Origin: Cyanobacterium sp. Dongsha4
Lineage (GTDB): Bacteria > Cyanobacteriota > Cyanobacteriia > Cyanobacteriales > Cyanobacteriaceae
DNA length: 64,000 bases
NCBI RefSeq assembly: GCF_036345015.1
Contig: NZ_CP084098.1
Location: 2,431,326-2,495,325 of the forward strand
Direction: 5' to 3'
The notes under the pieces were generated by a model, which did not search any database, was not told the DNA's origin, and saw nothing but the letters and a program-made list of their open reading frames with translations. Position numbers and translations under genes: made by a program. Positions 1-64,000 of the stretch are shown here, one piece after another (positions within the stretch are counted from its first letter, which is position 1; each line of letters begins with the position of its first letter).

Positions 1-99
1 AGTTAAATCTACGGGCAACCATTCGGCAATAAAGGCAATTAGGGCAACAATTAAAACTGTTAAGGTCAAAAAGATAGGGGAAATGTCCAACCAATTCAT
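1..99 (-). CDS. N-terminus of SLC13-like anion/sodium symporter (partial)
   Basis: Only the first 33 codons are inside the window; the gene runs off the left edge. The ATG is at 97-99 on the minus strand. The visible peptide is one long hydrophobic segment (about residues 8-26) ending in the motif EWLPVDLT. In the SLC13/CitMHS-type permeases of cyanobacteria, which often also carry TrkA-C domains, a first membrane helix ends in a similar E-x-LPVD-T sequence, and that is the basis of the call. It is divergent from sirB with about 115 bp between the starts. The substrate (sulfate, dicarboxylate or other) cannot be told from this fragment, and another secondary transporter is possible. Confidence 0.5.
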   Translation of the reverse strand, partial: MNWLDISPIFLTLTVLIVALIAFIAEWLPVDLT

Positions 100-214
100 A
101 GACTATATGCTTAAAGATTAGTAATCAATATACAGAATTTTTTGTTTTTATGGGGGTATCTTTTAATTTTGTTGTGGTTTTATTATTATGGTTTCGACGA
201 GGAAAGATGTAAAT

Positions 215-967
215 ATGATTAATTCTTCTGCTTATCTTCTAGTGGTTCATGGTAGTCGAAATTCTTTTTATGCTCAACAGTTAAGAGATTTAGCTTTTTT
301 AGTGAGAAAAAAATTAGATTTGTTGCAGGTTACTTATGATTTAGATGTTGCTTATTTAGAGTTAGGGAGTCAATCTTTATCTGAGAAAATTATCGAATTT
401 GGGAATCAATTAGAAAGAAAAGGTTATAAAAGTCTTAAGGTTTTACCCTTATTTTTGTTATCAGGTACTCATGTTATCAATGATATTCCTTCTGAAGTGG
501 AAGTTTCTCGGCAAAAATGTTCTCTACAAATCGAGATTTTACCTCATTTGGGAAAGAGTTTATCTTTAATTTCCTTACTATGTGCTGAATTTGAAAGGCG
601 GGGAAATTTAGACCATCATAAAGATTCTGGTATTGAACGCATTTTATTTTGTCATGGTACAAGTTTACAAAAGGGAAATGAAGAAATAGAAGGTTTGGCA
701 GGTGAAATCAACGCCCAGGTGGCTTATTGGTCAATAAAACCGAATTTAAACTCTGTTATAGCCCAATTGGCTCTTAATGATCCTCAACAAATCATGATTA
801 TGCCTTATTTTCTCTTTACGGGAAAAATTATAGATGCGATCGCATCTGAAGTGGAGAAGTTACAAAAAAAAGTAAGTTGCGAATTAAAGTTATTGCCACC
901 TCTGACTCAGATTGATGGTTTCTCCGATATTATCATCAATAGACTTCTTGCAGAAGTCGAGCAATAG
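215..967 (+). CDS. sirB: Sirohydrochlorin ferrochelatase, CbiX/SirB type
   Basis: Cytosolic class II chelatase that inserts Fe2+ into sirohydrochlorin to give siroheme, the cofactor of nitrite and sulfite reductases. I chose the ATG at 215 over an in-frame ATG at 188 because GAGGA (199-203) sits 11 nt upstream and the protein then begins close to the conserved motif VVHGSR. The 250-aa protein has two related halves: His12 (HGSR) and His86 (SGTHVIND) in the first, His147 (CHGTS) and the parallel FLFTGKIIDAIASEVE in the second. This is the long, internally duplicated CbiX layout. Selectivity for Fe rather than Co or Ni is inferred from cyanobacterial physiology. The upstream methyltransferase cobA lies about 26 kb away. 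Confidence 0.85.
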   Translation: MINSSAYLLVVHGSRNSFYAQQLRDLAFLVRKKLDLLQVTYDLDVAYLELGSQSLSEKIIEFGNQLERKGYKSLKVLPLFLLSGTHVINDIPSEVEVSRQKCSLQIEILPHLGKSLSLISLLCAEFERRGNLDHHKDSGIERILFCHGTSLQKGNEEIEGLAGEINAQVAYWSIKPNLNSVIAQLALNDPQQIMIMPYFLFTGKIIDAIASEVEKLQKKVSCELKLLPPLTQIDGFSDIIINRLLAEVEQ

Positions 968-1140
968 GGAAAGGAAAAGTCTTTTTAATCAAATTATGAA
1001 TTTGTCAAGTCTAATTCGCTAGACAAATCTAAGTGAAAACTTCAAGGAAATAGAAATTAGAATAGAACTAAGGCAGTTAAAGATTAATTAAAACGAAACT
1101 TATTGCCAAATTTCCCAAATTGTTATATGGAGATAGCCAA

Positions 1141-1899
1141 ATGGAAGCCCTAGTCAGCATAGTCATCCCCGTTGTAATTTTTGCCTTCACAGGCTTTAAA
1201 GTCGATCGAGAATATGAAAGAGGGGTAATTTTTCGTTTAGGGAGAATGAGTAGTATCAAAGGACCTGGTATTTATTGGACAATTCCTCTGATTGATCAAA
1301 AAGCTAAAATTGACATTCGTACAAAAACAGTTGATATACAATCCCAAGAAACCATTACCGCCGATAGTGTCACTGTCAGAGTTAATGCGGTATTATACTA
1401 CAGAGTCTTAGATCCCGATCGCGCTATCAATCGTATCGAAAACTACGAATTTGCAGTTTATCAAGCATCTATGACTACCCTGCGGAATGTAGTTGGACAA
1501 AATATTTTAGATGATATACTACGAAATAGAGACAAAATTAACCATCAAATCCAAGAAATAGTTGATGAGATTACTGATCCTTGGGGTATAGTCATTGAAA
1601 GAGTGGAAATGAAGGATGTAGAAATTCCCCAATCTATGCAAAGAGCAATGGCACAGGAGGCAGAAGCCATTAGAGAAAAACGGGCAAGACTGATTAAAGC
1701 CTCCGCAGAAAAAGAAGCCTCTTTAATGCTTTCTGAAGCTAGTAATCAAATTGCAGAAAATCCCATCGCCCTTGAGTTGAGAAGGCTACAAACTTTAACG
1801 GAAATCGGTGCAGAAAATAATACCACTACAGTTATGTTAGTGCCAACCGAATTAATCACTATGACTAAACAAATGGCAGAAAAGATGAGTAAGAGCTAG
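1141..1899 (+). CDS. Slipin/stomatin-like SPFH (band 7) membrane protein
   Basis: A 252-aa SPFH-family protein. ATG 1141 is preferred to an upstream TTG at 1120: GGAG at 1129-1132 lies 8 nt before it, and the protein then opens directly with its single membrane anchor (about residues 3-18). The band 7 domain spans about 20-180, with typical motifs ERGVIFRLGR, GPGIYWTIP and the slipin-like ALYYRV/VLYYRVLDPDRAI region. It is followed by a charged helical stretch (AIREKRARLIKASAEKEA) expected to oligomerise. Slipins form large membrane-bound rings that organise lipids or proteases. No NfeD or membrane-protease partner is adjacent, which is unusual since many bacterial slipins pair with NfeD. Confidence 0.9.
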   Translation: MEALVSIVIPVVIFAFTGFKVDREYERGVIFRLGRMSSIKGPGIYWTIPLIDQKAKIDIRTKTVDIQSQETITADSVTVRVNAVLYYRVLDPDRAINRIENYEFAVYQASMTTLRNVVGQNILDDILRNRDKINHQIQEIVDEITDPWGIVIERVEMKDVEIPQSMQRAMAQEAEAIREKRARLIKASAEKEASLMLSEASNQIAENPIALELRRLQTLTEIGAENNTTTVMLVPTELITMTKQMAEKMSKS

Positions 1900-2030
1900 A
1901 AGCAAGGAGCAAAATTAAAAGGGCAAAGGTAAATAGCGAATAGTGTTGGGGTGAATAATTAAAAACTCCGAACACTCATTACTCGTTACTTATTACTTTC
2001 TCCTAACACCTGCAACCTGAAACCTCTTTC

Positions 2031-2621
2031 CTAACTCATAATCTCCTTACCCACATCTCGATATTTCTTCCATGCCACTTTAGCGCGATCGTCGCTGTAG
2101 TCTTTGACCGTTTTTCCGTGTTGTGAAGCTCTTTCAAAAGCGATTAAAAGGGGGATTTCTGTTTTGAATAGAGGCAAATTTTGCTCTTTTAAAAAATACT
2201 TTGCAGTTCTGCTATTGCTTGTACGAGAATCTACTTTTGTCAAGAGAATTTTATAATTATTAACATTATGTTTTTTCAGCATTTCTACTGCTTTGATAGT
2301 CGCATCAAGATCCAAGTGATTAGGGGTGGTGGGAATAATCATCAAATCATTTCCCTTTGCTAAGTCCACAAAATCATCTTCTTCTGGACCTCCTCTCATA
2401 TCTGTGACGATGTGTTTATGAGTTGCCATAAAAGGGGCAGAACCTGCCTGAGAAGCAACTGTAAAAGGTAATTTTTCCTCCCTAGCCCACACTAAAGCAG
2501 AACGATTGCGATCGGCATCAACAAGTAGAGTTGGTTGATCTGTTTGTAGATAAGCGGCTAAATGAATAGCTGTTGTGGTTTTGCCAACACCACCTTTTAA
2601 GGATGCAATAGCGATTAACAT
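2031..2621 (-). CDS. ParA/MinD-family ATPase, lone copy
   Basis: A 196-aa P-loop ATPase. The deviant Walker A motif KGGVGKTT is at residues 9-16 with both lysines, followed by the switch motif LLVDADRNRSALVW (Asp35, Asp37) and a Walker B-like VTDMRGG near residue 73. The family positions plasmids, chromosomes, carboxysomes or polar complexes by ATP-dependent dimer gradients on DNA or membrane. There is no HTH region and no ParB- or McdB-like partner next to it, so it is not a normal partition operon. Its length matches short VirC1/McdA-like ParAs. Cargo is unknown. About 130 bp of 7-bp-period spacer separates it from the slipin gene. Confidence 0.85.
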   Translation of the reverse strand: MLIAIASLKGGVGKTTTAIHLAAYLQTDQPTLLVDADRNRSALVWAREEKLPFTVASQAGSAPFMATHKHIVTDMRGGPEEDDFVDLAKGNDLMIIPTTPNHLDLDATIKAVEMLKKHNVNNYKILLTKVDSRTSNSRTAKYFLKEQNLPLFKTEIPLLIAFERASQHGKTVKDYSDDRAKVAWKKYRDVGKEIMS

Positions 2622-2956
2622 AATTTTTTAATAGTATTTTGTGTTTTATTAATTTAGGTTTTATATTAATGGTTTTTTAGGCTTAATTTGTTATTTTTTC
2701 AATCAGTTTAGATAGATTTTATCTTAAATTATTCACAAGAATGGGAAACACAAACACCATCAATGATAAATATAAATATAGTTAATAGTCAGTAGTTTTT
2801 CTATTAGGCAATGAGCTTAAGAACCTTGTTTTATAAATTATTCACTATTGACATTGCCTCTTGTCTTATAACTTTCCCCTATCACAACCAGAAAAATGTA
2901 TCCTGAACTCAGGTTATTATAAACTAAAAAAAAGAAACCTAACCTAAACATTAAAT
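2622..2956. other. AT-rich spacer with one repeat end
   Basis: No coding potential seen. The stretch lies between the divergent parA-like and permease genes and should hold both promoters, but no clear -35/-10 pair was picked. Positions 2891-2916 carry a copy of the dispersed right-end motif (TATCCTGAACTCAGGTTA), matching those at 17940, 46432 and 57378. The sequence before it (TATCACAACCAGAAAAATG) resembles 9325-9345. Confidence 0.5.
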
Positions 2957-3838
2957 GTGAATAATCCAACAAAAAAGAAAAACTTGATCACTCAATTAAA
3001 TTGGAAACCTTGGTTATTTTTAACACCAGCCTTAATCTTATTAACTATTTTCTTATTCATACCTATTTTAATGGTATTTTACCTTAGTTTTACTGATGGC
3101 AACATAATTCAAATTAGTTGGATTGGACTCAAAAATTATCAAAAACTATTAATAGATCCCGATTTTTCTCAAATTATTTTTAATACAATTTACTTCTCAA
3201 CTTTTACCATTATTCCGAGTTTAATTATTCCCTTATTTTTAGCAATACTACTCAATCAACATATACCCCTAAAAGGATTTTTCCGCACAGCTTATTTTAT
3301 TCCCTCCATAACATCTTTAGTCGCTATGGGATTAGGATTTCGTTGGTTATTTCAAAACAATGGCACTATTAATCAAATACTATTCAAACTTAATTTTTAT
3401 CCCATCAACTGGTTAAACAATACATTTTGGGCTATGCCTGTACTTATTCTTTTTAGCACATGGCGACAAATAGGTTTTAACTTAGTAGTTTTTCTGGCAG
3501 GATTACAAATAATTCCTCAAAACCGTTACGAAGCCGCAGAATTAGACGGTGCAAATTTTTGGGCAAAAATATGGTATATCACCTTACCAGCCTTAAAACC
3601 AACTCTTATTTTTGCGACTATTACCACAACTATTTTTACCTTGAAATCCTTTGAGCAAGTTTACATAATGACAGGAGGAGGCCCCTCCAATTCCACGAAT
3701 ATTTTAGCTTTTTATATTTATGAATTAGCTTTCCGTCAATTTAATTTCGGCTATGCCTCTGCCAGTACAACAATTCTTCTTGTGATAGCTTTAATTTTAG
3801 TTTCTTTACAATTATTTACCACTAAAGATAATGAGTAG
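2957..3838 (+). CDS. Sugar ABC transporter permease, MalF/UgpA type, orphan
   Basis: A 293-aa inner-membrane permease of the carbohydrate-uptake (CUT1) class, with about six hydrophobic helices beginning near residue 18. The cytoplasmic EAA loop is clear: YEAAELDGANFWAKIWYITL followed by P, the site that docks to the ATPase. MTGGGPSNSTNILAFYIYE is the usual conserved segment before the last helix. The start is GTG 2957; no strong ribosome site is visible. No second permease, ATPase or binding protein follows. Instead a truncated transposase begins 131 bp downstream, so the partner genes may have been lost or lie elsewhere. It is related to, but clearly different from, the MalF-type gene at 14866-15762. 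Substrate unknown. Confidence 0.85.
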   Translation: MNNPTKKKNLITQLNWKPWLFLTPALILLTIFLFIPILMVFYLSFTDGNIIQISWIGLKNYQKLLIDPDFSQIIFNTIYFSTFTIIPSLIIPLFLAILLNQHIPLKGFFRTAYFIPSITSLVAMGLGFRWLFQNNGTINQILFKLNFYPINWLNNTFWAMPVLILFSTWRQIGFNLVVFLAGLQIIPQNRYEAAELDGANFWAKIWYITLPALKPTLIFATITTTIFTLKSFEQVYIMTGGGPSNSTNILAFYIYELAFRQFNFGYASASTTILLVIALILVSLQLFTTKDNE

Positions 3839-3968
3839 AGAGAAAGGGTGATGAGAAGAGAGGGTGAGAGGGCAGGACTGTTTCATTTTCAAATTTTAAA
3901 AGAAAAATAAAGGCGATCGCCTGATAAAATAAAAGGGCAAAAGATCGCATTTATTATAGGTTGAAAAA

Positions 3969-4571
3969 ATGTTAAATAATTTAGTTAACAAATTACTAGA
4001 AATTCAAGACTTTCGCAAAAAAAAACAGCTTCGTTATCAACAGAGAAATAGACAAGAAAGAATAGAATATTTCCAAATTTTAGGAAAAATAATCAAAGAG
4101 TATGGTAGTAGAAGTCTTGTTTTTATTGATGAGTCAGGATTTGAAGAAACAATAATTTGTCCTGATGGTTGGTCAAAGAAAGGGGTAAAAATTTATGGAA
4201 ATAAACAAGGAAAACGGGGTAAAAGAGAAAATTTAGTAGCAGGAAGAAGAAAGAAAGAAAAAGATTTTATTGCACCAATGATATTTACAGGAAGTTTAAA
4301 TGCAGAAGGTTTTGAAGGATGGTTAGAAAGATATTTATTGCCATCACTTAAAAAGTTATCGGTGCTAATTATGGATAATGCACCAATTCACCGGAAAAAT
4401 ATAATTAAACAATTAGTAGAAGAATCAGGACACATAATTTTATTTTTGCCAAAATACTCTCCAGATTTAAATGATATTGAACATGATTTTGCCGCATTAA
4501 AGAAAATGAGAATGTATGCCCCTTCAGGAACATCTTTAGATGAAATTATCCGTGATTATTGCACAAGTTAA
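3969..4571 (+). pseudogene. IS630-family transposase, N-terminally truncated
   Basis: A 200-aa DDE transposase catalytic domain of the IS630/Tc1-mariner group. All three acidic residues are present: Asp54 (FIDESGF), Asp136 (IMDNAPIH) and Glu171 (DLNDIEHDF), spaced as DD34E. The region RYQQRNRQERIEYF is the usual start of the catalytic half. The N-terminal helix-turn-helix DNA-binding domain is missing, and the 130 bp upstream is too short to encode it in another frame, so this is probably a remnant. Possible degraded end repeats are ATTTTCAAAT near 3890 and, inverted, ATTTGAAATT near 4585; both are weak. The element sits just behind the orphan permease. Confidence 0.8.
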
Positions 4572-4699
4572 ATGTAACTTTCTTATTTGAAATTACTATA
4601 TATTGCGATCGCATTTTTTATTTGACCATAGTAGATGGTGGGAGTTACCCACCTTAAAAAACTATTAGTTTTCCTCTAACTTCATTGAAACTATTTGTA

Positions 4700-5236
4700 T
4701 TAATTAATACTCAAAATCCACGTGCCAACGCTTAATCTTAAAGGCACTTGCCCCGGAGTGAGTATCTGTCCTTGAAAATAAAAAGTACCGCCAGAGTTGG
4801 GGTTTTTTACGTTGGAGAATACTAACTCTACTTGATTACTTTCGAGCAAAGGTTCTTCTAAGGCAATTTCAATGATACGACTTTCTTCATCCCAAATGAT
4901 TTCCCTAACTGGTAAAGTGGCATTTTTAGCTCTGACTTCTATTTTATTAATGTCAAATTTGCCATCAAAATAGTCTGGATAGCTGATAAAAAATTTATCT
5001 ACACCTTGAGTTAATTTTTTCCCCGGAATTCTTAAACGATAACGATCCCATTGTCCTGCATTTCCGCCAAAATCTAGGCGATAATTTAGTACATCTTTAC
5101 GATCAACCCCGCTAAAAATAGTTAACCCCGGATTGGTTTGAGCAAAGACAAGATAGGGTAAACCTGTTACTAGGGTAGTACTTAAGGCAATAGTGGCAAA
5201 AATACTTTTTTTATTGAGTTTAAATAGATTAGTCAT
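4700..5236 (-). CDS. Secreted DUF2808 protein
   Basis: A 178-aa exported protein. Residues 1-32 form a signal peptide (LNKK charged start, hydrophobic core, cleavage likely after VFA). The rest matches the cyanobacterial DUF2808 family, with conserved features such as RYRLRIPGKKL, FFISYPDYFDGKFD, a KIEVR segment and PLLESNQVELVFSNVKNP. The family is periplasmic or outer-membrane associated and has no established function. The gene is monocistronic here, with about 75 bp to the upstream folate gene. Composition resembles its neighbours. Confidence 0.85.
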   Translation of the reverse strand: MTNLFKLNKKSIFATIALSTTLVTGLPYLVFAQTNPGLTIFSGVDRKDVLNYRLDFGGNAGQWDRYRLRIPGKKLTQGVDKFFISYPDYFDGKFDINKIEVRAKNATLPVREIIWDEESRIIEIALEEPLLESNQVELVFSNVKNPNSGGTFYFQGQILTPGQVPLRLSVGTWILSIN

Positions 5237-5313
5237 GGTTTAGTATATGTTTAGTTTTTTAGTTTATTGAGCTAATGGATAATGTAACAAACTATTTCTA
5301 TGGACTGTGTTTC

Positions 5314-5889
5314 TTATTCTTTTTGTTCCTTGACAGGGGTTTTTATTCCTGATTCTGTACAGATATAATCTAAGGGTTTATCCCACGATTCCCTTATCAG
5401 TTTATCAACATAAGCAAAGTCAAAAATAATGCCGATTCTAGTTATATTTTGCCATATTGGTTGAGCAAAGAGGCGATCGTAGTATCCTCCTCCATATCCT
5501 AACCTATAACCGAAGCGATCGCACCCCACTGCTGGAACTAAAATTAAATCCACCTGATGAGGGCAAATTAAGGGCGAGTGAGTAGAAGGCTCAAGGATAC
5601 CATATTTTCCAGTCTCTAAGTCATTCATAGAAGTAAATTGATGCCAAATTAACTCATTTCCTTGGCAACGAGGTAAGCCCCAAATTTTTCTTTTATCATG
5701 ATGCAATAGGCTTAAGTCTGGTTCTTGCTTAAAACTTAAATAACTAAGAATAATTTTACTTTTACTTACCAATAAATTCTTTGATAAATGGTGACAAATT
5801 TGCTTACTTTTTTCCTGCCATTGAGGTGATGATAGTTTTAATCTCTCTTGTAAATATTGTTTTCTTAGCTGTTTTTTTTCTCTGTTCAT
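5314..5889 (-). CDS. 5-formyltetrahydrofolate cyclo-ligase
   Basis: Converts 5-formyl-THF to 5,10-methenyl-THF using ATP in one-carbon metabolism; cytosolic. The 191-aa length is normal. Diagnostic motifs are RKQYLQER near the N-terminus, FKQEPDL (about 53-59), GKYGILEP (94-101), LILVPAVGCDRFGYRLGYGG and GYYDR, in which the ATP-binding GYGGGYYDR spans 131-139. The upstream unknown secreted-protein gene (5898-6677) ends 8 bp before this ATG, so the two are probably cotranscribed; no functional link is obvious. Confidence 0.92.
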   Translation of the reverse strand: MNREKKQLRKQYLQERLKLSSPQWQEKSKQICHHLSKNLLVSKSKIILSYLSFKQEPDLSLLHHDKRKIWGLPRCQGNELIWHQFTSMNDLETGKYGILEPSTHSPLICPHQVDLILVPAVGCDRFGYRLGYGGGYYDRLFAQPIWQNITRIGIIFDFAYVDKLIRESWDKPLDYICTESGIKTPVKEQKE

Positions 5890-5897
5890 TCTTAACT

Positions 5898-6677
5898 TTA
5901 GTGGGTATCTTCTTTTGTATAGTCTGGATGGGATAAATAAATATTTTTAATGGGTATTTCTTCAATATTTTTTTGATTATCATATACTTCTAAACCACGG
6001 TAACTAATAACATATTTTTTATTATTTGTAGTTTCAGTTTCATAGCTAAAATTATTAGTTAGATGAGCAGGAATATTATTTATTTCCTCTTGACTTTTTT
6101 TAGCAATTTGCAAGTAATTCATCTCAATGGCATTAACGTTATCTTTTTCTTCAATACAGATATAAATATTATCTTGTTCCGTTTCAAATACTGCCACTGG
6201 TTTTCTTGGTTGACAAGATGCGATCGCATTTTTTTCTAATGCTCCTTGTAGGATATTTATTTCTACTTCCTTTGGTAAATAATGAGTCGAAATTACAGGC
6301 TCTATTTTAGTAATAATACTAGCTTGAATAACCTTAAAATCAAAAGGACTAATATTGTATATTTTGCTATCAGGATCATCATAATTACCTTCCGTTGCTC
6401 CATAGGTGGGAAAAGAACCAAAAGCCCTCAAACTAATCATTGTTTCCTGAGTATTATTATTTATTTGAATTAACTGTTTTTCCTCATTATTTGTACATAT
6501 ATAAATAGTGGATTGTGGCAATTTAAAATTAGCTTCTAATTGAAAACTATTACATATATTAGAATTAACCTTTTCAGCTTTTGCAGACTTAACTAAAGAA
6601 ATAAAAGGAAAAGAAAGATTGATTATTTCAAAAATTAAAACAATAAAAAAAGAAAGTGGTAAGTTATACTTAAACAT
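5898..6677 (-). CDS. Unknown exported protein with duplicated Cys-Cys module
   Basis: Not recognised. 259 aa with an N-terminal signal or anchor (about residues 7-34, ending VKSAKA). The mature part contains two similar modules: Cys42-x18-Cys61 ending in TIYIC, and Cys155-x18-Cys174 ending in NIYIC, with identical Cys spacing and similar hydrophobic pattern, suggesting an internal duplication with two disulfides. A third, cysteine-free echo may be KKYVISYRGLEVYD near residue 225. It is rich in Asn, Ile and Glu. The gene overlaps no other and precedes the folate ligase by 8 bp. It is probably a periplasmic or surface protein; function unknown. Confidence 0.7.
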   Translation of the reverse strand: MFKYNLPLSFFIVLIFEIINLSFPFISLVKSAKAEKVNSNICNSFQLEANFKLPQSTIYICTNNEEKQLIQINNNTQETMISLRAFGSFPTYGATEGNYDDPDSKIYNISPFDFKVIQASIITKIEPVISTHYLPKEVEINILQGALEKNAIASCQPRKPVAVFETEQDNIYICIEEKDNVNAIEMNYLQIAKKSQEEINNIPAHLTNNFSYETETTNNKKYVISYRGLEVYDNQKNIEEIPIKNIYLSHPDYTKEDTH

Positions 6678-6777
6678 GAACTATCTTATTCAATAAGAAA
6701 TTATTTTAATATAGAACTATAGCCTATAATATCATAATCAAAATATTTTAGAAAAATAAAATTTACTATCTACAAAA

Positions 6778-7326
6778 ATGAGAAAAGAATATATCAAAAA
6801 ATCAAAAATCTTGAGTTTAATTCTCAGACATCAACCAGAGTATATAGATATAAAACTAGATGAAAAAGGATGGGTTTCCATAAATGAACTTTTATCAGGT
6901 TGTGAAAAAAAAGGGATAAAAATAAGTCGAGACGAAATAGAAGAAATAGTCGAAACGAATGATAAAAAAAGATTTACGATTTGTACATCTACCGACAAAA
7001 TAAAAGCTAATCAAGGACATTCCATTAAGGTTGCATTAAATCTCGAATGTGCAAATCCTCCCGATATTCTTTATCACGGTACAACAACTAAATTCAAAGA
7101 TTCAATACTAAAACAAGGACTACTGAAAATGAATCGTCATCATGTACATCTTTCCTCAGATATTGAAACAGCCAAAAAAGTGGGTAGCAGACACGGAAAA
7201 GTAATGATATTAGCAATTGACGCTAAGAAAATGACAGAAGACGGATATAAATTTTATCTTTCCGAGAATAACATCTGGTTAGTTGATCAAGTGCCTTCTA
7301 TTTATTTCTCAAACACAATAAACTAA
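6778..7326 (+). CDS. kptA: RNA 2'-phosphotransferase KptA/Tpt1
   Basis: Transfers an internal RNA 2'-phosphate to NAD+, releasing ADP-ribose 1'',2''-cyclic phosphate. In eukaryotes this finishes tRNA splicing; the bacterial role is unknown. The 182-aa length is normal. The family's R-H-R-R catalytic tetrad is complete: Arg17-His18 (LILRHQP), Arg65 (KKRFTIC) and Arg138 (GSRHGK). Other signatures are GWVSINELL, IKANQGHS, LYHGTT and HVHLSSD. It stands alone, with 100 bp to the divergent secreted-protein gene and 510 bp of spacer behind, so context gives no substrate. The isolated position and patchy bacterial distribution suggest acquisition by transfer (inference). Confidence 0.92.
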   Translation: MRKEYIKKSKILSLILRHQPEYIDIKLDEKGWVSINELLSGCEKKGIKISRDEIEEIVETNDKKRFTICTSTDKIKANQGHSIKVALNLECANPPDILYHGTTTKFKDSILKQGLLKMNRHHVHLSSDIETAKKVGSRHGKVMILAIDAKKMTEDGYKFYLSENNIWLVDQVPSIYFSNTIN

Positions 7327-7836
7327 AAAACTATTTTAATAGAGATAGACAAAAAAGCCAGAGGTTTGCTGTTACTATCTTATAGTCACTACTTGTCACC
7401 ATGTGTTTAGCTCCCGATATGAGTTTTATTCCCTTTCCCCAAGTTTTAAGAGAAATACCATAAACAATAATAAATAAACAAATATTAAATCTTTATAAAG
7501 GACACTTTACAGAAACTAGGAAAAATGTAAAAATAGATACAGAAATAAAAAATAAATCTCTTTGAAAATCAAGTTCTAAAAAAAATGCACTTTATAGGTT
7601 GTAGATTACAATCGTTAGCCTTTGAAAGTAATAACCTTAAACACAATAAAAAATAAGGTGAATATTTAAGAGAATGATGGTCAATGATTAATCTATACCG
7701 AAATTAAATGAAGTCATAATTTTGCTAAGAAGAATAATGATAAACAGAGAGATAAACAATAAACATAATTAAGTGGAATCTATTTAATTTCGACCTCATA
7801 AGAATCTTATTTATTATCACCAGAGGAGTTAAGAGA
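7327..7836. other. 510-bp AT-rich spacer, no gene recognised
   Basis: No convincing coding region. A 20-codon ATG frame at 7401-7463 (starting MCLAPDMSF) has no ribosome site and no family match I know. The sequence is otherwise A-rich and low in complexity. The last 30 bp contain AGAGGAG (7822-7828), the ribosome site of the downstream DUF4278 gene. Confidence 0.5.
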
Positions 7837-8232
7837 GTGAATATGAAATATCGTGGAAATGTCTATAAATCAGAAAACAACTTTTTGGAAGTAAAAGAAA
7901 CTGATATAGTTGGTGGTAAATATCGTGGTTGTCAGTGGAATCATAAATTACCTAGACACGTAACACAGCTAAGACCCAAATTAGGTCTTCAATATCGTGG
8001 TGTAAGTTATTGTAGTAATCCCACAATGTCTAACTCCGTTGACAGCAATATCAATGTCGCCGCAATAAGTAATGAAACAAGAAAGACAATAGTTTGCGAA
8101 AAGATACATAGTGTCCATCTTGAAAATATGCGTCGTAATTTAGAGAAAAGAATCAAAGCCGCTCAAGAGGAAAATAATGAGACACTGTTATTAATGTTGA
8201 AAAAAGAAAGCCTTGAGTTGGAGTTAGTTTAA
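7837..8232 (+). CDS. DUF4278 domain protein
   Basis: A small cyanobacterial protein with the DUF4278 signature: KYRGNVY at the N-terminus, VGGKYRGCQW around residue 27-36, and the repeated LQYRGVSY near 51-58. The domain covers about residues 3-60. The C-terminal half (NMRRNLEKRIKAAQEEN) is charged and probably a coiled coil. The start is ambiguous. GTG 7837 has GGAG 8 nt upstream; ATG 7843 has AGAGAG 5 nt upstream; the two differ by two residues. A strong terminator follows at 8297-8338. Family function is unknown. Confidence 0.8.
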   Translation: MNMKYRGNVYKSENNFLEVKETDIVGGKYRGCQWNHKLPRHVTQLRPKLGLQYRGVSYCSNPTMSNSVDSNINVAAISNETRKTIVCEKIHSVHLENMRRNLEKRIKAAQEENNETLLLMLKKESLELELV

Positions 8233-8296
8233 TTGCTTACAGTTTAGAAAAAATCTCAAACTCGTAATTTTTCTGTTGTACATAACTCTTAAACCA

Positions 8297-8338
8297 AAAC
8301 TGATTGACTTCTAATTGTGGAGTTGGTCAGTTTTTTTT
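8297..8338 (+). terminator. Rho-independent terminator after the DUF4278 gene
   Basis: A 12-bp stem is formed by AAACTGATTGAC (8297-8308) and GTTGGTCAGTTT (8322-8333), with a few G-T pairs and a 13-nt loop. A run of eight T begins inside the stem's 3' end at 8331. It lies 65 bp after the DUF4278 stop and before the lipoprotein pseudogene, so it should end that transcript. Confidence 0.8.
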
Positions 8339-8393
8339 ATTTCATGATTGATTTACAATAAATAACCAAATAATATTATTTTAGTTCTCAGTC

Positions 8394-8758
8394 ATGAATT
8401 TAATTAAGCGCAGTTTATATTTAATTTCTCTAACTTTTTTTTTTGGGGAATAACAGGATGTACTAATTTAATTAATTGGGGTATCGCCTTTCCTCAAATA
8501 CAAGAAATTACTCAAATTAAAAACGAAACTAATTTAACCCAATCGGTAATCATACAAGGAAAAATTGAAAAATCAATTCCTCTACTCAATTCCTATGCTT
8601 ATAAAATTAAGGATGAAACTGGTTCAATATGGGTTGTTACACCTAGTCAGAAATTTGGGCAAGGGGAAGATGTAACGATACAAGGTCAACTAAAATATAG
8701 AGATATTACTATTGAAGATAAAGATTGGGGAGAATTTTACGTCGTGGCAGATAATTAA
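8394..8758 (+). pseudogene. OB-fold lipoprotein gene broken at a T10 tract
   Basis: From ATG 8394 the frame reads MNLIKRSLYLISLTFFF and stops at 8451-8453. One extra base in the run of ten T (8435-8444) restores a frame that is open to the stop at 8756-8758. It would give a lipoprotein signal with lipobox ITGC, then about 100 residues with an OB-fold look: SVIIQGKIEKSIPLL, YAYKIKDETGSIWVV and EDVTIQGQLKYRDI. No ATG, GTG or TTG exists in the second frame before the conserved region, so the protein needs a shift, slippage or a sequencing correction. The intact downstream frame argues against old decay. Strand and gene boundaries are clear; function is unknown. Confidence 0.75.
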
Positions 8759-8776
8759 ACCTTTTTTGAACGACTG

Positions 8777-8868
8777 TTTATACTTAACCTAAATTCAATG
8801 AAAAAAGTATTGAAAAATCAAACCTGAAACCTACTGATTAGAAGATATGGTTATATCAAACTGAGGTT
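8777..8868. repeat. Possible short MITE-like repeat
   Basis: TAACCTAAATTCAA near 8777 and, inverted, TCAAACTGAGGTTA near 8853-8866 match at about 10 of 14 positions. Both resemble the ends of the dispersed family seen at 17773-17972. The interior has 7-bp-period ACCTGAA-like sequence. Weak, degraded copy. Confidence 0.3.
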
Positions 8869-8914
8869 AGATCAATTTAACCGCATTTTCTGTCAATAAT
8901 AAATACTTTTTGCC

Positions 8915-9250
8915 TAATATCAAGTTCGGATAATTAGTTATAAATAACGTCTCTGGTTTTTGCCCACCAATGATAACAAGTTAAACCTTTGATTAATTCT
9001 TGTTGTTTCATTCGCTTTTGACAACGATATATCAATAAATTTTCTAACTCGTCTAAATTATCTGGAGATTGATTCGCTATTACTTCATCCAATAATCGCC
9101 ATAACCCTCTTTTGTCAAACTCCGCAAACACTTGCAATTTATAGATTATGGAACTTAAGTCAATATGATTGACTAGAGTTACTTTTTTGTCATTGTCATT
9201 GAATAGATGCAACTATTTTAATTATAAGTTATCATCCGAACTTGATATTA
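8915..9250. mobile_element. 336-bp element with 29-bp terminal inverted repeats
   Basis: The left end (8915-8943) and right end (9222-9250) are inverted copies matching at 26 of 29 positions; the outer 17 bases, TAATATCAAGTTCGGAT, are identical. Both ends begin with TA, which would fit a TA target duplication of the IS630/Tc1 type. The ends enclose a single 92-aa gene (8934-9212), whose stop codon lies inside the left repeat. There is no transposase, so if mobile it is non-autonomous. The AGTTCGG-ATAA core is shared with ends of the dispersed repeat family elsewhere in the window. Confidence 0.6.
8934..9212 (-). CDS. Unknown 92-aa protein inside an inverted-repeat element
   Basis: Not recognised. 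The protein has a mixed charged and hydrophobic composition with protein-like segments (AEFDKRGLWRLLDEVIANQS, then LDELENLLIYRCQKRM), probably all-helical, and no signal or membrane segment. It fills nearly all the space between the two inverted repeats of the 8915-9250 element, and its TAA stop at 8934-8936 lies in the left repeat. That arrangement suggests either a passenger gene or a coding sequence that evolved within the element. No obvious ribosome site precedes the ATG. It could be a small regulator or an antitoxin-like protein, but nothing in the sequence proves this. Confidence 0.5.
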   Translation of the reverse strand: MHLFNDNDKKVTLVNHIDLSSIIYKLQVFAEFDKRGLWRLLDEVIANQSPDNLDELENLLIYRCQKRMKQQELIKGLTCYHWWAKTRDVIYN

Positions 9251-9371
9251 GAAGAAAATCAATCAACATAAGTTTTCTGTAAATTATTATGACTTTTTAC
9301 GAATTTCCTCTTCTCTTTTCCCTATCATCACCAGACAATTTTATATAGAGTTCAGGTCAAGTTAAGTATTA

Positions 9372-10202
9372 TTAACGGAAAGAAAAAGCAGTATTGTGAG
9401 GAGTATTTCCCAAAGCGTCGCTAAGTTGAGAATGAATATAACCGTTAGTGGCTAATATTCTACCACTATCCAAATCGAACTCAGAGCCATCATAGGCAGT
9501 GACAAATCCTCCTGCCTCTTTAACTATTACAACCCCTGCTAATAAATCCCAAGGTTTTAATCCCCTTTCCCAATAACCATCAAGTCGGCCTGTGGCTACA
9601 TCACATAAATCTAAGGATGCACTTCCTCCTCTCCTTACCCCCTGAGTTAAATGAGTCAAATAACAAAATTCTGCATAGTTATTATCTTCTGTTTCTCTAC
9701 GATCATAAGCAAAGCCTGTTACTAATAAACTATTTGTTAAGTTATTTGTTCTCGAAACCCTAATTGGTGCATGATTCAATGTTGCCCCTAAACCATCAGC
9801 TCCACTCCATAACTCTTCACGAATGGGATTATATACAACTCCCACTAAGGGTTTTCCTGAAGCCAGTAAGCCAATGGAAACGGCCGCTTGAGGATAACCA
9901 TGAGCGTAATTTGTTGTACCATCAAGAGGATCTATTACCCACAAATATTCACTTTCTTGGATGCCAATTGTGCCTGATTCTTCGGCAAGAATACCATGAT
10001 CAGGATAATGTCTTTTTATGACACTTAATACTTTTTCTTCAGATTTTTGATCTACTTCTGTAATTAAGTCTCCAGACCTACCTTTTTCCCTAATATCTAA
10101 TTGTTTACCCCAATATTGTTTTAAAATAGCTCCTCCTTCTTGGGCGGCTAAAATAGCAATATCAAGAAGTTTTTGTTTGTTAAGATTTGAAGATTCGCTC
10201 AT
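9372..10202 (-). CDS. suhB: Inositol monophosphatase family protein
   Basis: A Mg2+-dependent phosphatase of the IMPase/SuhB family; 276 aa, cytosolic. Metal-binding residues are visible: Glu74 (ILAEES), Asp91 and Asp94 (WVIDPLDGTTNYAHG) and Asp219 (GLKPWDLLAG). The family hydrolyses inositol 1-phosphate and, in some cyanobacteria, related sugar phosphates or fructose bisphosphate, so the exact substrate is uncertain. The gene is monocistronic between repeat-rich spacers. The 9300-9365 spacer downstream contains another degraded copy of the dispersed right-end motif (GAGTTCAGGTCAA). Confidence 0.9.
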   Translation of the reverse strand: MSESSNLNKQKLLDIAILAAQEGGAILKQYWGKQLDIREKGRSGDLITEVDQKSEEKVLSVIKRHYPDHGILAEESGTIGIQESEYLWVIDPLDGTTNYAHGYPQAAVSIGLLASGKPLVGVVYNPIREELWSGADGLGATLNHAPIRVSRTNNLTNSLLVTGFAYDRRETEDNNYAEFCYLTHLTQGVRRGGSASLDLCDVATGRLDGYWERGLKPWDLLAGVVIVKEAGGFVTAYDGSEFDLDSGRILATNGYIHSQLSDALGNTPHNTAFSFR

Positions 10203-10481
10203 CTTTAAGTTAATTGAAAATTGATTAGATTTTTTTGTTGAAATCTGACAAAGGGCAACAATGAATAAAATAGACTGTTTCCCTAATGTAATTGTTATAA
10301 ATTAACAAATTTAATTCCACCTAAAACCTTTAACCTGACACCTTTTTGGGGATAATTTATCATATCCAGAGTAAGTGAGCCTTTATTCCTAATTCCCAAC
10401 AATGTTTTGCTAACTTTTGATTGTCAAAGCTCTTTATTTTATCTATATTGTCAACTTTTAGTTAACAATTAAATTTGATTT

Positions 10482-11675
10482 TTAATCAGGAAGTTTATAT
10501 TGAGAAACAATTTTTTCCGCATACTCAGGAACATGATCTTTTAGTTTTTCTGGATAATTACGTTTAACATAAAGATAATTGCGGGTAAAGTGAGAGTCAA
10601 TGGAAAAACGAGCATATTCTAAGCCTTTTGGCCCTACTTTTTCTATTACTACCCCCATTAGTTTCGCCGCCCACATGGGTAGTGTTACTCCTTTATCATA
10701 AGCAGGAATACTGTTTTGTACCGCTTGGGTGCGATCGCCTCTTGAGATAACAGGTTGAGTGTGTAACTGGCTTTTAACTAAATCAAGCATTTCCCTACCA
10801 ATATCATTACGAACTACAATCCACTGCCAACCAAAAGGAGCTCCCATATAACCTACAACCAAATCTGCAAGAGAGTTGACATAATCAAAACAAGTCATAC
10901 AAGAAGGAGCAAAAACATCCTTTAATTGATTAGTTTTTAAGCCAAAGAAAGGTACTTTTTCCACACTGCCATCTTCATGTTTAAAATGTACCCGAAAATC
11001 CTGCATAAACTCGTAAGCTACAACAGTATCAGGAGATTTACTGGTAGTCTCTAAAAACTTCTGCAATCCTGCACGAGTGACATTATCCACGCAAGGAGTG
11101 CCTAAAACATAGAGTTTTTCTAAGCCTAACTTATCCTCCACTGCCCTTAAAGCCTGAATTTGACAACCAACCCCAATTACCAATAAGCGTTTCATCCCCG
11201 ATTGTTCAATCTGTTCGAGTATCGATAAATTAGGGGATAGAGTAGGTTTATTCACCTTTGCCCCCAGAATTTCCTCTGTAGTGGTAGCAATAATGGGTTT
11301 AGGTTGAAAACGATCTTCATCACTGTTTTGAACGCATACAACTCCTTCTACAAGCCCCTGCGTTAACATTTCACAGGCGATCGTACTTACAATACCAGTC
11401 CACTGTGCCCCTTCAATAGGTTCAATTTTTTTTGCAGACATCATTTCCTGATGCACTCCAAAATAGAGGTCATTTTCGTTGTTTAAGTCTCGACTACGCC
11501 CATGGGCAATGGTTTCTAATTCAGCAATTTGTTGATTAATAAAAGCACAGGCTTCTTTTACATAATGGATATAATAGGTATCGCACAATCCGCATTCACT
11601 ACATAAGTCTTTTGCAGGGCGACGACTACCTTGTTTTAAGGCTTTAGCTTTACGATGAGAATTGATTACAGTCAT
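10482..11675 (-). CDS. bciB: Ferredoxin-dependent 3,8-divinyl chlorophyllide reductase (BciB type)
   Basis: A 397-aa protein of the F420-hydrogenase beta-subunit family. The N-terminal iron-sulfur motif is Cys25-x2-Cys28-x2-Cys31 (CSECGLC), followed by FrhB N- and C-domains and further cysteines in GVGCQIQALRA, TPCVDN and SCMTCFDY. It matches the cyanobacterial Slr1923 group, which reduces the 8-vinyl group of divinyl (proto)chlorophyllide to make monovinyl chlorophyll. The related hydroxymethyl-chlorophyll reductase is the main alternative, but its role is in plants. Cytosolic or thylakoid-surface. It supports the chlorophyll supply used by the psaA/psaB products encoded 20 kb away. Confidence 0.88.
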   Translation of the reverse strand: MTVINSHRKAKALKQGSRRPAKDLCSECGLCDTYYIHYVKEACAFINQQIAELETIAHGRSRDLNNENDLYFGVHQEMMSAKKIEPIEGAQWTGIVSTIACEMLTQGLVEGVVCVQNSDEDRFQPKPIIATTTEEILGAKVNKPTLSPNLSILEQIEQSGMKRLLVIGVGCQIQALRAVEDKLGLEKLYVLGTPCVDNVTRAGLQKFLETTSKSPDTVVAYEFMQDFRVHFKHEDGSVEKVPFFGLKTNQLKDVFAPSCMTCFDYVNSLADLVVGYMGAPFGWQWIVVRNDIGREMLDLVKSQLHTQPVISRGDRTQAVQNSIPAYDKGVTLPMWAAKLMGVVIEKVGPKGLEYARFSIDSHFTRNYLYVKRNYPEKLKDHVPEYAEKIVSQYKLPD

Positions 11676-11760
11676 TATTTGTTTAAATTAATGTCAAAAT
11701 ATTAGTAAAAGTCTGTATTAGGTTTCAGGTATTAGGTTTCAGATTTTAGGTAACTATTCA

Positions 11761-12534
11761 TTATTCATTCACTTTAACTCTTTGGGTAATCATACGAATA
11801 CCACCATCACGAATAAGAATAACAGAATACCAGTGATCCTGATTATCGGTGACAGGTAACTTAACTCTTTTAAAAATTCCTCCTGCCGTTAAAGCGTCTA
11901 ATTCAATGCTAGAAGGTTCAAGATAAAGAGAAGGAGATACTTTTTCTTCTGATACTCCTCCTAATACAATATCAGCACCAACAGGTTCTTCTAAAATTAC
12001 GTCAAAATCAAATTCTTGCCCAACATTTACTTTTGTGGGTAAATTTACTCTCGCTTTTGGTGGATTTTCTCCTGATGTGATTTCTGTTTTTTCGCTAATG
12101 ATGTCTTGCTTTGTTAACTGATTATTAGAAAAATGTTGATTAGCTTTTATTTCAGAATTGAGGATAAATTTTTTGCCACCACTTTCATAACTTCCCTCTA
12201 TTTTGGTTAAGGTTACTGCTGATAATTCTCCTTGTTTTTCTTCCCAAGATTCAATGCTAGTCGTATATTTCAAATCGGGATATTTTGACCATGTTTTTTC
12301 TAAGTATTCTTCTATGCTTTGAGAATTAAACCCATCTGATGATTTGAATGAGGGGGAAATATTTTCTTTTAAGAGTTCAAGATTTCTATTATTAGCGGCA
12401 CTATCAATTTTTGTTACTATTTCTAATATGTTTGATGGAATATTATTGGATTGGGCTTTGACTTGTTTAAATTGGGTAATAGTTAAAGATAAGCCTAATA
12501 AGATTAAAAGCAAAAATTTATTTGTTTTGTTCAT
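11761..12534 (-). CDS. Exported NTF2-like plus beta-domain protein
   Basis: A 257-aa exported protein with a signal peptide at 1-27 (cleavage probably after VKA). Residues about 35-140 resemble an NTF2/SnoaL-like cone fold (ILEIVTKIDSAANNRNLELL, then EEYLEKTWSKYPDLKY). Residues about 155-257 look like an all-beta domain (ARVNLPTKVNVGQEFDFDVI). Similar two-domain secreted proteins occur across cyanobacteria without a known function. It lies 85 bp upstream of bciB in the same direction, with 7-bp-period repeat DNA between them, so cotranscription is uncertain. Confidence 0.6.
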   Translation of the reverse strand: MNKTNKFLLLILLGLSLTITQFKQVKAQSNNIPSNILEIVTKIDSAANNRNLELLKENISPSFKSSDGFNSQSIEEYLEKTWSKYPDLKYTTSIESWEEKQGELSAVTLTKIEGSYESGGKKFILNSEIKANQHFSNNQLTKQDIISEKTEITSGENPPKARVNLPTKVNVGQEFDFDVILEEPVGADIVLGGVSEEKVSPSLYLEPSSIELDALTAGGIFKRVKLPVTDNQDHWYSVILIRDGGIRMITQRVKVNE

Positions 12535-12687
12535 AAAATTAGTGATGTTAAATATCTATTTTTATTTTTACGAATATTGATAAAAGTATTGTTGATTCTT
12601 ACAACAAAAGATGTCAAGTTTGAGGTTTCAGGTGTTAAAAGTTTTTCATTATTAATTATCCTTGCCCCTTACCCTCTTACCTTTTCA

Positions 12688-13773
12688 TTAATTACTAATA
12701 CTAATTCCCGATAGAATAGAATTACCTGTATTTGTACAAAACCAGTGTAGTTTATTCGGATTTAAGGCTAATTTAATATTATTCTCATTCCATTGTAGTT
12801 CAGGATTGATTAATATTCTCAGGGAGTGGTTCGAGTTGGGAATTTCGACACTAACTAATAATTCTCGCCCAAAATTTTCGGTTAATAAAACTTTGCCCGT
12901 TACTGTTATTTTATCTTTTTCTGTGGCAAGGGTAATGTCTTCGGGGCGAATGCCCAAATCAACTTCGGAAAGAGATTTATTACCTTCGGGAAGGGGGATG
13001 ATTGTTTCTCCGAGTAAAGCCTTCCCTTGTTTACATTCTAGGTTTAAAAGATTCATTTGTGGACTACCGACAAATCCTGCCACAAATCTATTGGCTGGTT
13101 GATTATAAATGCGATCAGGTGTATCAATTTGCTGGATTAACCCATCTAATAATACCACTACTTTGCTTGACAGGGTCATGGCTTCAGTTTGATCATGGGT
13201 AACATAAATCACGGGTTTATTTTGATTGGCAAATAGTTGTTTCAATTCCGCCCTTACTTTTTCTCTCAGTAGTGCATCTAGGTTACTCAATGGTTCATCT
13301 AAAAGAAAAACATCTGGCTTTCTGACTAAAGCACGGGCTAAGGCGACTCTTTGTCGTTGCCCTCCTGAAAGTTGTTTTGGTTTGCGATTGAGTAAATCGG
13401 TTAAGCCTAAGTTGCTACTAACCACAGTAACTCTATTTTTGATTTCTTCTGGGGGAATTTTTCTTATTCTTAGGGCAGAGGCAATATTGTCAAATACACT
13501 CATGTGGGGATATAGAGCGTAGCTTTGAAATACCATAGCCATGTTGCGATCGCCCGGAGAAATATTATTTAACTCTTTTTCATCTAGAATAACTTTACCG
13601 TTAGTGGGTTTTTCCAATCCAGCTATTAAACGAAGTAAGGTAGATTTTCCGCATCCAGAAGGTCCTAAAAGAGTGATAAAATCACCATCATTAACAGTCA
13701 AGCTAATATCTTTGACGGGAATTACACTGGGTGCAAATTGTTTTTTGAGATTTTCTAGTTTTAGTTGTGCCAT
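12688..13773 (-). CDS. Sugar ABC transporter ATP-binding protein, UgpC/MalK type
   Basis: The ATPase of a carbohydrate importer; 361 aa with the C-terminal regulatory TOBE/OB domain typical of MalK-like proteins. Walker A GPSGCGKST at 37-45, Q-loop MVFQSYALYPHMSV, signature LSGGQRQRVALARAL near 136, Walker B VFLLDEPLSNLD and switch THDQTEA are all intact. It is the last gene of a minus-strand set (MalF-like, MalG-like, ATPase), although 183 bp of repeat-like DNA separates it from the MalG gene. The nearest relatives I recall are cyanobacterial GgtA-like ATPases for glucosylglycerol or trehalose/sucrose uptake; the substrate is inferred only. Confidence 0.92.
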   Translation of the reverse strand: MAQLKLENLKKQFAPSVIPVKDISLTVNDGDFITLLGPSGCGKSTLLRLIAGLEKPTNGKVILDEKELNNISPGDRNMAMVFQSYALYPHMSVFDNIASALRIRKIPPEEIKNRVTVVSSNLGLTDLLNRKPKQLSGGQRQRVALARALVRKPDVFLLDEPLSNLDALLREKVRAELKQLFANQNKPVIYVTHDQTEAMTLSSKVVVLLDGLIQQIDTPDRIYNQPANRFVAGFVGSPQMNLLNLECKQGKALLGETIIPLPEGNKSLSEVDLGIRPEDITLATEKDKITVTGKVLLTENFGRELLVSVEIPNSNHSLRILINPELQWNENNIKLALNPNKLHWFCTNTGNSILSGISISN

Positions 13774-13956
13774 AATTTTAATTACTAATTCATTATTACT
13801 AACTAAGCCAAGACGTAATTTAGCTTATATTTTTGCTTAATTCTCGAAAATAACTCAAACACCTACCTCTACCTATTAAACACCTACCTATTGCCCGTTG
13901 CCTATTCCCCATTCCCCGTCTTAACCAGACAAATTAATAATGCACTCCTAGAAAAA

Positions 13957-14796
13957 TTAGCCCTTGATAGCCCCTGCAGTAATACCTTGAACAATACGGC
14001 GTTGAAATGTTAAGACAAGTATTATCAGAGGTAATGTTCCCAAAATGGTAGCAGATGCGATCGCACCGTAGGGAATTTCGAAAGCACTACTGCCTCCTAT
14101 TTTAGCCACAGCGATAGGAATAGTTTGTAAACTATCTCTAGTGATAAAAGTGAGAGCAAAAATAAATTCATTCCAAGCAAAAATGAAGGTTAAAATTCCC
14201 GTTGTCACCAAAGCGGGTAAAGTTAGAGGTAAAACAATTTTCCACAAAATAGACATTGTTTTATAACCATCTATACGGGCAGAGTCTTCTAAATCTTTTG
14301 GTAATTGTAAGAAGAAACTACGTAAAATTAAAATAGTTAAGGGTAAATTAATTGCAGTATAAGGAATAATTAAAGATAAATAATTATTACCTAAATTGAA
14401 AAACTTAACTATTTCTAATAAACCCAAAAAAAGTAAAACATAAGGAAACAGACTAACGACCAAAACCAAAGACAGAATAATATTTTTAAACGGTAAATTT
14501 AATCTAGCTAAAGCATAAGCAGAAGGCGCACCAATAACAACGCAAAGAATAGTGGAAATTAGAGAAACAAAAGCACTGTTGAACATATAGCGAAGAAAAA
14601 CAAAACCCAAATCCAAATAATGCTCAAGAGTTAATTGTTCTAAATTAGGGAAATAAACTGTAGGAATTTTTGTAATAGCCTCATTTGTTTTAAGAGAAGT
14701 TAAAATCTGCCATAACATAGGTGCTAAACAAAATAATATCATGAAAATTATGCCTAGCCATAAAATAATTTTTTGCTTATTTAATGTATTAATCAT
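13957..14796 (-). CDS. Sugar ABC transporter permease, MalG type
   Basis: A 279-aa CUT1 permease with six predicted membrane segments, the first at about 10-30. The EAA loop reads DLEDSARIDGYKTMSILWKI followed by VLPLTLPAL. The C-terminal FQRRIVQGITAGAIKG is the hallmark of MalG-side subunits. It lies 69 bp downstream of the MalF-like gene and presumably forms the heterodimeric channel with it. Relatives include GgtD of the cyanobacterial compatible-solute importer, but specificity cannot be read from permeases. Confidence 0.92.
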   Translation of the reverse strand: MINTLNKQKIILWLGIIFMILFCLAPMLWQILTSLKTNEAITKIPTVYFPNLEQLTLEHYLDLGFVFLRYMFNSAFVSLISTILCVVIGAPSAYALARLNLPFKNIILSLVLVVSLFPYVLLFLGLLEIVKFFNLGNNYLSLIIPYTAINLPLTILILRSFFLQLPKDLEDSARIDGYKTMSILWKIVLPLTLPALVTTGILTFIFAWNEFIFALTFITRDSLQTIPIAVAKIGGSSAFEIPYGAIASATILGTLPLIILVLTFQRRIVQGITAGAIKG

Positions 14797-14865
14797 AGAG
14801 AATTAAAAATTAGAACAATTAATGATTGTGACTGCAAATTAAATTTAAAAATCTAATACCAAATA

Positions 14866-15762
14866 TCAATTTTTTTGTAATTTAGAAATCAGAAAAAAAG
14901 TCAAAGCAACCACTAAAATTAATAGTAGAAAAGTAACTACAACTAAAGAAGCACCATAGCCAAAATCCAGATAACGACGAACTGTAGCATAAATATAAAT
15001 AGCTACCATTTCTGTACTACCAGCGGGGCCTCCTCCAGTCATTACCTGCACTAAATCAAATACTCCGAAAGATTGAGCAAAACGAAATAAAAGGGCAATC
15101 AAAATTTGGGGAGTTAGTAAAGGAATCGTAATTTGCCAAAAACTTTGCCATGGAGATGCACCATCCATCTGATGGGCTTCATACAAATCTGAAGGAATAG
15201 ATTGTAATCCTGCTAATAGAATAATGGCAATAAAAGGAGTTGTTTTCCACACATCAGCTACGATAAGAGATAACATCGCCCGATTAGGTTCACCTAACCA
15301 ATTAATATTTTCAGAAATGAAACCTAAACGCATTAAAATATCATTAACAACCCCATATTGGTCATTAAAAATCCATGCCCAAGCTAAACCCATAACCGCA
15401 GTGGGTAAAGCCCAAGGAATTAAAGCAGTTGTGCGCACGATTCCTCTAGCAAAAAAGGCTTGATTGAGAATCAAAGCAAAAATCATTCCCAGAATTAACT
15501 CAAGGGTGAGACTAACGGCGGTAAAAATAGTTGTATTTCTTAAACTTTGCCAAAAACGCCCGTCTCCTAATAATCGGCTGTAGTTACTAAAACCAGCAAA
15601 AATTGATTCTAATTCCGTACCTAAATTCTGTTGAAAAAAACTCATCCAGAAAGCACGGGTAATAGGATAAATAAAAACGAGAGTCAGAATAATTAACGCA
15701 GGAATTATCAACCACCAACCGATATATTTTTCTTGGTTATAATTATTTGTTGATAATCTCAT
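14866..15762 (-). CDS. Sugar ABC transporter permease, MalF type
   Basis: A 298-aa CUT1 permease and first gene of the operon. It has six hydrophobic helices. The EAA loop reads DLYEAHQMDGASPWQSFWQI followed by TIPLLTP, and the conserved MTGGGPAGSTEMVAIYIY precedes the last helix. It pairs with the MalG-type gene downstream. No periplasmic binding protein is found in the operon or anywhere in the window apart from a PotD-like gene at 52285, which belongs to another transporter class. The binding component must therefore be encoded elsewhere. A role in osmolyte or disaccharide uptake (Ggt-like) is inference. Confidence 0.92.
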   Translation of the reverse strand: MRLSTNNYNQEKYIGWWLIIPALIILTLVFIYPITRAFWMSFFQQNLGTELESIFAGFSNYSRLLGDGRFWQSLRNTTIFTAVSLTLELILGMIFALILNQAFFARGIVRTTALIPWALPTAVMGLAWAWIFNDQYGVVNDILMRLGFISENINWLGEPNRAMLSLIVADVWKTTPFIAIILLAGLQSIPSDLYEAHQMDGASPWQSFWQITIPLLTPQILIALLFRFAQSFGVFDLVQVMTGGGPAGSTEMVAIYIYATVRRYLDFGYGASLVVVTFLLLILVVALTFFLISKLQKN

Positions 15763-16207
15763 TATTTAGTTATAAATAGTCACAGAAATAGTATAACGGC
15801 TAATCTAATATTCATCAAATTGTTAAATATTTTTTTGATGCCTTACCAATATGAGGCTTTATAGGAAAGAGATATTATGTTGATTTTATCTAATTAGAAA
15901 GAAAATAAATTGTCTATGTGATAATCTTTTAAGAAGAAATAAACGGTTTATGCTTGACATTAATAAACAAAAATATGGAGGAAATTACATTTTTTATTGC
16001 TATTTATTTGAGTAAATATTATGTTATAATATCTTAATTATGTTATATTTAAACAACTGAAAATACTTACAATTTATTATAATAAACTTGATGTTAGTAT
16101 CGTTCAAATCACTATGATTAAAATTGCCATAGATTAATTTATCAATACCATGAGCTCAATAGGATCGCTATAATCAAATTAAACTTATATATATAAATTC
16201 AATTATT
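15763..16207. other. 445-bp divergent promoter region
   Basis: AT-rich spacer between the sugar ABC operon (minus) and the DUF427 gene (plus); it must hold both promoters. No open frame of note. TTGACA-like sequence near 15954 (GCTTGACATTAATAAAC) and several TATAAT-like stretches near 16021-16035 are visible, but spacing does not single out one promoter. No repeat of the dispersed family is present. Confidence 0.45.
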
Positions 16208-16492
16208 ATGACAAAAGCAATTTGGAAAGAAGTTATTGTTGCTGAAAGTGACAATTGCGAAATAGTCGAAGGAAATAGCTATTTTCCCCCTGATAGCATT
16301 AAATCAGAGTATTTTCTTTCTAGTGATACTCACACTACTTGTGGTTGGAAGGGTGTTGCTAGTTACTACACATTAAAAGTAAATGGGGAAGAAAATAAAG
16401 ATGCCGCTTGGTATTACCCCAATCCGAAAGAAAAAGCATTAAATATCAAAGGCTATGTTGCCTTTTGGCGTGGAGTTAAAATAGAAAATTAA
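16208..16492 (+). CDS. DUF427 domain protein
   Basis: A 94-aa single-domain protein of the DUF427 family. Signatures are a W near the N-terminus, YFPPDSI, THTTCGWKGVASYYTL, DAAWYYPNPKEKA and a terminal YVAFWRGVKIE. The family folds as a small beta barrel and is common in cyanobacteria; no enzymatic role is established. It lies 40 bp before the DUF58 gene in the same direction, so the two may share a transcript. Confidence 0.88.
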   Translation: MTKAIWKEVIVAESDNCEIVEGNSYFPPDSIKSEYFLSSDTHTTCGWKGVASYYTLKVNGEENKDAAWYYPNPKEKALNIKGYVAFWRGVKIEN

Positions 16493-16532
16493 ACTTGAAT
16501 TTATATATCCCTTCAATTACTATAATACCTTC

Positions 16533-17684
16533 ATGAACCATTCTGTAAGTAGTACTAAAAGCCCCTTAAATTTAATTCAGTGGCTCGAATATCATTGGGC
16601 GACTCCTGCTTATGGGGGATGGGTTTTAATCGGTATTGCTTTAAGTTTTTTCGGGGCGGCAACCAACACGATGGCAGGATGGCTTTATGTTTTGAGCGGA
16701 ATGCTACTTTCTTTGTTGGGATTGAATTTTGTTGTGGCAATTAATACTCTCAAAAAATTGCAGATTAAACGTTTAGCGATCGCATCTGTTCATGCAGGAG
16801 ATGAATTAACCCTTTCTTTAAAGATTAATAATCCTACGCAAAAAAACAAAACTTTAATCACCATTTTAGAACACATCCCCCCCTCATTGGGCAAAGAAAT
16901 AAAACATAATATTGAAACTCTGCCATCTGGACAAGAAATACTTTTAACAGCTTATTTACAGACAAATAATAGAGGTATTTATCATTGGGATTATCTTAGT
17001 TTAAGAACCGCCGCCCCCTTTGGTTTATTTTATTGTAGTCGTTACTCTCAAGTTAAGACAAGTGCGATCGTTTATCCCCATATTCTCACCTTACAAAACT
17101 GTCCTTTGATTGATAACTTAGGTCAAGAAGAAGCCAGAAAAAGAGAAAGCAATCAAATATATAATAATGCCACAGAAGGAGTGACAAAGGCTTTAAGACA
17201 ATATCGTTATGGAGACCCTATTCGCTTAATTCATTGGCGTACAAGCGCTCGTTTAGGAGAATTACAAGTAAGAGAGTTAGAAACCATTACAGGAGGCGAA
17301 GAAATTACAATCTGTTTAGATAACTCTGGAGAATGGGATAAACAAGATTTTGAAAATGCAGTTATAGCAGTTGCGTCAATGTATTGTTACGCCAGTCGTC
17401 AACAACTAGAAGTTAAAGTATGGATAGGGGATATGGGATTGATTCATGGAAGAAAAGTCACCCTCGAAACTCTAGCAGGAGTCAACTATGGAGGTACGAT
17501 GAAAGATAATATTCCCCAATTACCTTTAATTTGGATTTCTCACAACTCTAATTACCTAAACTCTTTACCTTTAGGAAGTCGTTATTTTCTATTTAACAAA
17601 GATATTGTTTCCTCTTCTCTCAAGGGTATAATTTATGATTCCGAAACCAGTTTAATCAGTCAATTACAAAAACCTTTACAATAG
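16533..17684 (+). CDS. DUF58 domain membrane protein
   Basis: 383 aa. Two adjacent membrane segments (about 28-48 and 50-70) are followed by a long cytoplasmic part. The DUF58 signature RQYRYGDPIRLIHWRTSARL lies near residues 222-241 and continues into GELQVREL, leading into a von Willebrand-like region (ITICLDNSGEW). In other bacteria DUF58 proteins often pair with MoxR ATPases and transglutaminase-like proteins; neither is next to it here. The hairpin at 17704-17720 lies just after its stop. Confidence 0.9.
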   Translation: MNHSVSSTKSPLNLIQWLEYHWATPAYGGWVLIGIALSFFGAATNTMAGWLYVLSGMLLSLLGLNFVVAINTLKKLQIKRLAIASVHAGDELTLSLKINNPTQKNKTLITILEHIPPSLGKEIKHNIETLPSGQEILLTAYLQTNNRGIYHWDYLSLRTAAPFGLFYCSRYSQVKTSAIVYPHILTLQNCPLIDNLGQEEARKRESNQIYNNATEGVTKALRQYRYGDPIRLIHWRTSARLGELQVRELETITGGEEITICLDNSGEWDKQDFENAVIAVASMYCYASRQQLEVKVWIGDMGLIHGRKVTLETLAGVNYGGTMKDNIPQLPLIWISHNSNYLNSLPLGSRYFLFNKDIVSSSLKGIIYDSETSLISQLQKPLQ

Positions 17685-17691
17685 ACGCACA

Positions 17692-17723
17692 CTCAAAAAA
17701 AATACAGGCTAGATGCCTGTTTT
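17692..17723. terminator. Hairpin with flanking A and T runs after the DUF58 gene
   Basis: ACAGGC (17704-17709), loop TAGAT, GCCTGT (17715-17720), preceded by eight A and followed by a short T run. It could terminate the DUF58 transcript. A hairpin of nearly the same sequence (CAGGC, 5-nt loop, GCCTG) lies at 51557-51573. Confidence 0.6.
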
Positions 17724-17772
17724 ACAGTAAAAAACAATATTTTTAGAAAAAATTTAATATTTTTAAAATAAC

Positions 17773-17972
17773 TGACCTCAGTTCGGTTTAAGAATATCGG
17801 GTAAGTGTCAGGTTGTTGGGGTATTAGGGGGAAACAAGTAATGAGTTAGGAGTTAGGAGTTAAGAGTTAGAAGTTATTAATTATCAACTATTTACCTTTG
17901 CCCCTTGCCCTTTGCCCTTTGCCCTTTTCTCCATCACTCATGGATAAAAATTTATCCCGAACTCAGGTTAAC
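17773..17972. repeat. Complete copy of dispersed MITE-like repeat, 200 bp
   Basis: Left end TGACCTCAGTTCGGTTTAAG and inverted right end TTAACCTGAGTTCGGGATAA form imperfect terminal inverted repeats. The interior holds 7-bp-period stretches (GTTAGGA units near 17840 and TGCCCTT units near 17898-17925) and the core TTATCAACTATTTACC also found at 26780, 29617 and 55168. It ends 10 bp before the stop codon of the TerB-like gene. This is the clearest full-length member in the window. Confidence 0.7.
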
Positions 17973-17982
17973 TAAATAATAA

Positions 17983-18558
17983 CTAAATAATTTTTTTCAG
18001 AAAAAACTTTTTCACATTTCCCATAAAGGCTTTAAAAGGATGTTGAAATTTATCTAACTCATAATCTGCTCTTTGTTCTATTTTTTGCACTACTTCAGGA
18101 TCAAGGTTTAACAGTTGAATAAGTTGACGATATACTGCTTTTTCATCAGGACAAATTAAATTACCTTCATTATCAGGACTAGCTTTAATCACCATATAGG
18201 CGAGTTTGGCGGCTAAACAACGATCTTCATTAGTTTTTAATTGAGACACTAAATCAGAAAGGGGTATTGGATTTTGTTTATAGCGATTTAAAATGTCTTT
18301 AAAAGCAATTTCTGCATTAATTCTGGCTTGAGTTTGTTCAGCAACGCTAAATGAAGATAGACCCATCGTATTATAAAAAGGATCAGGATCATCAAAGTAA
18401 ATCGGTTCGGGTTCGGGAGGAAGATTAGACTTAAACTTTTCTAATAGTATTTCCGTTTCTTCTTCACTCAATTCATCATCAGCCCATGCTAAAGCACAAA
18501 CTATATTAAGAATCAATAATTGAGATTCTGGCAAAAATAAACTAGGATTGTCTGACAT
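17983..18558 (-). CDS. TerB-like (tellurite resistance) family protein
   Basis: A 191-aa cytosolic, all-helical protein. The N-terminal region (LLILNIVCALAWADDELSEE, then ETEILLEKF) matches the acidic first helices of TerB/co-chaperone DjlA-like domains. The second part (CLAAKLAYMVIKASPDNEGN) followed by a PDEKAVYRQL segment fits the rest of the fold. Asp and Glu clusters may bind metal. TerB-type proteins are linked to stress responses, but there are no other ter genes nearby, and the role is unknown. The dispersed repeat ends just beyond its 3' end. Confidence 0.75.
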   Translation of the reverse strand: MSDNPSLFLPESQLLILNIVCALAWADDELSEEETEILLEKFKSNLPPEPEPIYFDDPDPFYNTMGLSSFSVAEQTQARINAEIAFKDILNRYKQNPIPLSDLVSQLKTNEDRCLAAKLAYMVIKASPDNEGNLICPDEKAVYRQLIQLLNLDPEVVQKIEQRADYELDKFQHPFKAFMGNVKKFFLKKII

Positions 18559-18659
18559 TCTATTCTTCTTTTTTTATTGATAGTTAATAATATAATCAAG
18601 TATATTTAACCTGAAAAACTATTTTGGCTAAAAAAATTTACTTAAATAGTAATTAGTAA

Positions 18660-21140
18660 TTAGGAATTAGTTAACTGGTGTTCTCCTTTATTTAAGAAAG
18701 TGGCAATATCTTTAGAGGGTAAAGGACGACTTAGTAAATTACCTTGTATTTGATGACAACCCAAATTTCTCAATAATTCCATTTGTTCTAGTTTTTCCAC
18801 ACCTACAGCTACTAGACGAGAATTATAACCCTCACAAAATGCACTCATACATTGCACTAAAGATTGATTTTGAGGGTTGCTATCTAATTGAGTGATAATA
18901 GAGGGACTAATTTTTACAGTGTTAAAGGGGACTTTTTGTAAATAAACAAGGGAAGAAGTTCCACTGCCAAAACCATCAAAACAGAGCCGAACTTTTTGTT
19001 CTGATAATTTATTTAAAACTTGATAGGCATAGTCGGGATTTTGTAAGAAGCAGTTTTCTGTGATTTCTAGTTCTAGTAAATGGGCGGGTAATCCAGTTTG
19101 TTCGAGAATTCTAGTGATTGTTTCTAAAAAGTTGGGTTGACAGAATTGACGGGCGGAAATGTTAACCCCAATGGGTAGAGGTGAAATATTTTCTTGAGTC
19201 CACTTGTGCATCTGCATGGTGGCGGTTTGTAAAATCCAAACTCCTAAAGGCAACATAAAATCAGTTTCCTCTGTCAAACGCAAAAAGTGACGAGGAGTAA
19301 TTTTTCCTAATTCGGGATGTTCCCACCGCAGTAAGGTTTCTAAGCCAGTTAGTTCTCTTGTATTAATATCTGTTTGGGGTTGATAGCAGAGGAAGAATTG
19401 TTGTTCTTTAACGGCTGTACCAATTAAGTTTTCTAGTTTCAGAAGACTAGCACCTTTTGGAGTGAGGTTGAATCCCGTTACCCCATAATTAGGATTATTT
19501 ATTTTTACTTGTTCAAGGGATAGTAAACCATTTTTGGTGATTAAGGATTTGTCTTCCCCATCTATGGGATAAATCAATAAACTTAATTTTAGCTCTAGTT
19601 TAACTTGCTTATTGGCTGTCTGTTCTTGTAAGTAGCTAGTAAGAGTTGATGATATTTTTTTTGTAATTCTAGCAGGATCTCTTGGCCCTCTGATATGGGG
19701 AAATAAGACGGCAAATTTGTCTTCATCCCACCTAGCTATTAGATCACCTGTTCTAAGGCATGATTGAAAAATTTGAGTAAAGTTTTGTAGTAGTTTCTCG
19801 CTTTCATCTTTTGGGTGTTGATTTTGATATTCTTGCCAGTTTTCGATTTGTGCAAATAATACTCCCATTAGATATTGATAACGTTGGGCATTTGCGATCG
19901 CAATTTCTAATTGTTGTTCAAATAAATTTTGATTAGGAATATTTAAAAGAGCATCATGAAATGCTAAATAATTAGAATAGTCTTGGGAAGAACTTACCTG
20001 CTTATTAGGATTACGAAGTACAAAACAAAAAATTTCTTTATTCTGATAAGTAATTAAACTCACACTTGATTCTAAATTAACTAATGTACCATCAGGACGA
20101 CGATAAAGATATTCTTCTAGTAAATCTTGCTTCGTTTCTTGTACTTGAGTTAAATCTTTATTAAAACTGGTTAAATCACTGGCAATAATATTGTAAAGAG
20201 TTAAATTACTTAAGTCTTCGGAAGAATATCCCAACAATTTGGAAAAACCATCGTTGATTTCAATAATTCTGCGATTACTAGCATAAGCAAGAAAAACTCC
20301 CTCAGAAATATGTTTAAGAATGGCAAGGTAACGAGCTTGACTATCTTTTAATTGAGCTTCAGTTTGTTTTCTTTGAGTAAAATCATAAATATAACTTCTT
20401 ACCAGTTTTTTTTCAGACAAATAATGAACATACTGCTCAAAAACTTCCGAGCCGATTTTCACCTCTCTGAGAAATAAATTTCCTTGCCGATTATTATACT
20501 CAGTTAATAAACCCGAAAGAATGGGATGCTCTAATTTATCCTCATGGATTGTGTCAAATTTAATACTAGCGGCAGGATTTATATAAGTAATATTTCCTTC
20601 CCAATCTAGCTCGATAATTGGATTTGGACTTAATTCAGGGAATGAAGCTAAACGAATCAACTCTTGTTGGTCTTCAGGATTACTTGAATTTTCTTCTTTA
20701 CTAATCATAGTTTCGCTAGACTGATTAGTTAAAGTTACTCGTGAAGCGGATATGCGGTCTAAGTTTTCTGGGTTGAAAAGATCAATGCTAGAGTCGCTAG
20801 GGACAATATAATAATTAGCTTTTGCATCTGTGCCAAAACGAATACTATCTCCATGTTTTAATTCATGGGAAATAGTTGAATGCCCGTTGACAAATACACC
20901 ATTAGTACTTTTTTTTCCTTGTAAATCTCCATCTATTAAGCGGTAAGAAAAATTTTCTCCCTCTTCATCCATTTTACGAATTAAAGTGGCGTGAGTTCTT
21001 GAAACTTGATAATCATAAAGAATAATAGGGTTATGAGAATCTCGCCCGATAGTGTAGTTGCTTTCTTCTAAAAAGACGATTCTTCTACCTTTCCTATCTT
21101 CAATTACGAGAATGTGACGAAATTCCTGTGCTTCACTCAT
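18660..21140 (-). CDS. FHA-PAS-PAS-GGDEF-EAL protein with degenerate catalytic motifs
   Basis: 826 aa, soluble. Domains in order: FHA at about 10-110 (YTIGRDSHNPIILYDYQVSR), two PAS domains at about 165-260 and 265-385, GGDEF-like at about 390-550, EAL-like at about 565-815. The GGDEF motif is replaced by RWDEDKF near residue 473, so cyclase activity is unlikely. In EAL the lead motif is ETLLRW (about 603). Asn (VNISARQF) and Glu (LEITEN) are kept, but the paired-Asp motif DDFGTGYS reads FDGFGSGTS, losing the second Asp. It is probably a c-di-GMP sensor or a protein-interaction regulator linking phospho-Thr recognition to PAS input. That is inference; residual phosphodiesterase activity cannot be excluded. 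Confidence 0.85.
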   Translation of the reverse strand: MSEAQEFRHILVIEDRKGRRIVFLEESNYTIGRDSHNPIILYDYQVSRTHATLIRKMDEEGENFSYRLIDGDLQGKKSTNGVFVNGHSTISHELKHGDSIRFGTDAKANYYIVPSDSSIDLFNPENLDRISASRVTLTNQSSETMISKEENSSNPEDQQELIRLASFPELSPNPIIELDWEGNITYINPAASIKFDTIHEDKLEHPILSGLLTEYNNRQGNLFLREVKIGSEVFEQYVHYLSEKKLVRSYIYDFTQRKQTEAQLKDSQARYLAILKHISEGVFLAYASNRRIIEINDGFSKLLGYSSEDLSNLTLYNIIASDLTSFNKDLTQVQETKQDLLEEYLYRRPDGTLVNLESSVSLITYQNKEIFCFVLRNPNKQVSSSQDYSNYLAFHDALLNIPNQNLFEQQLEIAIANAQRYQYLMGVLFAQIENWQEYQNQHPKDESEKLLQNFTQIFQSCLRTGDLIARWDEDKFAVLFPHIRGPRDPARITKKISSTLTSYLQEQTANKQVKLELKLSLLIYPIDGEDKSLITKNGLLSLEQVKINNPNYGVTGFNLTPKGASLLKLENLIGTAVKEQQFFLCYQPQTDINTRELTGLETLLRWEHPELGKITPRHFLRLTEETDFMLPLGVWILQTATMQMHKWTQENISPLPIGVNISARQFCQPNFLETITRILEQTGLPAHLLELEITENCFLQNPDYAYQVLNKLSEQKVRLCFDGFGSGTSSLVYLQKVPFNTVKISPSIITQLDSNPQNQSLVQCMSAFCEGYNSRLVAVGVEKLEQMELLRNLGCHQIQGNLLSRPLPSKDIATFLNKGEHQLTNS

Positions 21141-21392
21141 TATGGATTTACCTAGAATAACTAATTTATGTTAAATAAATGTCAACTTTCTTCTTATGGC
21201 GGGTTGTTTTGAATACTTTGATTTGACTAATTTATCTTTGTCTTTCATCAATTATAGTTCACTAAGTAAATTATATTTCACTTGATATATAAACTTAAAT
21301 TTTATTTATTAAGGTTAAGGTATTAACGAGAAAGAAGGCTTAGGGGAGGGGTATTGGGGGATTAAGGGGAAACTCACTCTGACAATCAATTG

Positions 21393-22466
21393 CTAATTAT
21401 TAATTGAGACTACCATCAACACTAAAATGGTATTAATGATATAGAAAATACCTACTATTTGTGTTTCACTCCAACCGCTTAATTCTAAGTGATGGTGAAT
21501 AGGTGCCATTTTAAATAATCTTTTTCCTTTCCCTTCTGAGTCTTTTGTCGCTTTGTAATATGTTACCTGAGCAATAACCGATAAGGATTCAATAAAAAAT
21601 AATAAGCTGATAATAAATAAAGCCCATAGGTTTTCGCTTAAAATCCCCACTCCTGCTAACCCTGCCCCTAAAGCTAGTGAGCCAGTATCACCCATAAATA
21701 CAGAGGCTTTATTGCGATTGTGTAAGACAAATCCTAAACAACTACCACTAATGGCTAAACAAAAAATAAGTAAATCGGGATGGGAGTTAGCGGTTAATAT
21801 TCCTAAACCTAAAAATGCGATCGCACCTGTGCCTCCTGCTAATCCATCAACTCCATCAGTTAAGTTAGTAGCATTACTTTCAGCTACCATAACGAAGACG
21901 GCAACAAACCAAAAAAGAAAACTTAGAGGCAAAATGATGTTGAATGGTAAAGTAACATTGGTGATAGATGCAGGTTGAGTGAAAAACATCCAGACACAAA
22001 AAATAACGGCAAAACCTACCTGTAAAATTAATTTTTGTTTAGGGGTTAAACCTAAATTTGTTTTTTTACGCAAAATTTGCCAATCATCAACCCAACCGAT
22101 AAAGCTATAGGCAAAAGTTAGTAATACTAAAGCAGTGACATTAGGGCTGAAATTTGCCATGATTAGAGCAATAATTAAGCCAGTGGGAATGAAGAAAATT
22201 CCGCCCATTGTAGGAGTTCCAGCTTTTTTGAGGTGACTTTGAGGGCCATCTTCTTGAATAATTTGAGAGGCTTTAATTTTCTGTAGTATGGGAACAACGA
22301 TATAACCTAATATACCGCTAATGAGTGTTGCTATCCACAGAGGCAGAGTTTGAATTTTATCTAAGGATATAAAAGAAAGTGTAGAGAGAATTACGGTTAG
22401 CAAGATTAAAAGTAACCATCCTGTAGGATTGAAAATGCGATCGAATGATAATGTATTAGTTTTCAT
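21393..22466 (-). CDS. mraY: Phospho-N-acetylmuramoyl-pentapeptide transferase
   Basis: Membrane enzyme that joins UDP-MurNAc-pentapeptide to undecaprenyl phosphate, giving lipid I in peptidoglycan synthesis. 357 aa with about ten membrane segments. Signatures are GTPTMGGIFF, GWVDDWQILRKK (catalytic Asp pair), ESNATNLTDGVDGLAGG and the MAPIHHHLELSGWSE segment. It is a single gene here, not part of a dcw cluster, as usual in cyanobacteria. Confidence 0.96.
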   Translation of the reverse strand: MKTNTLSFDRIFNPTGWLLLILLTVILSTLSFISLDKIQTLPLWIATLISGILGYIVVPILQKIKASQIIQEDGPQSHLKKAGTPTMGGIFFIPTGLIIALIMANFSPNVTALVLLTFAYSFIGWVDDWQILRKKTNLGLTPKQKLILQVGFAVIFCVWMFFTQPASITNVTLPFNIILPLSFLFWFVAVFVMVAESNATNLTDGVDGLAGGTGAIAFLGLGILTANSHPDLLIFCLAISGSCLGFVLHNRNKASVFMGDTGSLALGAGLAGVGILSENLWALFIISLLFFIESLSVIAQVTYYKATKDSEGKGKRLFKMAPIHHHLELSGWSETQIVGIFYIINTILVLMVVSINN

Positions 22467-22604
22467 AGTTGTTGATAATTAATCATCAAGAAGAAGTGTT
22501 TACTTTAATAAAAGACTCTACCTCAGAGGGTTATTTCAGGTTGTCAAAATTCTATAATAAAATGGTCTTGATTTATCTGATTAAAATGATTTTTTTCCAT
22601 AGGT

Positions 22605-24479
22605 TTATTCAAAAACTGAGGCTAAAAAATTAGTGGCACTATTGACATCTAAAGGAGGAGAATAGAAATAACCTTGAGCAAAGTCACAACCAAGATAAGT
22701 TAGAATGTCTTTCTGCATTTTATTTTCTACCCCTTCGGCCACAACTTCCATTTTCAAACTATGAGCTAAGGCTAGAATCGTTTTAATAATAGTTTGACTA
22801 CTCATCTCAGCACTCATTTTATCCACAAAACTTTTATCTATTTTTAGGGTTTTAATCGGTAGAGAATGTAAGCGACTAAGGGAAGAATATCCCGTACCAA
22901 AATCATCGATACAAAGGTGAATACCTCTATCATTTATCTTGTTTAAAATGTCAAAAGTTGAAGAAGTTGCGTCTTCTAAATACCCTTCAGTAATTTCTAT
23001 TTTTAAACAACTCTCAGGAAATAATTTTCGATTTAAAAAAGAATCTATTTTTTCTGTAATATTACTTTGAGATAAATTAATAATTGATAAATTAACATTA
23101 ACAAAAATATGGGTAAAATTCCGAAAAGATGAATACCAAATTCCTAATTGGTGACAGGCTTTTGTCAATACAAAATCATTGAGCCAATTGATTAAGCCGA
23201 TTTCCTCTGCAATGGAAACAAATAATTGTGGAGAAATAAAACCAAATTGGGGATGATTCCAACGAATTAGGGCTTCAAAGCCTTTAATAATGTTATTTTT
23301 TAGGCAAAAAATCGGTTGATAATATAAGTCTAATTTTTCTTCTTCTAATGCCTTTCTTAAATCATTTTCCAACTCTAGCCTAGATAAAGCCTGATTTCTG
23401 ATAGTTTCATCTAAAATAACATAAGTTCCTTTACCATTTTTTTTTGCTTGATATAAGGCAACATCTCCATCCCTTAAAATATTAGTAACATCTACTTTTT
23501 GATAGTTATGAATTGCTACCCCAATACTGGCATTAATAAATAATTTATAATTATTAACAATAAAAGGTTTTTGTAATTCTTGTAAAAGTAATTTAACAGT
23601 ATTAGTTATATTTTTTATACATTTATCATCTTGTAAAAGAATAATAAACTCATCCCCCCCAAAACGACTAACGAGAGAATTTTCGGGAGAAAAATGAATC
23701 AATCTTTCCGCAACTAAGATTAATAATTTATCTCCAATTAAATGTCCTAAACTGTCATTAATTACTTTAAAACGATCTAAATCAATAAAGAGAATAGAAT
23801 GGAAAATATCAGCATTAATCGGGTTTTTATTGTTTGCTTCTTGAATTAAATCAGTTAAATAAGAATTAAGCCAATTACGGTTTGGTAATTTTGTTAAGTC
23901 ATCATAGTAGGCTTTGTATGCTAATTCCTTTTCTCTTTGTCTTAACTCTAATAATGCTTGATGTAAATTTTTTGTTTTTTCATTAACTTTATCTTCCAAA
24001 TTTTTATTCAATTTAATTAGCTTTTTCTCCGCTTTTTTTCTAGCTTTTATTTCTGCTTCTAATTGTTTATTTTTATGGCTTAGTGTTTTGTTTACATTAA
24101 CCAATTTTAAATGTATTTTTACTCTATATAATACTTCTTCTGGTTGGAATGGTTTAGTTATATAATCAACTCCTCCAATTTTTAAGCCCTTTATTTTATA
24201 TTCCAAATCGTCTAATGAGGTCATAAAAATAATGGGGATATTTGCGATCGCACTATTCTTTTTTATTTCAATACAAGTCTCAAATCCGTTAATTTCAGGC
24301 ATTTTTATATCCAAAAGGATTAAATTTGGCTGTATTTCTATTGCTTTTTCTATGCCTTGATAGCCATTTTTACACTCAAAAGTTTTAAAATTTTCTCGCT
24401 CTAAAATCTTCACTAAGACTTTTCTATAAGTTGCATTATCGTCAATGATTAGAATTAAATCTGAGTGTTTATCTCCCAT
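22605..24479 (-). CDS. Response regulator with intact GGDEF and EAL domains
   Basis: 624 aa. Receiver domain at about 8-125 with the phospho-acceptor Asp in LILLDIKMP and the conserved KPF. A coiled coil lies at about 125-185, then GGDEF at about 187-345 with an intact SRFGGDEFIILL near residue 275, and EAL at about 365-615 with FEALIRWNHP, DDFGTGYSSL, LKIDKSFV and VVAEGVEN. Both c-di-GMP synthesis and breakdown motifs are complete, so the output may be switched by phosphorylation. No histidine kinase is adjacent. It contrasts with the degenerate FHA-PAS protein at 18660, two genes away. Confidence 0.92.
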   Translation of the reverse strand: MGDKHSDLILIIDDNATYRKVLVKILERENFKTFECKNGYQGIEKAIEIQPNLILLDIKMPEINGFETCIEIKKNSAIANIPIIFMTSLDDLEYKIKGLKIGGVDYITKPFQPEEVLYRVKIHLKLVNVNKTLSHKNKQLEAEIKARKKAEKKLIKLNKNLEDKVNEKTKNLHQALLELRQREKELAYKAYYDDLTKLPNRNWLNSYLTDLIQEANNKNPINADIFHSILFIDLDRFKVINDSLGHLIGDKLLILVAERLIHFSPENSLVSRFGGDEFIILLQDDKCIKNITNTVKLLLQELQKPFIVNNYKLFINASIGVAIHNYQKVDVTNILRDGDVALYQAKKNGKGTYVILDETIRNQALSRLELENDLRKALEEEKLDLYYQPIFCLKNNIIKGFEALIRWNHPQFGFISPQLFVSIAEEIGLINWLNDFVLTKACHQLGIWYSSFRNFTHIFVNVNLSIINLSQSNITEKIDSFLNRKLFPESCLKIEITEGYLEDATSSTFDILNKINDRGIHLCIDDFGTGYSSLSRLHSLPIKTLKIDKSFVDKMSAEMSSQTIIKTILALAHSLKMEVVAEGVENKMQKDILTYLGCDFAQGYFYSPPLDVNSATNFLASVFE

Positions 24480-24859
24480 AAGTTATTAAGTTATTTATAG
24501 CTTAATCAAAAATTAAGCAGTTTTTAACCTTTGATTAACCAAGGTTTTTATACTGACTTTAATTATTATAATCAAGAATCTAAAATGTATGAAAACAATT
24601 TTTATTACATATAGTAATTCATAGTTTGTTATTAATTAAAAGCTATATTTTATCAAAAAAATATTTTAGAAAAAAACAGAGATAATGTTTATTATCCAGT
24701 AGTTATGATTAATTAAGACAAAATAATTTCTCTAACCTTTTTTTAACAGTTTTTATAGCAAAATAAAAGCTAAAAGTTTATAAATTATTATTAAATAATT
24801 CCTTATTTTTTAACCTAACCAATAATATACATATTCAGCATAATAGAGCCTAAATAATA
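24480..24859. other. 380-bp AT-rich spacer
   Basis: No gene, hairpin of note or family repeat seen. It lies upstream of the response-regulator gene (minus), so it should contain that promoter, and downstream of pfkB in the same direction. Long A/T runs dominate. Confidence 0.5.
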
Positions 24860-25717
24860 TCATTGAAATTGACTTAAAATAACTATTGCTCCCGAATGAC
24901 TAGCAATATAAGCACCAATTTGATTCGCTTTAGAAATGATTTCAAGAGGTTTTAAACCTTGTAAATATCCTGTTATAATAGCCGCCGAAACTCCATCTCC
25001 TGCTCCTACTGAATCTGCATTAATATCTTTTGTTGCTCTCGATATTTCTCCACTATACTCTCCAGTTTTATCAATCCATTTAGTGCCTTTCTCTCCCTGA
25101 GTTAAAACTATTAAATCTAATTGATAATTATTTAACCAAGTTGAAAGATTGCGATCGAATTTAAGATGATTAATGAGATATTCTGCTTCAAATAAATTAA
25201 GTTTGAGAATATTAGTATGATAAATACTTTGTAGAATTATTTGTTGATTAATTATCGGATTACGCAAGTTTAAATCTAAAAATTTTATCCCTTTAAATTG
25301 ACTGATAATAGTGTTTATAGTTTGACGGCTGACAATATTTCTTTGAGCTAAAGTACCAAAATATAGAACCTGGTAATTGTGCAAATTATTGAGTAAATTA
25401 TTATCTAAAGCTAAGTAATCCCAAGCAACATTTTCTTTAATAAGATAGCTTGGCTCTCCACTTTTGCTTAAATTAACAATTACTTTGCCTGTTTCTTTTT
25501 CTTGATCCCATTGTATATAATCAGAATTAACCCCTTTTTGATGTAAATTTTTGGCAATTTTCGCTCCTAAAATATCTTGCCCAATTCTCGTTAACAGGGT
25601 CACTTCTGCCCCTAGTTGTACACAGTTAACACTAAAATTAACAGGAGCACCTCCTAAAACTTTTTTATGGGGAAAAAAATCAAATAATGCCTCCCCAATG
25701 GCTAATATATTATTCAT
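24860..25717 (-). CDS. PfkB-family sugar kinase (fructokinase-like)
   Basis: A ribokinase-fold kinase. I prefer the ATG at 25717, giving 285 aa beginning MNNILAIGEALFDF, to a start 10 codons upstream, since the family begins directly with IGE(A/L). A GGAT lies about 8 nt before it. The N-terminal substrate signature LGGAPVNFSVNCVQLG and C-terminal catalytic DSVGAGDGVSAAII are both present. Fructose is the most likely substrate, but adenosine- or ribose-type kinases share the fold. It is 102 bp behind hemD in the same direction. Confidence 0.85.
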   Translation of the reverse strand: MNNILAIGEALFDFFPHKKVLGGAPVNFSVNCVQLGAEVTLLTRIGQDILGAKIAKNLHQKGVNSDYIQWDQEKETGKVIVNLSKSGEPSYLIKENVAWDYLALDNNLLNNLHNYQVLYFGTLAQRNIVSRQTINTIISQFKGIKFLDLNLRNPIINQQIILQSIYHTNILKLNLFEAEYLINHLKFDRNLSTWLNNYQLDLIVLTQGEKGTKWIDKTGEYSGEISRATKDINADSVGAGDGVSAAIITGYLQGLKPLEIISKANQIGAYIASHSGAIVILSQFQ

Positions 25718-25819
25718 AATTAATGATCCAAAAATCTGATCCAACAATCGGAAACAATGACAAACTATGAAATATTAGTAAATTTTGCTACACCCAACAA
25801 GGTCATAATTTTGGATGAT

Positions 25820-26638
25820 TTATGGGGTGTATTGCTTTTTCGTCAGAGAATCGACTAATCCTTCCAGAGTATATTCTTGGGCTTCAATATCAACTTTACC
25901 TAACAATTCTTGACAAGTCATAGATGTTTGAGGACCTATAGATGCGATCGCAACTTCTGTTAATAATGATGATAAAGTTAACTGGGGAGTTGTTTGTAAG
26001 GCTTGAGTTACAAGATAATGAAAATTACGGACAGTTTTAGAACTAGCAAAGGTAATAATACTAATAACTTCTTTTACTAAAGCATCCCAAACTATATCAT
26101 CTATGGTATCAGGACAAGTGGATTGATAAGCAGGTATTTCCACAACTTCCCCCCCTTGTTGGGTTAATTCTTGTACTAAAATCTCTCTACCTCCCGTTTC
26201 TACCCTGGGAAATAAAATTTTTTTGCCCTCAATACTTTCAGGAAAATTAATCACAAGAGAATCAGCGATAAAATCAGGTGGGATAAAGTCAGGGGATATA
26301 TTATATTTCTCCAAAAAATGAGCAGTTTTTTTACCCACCACAGCTATTTTTAAGTTTTTGAGATGATTAATATTCTTACCAAGATGATGTAACCTTTCCA
26401 AGAAATACTCAACCCCATTAGCAGAAGTCAGAATCAACCAATGAAAATCACTAATATGATTAATTGCTTTATCTAGGGGTTGCCAACTAGAAGGAGGCTT
26501 AATTTCCAACGCTGGCATTTCCAAAACTGTCGCCCCTTTGGCTTCTAACATTTGCCGAAAACTATTTCCACTTTGATAGGCACGGGTAATTAAAATTGTT
26601 TCTCCTGCTAAGGGATATGATTCTCGATAATTGGACAT
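25820..26638 (-). CDS. hemD: Uroporphyrinogen-III synthase
   Basis: Cyclises hydroxymethylbilane to uroporphyrinogen III, the branch point for heme, chlorophyll, siroheme and cobalamin. 272 aa. Sequence is variable in this family, but the bilobal pattern is clear: GETILITRA at the start, LEMPALEIKPP, DWLIFTSANGVE-like FHWLILTSANGVEYFL, VAVVGKKT, PRVETGGRE and IASIGPQTS. It follows cobA (26862-27551) in the same direction after a 223-bp spacer containing repeat DNA; some bacteria fuse these two genes. Confidence 0.92.
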   Translation of the reverse strand: MSNYRESYPLAGETILITRAYQSGNSFRQMLEAKGATVLEMPALEIKPPSSWQPLDKAINHISDFHWLILTSANGVEYFLERLHHLGKNINHLKNLKIAVVGKKTAHFLEKYNISPDFIPPDFIADSLVINFPESIEGKKILFPRVETGGREILVQELTQQGGEVVEIPAYQSTCPDTIDDIVWDALVKEVISIITFASSKTVRNFHYLVTQALQTTPQLTLSSLLTEVAIASIGPQTSMTCQELLGKVDIEAQEYTLEGLVDSLTKKQYTP

Positions 26639-26674
26639 TATTAGACTCTATAATATATGTTATGTAATAATTTC

Positions 26675-26860
26675 ACAGATGATTGGGGTGTTAGGGTGCT
26701 AGGGAAATGAGAGTTCGCTGCACTCGTTCCACAAAGCGGTACGGAGTTCGGGGTTAGGAGTTAGAAGTTAGAAGTTATTAATTATCATCAACTATTTACC
26801 TTTGCCCCTTGCCCTTTAATTTTGCCTTTTTGAAATCTATTCACTCATTACCCTTCCTTA
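26675..26860. repeat. Dispersed repeat, interior copy
   Basis: Contains GGTGTTAGGGTGCTAGGG, a GTTAGGAGTTAGAAGTTAG 7-bp-period tract and the core TTATCATCAACTATTTACCT followed by TGCCCCTTGCCC. Shared with 17877-17920, 29613-29666 and 55165-55200. Left and right end motifs are not recognisable, so it is truncated or diverged. It separates cobA from hemD. Confidence 0.6.
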
Positions 26861-26861
26861 T

Positions 26862-27551
26862 TTATCTAACCACTTTACCAATAACAATAATGCAGGGAGA
26901 TAAAGAAATATTAACTGTTTGCTCAATAATATTACCTAGTGTGCCTTTCCATATCTGTTGTTGATTGCTTCCTGCTTGTTTAATAATCGCAATGGGAAAA
27001 AGATGCGATCGCCCGTACTCTTGGAGTTTATCGACAATAACAGGTAAATTTCTACTACCCATTAAAATAACAAGAGTGTTAACTTGACTGAGGACTTGCC
27101 AATTTAATAAATTAGAATCATGTCCTGTAACAACCATAAAACCATGACTATCTTTTTTTTCTGTGAGAAATATATTGGCTAATAAGGGAGCGGCAATAGA
27201 AGAAGAAATCCCCGGTATAAGTTCATAATCTGCATTAATAGCTTGTAAAGTTTCAATTTCTGGATTTATTCTGCCAAATATCCCCGGATCACCTCCTTTG
27301 AGTCTGATTATAGTTTTATATACGGGTGCATATTGTGCCAATAGTTGATTAATAGCTTCTTGGGGAGTACTTGCTTTTCCTCCTCTTTTGCCTACAGGGA
27401 TTTGCAAACAATTTTTTGGCACAAGCTGAAGAATTTGACGATTAATCAAAGCATCATAGATAATAACGTCCGCTTGAGAAATGAGACGATGAGCTTTTAC
27501 TGTCAAATGATCAATATCACCAATACCAGCACCAACAAAAAATACAGTCAT
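26862..27551 (-). CDS. cobA: Uroporphyrinogen-III C-methyltransferase
   Basis: SAM-dependent enzyme that methylates uroporphyrinogen III twice to precorrin-2 on the way to siroheme and cobalamin. 229 aa, on the short side. Motifs are VGAGIGDIDHLTVKA, the SAM-binding RLKGGDPGIFGR, PGISSSIAAP and VILMGSRNL. No fused CysG dehydrogenase/chelatase domain is present; the chelatase step is covered by sirB at the left end of the window. Same strand as hemD. Confidence 0.93.
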   Translation of the reverse strand: MTVFFVGAGIGDIDHLTVKAHRLISQADVIIYDALINRQILQLVPKNCLQIPVGKRGGKASTPQEAINQLLAQYAPVYKTIIRLKGGDPGIFGRINPEIETLQAINADYELIPGISSSIAAPLLANIFLTEKKDSHGFMVVTGHDSNLLNWQVLSQVNTLVILMGSRNLPVIVDKLQEYGRSHLFPIAIIKQAGSNQQQIWKGTLGNIIEQTVNISLSPCIIVIGKVVR

Positions 27552-27708
27552 TCAATCATTAAAAGTTAGAGATCAAAAACAAAAAAAGGGTTGACAATCA
27601 ACTAAAAAATTTACTCATTGACAACTAAAAGTTGACAATATAGGTCACCTCAACACCATAATACCCAGATACAATCTTAATATTTTTAATTTAAGTCATA
27701 CTCAATTC

Positions 27709-28161
27709 TTAAGCAGAAGGTAGTCTTTGGGTACAGGGACGAATTAGGGGACCGGGCAAAATGCGATCGCCTTCTACTCCCACGGGAATACCTCTTAATT
27801 GTCGTAAAGCATTAATTGCTTTAACACAGTCACAGCCAAACATTTGCACTGCGGTATCGCTTTCTTCTTCTGTTACTTCTAATAGTAGATGTCCTTCTTC
27901 ATTTTGTTCTACATTCGGGAATTGATTAACAGACTCTTGTTGATTAATTTGGGGAAAAGCCGCTAAATATTGATTCCCAGTACAAACACTGCGATTGCAG
28001 TTTAAGTTACTAGGGCTAGGATTAGAGGCAGAAATAGAACCTTCAGAGTTTGGTATATCTAAGGCTTGAACTGAATCTCCATAAACTAGATTAAGAAAAA
28101 GAGTTCCAATCATAGCAGGAGATGAGAGTAATAAAATTTTCAGCGAAGAATTAATATTCAT
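27709..28161 (-). CDS. Unknown exported cysteine-containing protein
   Basis: Not recognised. I chose ATG 28161 rather than the TTG two codons upstream, giving 150 aa. Residues about 1-33 form a signal peptide (cleavage near VQA). The mature part has two cysteine pairs, CNRSVC and GCDC, plus a late Cys, and a conserved-looking core QMFGCDCVKAINALRQLRG followed by IPVGVEGDRILPGP. It is probably periplasmic with disulfides or a metal site. The same end-of-protein pattern feels like a cyanobacteria-specific family, but I cannot name it. Confidence 0.65.
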   Translation of the reverse strand: MNINSSLKILLLSSPAMIGTLFLNLVYGDSVQALDIPNSEGSISASNPSPSNLNCNRSVCTGNQYLAAFPQINQQESVNQFPNVEQNEEGHLLLEVTEEESDTAVQMFGCDCVKAINALRQLRGIPVGVEGDRILPGPLIRPCTQRLPSA

Positions 28162-28357
28162 AATCAAAACTTATTCACTATCACACCAGAATAGATCAAT
28201 TTTTATCAATTTTACCAAGATTCTATTGGCTTATTTTACTTTTACTCTTAGCCCCTATTTATTGTGACCCTATTTTTTCTAAAAGAGGCGATCGAATTTG
28301 TAGGTTTCGTATTAAAATTCAGCAAAAGTGTGATTAAATTTATCGTCTTCAGCAATT

Positions 28358-29416
28358 ATGAGTAATTCAGGTAAAGTTTCTGTGGGGATTGTAGGTGCGT
28401 CTGGTTATGGTGGCGTACAATTAGTTAGGTTACTATTAGAGCATCCAGAGGTAGAGGTTGTTTATTTAGGGGGTGATAGTAGTGCTGGAAAAAATTATGG
28501 CGATCTATATCCTCATCTATATAATAAAGTCAAAACAAAAATAGAACCTATCGACTTAGATGCGATCGCATCTCGTTGTCAAGTAGTCTTTCTAGGACTT
28601 CCTAACGGTTTAGCCTGTGGCTTTGCCCCTCAATTAATTGCCAAAGGCTGTAAAGTATTAGACTTATCCGCCGATTACCGCTTCAAAAACCTAGACACCT
28701 ATACAGCATGGTATAAAACCGAAAGAGAAGATAAAGATATAGCATCCACCGCAGTATATGGCTTACCTGAATTATATCGAGAACAAATCAAAAATAGTAG
28801 TTTAATTGGTTGCCCCGGATGTTACCCTACTGCTAGTTTGTTAGCCTTAGCCCCCTTATTAAAACAGGGTTTAGTTTTACCAGAAACAATTATTATCGAC
28901 GCAAAATCTGGAACATCAGGAGGAGGAAGACAAGGAAAAATAAATTTGCTTTTAGCAGAAGCAGATGGTTCATTGGGAGCTTATGGAGTAGCAAAACATC
29001 GCCATACCCCAGAAATTGAACAAATTTGCTCAGATTTAGCCCGTAGAGATGTAAAAATTCAATTTACTCCCCATCTTATCCCTATGCCGAGAGGAATTCT
29101 CGCCACTGTTTACGGTACATTAACTGATCCCGGATTAGTGACCGATGATATAATTACTGTTTATAAAGCCTTCTACCGTAACTCCATTTTTGTAGAAGTT
29201 TTAGACAAAGGAATTTATCCCCAAACAAAATGGGCTTGTGGTACAAATGTTGGTTATATAGGTATCGAAGTTGATCCTCGTACGGGCAGAGTAATTGTCA
29301 TGTCAGCCATTGATAACTTAATTAAAGGACAAGCAGGACAAGCCGTACAATGTTTAAATATTATGATGGGATGGGAAGAAAATCTCGGTTTGCCCACTCT
29401 AGGTTTTTATCCCTAA
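28358..29416 (+). CDS. argC: N-acetyl-gamma-glutamyl-phosphate reductase
   Basis: Third step of arginine synthesis: NADPH reduction of N-acetylglutamyl phosphate to the semialdehyde. 352 aa, the usual length. The nucleotide-binding GASGYGG is at 13-19, catalytic Cys155 in [13 protein letters not shown] and the partner His in [11 protein letters not shown]. The C-terminal half contains [12 protein letters not shown]. Single gene, divergent from the exported protein upstream. Confidence 0.96.
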
Positions 29417-29420
29417 ATAA

Positions 29421-29700
29421 TCTCAAGTCGGTTTAAGAATATCGGATAAGGATAGGTTTGACGGTTTCAGGTGTTAGGGAAATGAGTTAGGAGTTAGGAG
29501 TTAGGGGTTTTATAAAAGTAGGGGAGTGGGGAGTAGGGAGTAGGGAGAATTAAAAATTCGGAAATTTTCTAACATCTAACACCTGAAACCTGAAACCTGA
29601 AACCTGTCACCTTTTAATTATCAACTATTTACCTCTGCCCTTTGCCCCTTGCCCCTTGCCCTTTTAACTTTGCTCTGTACATCGTTACCCTTTATCTTTT
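29421..29700. repeat. Dispersed repeat with left end and several 7-bp tracts
   Basis: The left end (29421-29450) CAAGTCGGTTTAAGAATATC is nearly identical to 17776-17805. Inside are GTTAGGA units (29482-29503), AGTAGGG units (29524-29551), four ACCTGAA-type units (29581-29607) and the core TTATCAACTATTTACC with TGCCCCT units. No clear right end is seen before ldcA. It begins 4 bp after the argC stop and fills the 321-bp gap. Confidence 0.65.
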
Positions 29701-29737
29701 CCAGTTTATTTTGCCAAAAGTCTATGAAATTAGGTAA

Positions 29738-30628
29738 TTAAAGAAAACTTAAAATCCCTGTTTCTCCATCTATTTCTACTTTTCCTCCTACTGGTAAACA
29801 GGCATTATCCCCATCATGCCCAAAAGGTAAGTCACTGATAATTGGTATCTCTAACCCCTGAAAACGATCGCACCACACTTGTTCCACAGTCCAACTGGGG
29901 ATATTTTCGGGAGCATCACAACCACTAAAACGCCCTAAAACAACTCCCTTAACTTTGTCCAAAATGCCCATTAAACGCCACTGGGTAATCATGCGATCAA
30001 TCTTATAGGGTGCTTCCTGCACATCTTCTAAGGCTAAAATTACGTCATTAAAGTCGGGACATACAGGGGTACATAAAAGGTGGGTTGCCACCGTTAAATT
30101 AGCAGGTAATAACTTTCCTATGGCTTTTTTACTCCCCCATCCCCTTCCTTGTAAGCTCGGCAACTTTTCTCCTTCAATATAATTAAATAAACGCTCTATT
30201 GACCATTGAGACTCTTGAGCAATAGTGGTTAAAACTGGACCATGAAGACTGATAATGTTCTCATTATAAAGACTCCATAACAGGCTTGTGATATCAGAAA
30301 AACCGATTAACCATTTCGGTGGGTTAATATTTGCCCATTGCCAATTTTCCAATAATCTTGCCCCCCCATAACCACCTCTTACGCAAATTATTCCTTTATA
30401 TTTAGGGTTTGTCCATGCTGTTTCTAAGGCTTTACGGCGAATAGTGTCATTTCCAGCCAAATACCCCTCTCTTGCCTCATAATTCTCCTCTAAAACAATT
30501 TTATAACCTCTTTCTTGCCAAATCTTTAATCCTTCTTTAAATCTTTCCTTTTCTCTTTCTCTTAATGTACCACTAGGTGCGATCGCAATTAAGGTATCAC
30601 CTTTCTGTAATGGAGGAGGAACTAACAT
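29738..30628 (-). CDS. ldcA: LD-carboxypeptidase (muramoyl-tetrapeptide carboxypeptidase, S66)
   Basis: Serine peptidase of family S66 that trims the terminal D-Ala of murein tetrapeptides in peptidoglycan recycling. 296 aa with no signal peptide, so cytosolic. Nucleophile Ser111 is in LIGFSDITSLLW, the Glu of the triad in LALEDVQEAPYKIDR and the His in LPFGHDGDNACLP. CVRGGYGGARLL is the usual oxyanion region. Single gene, convergent with argC across the repeat-filled spacer. Confidence 0.92.
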   Translation of the reverse strand: MLVPPPLQKGDTLIAIAPSGTLREREKERFKEGLKIWQERGYKIVLEENYEAREGYLAGNDTIRRKALETAWTNPKYKGIICVRGGYGGARLLENWQWANINPPKWLIGFSDITSLLWSLYNENIISLHGPVLTTIAQESQWSIERLFNYIEGEKLPSLQGRGWGSKKAIGKLLPANLTVATHLLCTPVCPDFNDVILALEDVQEAPYKIDRMITQWRLMGILDKVKGVVLGRFSGCDAPENIPSWTVEQVWCDRFQGLEIPIISDLPFGHDGDNACLPVGGKVEIDGETGILSFL

Positions 30629-31075
30629 AATACACTCAAAAAAAAGTTATTATCCTAAAAAAATATTGTTTATTGTCGATTGTTAAGGGTTAATTGTCAA
30701 TTACTAAATGTAAAAGAAAAAATTTATTATTAATATTTGTTTTTATCTATAGTCAGTTTGATAAATTATGCCATCTACTTAAGTCAATCAAAAGTTAAGA
30801 AAAAACAGAGAAACTCCCATGAATATTAAAGATTCATCTCCATCTTTTTATTTTTTATCCCCTTAAAAGACCATAACTAAAACATTGATAGACTTTATAA
30901 AGAAAAGTAACAAAATCTTGACTTAAATGAGAAAGGATTAAAAACCAAAGCCTTATCTGAGGGAATGTTAAATAAATTTTAAATATTGTTAAGCAAGAAC
31001 CACAATGGTGACAAATAGCCCTTATCATCTTCAGTAATGTAGTAGTTTAAGTATTTGTCGAGAGAGGAATCCCTC
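30629..31075 (+). promoter_or_regulatory. psaA upstream region and leader
   Basis: 447 bp without a gene between divergent ldcA and psaA. A candidate promoter is TTGATA (30885-30890), 17-bp spacer, TAACAA (30908-30913), which would give a leader of roughly 155 nt. TTGACT at 30918 is a second possible -35. Long leaders with several promoters and light-responsive (HLR1) elements are known for cyanobacterial psaAB, but I could not find a clear HLR1 pair. The ribosome site AGGA is at 31065-31068, 7 nt before the psaA ATG. Confidence 0.4.
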
Positions 31076-33328
31076 ATGACAGTAAGCCCTCAAAAAGAGG
31101 CGAAAGCTAAAGTAATTGTAGATAAAGATCCAGTACCTACCTCTTTCGAGAAGTGGGGTAAACCCGGACATTTTGATCGTACTTTAGCTAGAGGTCCCAA
31201 AACCACCACTTGGATTTGGAATCTTCACGCCGATGCACACGATTTTGATAGTCAAACCAGTGACTTAGAAGATATTTCTCGTAAAATCTTCAGTGCTCAC
31301 TTTGGTCATTTAGCAGTAGTATTCGTCTGGTTAAGTGGAATGTACTTCCACGGAGCAAAGTTTTCTAACTACTCCGCTTGGTTAGCAGATCCCTTAAATA
31401 TTAAACCCAGCGCACAAGTTGTTTGGCCTGTTGTTGGTCAAGACATCCTCAATGCCGACGTAGGCGGTGGTTTCCACGGTATTCAAATTACCTCTGGTTT
31501 CTTCCAATTATGGAGAGCATCTGGTATCACCAACGAGTATCAGTTATACTGTACTGCCATCGGTGGTTTAGTTATGGCTGGTTTAATGCTCTTTGCCGGT
31601 TGGTTTCATTACCATAAAGCCGCTCCCAAGTTGGAATGGTTCCAAAATGCGGAATCCATGATGAACCACCATTTAGCAGGTTTACTCGGTTTAGGCTCTT
31701 TAGGATGGGCAGGTCACCAAATCCATGTATCTTTACCTATTAACAAGTTATTAGATGCAGGTGTTGCTCCTAACGAGATTCCCTTACCTCATGAGTTTAT
31801 CCTCGATCCTGCGAAAATGGCTGAGTTATATCCCAGCTTCGCGCAAGGTTTAACACCATTCTTTACTTTGAATTGGGGTGTTTACTCTGATTTCTTAACC
31901 TTCAAAGGTGGTTTGAACCCTGTTACTGGTGGCTTATGGCTCTCTGATACCGCTCACCATCACTTGGCGATCGCAGTATTATTCATCATCGCAGGTCATA
32001 TGTACCGCACCAACTGGGGTATCGGTCATAGCATGAAGGAAATCTTAGAAGGTCACAAAGGACCCTTCACTGGTGAAGGTCACAAAGGACTCTATGAAAT
32101 CTTAACCACATCATGGCACGCACAATTGGCAATTAACCTCGCTTTATTAGGTTCTTTGACCATCATTGTTGCTCAACATATGTACGCAATGCCTCCTTAT
32201 CCTTACCTCGCTACCGACTACGGTACTCAATTATCTATCTTTACTCACCATATGTGGATAGGTGGATTCTTGATTGTAGGTGCAGGAGCTCATGCTTCTA
32301 TCTTCATGGTTCGTGACTACGATCCTGCTAAGAATGTTAATAACCTCTTAGACAGAGTACTTCGTCACCGTGACGCTATTATTTCTCACCTCAACTGGGT
32401 ATGTATCTGGTTAGGCTTCCACAGCTTTGGGTTGTATATTCACAATGACACCATGAGAGCTTTAGGTCGTCCTCAAGATATGTTCTCTGATAGCGCTATC
32501 CAATTACAGCCTGTTTTTGCTCAATGGATTCAAGGACTTCACGCCGCTGCGGCTGGTGCAACCGCTCCTTTCGCTAGTGCTGGTGTTAGCCCTGTATTCG
32601 GTGGAGACGTTGTTGCCGTCGGTGGCAAAGTTGCGATGATGCCTATCACTTTAGGTACTGCTGATTTCATGGTTCACCATATCCATGCGTTTACCATTCA
32701 CGTTACCGTTTTAATCCTTCTCAAAGGTGTGTTGTACTCCCGTAGCTCTCGCTTAATCCCTGATAAAGCTGAGTTAGGTTTCCGCTTCCCTTGTGATGGT
32801 CCTGGTCGTGGCGGTACTTGTCAAGTATCTGGATGGGATCATGTCTTCTTAGGTTTATTCTGGATGTACAACTCTTTATCTATTGTTATCTTCCACTTCA
32901 GTTGGAAAATGCAATCTGATGTTTGGGGTACAGTATTACCTGATGGTAGCGTCTCTCACATTACTGGTGGTAACTTTGCCCAAAGTGCAATTACTATCAA
33001 CGGTTGGTTAAGAGACTTCCTCTGGGCACAAGCGGCTAATGTAATTAATTCTTACGGCTCTGCTTTATCTGCTTATGGCATTATGTTCTTAGCAGGTCAC
33101 TTTGTCTTCGCTTTTAGCTTAATGTTCTTATTTAGTGGACGTGGCTACTGGCAGGAATTAATCGAATCCATTGTTTGGGCTCATAATAAACTCAAGTTAG
33201 CTCCCGCTATTCAACCTCGCGCTTTGAGTATTGTTCAAGGCCGTGCGGTAGGTGTGGCTCACTATCTCTTAGGAGGAATTGTGACTACTTGGGCATTCTT
33301 CCTCTGTCGGATTCTATCCGTAGGTTAA
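31076..33328 (+). CDS. psaA: Photosystem I P700 apoprotein A1
   Basis: Core reaction-centre subunit binding P700, antenna chlorophylls, phylloquinone and half of the F_X 4Fe-4S cluster; thylakoid membrane with 11 helices. ATG 31076 ([13 protein letters not shown]) is chosen over TTG 31055 because it matches the family start and has AGGA 7 nt upstream; 750 aa is the usual length. The F_X loop [12 protein letters not shown] is intact. Codon use is much more biased and less AT-rich than in neighbours, as expected for a very highly expressed gene. It is followed by psaB after 283 bp. Confidence 0.99.
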
Positions 33329-33489
33329 GAATGTAAACTTTCACTAATTTAGTGGGAAAATCTACGGCAAAATAAGTTATAAAATAACAGATAAAGCCGT
33401 TTTTACTAACAATAATTGTTAATAGTTGAAAGTCTATATTTATCTTAGATTCTTCACTATTAACTAACATTTAAAAATCAATTTAATTC

Positions 33490-33536
33490 CTTGCCTAGTT
33501 TCTTTTAAATAAATTTAATTCCGAGGGCTAGGCAAG
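33490..33536 (+). repeat. Inverted repeat between psaA and psaB
   Basis: CTTGCCTAG (33490-33498) and CTAGGCAAG (33528-33536) form a perfect 9-bp stem with a 29-nt AT-rich loop. It lies 75 bp before the psaB ATG and is not followed by a T run, so it is more likely an RNA-processing or stability hairpin than a terminator. A second weak hairpin, TACGGC with GCCGTT, lies at about 33372-33401. Confidence 0.5.
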
Positions 33537-33611
33537 ATAAAATCCAAAATTGACCAGCGTATTTTAAACGTTGACTCTGATTGTGTAACAGGAGAATTCC
33601 TAAAAAAAGCT

Positions 33612-35828
33612 ATGGCAACTAAATTTCCCAAATTTAGCCAAGATTTAGCCCAAGATCCAACTACACGAAGAATATGGTACGGAATTGCTACTGCTCATGA
33701 CTTTGAAACTCATGACGGTATGACTGAGGAGAATCTTTATCAAAAGATTTTTGCTTCTCACTTCGGTCATTTAGCAATCATCTTTCTTTGGACTTCTGGT
33801 ACTGTATTCCACGTTGCTTGGCAGGGCAATTTTGAGCAGTGGATCAAAGATCCTTTAAACGTTCGTCCCATCGCCCATGCGATTTGGGATCCTCATTTCG
33901 GTCAAGGTGCAGTTGATGCGTTCACCCAAGCAGGTGCTTCTAGTCCTGTAAACGTCGCCTACTCTGGTGTTTATCATTGGTTCTACACCATCGGGATGAC
34001 CAACAATCAAGACTTATACCAAGGTGCGGTATTCCTTTTAATTCTTTCCGCTCTGTTCTTGTTTGCTGGTTGGTTGCACTTACAACCTAAGTTCCGTCCT
34101 AGCCTTTCTTGGTTCAAAAATGCTGAATCTCGCTTAAACCACCACTTAGCTGGTTTGTTCGGTGTTAGTTCTTTAGCATGGACTGGTCACTTAGTACACG
34201 TAGCAATCCCCGAATCTCGTGGTGTACACGTAGGTTGGGATAACTTCTTAAGTGTTAAACCTCACCCCGCAGGATTAGCTCCTTTCTTCACTGGTAATTG
34301 GGGCGTTTATGCTCAAAATCCTGATACTGCTAGTCATGTATTTGGAACTTCTGAAGGTGCGGGAAGTGCGATTTTAACTTTCTTAGGTGGCTTCCATCCT
34401 CAAACTGAGTCTCTTTGGTTAACTGACATCGCTCATCACCATTTAGCGATCGCCGTTATCTTCATCGTGGCAGGTCATATGTACCGCACTAACTGGGGAA
34501 TCGGTCACAGCATCAAAGACATCTTATCCGCTCACAATCCTCCTCAAGGAACTCCTTTTGGTGGAGCATTAGGTGCAGGACACAGAGGACTTTATGACAC
34601 CATCAATAACTCTTTACACTTCCAGTTAGGTTTAGCCCTTGCTTGTTTAGGAGTTATCACTTCTTTGGTGGCTCAACATATGTACTCTTTGCCTTCCTAT
34701 GCTTTTATTGCGAAGGATTACACCACTCAGGCGGCACTTTACACTCACCACCAGTACATCGCTGGTTTCCTAATGGTAGGTGCTTTTGCTCACGGTGCTA
34801 TTTTCTTTGTCCGTGACTACGATCCTGAAGCGAACAAAGATAACGTTTTAGCTCGTATGCTCGAACACAAAGAGGCGATTATTTCTCACTTAAGTTGGGT
34901 ATCTTTATTCTTAGGTTTCCACACTTTAGGACTTTATGTTCACAATGATGTCGTGGTTGCTTTCGGTACTCCTGAGAAACAAATCTTAATCGAGCCTGTG
35001 TTTGCTCAATTCGTTCAAGCGGCTTCTGGTAAAGCTCTCTACGGTTTCGATGCTTTGCTATCTAATCCTGATAGTGTTGCTTCTACCGCTAGTGCTGTAT
35101 GGTTACCTGGTTGGTTAGATGCTATTAACAGTGGTACTAATTCCTTGTTCCTCAATATTGGACCTGGAGATTTCTTAGTACACCATGCGATCGCCCTCGG
35201 TTTACATACCACCACCTTAATTCTTGTTAAAGGTGCTTTAGATGCTCGTGGTTCTAAATTAATGCCCGACAAAAAAGACTTCGGTTTCTCCTTCCCTTGT
35301 GATGGACCTGGTCGTGGCGGTACTTGTGACATCTCTGCTTGGGATGCTTTCTACCTCGCTATGTTCTGGATGCTCAACACTTTAGGTTGGTTAACCTTCT
35401 ACTGGCATTGGAAACACCTCGGTATCTGGACTGGTAACGTTGCTCAGTTTAACGAAAACTCTACCTACTTAATGGGTTGGTTCAGAGACTACTTATGGGC
35501 GAACTCTGCTCAGTTAATCAACGGTTATAACCCTTACGGTGTAAACAACCTTTCTGTTTGGGCGTGGATGTTCTTATTCGGACACCTCGTTTGGGCGACT
35601 GGTTTCATGTTCTTAATCTCTTGGCGTGGTTACTGGCAAGAATTAATCGAAACCATCGTTTGGGCTCATGAGCGCACTCCTTTAGCTAACTTAGTTCGTT
35701 GGAAAGATAAGCCCGTTGCTTTATCCATCGTTCAAGCTCGTTTGGTTGGTTTAGCTCACTTTACTATCGGCTATATCTTAACCTATGCGGCGTTCTTGAT
35801 TGCTTCTACTGCTGGTAAGTTCGGTTGA
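33612..35828 (+). CDS. psaB: Photosystem I P700 apoprotein A2
   Basis: Partner of PsaA in the photosystem I heterodimer; 738 aa with 11 membrane helices. Starts [16 protein letters not shown] as in other cyanobacteria. The F_X ligand loop [15 protein letters not shown] is intact, and the carboxy-terminal phylloquinone region [20 protein letters not shown] is present. It has the same strong codon bias as psaA, so both are probably cotranscribed despite the 283-bp spacer. No good ribosome site is seen close to the ATG; GGAG lies about 17 nt upstream. A strong terminator follows. Confidence 0.99.
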
Positions 35829-35866
35829 TAATCGGCTTTATCTTTCAGTTAAGTAATTAACAATTC

Positions 35867-35902
35867 AACCCTCTACCTACTCGGTGGGGGGTTTTCGTTT
35901 TT
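35867..35902 (+). terminator. Strong rho-independent terminator after psaB
   Basis: AACCCTCTACC (35867-35877), loop TACTC, GGTGGGGGGTT (35883-35893): an 11-bp stem with two G-T pairs, followed by TTCGTTTTT. It lies 38 bp after the psaB stop and should end the psaAB transcript. The remaining 260 bp up to chlI (to 36163) hold no gene; a TATGATAGA-type -10-like sequence near 36020 may serve chlI. Confidence 0.9.
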
Positions 35903-36163
35903 AGGGTTACTGATTTGAAGAGCAAATTTACACCTGATAAACAATATCAATCTTCAAATTATTTCAAAGTAAAGACTAAAAGTTACTGATTTAGCCCTTG
36001 TGTGAGACCTATAAGAAGTCTATGATAGAAGAGTTTGCATTTTCGCTAAGATAGAGATCGGAAATTATCGTAGTCAGTGGGAATTTGTCTGCACAATTAA
36101 AGACAATTTTTCTGTAATTGCAATTTTATATCAAACTTTTAGAAAATTTTATTTTTTAATATT

Positions 36164-37237
36164 ATGACAGCAACTTTAGAAGCACCTCCAAAAAATCGTC
36201 GTTTAGTCTTTCCCTTTACTGCTATTGTTGGTCAAGAGCAAATGAAACTTGCCTTATTACTTAATGTCATTGACCCCAAAATTGGTGGGGTAATGATTAT
36301 GGGAGATAGAGGCACTGGAAAATCCACAACTATTCGTGCGTTAGCTGATTTATTACCTGAAATTGAAGTAGCAGAAAATGATCCCTACAATTCTTCTGCC
36401 ACAGATTTTGAGTTGATGGGTGATGAGGTAAAAGAAAAAATCCAGAATGGAGAACAAGTTGCGATCGCACGTAAAAAAGTACCAATGGTTGACTTACCTT
36501 TAGGTGCAACAGAAGATCGTGTTTGTGGAACAATTGATATTGAAAAAGCATTATCTGAAGGGGTAAAAGCCTTTGAACCGGGGCTATTGGCAAAAGCTAA
36601 CCGAGGAATTCTTTATGTGGATGAGGTTAACCTTTTAGATGATCACCTTGTGGACGTTTTACTCGACTCCGCCGCTAGTGGTTGGAATACAGTAGAAAGA
36701 GAAGGTATCTCTATTCGTCACCCTGCCCGTTTCGTCTTAGTTGGTTCAGGAAACCCAGAAGAAGGGGAATTACGCCCTCAGTTGTTAGATCGTTTTGGAA
36801 TGCACGCAGAAATTCGTACGGTGAAAGAACCAGACTTAAGGGTGCAAATTGTCGAACAAAGAGCAGAATTCGATCGCAATCCTCAAGAATTCCTTGCACA
36901 ATATCAAGAAAAACAAGAAGAGTTGCAAAGAAAATTAGTAGATGCTCAAAATCTTTTACCTCAAGTAACGATTGATTATGATATTAGAGTCAAAATTTCT
37001 GAAATTTGTGCAGAATTAGACGTTGATGGTCTTAGAGGAGATATTGTAACTAATCGTGCCGCAAAAGCGATCGCAGCCTTTGAATCTCGTACTGAAGTAA
37101 CTGTTGATGATATTCGTCGAGTAATGCCCCTATGTTTACGTCATCGTCTTAGAAAAGATCCCTTAGAAACTATTGATTCTGGCTATAAAGTGGAAAAATC
37201 TATCAATCGTGTTTTCGGTTTGGAAGTAACAGAATAA
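36164..37237 (+). CDS. chlI: Magnesium chelatase subunit I
   Basis: AAA+ ATPase that powers insertion of Mg2+ into protoporphyrin IX with ChlD and ChlH, the first committed step to chlorophyll. 357 aa. Walker [10 protein letters not shown] at 47-55, Walker [16 protein letters not shown], sensor 1 [20 protein letters not shown], and the C-terminal [13 protein letters not shown]. The N-terminus [13 protein letters not shown] is typical. It stands alone after psaAB, on the same strand but beyond a terminator, so it is separately transcribed. Confidence 0.97.
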
Positions 37238-37395
37238 GTTATACGGTTAATGGTTTAAGATTTGAAGTATTGGGGAGAAGTTCATTAATTATTAATTGTC
37301 AATTATTAATTGTCATTAATTGTCCTGCCCCTTGCTTCATTTATTTCTTAAATCTTTGCTAGAATCCCCTTAAAGATTGTGATTAATTAGAGTTT

Positions 37396-37725
37396 ATGAC
37401 AGACAACGAAAAAAAAGAGCCAATCATCCCTAGCCCCGAAGTAGAACAGGAAAAAATAACTCCCCTACGTTGCATGACAGGAAGTGCTATTTCTGGAGGT
37501 TTAGCCGTAGCGGCTTACTTATTGACCAAATCCGTAATATTGACCTATGTTAATATGCCGATTAAATTTAATAATCCCTTAGCGGCAAATATTGCTAGTA
37601 CAGTAAGAACATTAATTATGGGAGTAACTACCATGGCAACTTTTTTATTTTTAATGGTGGCAGTTGGTTTATTTGCATTGGGGGTAAAAAGATTTATTGA
37701 AGAGAAAAGAGAACCTATTAACTGA
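37396..37725 (+). CDS. DUF3082 membrane protein
   Basis: A 109-aa cyanobacterial DUF3082 protein. The charged N-terminal 24 residues precede two membrane segments (about 32-52 and 73-95) with conserved CMTGSAISGGLAVAAYLLT and GVTTMATFLFLMVAVGLFAL. Found throughout cyanobacteria and plastid lineages with no proven role. Single gene after chlI with a 158-bp spacer of period-like repeats (TTAATTGTCAATTATT). Confidence 0.88.
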   Translation: MTDNEKKEPIIPSPEVEQEKITPLRCMTGSAISGGLAVAAYLLTKSVILTYVNMPIKFNNPLAANIASTVRTLIMGVTTMATFLFLMVAVGLFALGVKRFIEEKREPIN

Positions 37726-37975
37726 GGTTTTTAACTCACATGAGTAGAGTTTGATAAAAAAATGATGTCAAGGATGTAAAAAACAGGTACGGAGTAATGA
37801 GGTTAATTTGGATACTTTCGCTATAAGAATTGATTTTTATGTTAAATAATGCTTAAAGCCTTGGTATGATAAGGTTTTTAATTACCAAAAGCAGAGTCTA
37901 GACAAGTTTCTCGTATCGAATACAGTGGTGTTGAGTTACTAATTTCTAATGCTTATGGAAAAATTTAACCACAAA

Positions 37976-37996
37976 CCTAAAACCTAAAACCTAAAA
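37976..37996. repeat. Three tandem 7-bp repeats CCTAAAA
   Basis: CCTAAAA occurs three times in a row just before the 3' end of the oxidoreductase gene. Related CCTAAAA units lie at 57356-57369. Such 7-bp short tandem repeats are a known cyanobacterial genome feature. Confidence 0.7.
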
Positions 37997-38001
37997 TCGA
38001 A

Positions 38002-39081
38002 CTAAAGACTAATAATCTCGCCGTTTAATTGCCCTAAATCTAAACAAGAATCTTGCCAAACCTTTCCATCTAAAGCCAACTGCTCAATATAACTAGCCAG
38101 ACGTAACGCTTTTAAGGCTTGTTCTCCCCCCACAGAAGGCTTATTACCTCCTCTCACGCAACTAACAAAATGCTCTAATTCTGCGTGTAAGGGTTCAATA
38201 TTGCTGGTATAAACTTTTTCAATTAAACCATCTTGACGATATAAAACTTGTCCATAATCAGTGGTATAGTTAGCTGTTGTTTGACGATGAATTAAAATCT
38301 CATTATTAAGAAAATCTGCTTCTGTTAAACTGTTTCGGCAATGAGCTACAATACGGCGGATTTTACGGTGAGTAACTTTACTAGCGGTAACAGTGGCAAC
38401 AATTCCATTGGCAAAATTAAGAGTTGCAGTAACGTAGTCTAAATACTGGGACTCAGGAGCTCGGCTTCCTGTGGCACTCAATTTGGTAACTGGAGAAGCA
38501 GCTAACTCTAAAAGTAAGTCTAAGTCATGAATCATCAAGTCTAACACCACAGATACATCGTTCGCCCTTTGAGAATATGGACTCATGCGGTGGGCTTCTA
38601 ATGCTAATAAATTTTCTGTTTTTAAAACTTTGCTTAATTCTTGGAAAGCAGGGTTAAATCTCTCAATGTGACCTACTTGTAAAATACAATTAGAGGCGGC
38701 GGCCGCATTAACTAAAGATTCAGCTTCAGCTATACTAGCGGCGATAGGTTTTTCAATAAGAACATGAACCCCTCTACTTAGACATTCTAAACCAACTTGA
38801 TGGTGAAGTCTTGTGGGGGCTGCAATACAGACTGCTTCCACATGAGGTAACAACTCTAAGTAATTTTCATAGAAATGTACTCTATATTTACTAGCAATAT
38901 CTAAGCCTCTTTCTACGTTAACATCAGCAATACCAACCAATTCTACATCCTTAAGTAAGCTCAAAACACGGGTATGATGTTGCCCCATATTTCCCACACC
39001 GATAACACCTATTTTTAAAGGTTTATTATAGTAATTTTTCTGTATGGGCAAATTATCCGTTGATAATCTTTGATTTTTCAT
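38002..39081 (-). CDS. Gfo/Idh/MocA-family oxidoreductase
   Basis: 359 aa. N-terminal Rossmann domain with GVIGVGNMGQHHTRV (about residues 24-38), IADVN, CIAAPTRLHHQ and the family EKP motif in VLIEKPIAAS. The C-terminal domain has VLDLMIHDLDLLL, containing the likely catalytic His. This class oxidises or reduces sugars or their nucleotide forms with NAD(P). The long basic N-terminal lead (about 20 residues) is less conserved. There are no sugar-nucleotide genes adjacent, so substrate and pathway (UDP-sugar or inositol type) are unknown. Confidence 0.85.
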   Translation of the reverse strand: MKNQRLSTDNLPIQKNYYNKPLKIGVIGVGNMGQHHTRVLSLLKDVELVGIADVNVERGLDIASKYRVHFYENYLELLPHVEAVCIAAPTRLHHQVGLECLSRGVHVLIEKPIAASIAEAESLVNAAAASNCILQVGHIERFNPAFQELSKVLKTENLLALEAHRMSPYSQRANDVSVVLDLMIHDLDLLLELAASPVTKLSATGSRAPESQYLDYVTATLNFANGIVATVTASKVTHRKIRRIVAHCRNSLTEADFLNNEILIHRQTTANYTTDYGQVLYRQDGLIEKVYTSNIEPLHAELEHFVSCVRGGNKPSVGGEQALKALRLASYIEQLALDGKVWQDSCLDLGQLNGEIISL

Positions 39082-39254
39082 TTATTTGACACTCCTCGAC
39101 ACAATAATATTTTAATTTTCTTGTCTAATAGATATATTTACTTAATTAACTCAGATACTATCATAGTTATCAAATTTGTGCTGATTTTTTTTCTATTTTG
39201 TTCATGAGTGTATTTTAACCTAACAAAATTTTGATAAATCATCAATACATTTCA

Positions 39255-40685
39255 TTAAATTAGAGCTTGTAAAAGGGCTTGAAATTTGAGTTTTATTTCT
39301 GTTAATTCTTGCTCTGGTTTTGAGCCTATAACAATCCCTGCACCAGCATACAAACGGGCATAATTTTCTTTAATTAAAGCGGATCTAATTCCCACTATAA
39401 ATTCACAATTTCCCTGTAAATCTAACCAGCCAATAGGGGCGGCATAAAGAGAGCGATCGAATTTTTCTGATACTTCTATTTCTTGACAGGCTACCTCAAT
39501 TGGTACTCCAGCAACGGCAGGGGTAGGATGCAATTGTTTAACAATTTCTAAGGGGTTTATTTCCTCTTTTATTTCTGCATAAATTGGGGTCCATAAATGT
39601 TGAATATTTGATAATTTTAATAGTTGTAAAGATGCTTTTTTTGGTTGTAAGCCCATAGCAGATAGTTGATTAAAAATAAAGTTACTTACGGCTTGATGTT
39701 CCCTTTTTTCTTTTTCACTATCGAGTAAATTATTCCCAATTAAAAAATCCTCATCTTCACTCTTTCCCCTTGGTGCAGAACCTGCTAAGGCATCACTGAC
39801 AAGTTGATTATCTTTGATAGAAAGCAGTCTTTCTGGACTAGCACCAATAAAATATTCTTGGTCTTCATTACCAATGGAAAAAATATAACAATCAGGATGA
39901 TTATTTCTTAAATTTTCTAGGGATTTTATAATGTTGAATTTATTTTCTGTTTTGATTTCTAAAGCATGAGCAACTACAATTTTAGTTAATTTTTCTGATT
40001 TAATCGCTTCTAAGCCTTTGTTTACTTTATCTATAAATCCTTGATATTTAGCATTTTCCAAATGAGAGTTTATTTTATTTTCTTGAGAATAATTAACCTT
40101 ATAGTTTAATTCTATTTTTTCACTAAAGTTATCTTTTAGATAATTAAGAATTTCTTTCTTATTTTGATTGTAAGTATTAATAGTTACTGAATATTTATTG
40201 TCTTTTTTTATTAATTGAATAAATGGTAAAAAAATGGTAGCTAAAGGAAAGGATTTATTATCAAGATTATAGGCTTGTTCAAAAAAGCGAAAATAAGTAA
40301 AAAAATGAGGCTGATAATTATCTTGATCTTCATTTAAAATGTGGATTAACTTTTGATTATAATTAATAAATTCTTGGCACTTTTGAAAACGATCAATATC
40401 CTTATTTTGATGACAAATAGTTTTATCTATGTTTAAACTTTTAATTGCTCCTATGGCTGCGATCGCTTCTTTTTTGCGTTGATTTTGCCAATAAAAAATA
40501 GGTTGTTTATCTGTTTGTAAAACTGAAATAAAAACTAGAGGGTCTATGGGTTCTACTTCACAAGAAATAGAAAAAATAGGCGATGGGGATGAATTATTTT
40601 TAATATTAAAATTAGAGGAAAAAATTAATTTTTTAAGCTCCTGAATATAGTCTAAAACAGAAAGATGATTAGGAATAATTGCCAT
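39255..40685 (-). CDS. menF: Isochorismate synthase
   Basis: Converts chorismate to isochorismate, first step to phylloquinone (vitamin K1), the A1 electron acceptor of photosystem I. 476 aa, chorismate-binding family. The C-terminal catalytic part shows KIVVAHALEI, YFIGASPERLLS, LAGSAPRGKSEDED, LHPTPAVAGVP, DRSLYAAPIGWLDLQGNCEF and RLYAGAGIVIGSKPEQELTE. The N-terminal 200 residues are variable. Divergent from menA with a 221-bp shared promoter region, a meaningful pairing. Confidence 0.93.
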   Translation of the reverse strand: MAIIPNHLSVLDYIQELKKLIFSSNFNIKNNSSPSPIFSISCEVEPIDPLVFISVLQTDKQPIFYWQNQRKKEAIAAIGAIKSLNIDKTICHQNKDIDRFQKCQEFINYNQKLIHILNEDQDNYQPHFFTYFRFFEQAYNLDNKSFPLATIFLPFIQLIKKDNKYSVTINTYNQNKKEILNYLKDNFSEKIELNYKVNYSQENKINSHLENAKYQGFIDKVNKGLEAIKSEKLTKIVVAHALEIKTENKFNIIKSLENLRNNHPDCYIFSIGNEDQEYFIGASPERLLSIKDNQLVSDALAGSAPRGKSEDEDFLIGNNLLDSEKEKREHQAVSNFIFNQLSAMGLQPKKASLQLLKLSNIQHLWTPIYAEIKEEINPLEIVKQLHPTPAVAGVPIEVACQEIEVSEKFDRSLYAAPIGWLDLQGNCEFIVGIRSALIKENYARLYAGAGIVIGSKPEQELTEIKLKFQALLQALI

Positions 40686-40906
40686 AGAACTAAGGTTATT
40701 AATAAAACAAAAATTAAAATCAAGTTTTCAATATGAGTGCCTCTATAGAAATAGTAACGAAGATTAGTATTTAATGTTAGAGAAAAGGAATAAGTAATAG
40801 ACAATGAATAAAAAGCTCAAGAAATGATTAATTAACCTATTGAGTTTCTATGTGAGTACGGCAATATCTCAGTATAATAGTTGGGAAATTGATTTAATCA
40901 CTAACT

Positions 40907-41836
40907 ATGAGCGTAGCAGAAGAAAAAATAAAGCCCATTGTTGAGGAAGTACCGAGTAAAAGTAAATTATGGTATGCGGCGATTAAACCACCTATGTACA
41001 CTGTGGCAGTGATACCGATATGTTTTGGGACTGCTTTGGCATATGGAGAAACGGGAGTCTTTAACCCTTTAATTTTTGTTACTTTTCTTTTCTCTGCTAT
41101 CTTAATCATTGCTTGGTTAAATCTCAGTAACGATTTTTTCGACTCTTACACGGGAATAGATATAAATAAAGCTCATTCTGTTGTCAATTTAACAGGAAAT
41201 GCTTCCCTTATCTTCTGGATTAGCAACATCTGTCTTGCTTTAGGTTTAATGGGAATTGTCATGATTAATCTTTGGCTTGGAGATTGGACTGTAATGGGTT
41301 TAATTTTCGCTTGTTGTTTTTTAGGCTATACTTATCAAGGACCTCCTTTTCGCTTCGGTTATTTAGGTTTAGGGGAAATTATTTGTTTTATTACTTTTGG
41401 TCCAATGGCGATCGCATCTGCTTATTATAGTCAAGCTCAGGATTTTTCTGTTAGTAGTTTATGGGCTTCTGTACTAATTGGCATTTCTACCTCGATTATT
41501 TTATTTTGCTCTCATTTTCATCAGGTGGAAGACGACATTAAAGCGGGGAAAAAATCGCCCATCGTGCGTTTAGGTACTGCTAATGGTGCAAAAGTATTAA
41601 CAACTTCTACTTTGGTCTTTTATGGCTTATGTGTTTTATTTACTTTACTTCATTTATTACCCTATAGCAGTTTAATTGTTTTTCTTTCATTACCTCCTGC
41701 CATAAAAATGATTAATCATGTGAATGAAAATCACGATCGCCCTTCCCTAGTACAAAATAGTAAATTTATTGCGGTTAAATATCACTTTTTCAGTGGTTTA
41801 TTGTTATCCGTATCTTTAATACTTAATAATAGATGA
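40907..41836 (+). CDS. menA: 2-carboxy-1,4-naphthoquinone phytyltransferase
   Basis: Membrane prenyltransferase of the UbiA family that attaches the phytyl chain in phylloquinone synthesis. 309 aa with about eight helices. The first Asp-rich site reads LSNDFFDSYTGID, the second HQVEDDIKAGKKSPIVRLG. The N-terminus (WYAAIKPPMYTVAVIPI) matches MenA rather than other UbiA members. Divergent from menF. With psaA and psaB 5 kb away, the product feeds photosystem I directly. Confidence 0.95.
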   Translation: MSVAEEKIKPIVEEVPSKSKLWYAAIKPPMYTVAVIPICFGTALAYGETGVFNPLIFVTFLFSAILIIAWLNLSNDFFDSYTGIDINKAHSVVNLTGNASLIFWISNICLALGLMGIVMINLWLGDWTVMGLIFACCFLGYTYQGPPFRFGYLGLGEIICFITFGPMAIASAYYSQAQDFSVSSLWASVLIGISTSIILFCSHFHQVEDDIKAGKKSPIVRLGTANGAKVLTTSTLVFYGLCVLFTLLHLLPYSSLIVFLSLPPAIKMINHVNENHDRPSLVQNSKFIAVKYHFFSGLLLSVSLILNNR

Positions 41837-41957
41837 TGATTAATTAGGAATTAGTGGTTAGTAATTAAATGACTTATCACCATTGAATATTCACTCTTTC
41901 CTTTCTCCTCCTTCTTTTCCTCAAATTATAAAGAACTATATATAAAATTAAACTATT

Positions 41958-42932
41958 ATGGCAAAAACAGCACAAAAAAGAACTTTTTTACTAGAATTTG
42001 AAAAACCCTTAGTAGAACTACAAGCGAGAATCGATCAAATTAGGGAATTAGGAGAAGAAAAACAATTAGACGTATCAGGACAATTACAAGAATTAGAAGG
42101 CAAAGTCGAACAACTACGGCAGGAAATTTTTAGTACCTTAACTCCAGCTCAAAAACTACAAATTGCTCGTCATCCTCGTCGCCCCTCAACTCTCGATTAT
42201 GTACAGGCTATGTGCGATGAATGGTTAGAACTTCATGGCGATCGCAGAGGTTCAGATGATCTAGCTCTCATTGGTGGTATTGCTCGTTTAGACGGTAGAG
42301 CCGTTGTAATTATTGGTCATCAAAAAGGTAGAGACACAAAAGATAATGTTGCCCGTAATTTTGGTATGGCATCCCCCGGAGGTTATCGCAAGGCGATGCG
42401 TTTAATGGAACACGCTAACCGTTTTTCTATGCCTATCATTACTTTTATTGATACCCCCGGTGCTTATGCAGGAGTGGAAGCAGAAAAATTAGGACAAGGA
42501 GAAGCGATCGCCTATAATTTAAGAGAAATGTTTAGTCTGGAAGTTCCCATTATCAGTACTGTTATTGGAGAAGGAGGTTCAGGGGGTGCATTAGGTATTG
42601 GAGTTGCGGAAAAATTGATGATGTTTGAACACTCTGTCTATACCGTTGCTAGTCCCGAAGCCTGTGCGGCCATTTTGTGGAAGGATGCGAAAAAATCGGA
42701 ACAAGCCGCCCAAGCCCTAAAAATTACAGCCTATGATTTGAAAGACTTAGGTATCATTGATCAAATATTACCAGAACCCCCTGGGTGTGCTCATTCTGAC
42801 CCCCTTGCTACCGCAGAAATTCTTAAACAAGCTATTTTAGAAAACTTAGAATATTTATCTCAATTACCCACAGATAAATTAAAAGAATTACGCTATCAAA
42901 AATTCCGTAATATTGGAGTTTTTATTGAATAA
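41958..42932 (+). CDS. accA: Acetyl-CoA carboxylase carboxyltransferase alpha subunit
   Basis: Transfers carboxyl from biotin to acetyl-CoA with AccD, making malonyl-CoA for fatty acids. 324 aa, normal length. Signatures are [85 protein letters not shown] and [12 protein letters not shown]. The beta subunit is not nearby, as usual in cyanobacteria. 121 bp after menA, separate transcription likely. Confidence 0.97.
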
Positions 42933-43103
42933 ATCTCAGCTTAGTATAAAATTACCAAATAAGCAGGGCGTTTTCATTCTCAAAAATGTCAATTACTAAA
43001 GCTAATATTCAATGGCATCGTTTGACAGGAGGTTTAGTAAAGGCAGAGTCAATTTAAAAAACATAAAACCGTCAAACCTGCTCCGTAGCTCATATTCTCC
43101 TGT

Positions 43104-43832
43104 CTAGTAACAATTATCCTGATAAAGATTAATATACTCCATAGCTTGAGATACAGCAGAAGAACGTAAATTTCTTGTTTCTGTGGGAAAAATTCTTAAT
43201 ACGGATTGGGGGGTAAGATAAATGGCACACCATGAGACATCAAAGTAAAGTTGTGCTTCTACTAAAGATTTGATGAAATGCACGGTAAAGTCTTCGGGCA
43301 TAGCAAAGGCCGCTTGAGACAATAAATCAAGGGGTGTTGCAGAAAAAAGATTATTATTACTGTTGATATCTAGGGGGGAAAGATTGAAATAGTCATCCAT
43401 AGCTAATAAGTAGCCTAAAACGAATTTATCTTTCGGTGTTAAGTCGGTTAAAACGAGATTGTTAACAGCAACTCCTCTCTTTTTGGCTAAGGCTTGAAGA
43501 AAAATATAACCATTATTTTGTCCGTCAATATTCCAACCTAGTTTATTGATAACGGCGGCTTTTTCGTCTAGGGGAGCATTACTGAGTAGAAATCTTAGGG
43601 CTTCTCCTTGTAAGGGTTTTTTCTCTTGAATGGTATCAATTACGGTTAAATCTTGATAGGCACTGGCTAAATCCGTTGAGGTTAGAGGGCTGTCTGCTTT
43701 TGCTATGGGAGTTTGTAAAAGAAAAGCTGTAATTTGTAATATACTACTTAATACGATCGCATAGCGCCACTTCGTTAACACACCTAAGGCAGATTGTTGA
43801 AGTAATAGTTGTTTTAAGATTGTTTTCATCAT
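43104..43832 (-). CDS. Unknown exported protein behind a CCB-like gene
   Basis: Not recognised. 242 aa; residues about 24-46 form a hydrophobic signal or anchor ending IAKA, preceded by a basic lead. The mature part is mainly helical (LSNAPLDEKAAVINKLGWNI, then FLQALAKKRG) with two late cysteines, WCAIYL and the final NCY. It starts 3 bp after the stop of the CCB-like gene (43836-44357), so translation is probably coupled and the two likely act together at a membrane. No family name can be given. Confidence 0.7.
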   Translation of the reverse strand: MMKTILKQLLLQQSALGVLTKWRYAIVLSSILQITAFLLQTPIAKADSPLTSTDLASAYQDLTVIDTIQEKKPLQGEALRFLLSNAPLDEKAAVINKLGWNIDGQNNGYIFLQALAKKRGVAVNNLVLTDLTPKDKFVLGYLLAMDDYFNLSPLDINSNNNLFSATPLDLLSQAAFAMPEDFTVHFIKSLVEAQLYFDVSWCAIYLTPQSVLRIFPTETRNLRSSAVSQAMEYINLYQDNCY

Positions 43833-43835
43833 TGA

Positions 43836-44357
43836 TTAATCATCCTGCACAGTATAAGAGAAAGGAAAAGAGCTTTGTAACTCAATTAATTCATCTCGGT
43901 GAGCCTGAATGGTAATGATTGTATCCTTGGAATTTTCTGGTTTGGCATCTAAACGAAAAGCTACTTCCTCTACTCGACTAGCACCACGCCAATAAAACCA
44001 ACCTGCAAGGGGAGCAAAAATTACTAAACCCACAAAATAGATGTATTCTATCTTAAATAACATTGATAAGACTAAAGCAAAACAGAATAAGCCACAACCG
44101 GCTAAAAAACTAAGAAAACTAGCAAGGAAGATACTAGGAGAAACAAAGCCTTCTAGGGTTACTTTATTTTTGTCTGGATCAATGGCTTTTACCTGATAAG
44201 ATCTTTGTAGAAAATAATTGCGTAAATAACTAAGAATATTATCCTCGTTATCTTGACAAGCTAAGGTTACAATTTCGGTACGGTCTTTGATACTGCCTCT
44301 AATGAAAAAGAATAAACCTATCATCAACAGTATAGTTAAGAGTAGAGTAGAAGTCAT
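43836..44357 (-). CDS. CCB2/CCB4-like cofactor assembly of complex C subunit B protein
   Basis: 173 aa with a membrane helix at the N-terminus (about 3-20, ending FFIRGSIKDRTE) and two more at about 75-120, then a soluble tail. The arrangement and motifs (VKAIDPDKNKVTLEGFVSPS, LAGWFYWRGASRVEEV) match cyanobacterial homologues of CCB2/CCB4, which in chloroplasts attach heme c_i to cytochrome b6. The role in cyanobacteria is inferred by homology. It lies 80 bp behind rnhB and 3 bp before the unknown exported-protein gene, all on the minus strand. Confidence 0.75.
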   Translation of the reverse strand: MTSTLLLTILLMIGLFFFIRGSIKDRTEIVTLACQDNEDNILSYLRNYFLQRSYQVKAIDPDKNKVTLEGFVSPSIFLASFLSFLAGCGLFCFALVLSMLFKIEYIYFVGLVIFAPLAGWFYWRGASRVEEVAFRLDAKPENSKDTIITIQAHRDELIELQSSFPFSYTVQDD

Positions 44358-44437
44358 TTTTCTTTCTTAATTTGCTTAATTTTGTGTCGTTTAATCAGTA
44401 TATTTAATTCTCTCACAGTTTTTTATCTTTCATTCTT

Positions 44438-45070
44438 TCACTGACCACAATTAAAAGATTTACGATGTAAGGGAGTTAACCCATAAAGTGCGATCGCATC
44501 TCGGTGTTTTTTTGTACCATAGCCTTTATTATTTTTTAAGTCATAGTTGGGGTATCGTTGATCATATTCGAGCATCTTTTCATCTCGCCATACCTTCGCT
44601 AAAATACTAGCAGAAGCAATAAGAGGCGATCGCATATCCCCTTTAACTAAAGATATTTGAGGAAAAGCTAAATTAGGTAAAGTAAACTTACCATCAACTA
44701 AACAAAGATAAGGAGAAATAGACAAATTAAGAATTGCTTTCGTCATAGCCAGTAGAGAAGCCTGAAAAATGTTAATCTGATCAATAGTAATATTATCTAC
44801 TTCCACAACAGAATAACAATCAACCACCGTTTTTATCGGATTGATTAAACTTTGTCTTTTTCTTGCTGTTAACTTTTTGCTATCATTTACCCCAATATCC
44901 TTCAATAAATGTATTTTCTTCAAAGGCATTGCCACCGCCGCCGCTACCACTCCCCCAAATAAACAACCCCTCCCCACTTCATCAACTCCCACAATTAAAG
45001 AATCAGAATTAGACTTTAACAAAGAATAATGGAAACTAGATTCTAAAAAATTGATTTTATGTTGTTTCAT
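44438..45070 (-). CDS. rnhB: Ribonuclease HII
   Basis: Removes ribonucleotides from RNA/DNA hybrids. 210 aa. Acidic catalytic residues are visible: Asp30 and Glu31 in GVDEVGRGCLFGG, Asp126 in CLVDGKFTLPN, and Asp163 in ILAKVWRDEKM. VNDSKKLTARKR and YDLKNNKGYGTKKHRDAI are also family signatures. First gene of the minus-strand trio rnhB, CCB-like and exported protein, with 80 bp before the second. Confidence 0.95.
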   Translation of the reverse strand: MKQHKINFLESSFHYSLLKSNSDSLIVGVDEVGRGCLFGGVVAAAVAMPLKKIHLLKDIGVNDSKKLTARKRQSLINPIKTVVDCYSVVEVDNITIDQINIFQASLLAMTKAILNLSISPYLCLVDGKFTLPNLAFPQISLVKGDMRSPLIASASILAKVWRDEKMLEYDQRYPNYDLKNNKGYGTKKHRDAIALYGLTPLHRKSFNCGQ

Positions 45071-45262
45071 AACTCTTGATGATAATTTAGTAATCCAAAC
45101 TGTAAGTTAACCAAGCCACAATGTAAGAAAAGAATATAACTTTTCTGGAGAAATTAGAGAAAAATAAGCAAAAAAAAATTAAAATGAGACACGAGTTGTA
45201 ATTTAATATCACTTAAGTTGATCTCAAAAAAATATTATTAGTTGTTTTATTACTCACCGATT

Positions 45263-46333
45263 ATGACAAATAAAAATGATTCCTCTCCCACCCCTATATA
45301 TTATGTTTCACCCACAGGGAAAGTTCACGCCCAAACCTGTCGCTATTGTCAACCAGATAAAGACGGCTGGAAAACTATCGACTCTCTACAAACTGCACTA
45401 GAACATAAATATCAACTTTGTCGTCTTTGTTGTCCTTCAGAAGAAGAAATCGTTAAACTTCAGGTAAAATCAGACTCTCAAGATAAATCTACTGAGGGGA
45501 ATCCCACAACCCAAGTTTCCCCAGACAAAAATCAGGAAACATCAGAAACAGTCTCCCAATCCTCTCAAGATAAAACAAAAGATAAGGCTAAAAATCAATC
45601 AACTACAAATAAAGAGGAAAATCAACCAGTAAGTAGTAAAGAAAAGAAAAATAAAACTAATTCCCCATCGGAAAAAAATCAAAAAGACAAGCCCCCAGTA
45701 GAAAAAAAACGTTATAAAATATTAGCAGGAAATGGTTGTCATCAGGCGATCGCAGAAATTCGTGGGATGTTAATACCCCCCAGTGAAGGAGAAAAATGTT
45801 TCCACTTAATTCTTCCCGATGGAACACAATTAGAAGCTACATTTAAAAATAGTCGTATTCTTTGGTTAGCCCACAATAAACCAGAATTATTAGGCGATCA
45901 CTGGTTTAGAGGTTATCCTAAAATGAAGGATAATAAATTAGTCAGTTTACAAATTATTGCTTGGGATGGCACAATGCCCACTAATCCCAGAGGGGAAGAA
46001 TCTTGGGAATTTACAGGAGTTTGGACATTACAGAAAAATATTACTGTCCAGCGCTCTATGATGTTAGAAGATGTGCGAAAAATAGCCAAAGAAACAGGGT
46101 TTATCAAAAAGTTTAAATATACCTTTATTAATTCTTTTGATTGGGTAAAAAATAAAAAATTATGGGCAGGATACGTTTATAAAGTTTTATGCAAAAGAAA
46201 AGGAGATGTATTAGAAATTAAAAAAGTAATACCCTATGCTTGTCCAAGAGTAAAACCTGTACCAAAAACCAACAATTTTAAAGGGAAAAAACCATTTAAT
46301 AAGAGTGTGAAACCTTCATTCCAAAATAAATAA
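45263..46333 (+). CDS. Zinc-ribbon-like protein with long low-complexity linker
   Basis: Not recognised as a named family. ATG 45263 is preferred to TTG 45242, giving 356 aa. Residues 11-57 carry two Cys pairs, Cys26-x2-Cys29 and Cys53-x2-Cys56, in the pattern YYVSPTGKVHAQTCRYCQ, then TALEHKYQLCRLCCP. This resembles Ada/excalibur-like small zinc sites. Residues about 60-155 are a Lys/Ser/Thr/Gln-rich disordered linker. Residues about 156-330 are a folded domain (ILPDGTQLEATF, LGDHWFRGYPKM, WEFTGVWTLQ). The tail is very basic (Lys/Asn), suggesting nucleic-acid contact. Cytosolic; function unknown. Confidence 0.7.
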   Translation: MTNKNDSSPTPIYYVSPTGKVHAQTCRYCQPDKDGWKTIDSLQTALEHKYQLCRLCCPSEEEIVKLQVKSDSQDKSTEGNPTTQVSPDKNQETSETVSQSSQDKTKDKAKNQSTTNKEENQPVSSKEKKNKTNSPSEKNQKDKPPVEKKRYKILAGNGCHQAIAEIRGMLIPPSEGEKCFHLILPDGTQLEATFKNSRILWLAHNKPELLGDHWFRGYPKMKDNKLVSLQIIAWDGTMPTNPRGEESWEFTGVWTLQKNITVQRSMMLEDVRKIAKETGFIKKFKYTFINSFDWVKNKKLWAGYVYKVLCKRKGDVLEIKKVIPYACPRVKPVPKTNNFKGKKPFNKSVKPSFQNK

Positions 46334-46431
46334 TTATTAGAATAGAGGTGTCGGGGTGTTGGCTTATTAGAGTGCTAGGGTTTCTTTTAAGGGGAGATAC
46401 AGAGGGGTTTGCCCTTTTCGCCCTCACTCAT

Positions 46432-46462
46432 AGATGAAAATTTATCCCGAACTTAGGTTAAT
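46432..46462. repeat. Dispersed repeat, right-end copy
   Basis: TTTATCCCGAACTTAGGTTA matches the right end at 17951-17970 with one change. The upstream 46345-46430 contains GTGTCGGGGTGTTGG and GTGCTAGGG tracts like the interior of other copies. It lies in the 229-bp gap before the ABC exporter. Confidence 0.65.
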
Positions 46463-46562
46463 TATCCACTATTCCTTATTTAAGTTAGTATAGCTTTTCT
46501 ATTTCTAAAGTCTTCATGATATTCTCTCAAGAGAAAAATTCAAACCAACAAGAATAAATTAT

Positions 46563-48380
46563 ATGGCGTCATTTCGAGATCTAATTAAATATTATGACAA
46601 TTATAAAATAACGGTTATTTTTAGTATTGGTATTGCGGGTTTATTTGAAATATTAGACTTAATAGTACCTTATTTAATTGGACAAATTCTTAATATTATT
46701 TCTTCACAAAAAGTTGATAATTTTACTAATAATTTAATTGAAAAAACAGCCTTTTTATTTCCTTATTTAAAAGATTTTACAACTTTATCTCTAACAATTT
46801 TAGTAATGTTTATTTTTATAATTACTGTTGTTAGAGCCCCTATTCAACCTTGGATAGCTTCTTGGTTTCATTGGGAAGTTGCCTTAAAATCTCGTAAAGA
46901 CTATTCAGAAAAAGTGATAGAGAAAATACTTTCCTTACCTTTAAGTTTTTATGATGAAAATAATCCGGGGAGAATTGCGGGGAGAGTAGCCAGAGGAATT
47001 GCAAACCATACATGGACTTATCCTGAAATTGCAGGTCAATTAATACCTAAGTTGATCAGAGTTTTTGGAATTTTTCTTGTTATTCTTTTATTAGAAAAAT
47101 GGATTGCTATTGGTTTTATAATCTCTTTTTTATTGATTTTAATTTTTACTTTAATTCATCTACAAAAACTAATTAGAGAGGAACAGTTATTAGATAAACA
47201 TCAAGAAAATACAGAAAGTCGAACATCAGAAATTATTACTAATATAAAAACAGTCAAGGCTTTTGCCACAGAATCACAGGAATTAAATAGACAAAAAAAA
47301 CGTCTTAATCGTGAGTATCAAGTAGTTATTAATCGTATTCATTTGGGCTATGTAAAGTTAGCTACATGGTCGAGAACTGTGGTTCAATTATCTTTATTTT
47401 TAGTATTTATTTCTATTCTTATTCCTACGGTTAAACAACAAATTTCTTTGGGGCATTTCATTACAATTTATACCATTGCTAGTATGGCTTATAGTGAAAT
47501 TGAACCTATTAGTAATTTAGCGGAAGTTTTTGCCCGTCGCTACGCTTCAATGATTCGTTTTCATGAATTTATGAATTTACCCGTTGGGGAAGATGCTTCT
47601 AGTTTATCCCCTTCTTTTTCTGGTCAAAATTCCTATCAATTTACTGGAAAAATAGAATTAAAAAATATTGCTTTTGGATATAATCAAAATCGTTTAGTTT
47701 TGGAAGATATTAACTTATTGATTAATCCTTATGAAACTGTTGCTTTAGTAGGTAAATCTGGTTCAGGCAAATCAACCTTAGTTAAGTTGTTATACCGTTA
47801 TTTTGAACCGATAAAAGGACAAATTTTCATGGATGGAAAAAATATTTATGACCTTGATATTACCAACTATAGAAAGCGTTTGGCGATTGTTCATCAAGAT
47901 GTGGATATGTTTAATGGTACAATTTTTGATAATCTAATTTATGGTAATCCTTATGTTAGCGTTGAAGAAGTGAAAAGAGCTTGTGCGATCGCACGTGTAG
48001 ATGAGTTTATAAGAGAATTACCAGATGGATATTATACAGTAGTGGGAGAAAGAGGAGTAAGACTATCAGGAGGGCAGAAACAAAGACTCGGCATCGCAAG
48101 GGCATTAGTTATGAATCCCGATATTTTAATCTTCGATGAGGCAACATCTAGCCTTGATTATGAATCAGAAAGGGAAATTCAACTGGCGATGCGATCAATT
48201 TTTGGTACTCGCACAACTATTATTATTGCCCATCGTCTCAGCACTGTTAGAGAAGCTGATAAAATAGTAGTCCTAGATCAAGGTAAAATAGCTGAATTGG
48301 GTAATCATGAACAATTATTAGCTCAACAGGGCATTTATCAAAGACTACATTCCTTACAAGAAAGCGGTGATTTATATTAA
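46563..48380 (+). CDS. ABC exporter, fused membrane and ATPase domains
   Basis: A 605-aa half-transporter that works as a dimer. Type IV (exporter) membrane domain with about six helices in residues 15-320, then the ATPase domain at about 360-600. Walker A GKSGSGKST near 396, Q-loop IVHQDVDMFNGT, signature RLSGGQKQRLGIARAL, Walker B ILIFDEATSSLD and switch IAHRLSTV are all intact. The fold is shared by lipid A, peptide and multidrug exporters, so substrate is unknown. Single gene between repeat-containing spacers. Confidence 0.93.
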   Translation: MASFRDLIKYYDNYKITVIFSIGIAGLFEILDLIVPYLIGQILNIISSQKVDNFTNNLIEKTAFLFPYLKDFTTLSLTILVMFIFIITVVRAPIQPWIASWFHWEVALKSRKDYSEKVIEKILSLPLSFYDENNPGRIAGRVARGIANHTWTYPEIAGQLIPKLIRVFGIFLVILLLEKWIAIGFIISFLLILIFTLIHLQKLIREEQLLDKHQENTESRTSEIITNIKTVKAFATESQELNRQKKRLNREYQVVINRIHLGYVKLATWSRTVVQLSLFLVFISILIPTVKQQISLGHFITIYTIASMAYSEIEPISNLAEVFARRYASMIRFHEFMNLPVGEDASSLSPSFSGQNSYQFTGKIELKNIAFGYNQNRLVLEDINLLINPYETVALVGKSGSGKSTLVKLLYRYFEPIKGQIFMDGKNIYDLDITNYRKRLAIVHQDVDMFNGTIFDNLIYGNPYVSVEEVKRACAIARVDEFIRELPDGYYTVVGERGVRLSGGQKQRLGIARALVMNPDILIFDEATSSLDYESEREIQLAMRSIFGTRTTIIIAHRLSTVREADKIVVLDQGKIAELGNHEQLLAQQGIYQRLHSLQESGDLY

Positions 48381-48410
48381 CTTTAGTTGGGCTTAAGCAT
48401 ATCGAGTAAG
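48381..48410 (+). repeat. Dispersed repeat left-end motif, copy 3
   Basis: CTTTAGTTGGGCTTAAGCAT then ATCGAGTAAG; about 23 of 30 positions agree with the copies at 17776 and 29421. It starts right after the ABC exporter stop codon and is followed by 7-bp-like GCAGGTATCAGG. Same orientation as the copy at 49379, so the pair directly flanks the YaaW gene. Confidence 0.6.
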
Positions 48411-48443
48411 GGCAAGTTGCAGGTATCAGGTTTTAATTAACGG

Positions 48444-49277
48444 CTAATGGAAATCTCCTCTCGTTAAACGTATTTGGGCTAAGGCAAAGACAACAGGTAT
48501 AATTCTAGTGTAGTTAGTTGCGATCGCTCTCCATCCTAAATCAGCGAAAAAACAAGCCCATAAAGCAGGAGTAAGAAAAGCAAAAAAACTTCTCACCGCA
48601 GTATATCGGGCAGAAGCCATCACCATACCCCTTTTAGCCATTTGTAAGCTGACATAACTTTGTAATTGGTTAGCAGTGGCTAGACTGCCTTTAATCAAAG
48701 TATTTTTAGTAACTTGATATGTAGCGAAATGAATAGCAAATTGTTGGGCTATTTTTTGCAATAACCAAGGTTTAAGGAAGGAATTGACGGCAACTAAACT
48801 CCCCCCCTTAACTAAAATTTTGAGAGGATCATGTTGTAAACTAACAGGTAAAGGTTGAGGTTGAGGATGATTCGCCAAAGAGTTAATTACCTTTTGTCTT
48901 AAAGAATATTGCTCCCTTGGAGACATTTTTTCCCATGCCTTTTGCAACAAATGTAAAAAGATTTCCGACTCAAGTGCGATCGCATCCATACTTCTACTAT
49001 AAGATATTTGTAGATAACGACATACCCGAATTAAAATATCTTTGTATCTTAAAGAATGATACTCTCTTCGTAAAACAGTGAAACCATCTGCGGCTAAAAA
49101 CTTAAATCTATTTTCAATATAATCTAAAGATGTTTGCCAATCTAAACTCTGAATATCATGGGGGGTAGGAGTTTGCCAATAATCCAAAGGGTTAAAACGA
49201 CGACAGAACAAAATTTGAGTAACTTGATGGATTTCTTCTTCGGATGCTAACTCTAATACTTCCCTTAACTCATCCAC
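48444..49277 (-). CDS. YaaW/UPF0174-family protein
   Basis: A 277-aa protein resembling the YaaW (UPF0174) family. N-terminal LREVLELASEEEIHQVTQIL with FCRRFNPLDY, then helical regions, and a C-terminal part that is more hydrophobic with repeated Ala/Phe-rich helices (about 190-270), possibly membrane associated. The family is loosely linked to DnaJ/TerB-like and DUF3944 proteins; function unknown. It is enclosed by direct repeats at 48381 and 49379. Confidence 0.7.
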   Translation of the reverse strand: MDELREVLELASEEEIHQVTQILFCRRFNPLDYWQTPTPHDIQSLDWQTSLDYIENRFKFLAADGFTVLRREYHSLRYKDILIRVCRYLQISYSRSMDAIALESEIFLHLLQKAWEKMSPREQYSLRQKVINSLANHPQPQPLPVSLQHDPLKILVKGGSLVAVNSFLKPWLLQKIAQQFAIHFATYQVTKNTLIKGSLATANQLQSYVSLQMAKRGMVMASARYTAVRSFFAFLTPALWACFFADLGWRAIATNYTRIIPVVFALAQIRLTRGDFH

Positions 49278-49378
49278 GACTTTAACCTATCTCACACGCA
49301 TTTAATTATTCATTTCATTATAAGCAGAAATTAAGAAATGATTATAACTCTTAAGAAACAGATTGAGGAATTTATTAA

Positions 49379-49408
49379 CTTTAGTTTGGTTTCAGAATAT
49401 CGGATAAG
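49379..49408 (+). repeat. Dispersed repeat left-end motif, copy 4
   Basis: CTTTAGTTTGGTTTCAGAAT then ATCGGATAAG, matching 29421-29450 and 17776-17805 closely over the last 18 bases. It is followed by GTTTCAGGCTTCAGATTGCAGG and GGATGTTAGGG tracts. Right end not recognised before the EI24 gene at 49524. Confidence 0.65.
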
Positions 49409-49523
49409 AGTAGGTTTCAGGCTTCAGATTGCAGGTGCTAGGGGATTGGGATGTTAGGGTTTGTGTTAATTAAACATAGAGATTAGAGACATGGCAATAG
49501 GTTTCATGTGAAAACTAAGTTGA

Positions 49524-50372
49524 TTATGCAATAGTATTATTTTCTTCATGAGGTTTTATATTGCGATTATTCCGTAATGTATTATACTCACAAATTAATA
49601 AAGTACCTGCTGAAACACAAATAGGAATAGCAATTAAGTTAACCAAAGGAATACTTATTAAAGCTAAACAAATCAAACCAAAACCAGTAGTAAGAGGAAA
49701 ACCTCCCCAAACAAATTTCAGTTTTTCTCGAAAAGATAGTCTTTTTCTTTCTAGGGTAGCATCAAAAAAATCTAAACAAATAATCGTTATGGTGATAGAT
49801 AATCCCCCGATTAATGAGATTAAATTACCAAAAGCTGGAATAAAATTTAGTAAAAATAAAGGAATACTAAAAACGATAATGAATAATAGTTTTTTTAATT
49901 CAAATAAAATAGCCCTAAAAATTTCTTTAACAATATTAATTTCAATTAGATCTAAATTACCTTTTTTCAAAATTTCTACCTTTTCCGACAACTTTCCATA
50001 AAAAGGAGAACCCAAAATACCCCCAAATTGTAAAATAATAAAACCAACTAAAATCAATAAAATTACGATAATTATTCCTTTTAAAAAAGATGCGATCGCA
50101 CCTATGATATAAGTAAGAAAATCTAGCCATTGAGGAAGATTATCAATTAATTGATCAACTCTGAGAATGAGATTATTAGTAAAATTATCATAAAAATTTA
50201 AACTAGGATTGAGTAATAAAATATAGGAAGTAATCCCGACCAAAATATTGATCAAAATAGGAATAATTAAATATTGCCATAAAGTTTTATTTTGCCAAAT
50301 AATTTTAAGTGCTAAAAAAGGATAAAAAACTCCTGAAAAAAAGCCAAATCCTGTTAATATTGATCTACTCAT
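49524..50372 (-). CDS. EI24/CysZ-like membrane protein
   Basis: 282 aa with at least four long hydrophobic stretches (about 8-50, 85-120, 160-200, 225-260), matching the EI24/CysZ-like family. CysZ imports sulfate in proteobacteria; cyanobacterial members are uncharacterised. Shared signatures are a start with GFFSGVFYPFLALKII, GSPFYGKLSEKVE and the FFDATLERKRLSFREKL loop. Divergent from the cobT-like gene. Confidence 0.8.
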   Translation of the reverse strand: MSRSILTGFGFFSGVFYPFLALKIIWQNKTLWQYLIIPILINILVGITSYILLLNPSLNFYDNFTNNLILRVDQLIDNLPQWLDFLTYIIGAIASFLKGIIIVILLILVGFIILQFGGILGSPFYGKLSEKVEILKKGNLDLIEINIVKEIFRAILFELKKLLFIIVFSIPLFLLNFIPAFGNLISLIGGLSITITIICLDFFDATLERKRLSFREKLKFVWGGFPLTTGFGLICLALISIPLVNLIAIPICVSAGTLLICEYNTLRNNRNIKPHEENNTIA

Positions 50373-50436
50373 AATTTTAATTAATCTAGTCTTTGTTTCT
50401 AATTGCTAATTACTAACTGCCAATTCTTAATTTTTA

Positions 50437-51534
50437 ATGATGCTTTTTAAAAATGATATAAAAATCTATACTCAATTAGAACAGGGAAAGAGATGGTTAA
50501 GCAAATATATTAATTGTCTTCCTCTTTTCACTTGCACATTAGGGTTTACAAATACAGCTTTAATTGAGGGCATTTCCACCGCAGGGGCAACCGTTGACTC
50601 TCGCCGCTACACTGCCTTAGCTGATGCAGAGTTTTTGGTAAAAGGTGTTCAAACAAAATCAATTTTTCCTTTACCCCCCTTAGATGTAGGAATCTCTCCT
50701 ACTTTTATTAGTCGTGCAGTGGTAGAAAAATTTAATCTACCTGTAATTATATTCAATGCAGGGTTACTTCAATCTCCCTCCGTTGCCAATATTGACTTAG
50801 GAGGAAAAAGTGCTAATTGTGTTTCCACGGGAAAAGCCTTACCCCTAGATACTGTCAAACATCTCTATCAAGAAGGATTACAATGGGGAAAAATCCTTGC
50901 TCAACAAGCAGAAGATAGCTATTTAATTCTAAGTGAGTGCGTAGTGGGAGGTACAACTACAGCTTTAGCGGTGTTAACTGCTTTAGGTATTGAAGCTCAA
51001 GATAAAGTTAACAGTAGCCATCCTATATGTAATCATCAACAAAAATGGGAGATTGTCAGCCGAGGATTAAAAAATAGTAATTATAATTTTAATGATCCTT
51101 TAGAAATTATCGCCGCCGTGGGTGATCCCATGCAAATAGTAGTAAGTGCGATCGCTCTTTCTGCTAGTAAAACAGTGGGAGTAATGTTGGCAGGAGGCAC
51201 ACAAATGTTAGCTATCTATGCTCTAATCAAAGCCCTAAATCGTTACTATAACCTGGAAACCTGTTTAGACAATATTATAGTTGGTACAACTCGGTGGGTA
51301 GTGGAAGACTCCACGGGAGACACCGTCGGATTAGCTCAATTAATCGGGGATGTATCTGTTTGTGCAACACAATTGAATTTTAGTAATTCCCGTTTTCCCA
51401 GTTTGCAAGTTTATGAGCAAGGTTTTGTCAAAGAGGGAGTGGGAGCAGGAGGAAGTGCGATCGCATCTCATTTATTAGGTATGACAAAAGAAGAATTATT
51501 ATCAGCCATAGAAAAGATTATTATTCGGTTTTAA
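50437..51534 (+). CDS. CobT-like nicotinate-nucleotide:dimethylbenzimidazole phosphoribosyltransferase family protein
   Basis: 365 aa, cyanobacterial branch (TIGR00303-type) of the CobT superfamily. It shows TNTALIEGISTAGATVDSRR, SECVVGGTTTALAVLTALG, the glycine-rich VMLAGGTQMLAIYALI and the C-terminal EGVGAGGSAIASHLLGMTKE. CobT activates the lower ligand of cobamides. Since most cyanobacteria make pseudocobalamin, the base used may be adenine rather than dimethylbenzimidazole; that is inference from family knowledge. It starts 64 bp from the EI24 gene, divergent. Confidence 0.88.
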   Translation: MMLFKNDIKIYTQLEQGKRWLSKYINCLPLFTCTLGFTNTALIEGISTAGATVDSRRYTALADAEFLVKGVQTKSIFPLPPLDVGISPTFISRAVVEKFNLPVIIFNAGLLQSPSVANIDLGGKSANCVSTGKALPLDTVKHLYQEGLQWGKILAQQAEDSYLILSECVVGGTTTALAVLTALGIEAQDKVNSSHPICNHQQKWEIVSRGLKNSNYNFNDPLEIIAAVGDPMQIVVSAIALSASKTVGVMLAGGTQMLAIYALIKALNRYYNLETCLDNIIVGTTRWVVEDSTGDTVGLAQLIGDVSVCATQLNFSNSRFPSLQVYEQGFVKEGVGAGGSAIASHLLGMTKEELLSAIEKIIIRF

Positions 51535-51556
51535 ATCTAGCTAATTTCAATAAATT

Positions 51557-51573
51557 TCAGGCATTTAGCCTGA
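51557..51573. terminator. Bidirectional hairpin between convergent genes
   Basis: TCAGGC (51557-51562), loop ATTTA, GCCTGA (51568-51573). It lies between the stops of the cobT-like gene (+, 51534) and the coiled-coil gene (-, 51583), so it can serve both. It resembles the hairpin at 17704-17720. Confidence 0.6.
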
Positions 51574-51582
51574 GTTACAATT

Positions 51583-52059
51583 TTACTGTAAACGATAAAA
51601 ATCATCATCTCTATGAGCCAAATCATGACGGAATGCCAATAATTGTTCCTCCAAACAGGCAATACGGTAATAAGCGGCGGTTAACTGGGCAGTTAAACGA
51701 TTAACCTGCTCTTCATAAGATATATTGATATTGTCAGAAACAGAAGAGTAAGAATTAGAAAAAGAAGTCTGCAAAGAATTATCATCCACCAAAATATCTT
51801 TATGATTATTTAATAACTGGTGATGCTCGGAAGAAAAATTTTCTCTACCATTAAACTTAGAGGCTTGAAAAGAATCAGAAGAAGATTGATTTAAAAGATC
51901 CATTTGTTGAGAAGTTAGATTCATTAAATCATTATCTAAACTCATATTAGAATTATCTATTCCCTGCCATCCGACGTGTTCGGCTAATTGTTTCATCATT
52001 AAGTATATTTGGCTAATTCTCTTGTGAATTTTCTTCAAATCTTGTTGTTTATCAGTCAT
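51583..52059 (-). CDS. Unknown coiled-coil protein
   Basis: The open frame extends upstream to 52278, but I choose ATG 52059 (MTDKQQDLKKIHKRISQIYL), giving 158 aa. The upstream part is AT-rich with hydrophobic junk and would overlap the promoter of the next gene. Residues about 5-30 and 118-150 (EEQVNRLTAQLTAAYYRIAC, continuing LEEQLLAFRH) are predicted coiled coils, joined by a Ser/Asn-rich region. No family recognised. Convergent with the cobT-like gene. Confidence 0.6.
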   Translation of the reverse strand: MTDKQQDLKKIHKRISQIYLMMKQLAEHVGWQGIDNSNMSLDNDLMNLTSQQMDLLNQSSSDSFQASKFNGRENFSSEHHQLLNNHKDILVDDNSLQTSFSNSYSSVSDNINISYEEQVNRLTAQLTAAYYRIACLEEQLLAFRHDLAHRDDDFYRLQ

Positions 52060-52284
52060 AAATAGAATATCTCGTAAAATTAAGGAAAATAGTTTATCTT
52101 TTCTTCTTTCTATGCTAAAGTCTGTTATAAAATTATCCTCAGTATTCCTGATTAATTTAAGATTTATCAACAGTATCTTGTTAACCATTGTAAAAGTAAA
52201 AACATAAAAAAATACTTTAAGAAATACAATAAAAAACAAGTTGAAAGTAGATTCCCCTATCGGTGAAATCAAGATCAAATTTTT

Positions 52285-53439
52285 ATGCTTAGTCGTCGCT
52301 TATTTTTATTAGGTAGTGGTAGCGTTGCCCTCTCTAGCGTTTTATCTGGTTGTGAAAGTGCCTCTGATTTATCCATTGCCATTTTAGAAGGTTCACTCCC
52401 TAACCAATTAATTACAAATATCAAACAAGAATCAGCAAAATTAGGTATTGTCAAGCTAAAACCAGAATCCACCCTAGAAAAACTTTATCAGTCTCTATTG
52501 ACTCAGCAAGAAAAGACAATTAATAAAACAATTAATAACCTTAATAATAATTTTCAAAAATCCACTCACCAATTATCAATCATCGGCAATAATCAAACGG
52601 AAATCAAAAAACAAGATTTAACTACTTTAGGTAACTATTGGCTACCATTTGCCATTGAAAATGAATTGATAGATCCCCTAGACTTAAAAATATTAGAAAA
52701 TTGGTCTAAATTATCTCCCCTATTCCAAAAATTAGTGACAAGAAACAATCAGGGCAAATTAGATAATCAAGATCAAATCTGGGGCGCACCTTACCGTTGG
52801 GGATATACCATGATTGCCTACCGAGAAGATAAATTTCAAAACTTAGGATGGCAACCTCAAGATTGGGGAGATTTATGGAAACCAGAAATAAAACATCGTT
52901 TTTCCCTTCTTAATCAACCAAGGGAAGTTATTGGCTTAGTGTTAAAAAAACTAGGTTATTCTTACAATACAAAGAATCTTAAGCAAATTACTAACCTATT
53001 ACAAGAATTACAAACTCTCAATCAACAAGTAAAATTTTATGACTCTCGTAACTATTTACAACCTCTAATTTTAGGTGATACATGGTTAGCGGTGGGATGG
53101 TCAACGGATATAATTCCCTTAATAGAAAGATACCATAACATTAAAGCAGTAATTCCTATTTCTGGTACTTCTCTATGGGCAGATATATGGGTAAAACCTC
53201 GCAGTCAATCATCAGAGTTGGAAAAAATTTATAATTGGATTGATTTTTGTTGGCAATCAAAATCTGCACGGCAAATTAGTTTATTTAGTAGTGGAATTTC
53301 TCCTGTAGAGACAAGTTTTTCGGAAATTAATCGTCAAATACCCTTAATATCTCCCGAAGTTTTAGCAAAAAGTGAATTTATTGAGCCTCTTGAAAGTCAG
53401 TTTTTTGCAGAATATGAAAAAATATGGACTCAACTATAA
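52285..53439 (+). CDS. PotD-like extracellular solute-binding lipoprotein
   Basis: A 384-aa periplasmic binding protein. The N-terminus combines twin arginines (SRRLFLLGSG) with a lipobox (LSGC at about 20-23), so it may use Tat export and lipid anchoring. The body matches the class of spermidine/putrescine- or iron-type binding proteins: WGAPYRWGYTMIAYREDKF, DWGDLWKPEIKHRFSLL, WLAVGWSTDIIP and AVIPISGTSLWADIWVKP. No permease or ATPase genes are adjacent. A role in polyamine binding is likely but unproven. Confidence 0.8.
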   Translation: MLSRRLFLLGSGSVALSSVLSGCESASDLSIAILEGSLPNQLITNIKQESAKLGIVKLKPESTLEKLYQSLLTQQEKTINKTINNLNNNFQKSTHQLSIIGNNQTEIKKQDLTTLGNYWLPFAIENELIDPLDLKILENWSKLSPLFQKLVTRNNQGKLDNQDQIWGAPYRWGYTMIAYREDKFQNLGWQPQDWGDLWKPEIKHRFSLLNQPREVIGLVLKKLGYSYNTKNLKQITNLLQELQTLNQQVKFYDSRNYLQPLILGDTWLAVGWSTDIIPLIERYHNIKAVIPISGTSLWADIWVKPRSQSSELEKIYNWIDFCWQSKSARQISLFSSGISPVETSFSEINRQIPLISPEVLAKSEFIEPLESQFFAEYEKIWTQL

Positions 53440-53509
53440 ATAAAAACAAAAATTGGGATGTGATAAAATTCAAAAATCGAGAATCTTCATGAAAAATTAG
53501 GGGATTATT

Positions 53510-53887
53510 ATGGCTCTACTTGGCAATATTATTTGGTTAATCTTTGGCGGTTTTGTGAGTGGATTAGGCTATATCATTGGTGGCTTAAGTCTTTGTTTAA
53601 CAATTATCGGCATCCCTTTCGGTTTACAAACTATAAAAATTGGCATAGCTACTTTAACTCCTTTTGGTAAAATTAATGTCGTTGCTGAAGATTCTAGTAA
53701 TCTTTTGACCATGATTTTTAATGTTATTTGGGTAGTTTTATTTGGTTGGGAAATCGCTCTTTCTCATCTTGTTCATGGTTTAATTTTAGCTATTACTATT
53801 ATTGGTATTCCTTTTGCTCAACAACATTTTAAGTTGATTCCAATTGCCTTATTTCCTTTTGGCAGAAATTTGCAAGATGTTAACTAA
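53510..53887 (+). CDS. YccF-domain inner membrane protein
   Basis: 125 aa consisting of two copies of the YccF repeat. The repeats are NIIWLIFGGFVSGLGYIIGG leading to TIIGIPFGLQ, and NVIWVVLFGWEIALSHLVHG leading to TIIGIPFAQQHFKL. Each has membrane helices and the IIGIPFG(A)xQ signature. The terminal LIPIALFPFGR is typical. Role unknown. Tight spacing (70 bp) to the PotD-like gene and 87 bp to surE suggests a small same-strand group without proof of an operon. Confidence 0.9.
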   Translation: MALLGNIIWLIFGGFVSGLGYIIGGLSLCLTIIGIPFGLQTIKIGIATLTPFGKINVVAEDSSNLLTMIFNVIWVVLFGWEIALSHLVHGLILAITIIGIPFAQQHFKLIPIALFPFGRNLQDVN

Positions 53888-53974
53888 TTACCAATTAATA
53901 ATTCTTCTTGATAATCTCTTTCTTAATTTCACTTTCAATTTAACTTTATAACCTTTTAATTTATTACTCAAAAA

Positions 53975-54775
53975 ATGCGTATATTAATTAGTAATGATGA
54001 TGGTATTTTTGCCAAGGGAATTAGAACATTAGCAAATGCGATCGCATCTTGTGATCATGAGGTGACAGTTGTAGCACCAGACAGAGAAAGATCAGCTACA
54101 GGTCATGGTTTAACGCTCCATCAACCTATTCGTGCAGATATAATTGAAGGAATTTTTCACGAAAAAGTAACAGCATGGTCTTGTTCTGGTACACCATCAG
54201 ACTGTGTAAAATTAGCATTAAGTGCCATTTTGAAAGATAACCCCCCCGATTTTGTTCTTTCGGGAATTAATGAAGGTCCTAATTTGGGAACAGATGTCTT
54301 ATATTCGGGTACTGTCTCTGCCGCCATGGAAGGCACAATGGAAGGAATTACAAGCATAGCTTTTAGTTTAGCCAGTTTTACCATCAAAGAATTTCAACCC
54401 GCCGCCAATTACGCCCTAAAGCTAATTCAACAATTAACGGAAAATCCTTTACCAGAAGCAACTTTATTAAACGTAAATATTCCCCCCATTTCTGAACCAG
54501 AAATCAAAGGAGTAAAAATCACCCGTCAGGGTATAAGACGCTATACAGAGAATTTTCACCAAAGATTTGACCCCAGAGGAAAAAGTTATTATTGGTTAGC
54601 AGGGGAAGTAGTCGAAGAAATTGAACAACCCGAACATATTTACTTACCTCCAGATTTACCCACCGATGTTCAAGCAAATAAGGATAACTATATCACTATT
54701 ACACCCTTGCAATATAACCTAACAGATGTGGTTACAGTTCAACGGCTAGAACAAAAATTGATCATTAATAACTAG
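53975..54775 (+). CDS. surE: 5'-nucleotidase SurE
   Basis: Survival-protein E phosphatase acting on nucleoside 5'/3' monophosphates; metal dependent. 266 aa. Asp8-Asp9 in [11 protein letters not shown], then [31 protein letters not shown] and [20 protein letters not shown], which together form the metal and active site. Normal length and all key residues kept. Single gene. Confidence 0.96.
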
Positions 54776-54927
54776 CTTCCTCAAAAAAAGCCTTACAAAA
54801 GCTATTAAGAAATATTAAAAATCAGTAATAATAATTCTAATACCACCGAATAATCTTGACTGTTCAGAAAAAAAATGATAAATTCTGAGCTAAACAAACA
54901 GGCTATATATAAAATTTTTATCATCCT

Positions 54928-55125
54928 ATGAACTTACCGTCATCTGCCTTTCATCAACACAAAAAAGAGGATGTGAGTGATTATGTAGCTCATTTACAAA
55001 TACACATGAGTCTGCAATCTCGTAATCTTTTACCCCAAATTGACCAAGTAAAAGATAGTCGTGATAACTTGTTATATCAAACTCAAGCCAATATTGAAAA
55101 GCTAACCTCTCGTGAGTTAGTTTAA
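54928..55125 (+). CDS. Small uncharacterised protein
   Basis: Not recognised. 65 aa, soluble, rich in Gln and His, with a helical middle (DYVAHLQIHMSLQSRNLLPQ). No clear ribosome site, but the codon pattern looks like that of neighbouring genes and the frame is isolated in an otherwise empty 560-bp gap between surE and psrp3. Possibly real; confidence is moderate. Confidence 0.4.
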   Translation: MNLPSSAFHQHKKEDVSDYVAHLQIHMSLQSRNLLPQIDQVKDSRDNLLYQTQANIEKLTSRELV

Positions 55126-55142
55126 ATCATAGCTATAACTAA

Positions 55143-55235
55143 AAGAGTTCGGGGTTTTTAATTCTTAATTATCAACTATTTACCTTTGCCCCTTGCCCTT
55201 TTAACTTTGCCCCTTGCCCTTTCAACTTTGTCCTA
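55143..55235. repeat. Dispersed repeat, interior copy
   Basis: GAGTTCGGGG followed by the core TTATCAACTATTTACCTTTG and TGCCCCTTGCCC twice. Shared with 17877, 26777 and 29613. No end motif is recognised. Confidence 0.65.
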
Positions 55236-55335
55236 TTCCTTTTTGATATTTTAAAGATATTGGTCTGTATTTAGGGTATAATGTTAATTTGTATAAATAT
55301 TATTTGTATTTAAGTAGTTTTATTCGGAGGTTTAA

Positions 55336-55674
55336 TTGGAAACCACTATAGAAAATCAATTAGAAACAAACATTGACGGTCGTTTCGTGCTAAAGGTAGT
55401 TTGGTTAGATAAAAATGTTGCCTTAGCTGTAGATTATGTTATTAGTAAAGGTATCAGCCCTTTAACACCTTATTATTTCTGGCCTCGTACCGATGCTTGG
55501 CAAGAATTAAAAGATGAATTAGACACAAAAACTTGGATTACTGAAACTGAGAAAATTGAACTATTAAACCAAGCAACAGAAGTAATTAATTTTTGGCAGG
55601 AAAACGCTGGAAAAACTACCATGTTTCAAGCTCAAGAGAAGTTTCCTGCAGTGGTATTTTCTGGTACAAACTAG
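55336..55674 (+). CDS. PSRP-3/Ycf65 30S ribosomal protein homologue
   Basis: 112-aa protein of the plastid-specific ribosomal protein 3 (Ycf65) family, found in cyanobacteria and plastids and bound to the 30S subunit. Signatures are FVLKVVWLDKNVALAVDYV, YYFWPRTDAWQELKDEL, WITETEKIELLNQATEVINF and FPAVVFSGTN. The start is TTG 55336, supported by a full GGAGG at 55325-55329, 6 nt upstream; no better ATG exists. The strong ribosome site probably compensates for the weak start codon. Confidence 0.92.
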   Translation: METTIENQLETNIDGRFVLKVVWLDKNVALAVDYVISKGISPLTPYYFWPRTDAWQELKDELDTKTWITETEKIELLNQATEVINFWQENAGKTTMFQAQEKFPAVVFSGTN

Positions 55675-55794
55675 GATAAACTCTGGAAGAGGGATGAAAT
55701 CGGTGAAAAATAGAAGAAACCTTGATTCATCCTGCTTCTGCTTTGATAAGATAAATATCGGCAGAAGGCATCATTTCCGACGAGATAAGATAAT

Positions 55795-56664
55795 ATGACA
55801 AAAATTATTGCCTATTTAGGGCCAGAAGGTACATACTCAGAAGTAGCGACACTTTACTATTCTCGACTCCTCAAAGAAATTCATAACATTGAATCTGAGT
55901 TAATTCCTATACCTAGTATTTCTCAAACTTTGCATACTCTAGCACAGGGAAAAGCAGATATAGCAGTAGTGCCAATAGAAAATTCTATTGAAGGCACTGT
56001 AGCTATTACCCTCGATACTTTATGGCAATTGGATGGTTTATATATTCGTAAAGGTTTGACTATTCCAATTATACATAACTTGCTTTCTCGTGGTCGTTCT
56101 TTAAAGGGGATTAAAACAATATATTCTCACCCTCAAGCATTAGCACAATGTCAGAAATGGTTAGAAAAAAATCTTTCTCAAGCCCGTTTAATTCCTACTA
56201 ATTCCACAACAGAGGCTTTACATCACCTAAATCAAGAGCCTACGGCAGGGGCTATTTCTTCTTCTCGTGCGGCACAATTGTATGATTTACCAATAAAAGC
56301 CAGAAATATTAACGATTATCCTGATAATTGTACTCGTTTTTGGGTTGTCGATCGCATCGGAAAAACAAGAGGAAATCATGTGTCAGTTGGTTTTGCTTTT
56401 GAAGCCAATATTCCGGGGGTGTTGGTAAAGCCATTAGAAATTTTTGCCCAGAAACAAATTAATTTGACAAAGATAGAGTCTCGCCCTACTAAGCGTTGTT
56501 TAGGAGAATATCTTTTTTTCCTTGATTTACAGGGAGATAGTGACGGAAAACCCATTCAAGAAGCCTTAAAAGAGTTAGAAAAAGTTACAAAAACTGTAAA
56601 AATTCTCGGTAGCTACGATGTTGAAAAAGTTGATCTTAATCAATTATATTCAGAGAAATCATAA
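55795..56664 (+). CDS. pheA: Prephenate dehydratase
   Basis: Converts prephenate to phenylpyruvate in phenylalanine synthesis. 289 aa. Catalytic domain at 1-185 with GPEGTYSE, the conserved PIENSIEGTV, and Thr180-Arg-Phe in NCTRFWVVDR. Then an ACT regulatory domain at about 195-280 with the Phe-binding ESRP motif at 228-231 (KIESRPTKRCLGEYLFF). No chorismate mutase domain. Expected to be feedback-regulated by phenylalanine. Single gene. Confidence 0.95.
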   Translation: MTKIIAYLGPEGTYSEVATLYYSRLLKEIHNIESELIPIPSISQTLHTLAQGKADIAVVPIENSIEGTVAITLDTLWQLDGLYIRKGLTIPIIHNLLSRGRSLKGIKTIYSHPQALAQCQKWLEKNLSQARLIPTNSTTEALHHLNQEPTAGAISSSRAAQLYDLPIKARNINDYPDNCTRFWVVDRIGKTRGNHVSVGFAFEANIPGVLVKPLEIFAQKQINLTKIESRPTKRCLGEYLFFLDLQGDSDGKPIQEALKELEKVTKTVKILGSYDVEKVDLNQLYSEKS

Positions 56665-56869
56665 CTTGATCTAGGAAAATGTAGTCAACAGGCAACGAGC
56701 AAGAATTTTTTTGAAATACTCACATTATCACCCCGCTAATTATAATAAGAGTTAATGCTCAAAAATTTTGAATTACTAATAGCAATTAACTTTAAATTAA
56801 AATCATGTATGCTTAATTTGGTTTTTCTTTTCCCTCTAAGAATAAAAGAAATAGTTATAAGATTTAATC

Positions 56870-57133
56870 TCAGACAACACTAACAGATTTAGAATAGGAT
56901 ATATCTTCATCGAAAATAGTCAAAGTTTTAGGTTTACAACGCCTAAATTTAGCTATTATTCCGATGGCATTTTCTTCTTTTAAATCCTCAATATAACCTT
57001 GGGTATAAGATTGGGCTTCTCTTTGGTTTAAAAAAGGTCCAAAATAATAAATACATTCGGGATGATTAGTCGTAATTTCTAACCAACAAGCTAAACCAAA
57101 AAAATCTAAAACGGTAATTAGTTGCTCTCTCAT
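56870..57133 (-). CDS. DUF1816 domain protein
   Basis: 87 aa, cyanobacterial DUF1816 family: GLACWLEITTNHPECIYYFG, PFLNQREAQSYTQGYIEDLK and a closing AIGIIAKFRRCKPKTLTIF. The family shares a distant likeness to the CpcD-type domains of phycobilisome linkers, but its role is unknown. The C-terminal tail after about residue 72 is extra. Single gene. Confidence 0.85.
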   Translation of the reverse strand: MREQLITVLDFFGLACWLEITTNHPECIYYFGPFLNQREAQSYTQGYIEDLKEENAIGIIAKFRRCKPKTLTIFDEDISYSKSVSVV

Positions 57134-57377
57134 TGAATTCTCCTGTGAATATAGTTTATAAATAATTAAAAATGATGCCTAAAATACAAAAAGAAAGAGC
57201 CACAATGGTAACAGCAAATTACCGAGCTAACTTATCTATTAATTTAAGGTTTTATTCTTCGATAAACAAGGGGCAACATACCCAAAAATTTAATTTAATG
57301 AAAAATTTTGAATAAAAATAAATAAAATCTGAGCAAAGAAAAATCAACCCAAAGCCTAAAACCTAAAACCCAACTAT

Positions 57378-57407
57378 GATGAAAATTTATCTGCCTAACT
57401 CAGGTTA
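57378..57407. repeat. Dispersed repeat right end overlapping ycf51 3' end
   Basis: GATGAAAATTTATCTGCC then TAACTCAGGTTAATG, matching 17940-17972 and 46432-46462. It covers the last six codons of ycf51 (minus), including its TAG stop at 57395-57397. CCTAAAA 7-bp units precede it at 57356-57369. Confidence 0.65.
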
Positions 57408-57919
57408 ATGAGAGATTGTCTTTTACGTAAGCTATCTTGAAATATTGTAATTTCTGGGTTGTCATCCTCTCTTGTAATTAAAGAGCGTCTAATTTGTCCT
57501 AAATATAGAGGATAAGTAGTATTTTCCTTGTGAATCTGCACTCTTGCCCTAATAGTTAATTGATCATCTCCATTACTTGCGGTTCTACCATAAGAGAATA
57601 AATCGATCGCAGCTTGTTGTAAAGTAGCTTTTAATTCAGTTTCTGTAATCTCTTCCTCAACGGCAATAACTGCTTGATTAGTACCAGTATCATAGACTAA
57701 ATTATATCTGAGAGCATTAGGTATTTCCACACGCTCAAATAAACCCAAACTTAAAGCAAATAAGCCTACAGTTAAAACTGCCATAAATCCTGTCACCCCT
57801 ACAAAACGGAAGCGAAAACCCCATTGAAAAATAAATCCTAAAATCGCTAATAACAAAAATGCGATCGTGCCATATACTGACCATAAGGTATAAGTACTAA
57901 AATCCAAAGATAAATCCAT
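57395..57919 (-). CDS. ycf51: Ycf51-family protein
   Basis: 174 aa, homologous to plastid Ycf51. Two membrane helices (about 12-33 and 38-60) followed by a soluble beta-rich domain (VAVEEEITETELKATLQQAA, SYGRTASNGDDQLTIRARVQ, TYPLYLGQIRRSLIT). Conserved in cyanobacteria and red-lineage plastids, function unproven, probably thylakoid. The final residues SLINLS and the stop are encoded by the end of a dispersed repeat, so the natural C-terminus may have been altered by repeat insertion. Confidence 0.9.
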   Translation of the reverse strand: MDLSLDFSTYTLWSVYGTIAFLLLAILGFIFQWGFRFRFVGVTGFMAVLTVGLFALSLGLFERVEIPNALRYNLVYDTGTNQAVIAVEEEITETELKATLQQAAIDLFSYGRTASNGDDQLTIRARVQIHKENTTYPLYLGQIRRSLITREDDNPEITIFQDSLRKRQSLINLS

Positions 57920-58078
57920 TGATCACCCTAATCTTTAAACACTGCCTTTAGATTCTACTGTAAAATCAGACACTAATGTAAGATAGTAATTGGGGATATT
58001 TTATATTTTATTAATATTGGTACTAAAGTTTCGGAAAAGGCGATTGTTGTTCTCTAACAACTAGGCATTTATTTCACT

Positions 58079-59245
58079 ATGATTATAACAAAAAATATGT
58101 CAGAATTTTTCTCTTATACCTCCAATCTAAATCCAGACATTTTACAATTATTATTGTTTGTTGATAATCGCCATAGTTCTCAAAAAAATATAGAGCAAAT
58201 CAAAGAATATTTAAACGGTTTAAGCCAAGATTATAATTTTCATTTACAAGTATTAGAAATTAGTGAATATCCCCACCTAGTAGAACATTTTAAATTGGTT
58301 GCAACTCCTGCTTTAGTAAAGGTAAATCCTCCCCCTCAGCAAACTTTAGCAGGAACAAATTTAACAGCAAAATTAAAAAAATATTGGTACAAATGGCAAA
58401 CATCTTTAAGAGAAAATCGGGATGTTTTTCATGATTCTAGTGAGCGAGATTCTCTTTTACAAACCTGTCTTCCTTCTTCGGAGTTAATTCGTTTAAGAGA
58501 TGAAATTTTCCATTTAAAACAAGAAGTAGATAATCTCAAACAACAAGTACAATTTAAGGATCAAATGTTAGCAATGTTAGCCCATGACTTAAGAAGTCCA
58601 TTAACTGCCGCTTCCATTGCAGTGGAGACTATCGAATTAGTTCAAAATAAAAAAGACATAAAGCCCAATCATTCTCTATATCAAAAGTTATTTCAACAGG
58701 CAAAAAATCAATTTTTGATTATGAATAAAATGATTAATGATTTACTTGCCGCTTCTAAAGATATTTGCAGTCAATTAACCGTTGCCCCAGTAAGAGTAAA
58801 TTTGGTAAGTGTAACAGAAGAAATTGTAAATAATTTACACAATAAATTGTCAGAAAAAAAACAGTATATTATTAAAGAAATTCCTCAAGATTTACCTTCA
58901 GTTTATGCAGATCCAAAACTTATCAGACAAGTTATTATTAATCTATTGGAAAATGCTATCAAATATAGCCCTGAAAATGTACCCATTACTCTCTCAATTA
59001 TTCATAAAACTACCCAAAAAATACAGGTAAGTGTTATGGATTTAGGTCCGGGTATTCCCACGGCAAAAAAACAAAAAATATTTGAAGGACATTTCCGCTT
59101 AAAAAGAGATAGAAACGAAGAAGGATACGGTATAGGTTTAAGTTTATGTCGGCAAATAATTAATGCTCACTATGGTCAAATTTGGGTAGATAATAATGGT
59201 AATCAGGGGAGTTGTTTTCGTTTTACTTTACCTGTTTATCGATAA
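58079..59245 (+). CDS. sasA: Circadian input/output histidine kinase SasA
   Basis: 388 aa. N-terminal KaiB-like thioredoxin fold at about 18-105 (ILQLLLFVDNRHSS, VLEISEYPHLVEHFKLVATP, continuing ALVKV) that binds KaiC. Then a coiled coil (about 140-165), HisKA with phospho-accepting His169 (MLAHDLRSPLTAAS) and an HATPase domain with N box NLLENAIKYS and G boxes DLGPGIP and GYGIGLSLC. SasA passes KaiC timing to the regulator RpaA. No kaiABC genes in the window. Its stop abuts the stop of the convergent TPR gene with no spacer. Confidence 0.95.
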   Translation: MIITKNMSEFFSYTSNLNPDILQLLLFVDNRHSSQKNIEQIKEYLNGLSQDYNFHLQVLEISEYPHLVEHFKLVATPALVKVNPPPQQTLAGTNLTAKLKKYWYKWQTSLRENRDVFHDSSERDSLLQTCLPSSELIRLRDEIFHLKQEVDNLKQQVQFKDQMLAMLAHDLRSPLTAASIAVETIELVQNKKDIKPNHSLYQKLFQQAKNQFLIMNKMINDLLAASKDICSQLTVAPVRVNLVSVTEEIVNNLHNKLSEKKQYIIKEIPQDLPSVYADPKLIRQVIINLLENAIKYSPENVPITLSIIHKTTQKIQVSVMDLGPGIPTAKKQKIFEGHFRLKRDRNEEGYGIGLSLCRQIINAHYGQIWVDNNGNQGSCFRFTLPVYR

Positions 59246-60826
59246 CTAATCTATAGCCAAAAAATCAAAGGAACTATTATCAATATTTGATGAATTATTA
59301 GCAAAATTTTGTGGGGATGAATTATTTACTTTTTCTTCGTAAGAAACATTAATTATATCTGCTACAGCATGGGCAATATGGGATGATTGTTCATTTTCAG
59401 AAAGAATAATATGTCCTTCTTTTTTGAGGAGTAAAACTAAAGATTTATGATTATAAATAGCAGGAATAAAATTTGGTTCAATGGCTAATATTTTTTCATA
59501 GGTTTCTATTGAACGTTTATAAAGTCCTAAATTTGCCTCTAAAATGGCTAGGTTATAGTACGCATTTATATGATTAGGATTAATTTTTATTGCTTCTTGA
59601 TAAGATGCGATCGCCTGTTTGTAATTACTTAATTCCTGATAAAGAATAGCTAAATTAAAATGAGCAGAAGCTAAATCGGGATTAATTTTAAGAGCTTGTA
59701 AATAATTATCAATAGCGGCATATTTATCCCCTAATTTATAGTAAATAATACCTCGATTATAAAATGTTTGAAAAAAACTTTGATTGATTTTTACTGCCAC
59801 ATTATAATCATCTAAAGCCTGTACTAAATTATTTAATTTACAATGCACTAATGCTCGGTTAAAGTAAGCAAAAAAATTAAGACCACATATTTTAATTTCT
59901 GAGTTATAGTTACTCAAAGCACGACCATAATCACCTAAATCATAATAAATTTTTCCTAACCAATGATAACTTAAATAGGATTCTTGATTAATTTCAACTA
60001 TTTTAAGAAAATTACTGATGGCATTTCGATTTTGTCCTAAGCGATAATAACATATTCCCTTTAATAAATACAGTTTTTCGGAGGGCAAATTTTTATTATT
60101 TCCCTTATTTATTATATCTATAACCTTGTTATATTCTCCTTTTTTAAGGTAAACTTTCAATTCTGAAAATAAGTTATTAATAGCATTGATAAAATAGGTA
60201 AAATAATCCCCAAATCCACCAATATATAGCAAATCTTTAACGGATAAATTAATAGCTAAATAATAGTCCTCAGACATATTTTCTTGAATAAACTTCTTAG
60301 GGATAAAACCTAGAAATAATATGGGAAATTCAGATTGATAGTCTTCTAAATTATCAGGGCATACACAAAAAACAAATACATCATTTTCTTCAAATTCTAC
60401 ATCAGTTAAATTCAATTGAATATTATCAAAATCACCATGATAAGCCTTTAGTAAAATCTTGATATTATTATTCTTCTTTAATAAAAAATTATGCTGAGTT
60501 ACGCCTTGAGAGCAAAAATTTATATTTTCTGGATTTGGAGTTTCTAAAGATAATAAATATCCATAATGAGATAGAAAAGCATTTTCTAGTAATTGACGGT
60601 AAAAAATAGTGTTTAAAATTTGTTTACGAGGATAATTAAAGTCATATTGACGAATAATATCTTCTGCTATTTGTATAGACTCTAAGGTTATTTCTTCAAT
60701 GATATTTTGCCCTACCATTACTAACTCTTTAAAATCATAATTTTGCTCATTGAGAGATAATTTATTTTTTTCGAGGCGAGAATAAAAATCTAGCTGTTGT
60801 TGACGCAATAAATTAGCAGAATCCAT
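59246..60826 (-). CDS. TPR protein with uncharacterised N-terminal domain
   Basis: 526 aa, soluble. Residues 1-235 form an unrecognised domain (IIRQYDFNYPRKQILNTIFY, IKILLKAYHGDFDNIQLNLT, DVFVFCVCPDNLEDY). Residues about 235-480 hold about seven tetratricopeptide repeats of the 34-residue type (ALKINPDLASAHFNLAILYQ and similar), with a Ser/Asn-rich tail ending SFDFLAID. TPRs mediate protein contacts; the N-terminal domain may be the effector. Convergent with sasA, stops adjacent. No family name is given. Confidence 0.75.
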   Translation of the reverse strand: MDSANLLRQQQLDFYSRLEKNKLSLNEQNYDFKELVMVGQNIIEEITLESIQIAEDIIRQYDFNYPRKQILNTIFYRQLLENAFLSHYGYLLSLETPNPENINFCSQGVTQHNFLLKKNNNIKILLKAYHGDFDNIQLNLTDVEFEENDVFVFCVCPDNLEDYQSEFPILFLGFIPKKFIQENMSEDYYLAINLSVKDLLYIGGFGDYFTYFINAINNLFSELKVYLKKGEYNKVIDIINKGNNKNLPSEKLYLLKGICYYRLGQNRNAISNFLKIVEINQESYLSYHWLGKIYYDLGDYGRALSNYNSEIKICGLNFFAYFNRALVHCKLNNLVQALDDYNVAVKINQSFFQTFYNRGIIYYKLGDKYAAIDNYLQALKINPDLASAHFNLAILYQELSNYKQAIASYQEAIKINPNHINAYYNLAILEANLGLYKRSIETYEKILAIEPNFIPAIYNHKSLVLLLKKEGHIILSENEQSSHIAHAVADIINVSYEEKVNNSSPQNFANNSSNIDNSSFDFLAID

Positions 60827-60889
60827 TTTGATTTTTCAGCAGTTATGGGGATAATCAATATTTCTATTCTAAATCAGACCTTTATTCTC

Positions 60890-61723
60890 TCATCGAGTAT
60901 AGTTAGATTTTAGTTGCCATTGCTTAATAATTAAGCTGAGAAAATAGACACATCCTGCAACCATAATAATAGTAGCTCCAGAAGTTAAATTAAAAATAAA
61001 AGAAAGAGATAAGCCTAATAATATAAAAATAACTCCTAAAATACTACTTAAAATCATCATTTGTTTCATTTCTTGAACATATTGATTGGCAACGGCGGCG
61101 GGAATAGTTAACAGGGCAATAATCATAATTAAGCCGACAACTTGCATTACCATAACAATAGTGAGTGCGATCGCACCTACTAACATCAAGTATAATGAAT
61201 TAACAGGAAGATTACGAGTAGTGGCAAACATAGGGTCAAAAGAAATAGCTAATAATTCTTTATAAAAAAGACATACCATCGTAATAATTACTACATCTAG
61301 TATTAACATAATCCATAAATCCTGTTTCGGCACAGCCAAAATACTGCCAAATAAATAACTCATCAAATTGGCTTTATATCCTTTCGTTAAATCTATAAAA
61401 ATAATGCCGATACTCATGCCCATTGCCCACATTGTGCCAATAATAGTATCTTTTCTTTCTCCAGTATTTCTCTCTACTATTGCCATCCCAAAACCAGATA
61501 ATAGAGAAAATGCGATCGCACCTATAATAGGATTAAAGCCAAAAAAGTAACCCAAACCGATGCCACCATAAGCAGAGTGGGCTATACCACCGCTAATAAA
61601 CACAATGCGATTAACTACAACAAAAGTACCAATAATACCACAGGCAATACTTACCAAAAAACCAGCCATAATGGCGTTTTGCATAAACTCTAATTGTAGG
61701 GCAGAAAAAAAATTGGTGATCAT
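60890..61723 (-). CDS. Zinc/manganese-type ABC transporter permease
   Basis: 277 aa with about eight membrane segments, ABC-3 family (ZnuB/MntB/SitC type). Signatures are MQNAIMAGFLVSIACGIIGT, VVNRIVFISGGIAHSAYGGI, MWAMGMSIGIIFI, VGLIMIIALLTIPAAVANQY and the terminal SLIIKQWQLK. The binding protein and ATPase are not adjacent: the TPR gene lies downstream and an unrelated plus-strand gene upstream. Metal specificity (Zn or Mn) cannot be decided from the permease. Its partners must lie elsewhere. Confidence 0.9.
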   Translation of the reverse strand: MITNFFSALQLEFMQNAIMAGFLVSIACGIIGTFVVVNRIVFISGGIAHSAYGGIGLGYFFGFNPIIGAIAFSLLSGFGMAIVERNTGERKDTIIGTMWAMGMSIGIIFIDLTKGYKANLMSYLFGSILAVPKQDLWIMLILDVVIITMVCLFYKELLAISFDPMFATTRNLPVNSLYLMLVGAIALTIVMVMQVVGLIMIIALLTIPAAVANQYVQEMKQMMILSSILGVIFILLGLSLSFIFNLTSGATIIMVAGCVYFLSLIIKQWQLKSNYTR

Positions 61724-61783
61724 AAAGAATAAATCGTCAATAATATATACTCTGGAAGGGCATAAGTTGAGTTAGGAGAAGGT

Positions 61784-61811
61784 AGGCAATAGGCAATAGG
61801 CAATAGGCAAC
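61784..61811. repeat. Four tandem AGGCAAT 7-bp repeats
   Basis: AGGCAAT three times then AGGCAAC, head to tail. It sits in the 308-bp gap (61724-62031) between the metal permease and the TPR gene; nothing else is seen in that gap apart from AT-rich sequence and GAGTTAGGAG just before the repeats. Typical cyanobacterial short tandem repeat. Confidence 0.75.
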
Positions 61812-62031
61812 AGTTTTTATGTAATACCAGATTATAACCTCTACCAGTATAAATAATTTAATATAGCGATCCTATTTGAGTTGTGAAGATTATTATGGTA
61901 GTAGAAATCACCGAGTCAGGATAAAAGTGCTTATAAATCAATGTATTTAGTCTCATCGTCGGGTTTTAGGAAAGGTTTATTATCACGCTTTTATTTTTTA
62001 CAAATGATTTAGGATTGCTATATAGAAAAAA

Positions 62032-64000
62032 ATGACTCATTTACTAAAAACACTCTTATTTTTATTGTCTCTGGGAGTAATTGATTTTTATATTAATATT
62101 TTTCCCCTCAAAGCAATAGCTGTTTCTCAAAATATAATCGTGCAAAATTCTGATAATGAAAAATATACAGAAGCAGAAAAATTATATGAGCAGTTATTCA
62201 GTTTATATCAACAAGGAAAATACCAAGAAGCAATCCCCATCGCTGAAAAAATCATTGTTTTAGCCAAAGAATTAGTTGGAGAAAAGCACCCCGACACTGC
62301 AGAAGCTATTAATAACTTAGGCACTCTGTATCGAGAAATAGGAGACTATAAAAAAGCAGAAGACTACTATCAACAGGCTTTGAGTATTTATCGGGAGGTA
62401 GTAGGAAATAAGCACCCCGGCACAGCTTCTTCTTTAAATACTTTAGCAGGTTTATATTACTATCAAGGTAAGTATCGGGAAGCAGAAAAAATTTATCAAG
62501 AAGTATTAGCAATTCAAAGGGAAGTTTTAGGAGAAAAGGATATTGCTACTGCCACCACCCTTAATAATTTAGCTTTACTCTATCAAAATCAGGGTAATTA
62601 CGAAGCGGCACAACCTTTGTATGAGGAGGCTTTACAGGTTTACTTTTTGGTTTTGGGGGAAAATCATCCCGACACCGCAACAGCGATGAATAATCTGGGG
62701 CTACTTTATCAGTATCAAGGAGATTATCAAAAAGCCCAAAATTTCTATGAAAGGGCATTAACCGTAAGGAAACAAGTTTCAGGTCAAAAAAGTCCTGACG
62801 TTGCCCAAACCCTCAATAATATGGCTTTATTGGCGGAGAATAGGGGAGATTATCCAAGGTCTGAAGCCCTCTATAAAGAAGCGATCGCAATTTATCGAGA
62901 AGTATTAGGAAATAACCATCCTGAAACCGCTACCAGTTTAAATAATTTGGGATTATTGTACTATTATCAAGGTAATTATAGCGCCGCCGAGCCTTTATTT
63001 AAAGAAACATTAGCTATTCGTCAACAAATTCTAGGGGCAAAGCATCCCGATGTAGCCTTATCTCTCAACAATTTAGCATTGCTTTATCATAGTAAAGGTA
63101 ATCATCAAGAAGCAGAATCATTATATCAAGATGCGATCGCAATTCAAAAAGAAGTATTAGGAGAAAACCACCCCAACACCGCCACCAGTCTTAACAATTT
63201 GGGGGAATTATATCGTATTCAAGGCAATTACGAATCTGCCCAACCCCTCTATCAAGAAAGCCTTACCATTCGTTTAAAAGTCTTAGGAGAGAAACATCCT
63301 GATACCGCCCAATCTCTCAATAATTTGGCACTACTTTACTACAGTTTAGGAGACTATCAAACCGCCGAAGAATTATATCAACAAGCCCTACAAATCAATC
63401 AAGAGGTATTAGGTGAAAAACATCCTTTTACAGCCACCTCATTTAATAACTTAGGAGAATTGTACCGTGTTCAAGGAAAGTACGAAACTGCTATACCTTT
63501 TTATCAAAAATCTTTAGCCATTAGAAAAGAAATATTAGGCGAAAATCATCCAGATGTTGCTCAATCTCTCAATAACCTAGCCTTGCTTTATTATAATCAG
63601 GGTAACTATCAATCTGCTGAACCTCTCTACAAACAAGCCATAACGATTCAAGAAAAAGTTTTTGGCGAAAATCATCCCGACAATGCCACCTATCTCAACA
63701 ACTTGGCAATGGTTTACTGGGCAACAGATAAATTAGATTCTACCTTAGATTATCTTACCCAAGGTGCAAACGTAGAAGAATTTAACCTTGCTGAATTTCT
63801 TAACAGTAGTGGTGATGAATTAAGAAAACAAGCCTATATTAATACCCTTTACGGTACGACAAATTGGACTGTTTCTCTACATCTAAACTATGCACCAGAG
63901 AATCAAAAAGCCACAGATTTAGCATTAACTACAATTCTACGCAGAAAAGGAAGAGTATTAGATGCGATGAGTAATATCGTTTCTACTCTACGGCAAAATA
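62032..64000 (+). CDS. Large secreted TPR protein, probably TPR-CHAT (partial)
   Basis: Starts ATG 62032 and stays open to the window end (656 codons seen). An N-terminal signal or anchor at about 4-30 suggests export. From Gly62 to about residue 565 there are 12 consecutive 42-residue TPRs of the kinesin-light-chain type, each like GNYQSAEPLYKQAI then LGENHPDTATSLNNLALLY. Repeats 7-11 alternate two subtypes, NNLALLYY and NNLGELYR, giving an 84-residue period. The region after them (TNWTVSLHLNYAPENQKATD, then LALTTILRRKGRVLDAM) is what precedes the caspase-like CHAT domain in many cyanobacterial proteins, so CHAT probably lies just beyond 64000. Confidence 0.85.
   Translation, partial: MTHLLKTLLFLLSLGVIDFYINIFPLKAIAVSQNIIVQNSDNEKYTEAEKLYEQLFSLYQQGKYQEAIPIAEKIIVLAKELVGEKHPDTAEAINNLGTLYREIGDYKKAEDYYQQALSIYREVVGNKHPGTASSLNTLAGLYYYQGKYREAEKIYQEVLAIQREVLGEKDIATATTLNNLALLYQNQGNYEAAQPLYEEALQVYFLVLGENHPDTATAMNNLGLLYQYQGDYQKAQNFYERALTVRKQVSGQKSPDVAQTLNNMALLAENRGDYPRSEALYKEAIAIYREVLGNNHPETATSLNNLGLLYYYQGNYSAAEPLFKETLAIRQQILGAKHPDVALSLNNLALLYHSKGNHQEAESLYQDAIAIQKEVLGENHPNTATSLNNLGELYRIQGNYESAQPLYQESLTIRLKVLGEKHPDTAQSLNNLALLYYSLGDYQTAEELYQQALQINQEVLGEKHPFTATSFNNLGELYRVQGKYETAIPFYQKSLAIRKEILGENHPDVAQSLNNLALLYYNQGNYQSAEPLYKQAITIQEKVFGENHPDNATYLNNLAMVYWATDKLDSTLDYLTQGANVEEFNLAEFLNSSGDELRKQAYINTLYGTTNWTVSLHLNYAPENQKATDLALTTILRRKGRVLDAMSNIVSTLRQN

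Follow-up and report, generated by a model that had tools for sequence, protein, structure and literature searches.

The window, i.e. the whole 64,000-nucleotide stretch of Cyanobacterium sp. Dongsha4 DNA that was analysed, harbors at positions 8918-9247 a 330-bp element bounded by an inverted repeat. Alignment of 8915-8943 with 9222-9250 revealed arms that pair in inverted orientation at 26 of 29 positions, with the 3-bp flanks TAA and TTA counted in; an earlier note, made by a model from the DNA letters and a list of their open reading frames, had described ends of just this length and agreement. Wider arms were also computed (8907-8947 and 9218-9258, 83%). Within the window, a 24-bp stretch of the left arm matched one other place at up to 3 mismatches, namely the right arm; not one of 100 shuffles contained a match, and the inverted repeat is therefore not a product of chance. 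The TA at the outer edges is likewise present as claimed, and so is the single small ORF enclosed by the arms, with its stop within the left repeat. The features of the locus are as follows.

8915-8917, no strand: left flank TAA, a TNA-type target position; the full-length relatives mostly have equal TNA on both sides
8918-9247, minus strand: whole element, 330 bp, TATC...GATA, almost certainly an internally deleted IS630-family relic
8915-8943, plus strand: left inverted-repeat arm together with its 3-bp flank; 3' end of the IS (26/29 vs. the right arm)
9222-9250, minus strand: right inverted-repeat arm together with its 3-bp flank; 5' end of the IS (26/29 vs. the left arm)
9156-9247, minus strand: 5' part of the IS, i.e. 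its end, the leader and the first transposase codons (KKVTLVNHIDL); 88 of 94 aligned columns to L003
9102-9155, minus strand: 54 bp from one end of an unrelated MITE with the end sequence CCCTCTTTTGTC, encoding ORF residues 20-37; 49 of 54 to L010
8918-9101, minus strand: 3' part of the IS, i.e. the transposase C-terminus and the end; 171 of 177 to L002 over 8918-9094, with protein matches to transposase C-termini
8934-9212, minus strand: 92-aa chimeric read-through ORF with a TTG start, its composition determined by alignment
9191-9193, minus strand: the ATG best matching the native transposase start, in another frame than the ORF and reading MTKK then stop (start of the full-length relative L079: MPKTVTVESHL)
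9248-9250, no strand: right flank TTA, unequal to the left TAA

The earlier note had also read AGTTCGG-ATAA as common to the element ends and other repeats of the window, and this reading did not hold up, with 3 matches at up to 1 mismatch vs. 1.62 expected and 3 or more in 20 of 100 shuffles. The two exact matches, at 17952 and 46442, are set in different sequence and are followed by AACTCAGGTTAA and AACTTAGGTTAA. A separate repeat occupies 17771-17970 of the window, with ends AACTGACCTCAGTTCGG..CCGAACTCAGGTTAACT, and a similar single end is found at 46442 (46442-46453); these are probably the source of the remark, and the repeat looks unrelated to the element at 8918-9247.

Three-part composition of the element and its ORF

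Searching the strain's own genome (4,320,404 bases, 5 contigs) with a 352-bp query around the element, we found 17 matching places, among which only the window's own copy is full length. L002 corresponds to the left 180 bp of the element at 97% identity, and L003 to its right 102-105 bp at 93%, continuing into transposase sequence; weaker matches to the two ends were found at L011 (79%) and L012 (83%), 8 places (L004-L010 and L013) match only 50-56 bp from the middle of the element, and the remaining matches are cross-matches between both arms. In coding (minus-strand) orientation, the element begins with the 5' end of the IS at positions 1-92 (partial copy L003: 94%, 88/94 columns), continues with 54 bp from the end of an unrelated MITE at 93-146 (L010: 91%, 49/54) and closes with the 3' end of the IS at 147-330, of which 154-330 are 97% identical to the partial copy L002 (171/177). 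An Rfam search over 8700-9400 gave no matches. The element does not itself have the features of a MITE, for which several similar full copies per genome and an equal target duplication on both sides are expected: it has one full copy in its own genome, with TAA on the left and TTA on the right.

Among the places that match the middle of the element, L004, L005 and L007-L010 belong to a separate element of ~230 bp that has CCCTCTTTTGTC-type sequence at either end, with a mismatch at one end in L009 (flanks read by eye). Copies of this MITE family are scattered over the strain's own genome, and genome G010 and other relatives also have matches to the family's end.

Recognizing this three-part DNA composition, we conclude that the ORF is a transposase N-terminus, a MITE scrap and a transposase C-terminus read through: residues 9-19 (KKVTLVNHIDL) are the N-terminal end, residues 20-37 the MITE end and residues 38-92 the C-terminal end. 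L003 runs from KKVTLVNHIDL into PELYKKYRCSNNPISRSHYHIIWL.., a continuation with matches in related genomes to IS630-type transposases, in their N-terminal part. From about residue 36 onward, the ORF matches IS630-type C-termini in 18 of 60 genomes at E<=0.001 (own genome included, a few rows being the MITE part) and in at least 78 of 388 genomes at E<=1e-8 (own genome included), with up to 71% identity outside the own genome among the matches listed in both searches; among the same matches, residues 1-17 have no match besides the window itself. The TTG start is located in the leader, 19 bp upstream of the native-type ATG and in a different frame. The Pfam search with the ORF yielded no family at E<=10, and the sole NCBIfam match, IcmW (E 0.077, 13.2 bits vs. 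a cut-off of 100), was discarded as chance. In a contig scan with the 92-aa ORF, 62 stretches fit a pattern and none was confirmed by tblastn, the peptide patterns including the chimeric parts; tblastn of the ORF in plasmids gave 8 records, none of them spanning 80% of the query. We infer that the ORF is an accidental read-through without function, and its 92-residue product is most likely a broken fragment rather than a new passenger gene.

Full-length relatives and their target sites

Related cyanobacteria harbor full-length relatives of ~1.14-1.17 kb with an IS630/DDE_3 transposase and ends of the same kind, including five copies of 1171 bp in genome G051 and seven copies of 1159-1160 bp in G001. 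Together with L079 of G094 and the copies of G202, these share with the window element the TATCAA(G/A)TYCG-type ends on both sides and a transposase C-terminus that aligns with the window ORF; they differ from it in length and in having the transposase gene, most of which is gone from the 330-bp element, and the flanks of the latter are unequal. L079 (1159 bp, flanks TAA/TAA) is a full-length member with the same terminal inverted repeats, its left end being identical to the left arm of the window over 26 bp and its right end having 1 mismatch to the right arm. The end variants of L079 are swapped relative to the gene, i.e. its 5' end equals the 3' arm of the window, and the two 5' ends agree at 27 of 30 positions.

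The transposase gene is split between two frames in L079 and in the copies of G051 and G001, whereas some G202 copies have it open (373-375 aa). The first ORFs of the relatives comprise HTH_33 and HTH_29 and the second ORFs DDE_3 (PF13358); the second ORFs pass NF033545 (IS630 family transposase) with 126 and 135.8 bits vs. a cut-off of 100, and the first ORFs alone stay below it (87.9 and 77 bits). The window ORF belongs with these transposases by descent only, as its C-terminus aligns with the NF033545/PF13358 ORFs and the ORF itself has no passing family match. A full-length parent of the element's subgroup was not found in the strain's own genome, where the N-terminal part was left out as a query, and the deletion is therefore not readable against an own parent.

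More distant is ISAva6 (IS630-like, Trichormus variabilis ATCC 29413 plasmid A, per record annotation), whose transposase C-terminus is 39.3% identical to residues 37-92 and whose candidate ends would have TAA on both sides in one of several tied registers, a weak likeness; it differs in the end sequence, TACTGAATAGGG in that tied register, and in its undivided ORF of 1089 bp. Relatives also carry short MITE-like elements (L126, 149 bp; L136, 102 bp; L137, 91 bp) with like ends of the TATCA.. type and equal TNA flanks, which are shorter than the window element and differ from it in that the latter retains both transposase ends and the foreign MITE scrap. At the threshold used, both ends lie within 500 bp in 7 of 20 fetched stretches, with equal 3-bp flanks in 6 of these 7, and such short like-ended elements occur in the family of the window and beyond.

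In one 8.8-Mb genome (G304), the end pattern TNA-TATCAWGTYCGG at up to 2 mismatches had 382 forward and 375 reverse matches vs. 0 and 1 for a control pattern, which is a large expansion of elements with ends of this type.

The full copies of the TATC..GATA type are flanked by equal 3-bp TNA, with all four bases occurring at N, in 18 of 20 cases, namely 11 of the 12 copies of G051 and G001 (L061-L072; L073 duplicates L068 and was counted once) and, in G202, 7 of 8 pairs. For G202, T-N-A was part of the search pattern itself, at up to 2 mismatches overall, so that the independent evidence there is limited to N being equal on both sides; 28 of 33 ends were used, five with 2 mismatches being omitted, and ends on opposite strands 1100-1200 bp apart were paired, giving 8 pairs from 16 ends, while the like-end pattern matches of seven other genomes were left unpaired. 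A looser set started from 46 loci, 45 of which gave a tblastn row, and 16 copies with both ends at 12/16 or better and 1100-1300 bp apart were taken; 12 of these have equal 3-bp flanks and 4 unequal ones. This set overlaps the others in L045, L052 and L092, and the unequal L046 looks like a decoy repeat pair.

The two exceptions in the 20-copy set have TTA/TAA and TCA/TGA, which are reverse complements of each other, and once L046 is put aside, the three unequal copies of the looser set also have reverse-complement flanks, as does the window with TAA/TTA. Such flanks would be explained most simply by exchange between copies that differ in place or orientation. The reading of the TA edges as a TA duplication was thus not borne out, in that this IS group duplicates 3-bp TNA and the flanks of the window are unequal. 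A passage of one source has the whole IS630-Tc1-mariner group using a TA target (PMC8533490), and TAA and TAAA are reported for Fot and Fot-like pogo elements in an excerpt of another (PMC7386202). In the literature searched, with ISfinder outside the search, we recognised no description of TNA duplication in cyanobacterial IS630.

Origin of the element and alternative readings

Our data indicate, with little room for doubt, that 8918-9247 is an IS630-family relic with both ends and a MITE scrap, dead or at most movable in trans; its ORF is most probably non-functional. We surmise that a full IS of ~1.15 kb, with ends TATCAAGTTCGGAT.. and an HTH + DDE_3 transposase, was once present at this locus or at a source site, and that a MITE of another family inserted in the transposase gene, as judged by the junction at the Leu-Trp codons after the PAER motif. 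This motif lies just before the retained part and presumably holds the third catalytic residue. A later deletion would have extended from inside the MITE to about the 13th transposase codon, with loss of ~0.9 kb of the IS, an estimate based on the length of the full relatives, and of most of the MITE. The remainder would comprise both IS ends, ~13 N-terminal codons, 54 bp of the MITE and the last 55 codons, joined by chance in such a way that a 92-codon frame with a TTG start, which we take as functionless, stayed open. Both the order of these events and the size of the loss are reconstructed from the parts that are left. Several points speak against the relic reading: 1) the 92-codon frame is open throughout, with both transposase pieces in their original frame, and the proposed events need not keep either; 2) there is no own-genome parent; 3) the end variants of L079 are swapped; 4) no empty site is shown.

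The description of the element as non-autonomous, of IS630 type and without a transposase was right. Its further reading as carrying a captured or evolved passenger gene while remaining mobile in trans through an IS630 transposase is in our view very improbable. The good preservation of both ends speaks for it, as do the short elements of the relatives, whose equal TNA flanks imply that such ends moved in some genomes; but the ORF consists of the IS's own transposase ends and the MITE end rather than of cargo from outside mobile elements, the flanks are unequal, and a second copy of the whole unit was found neither in the own genome nor among the matches listed for 60 and 388 genomes (the DNA search of the 60 genomes scoring mostly 11 candidates per genome). 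With residues 9-19 and 38-92 being transposase and 20-37 MITE, a gene in the course of being mobilised finds no support either. As to the two observations that the earlier note had named as telling against its proposal, the ends do bound just one full element in the own genome, and the C-terminal part does have many homologues, but these lie within full transposases.

Marginally less credible still is a domesticated transposase fragment, whose 92-aa product would be kept, e.g., to regulate related IS elements. A frame open over both junctions would suit such a product, but only ~11 residues of the N-terminal region are kept, so that the HTH domains of the parent ORFs are absent, and the DDE_3 region is kept only beyond the PAER motif. 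Neither the lack of a Pfam match and of an NCBIfam match above cut-off nor the presence of a single copy fits with domestication, and the window and L002 differ in five codons of their common part, none of them synonymously, a comparison of one pair that is too small for a test.

Returning to the IS630-family relic, we noticed that gene order relative to G001, the nearest relative and the one genome of the same genus in the set, breaks between 8770 and 9372, and for this reason no empty site is readable against G001. This genome is probably that of Cyanobacterium aponinum PCC 10605, as the transposase match at G001 C2:17293-17442 corresponds to 17299-17439 on a plasmid of PCC 10605. The left stretch, 7701-8770, matches G001 C1:2574245-2575317, and the right neighbour, a 276-aa ORF at 9372-10202, has a 98% identical protein match at G001 C1:608646-609476, i.e. 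the two neighbours of the element are ~2 Mb apart in G001. An exchange between copies, in either of the two genomes and perhaps through this element, would suit this separation, but the stretch is intergenic and rich in repeats. Tentatively, we speculate that the cyanobacterial IS630 elements of the TATC..GATA type may have left the TA rule and duplicate TNA, that their unequal copies may reflect exchange that moved chromosome segments, and that the relic in the window might mark such a breakpoint, a proposal that we regard as possible rather than probable.

The element itself is ordinary. What had been noticed at this locus was observed correctly, and it is an IS630-family relic with an internal deletion, a piece of a second mobile element and a spurious ORF; a false small gene is thereby removed from the list. 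One IS and one MITE can together yield a cargo-like open frame between good inverted repeats, which is a trap for gene finders. The consistent 3-bp TNA, seen in an IS630-family group for which TA specificity is the usual description, as in a passage of PMC8533490, would merit mention in an IS catalogue unless it is already listed.
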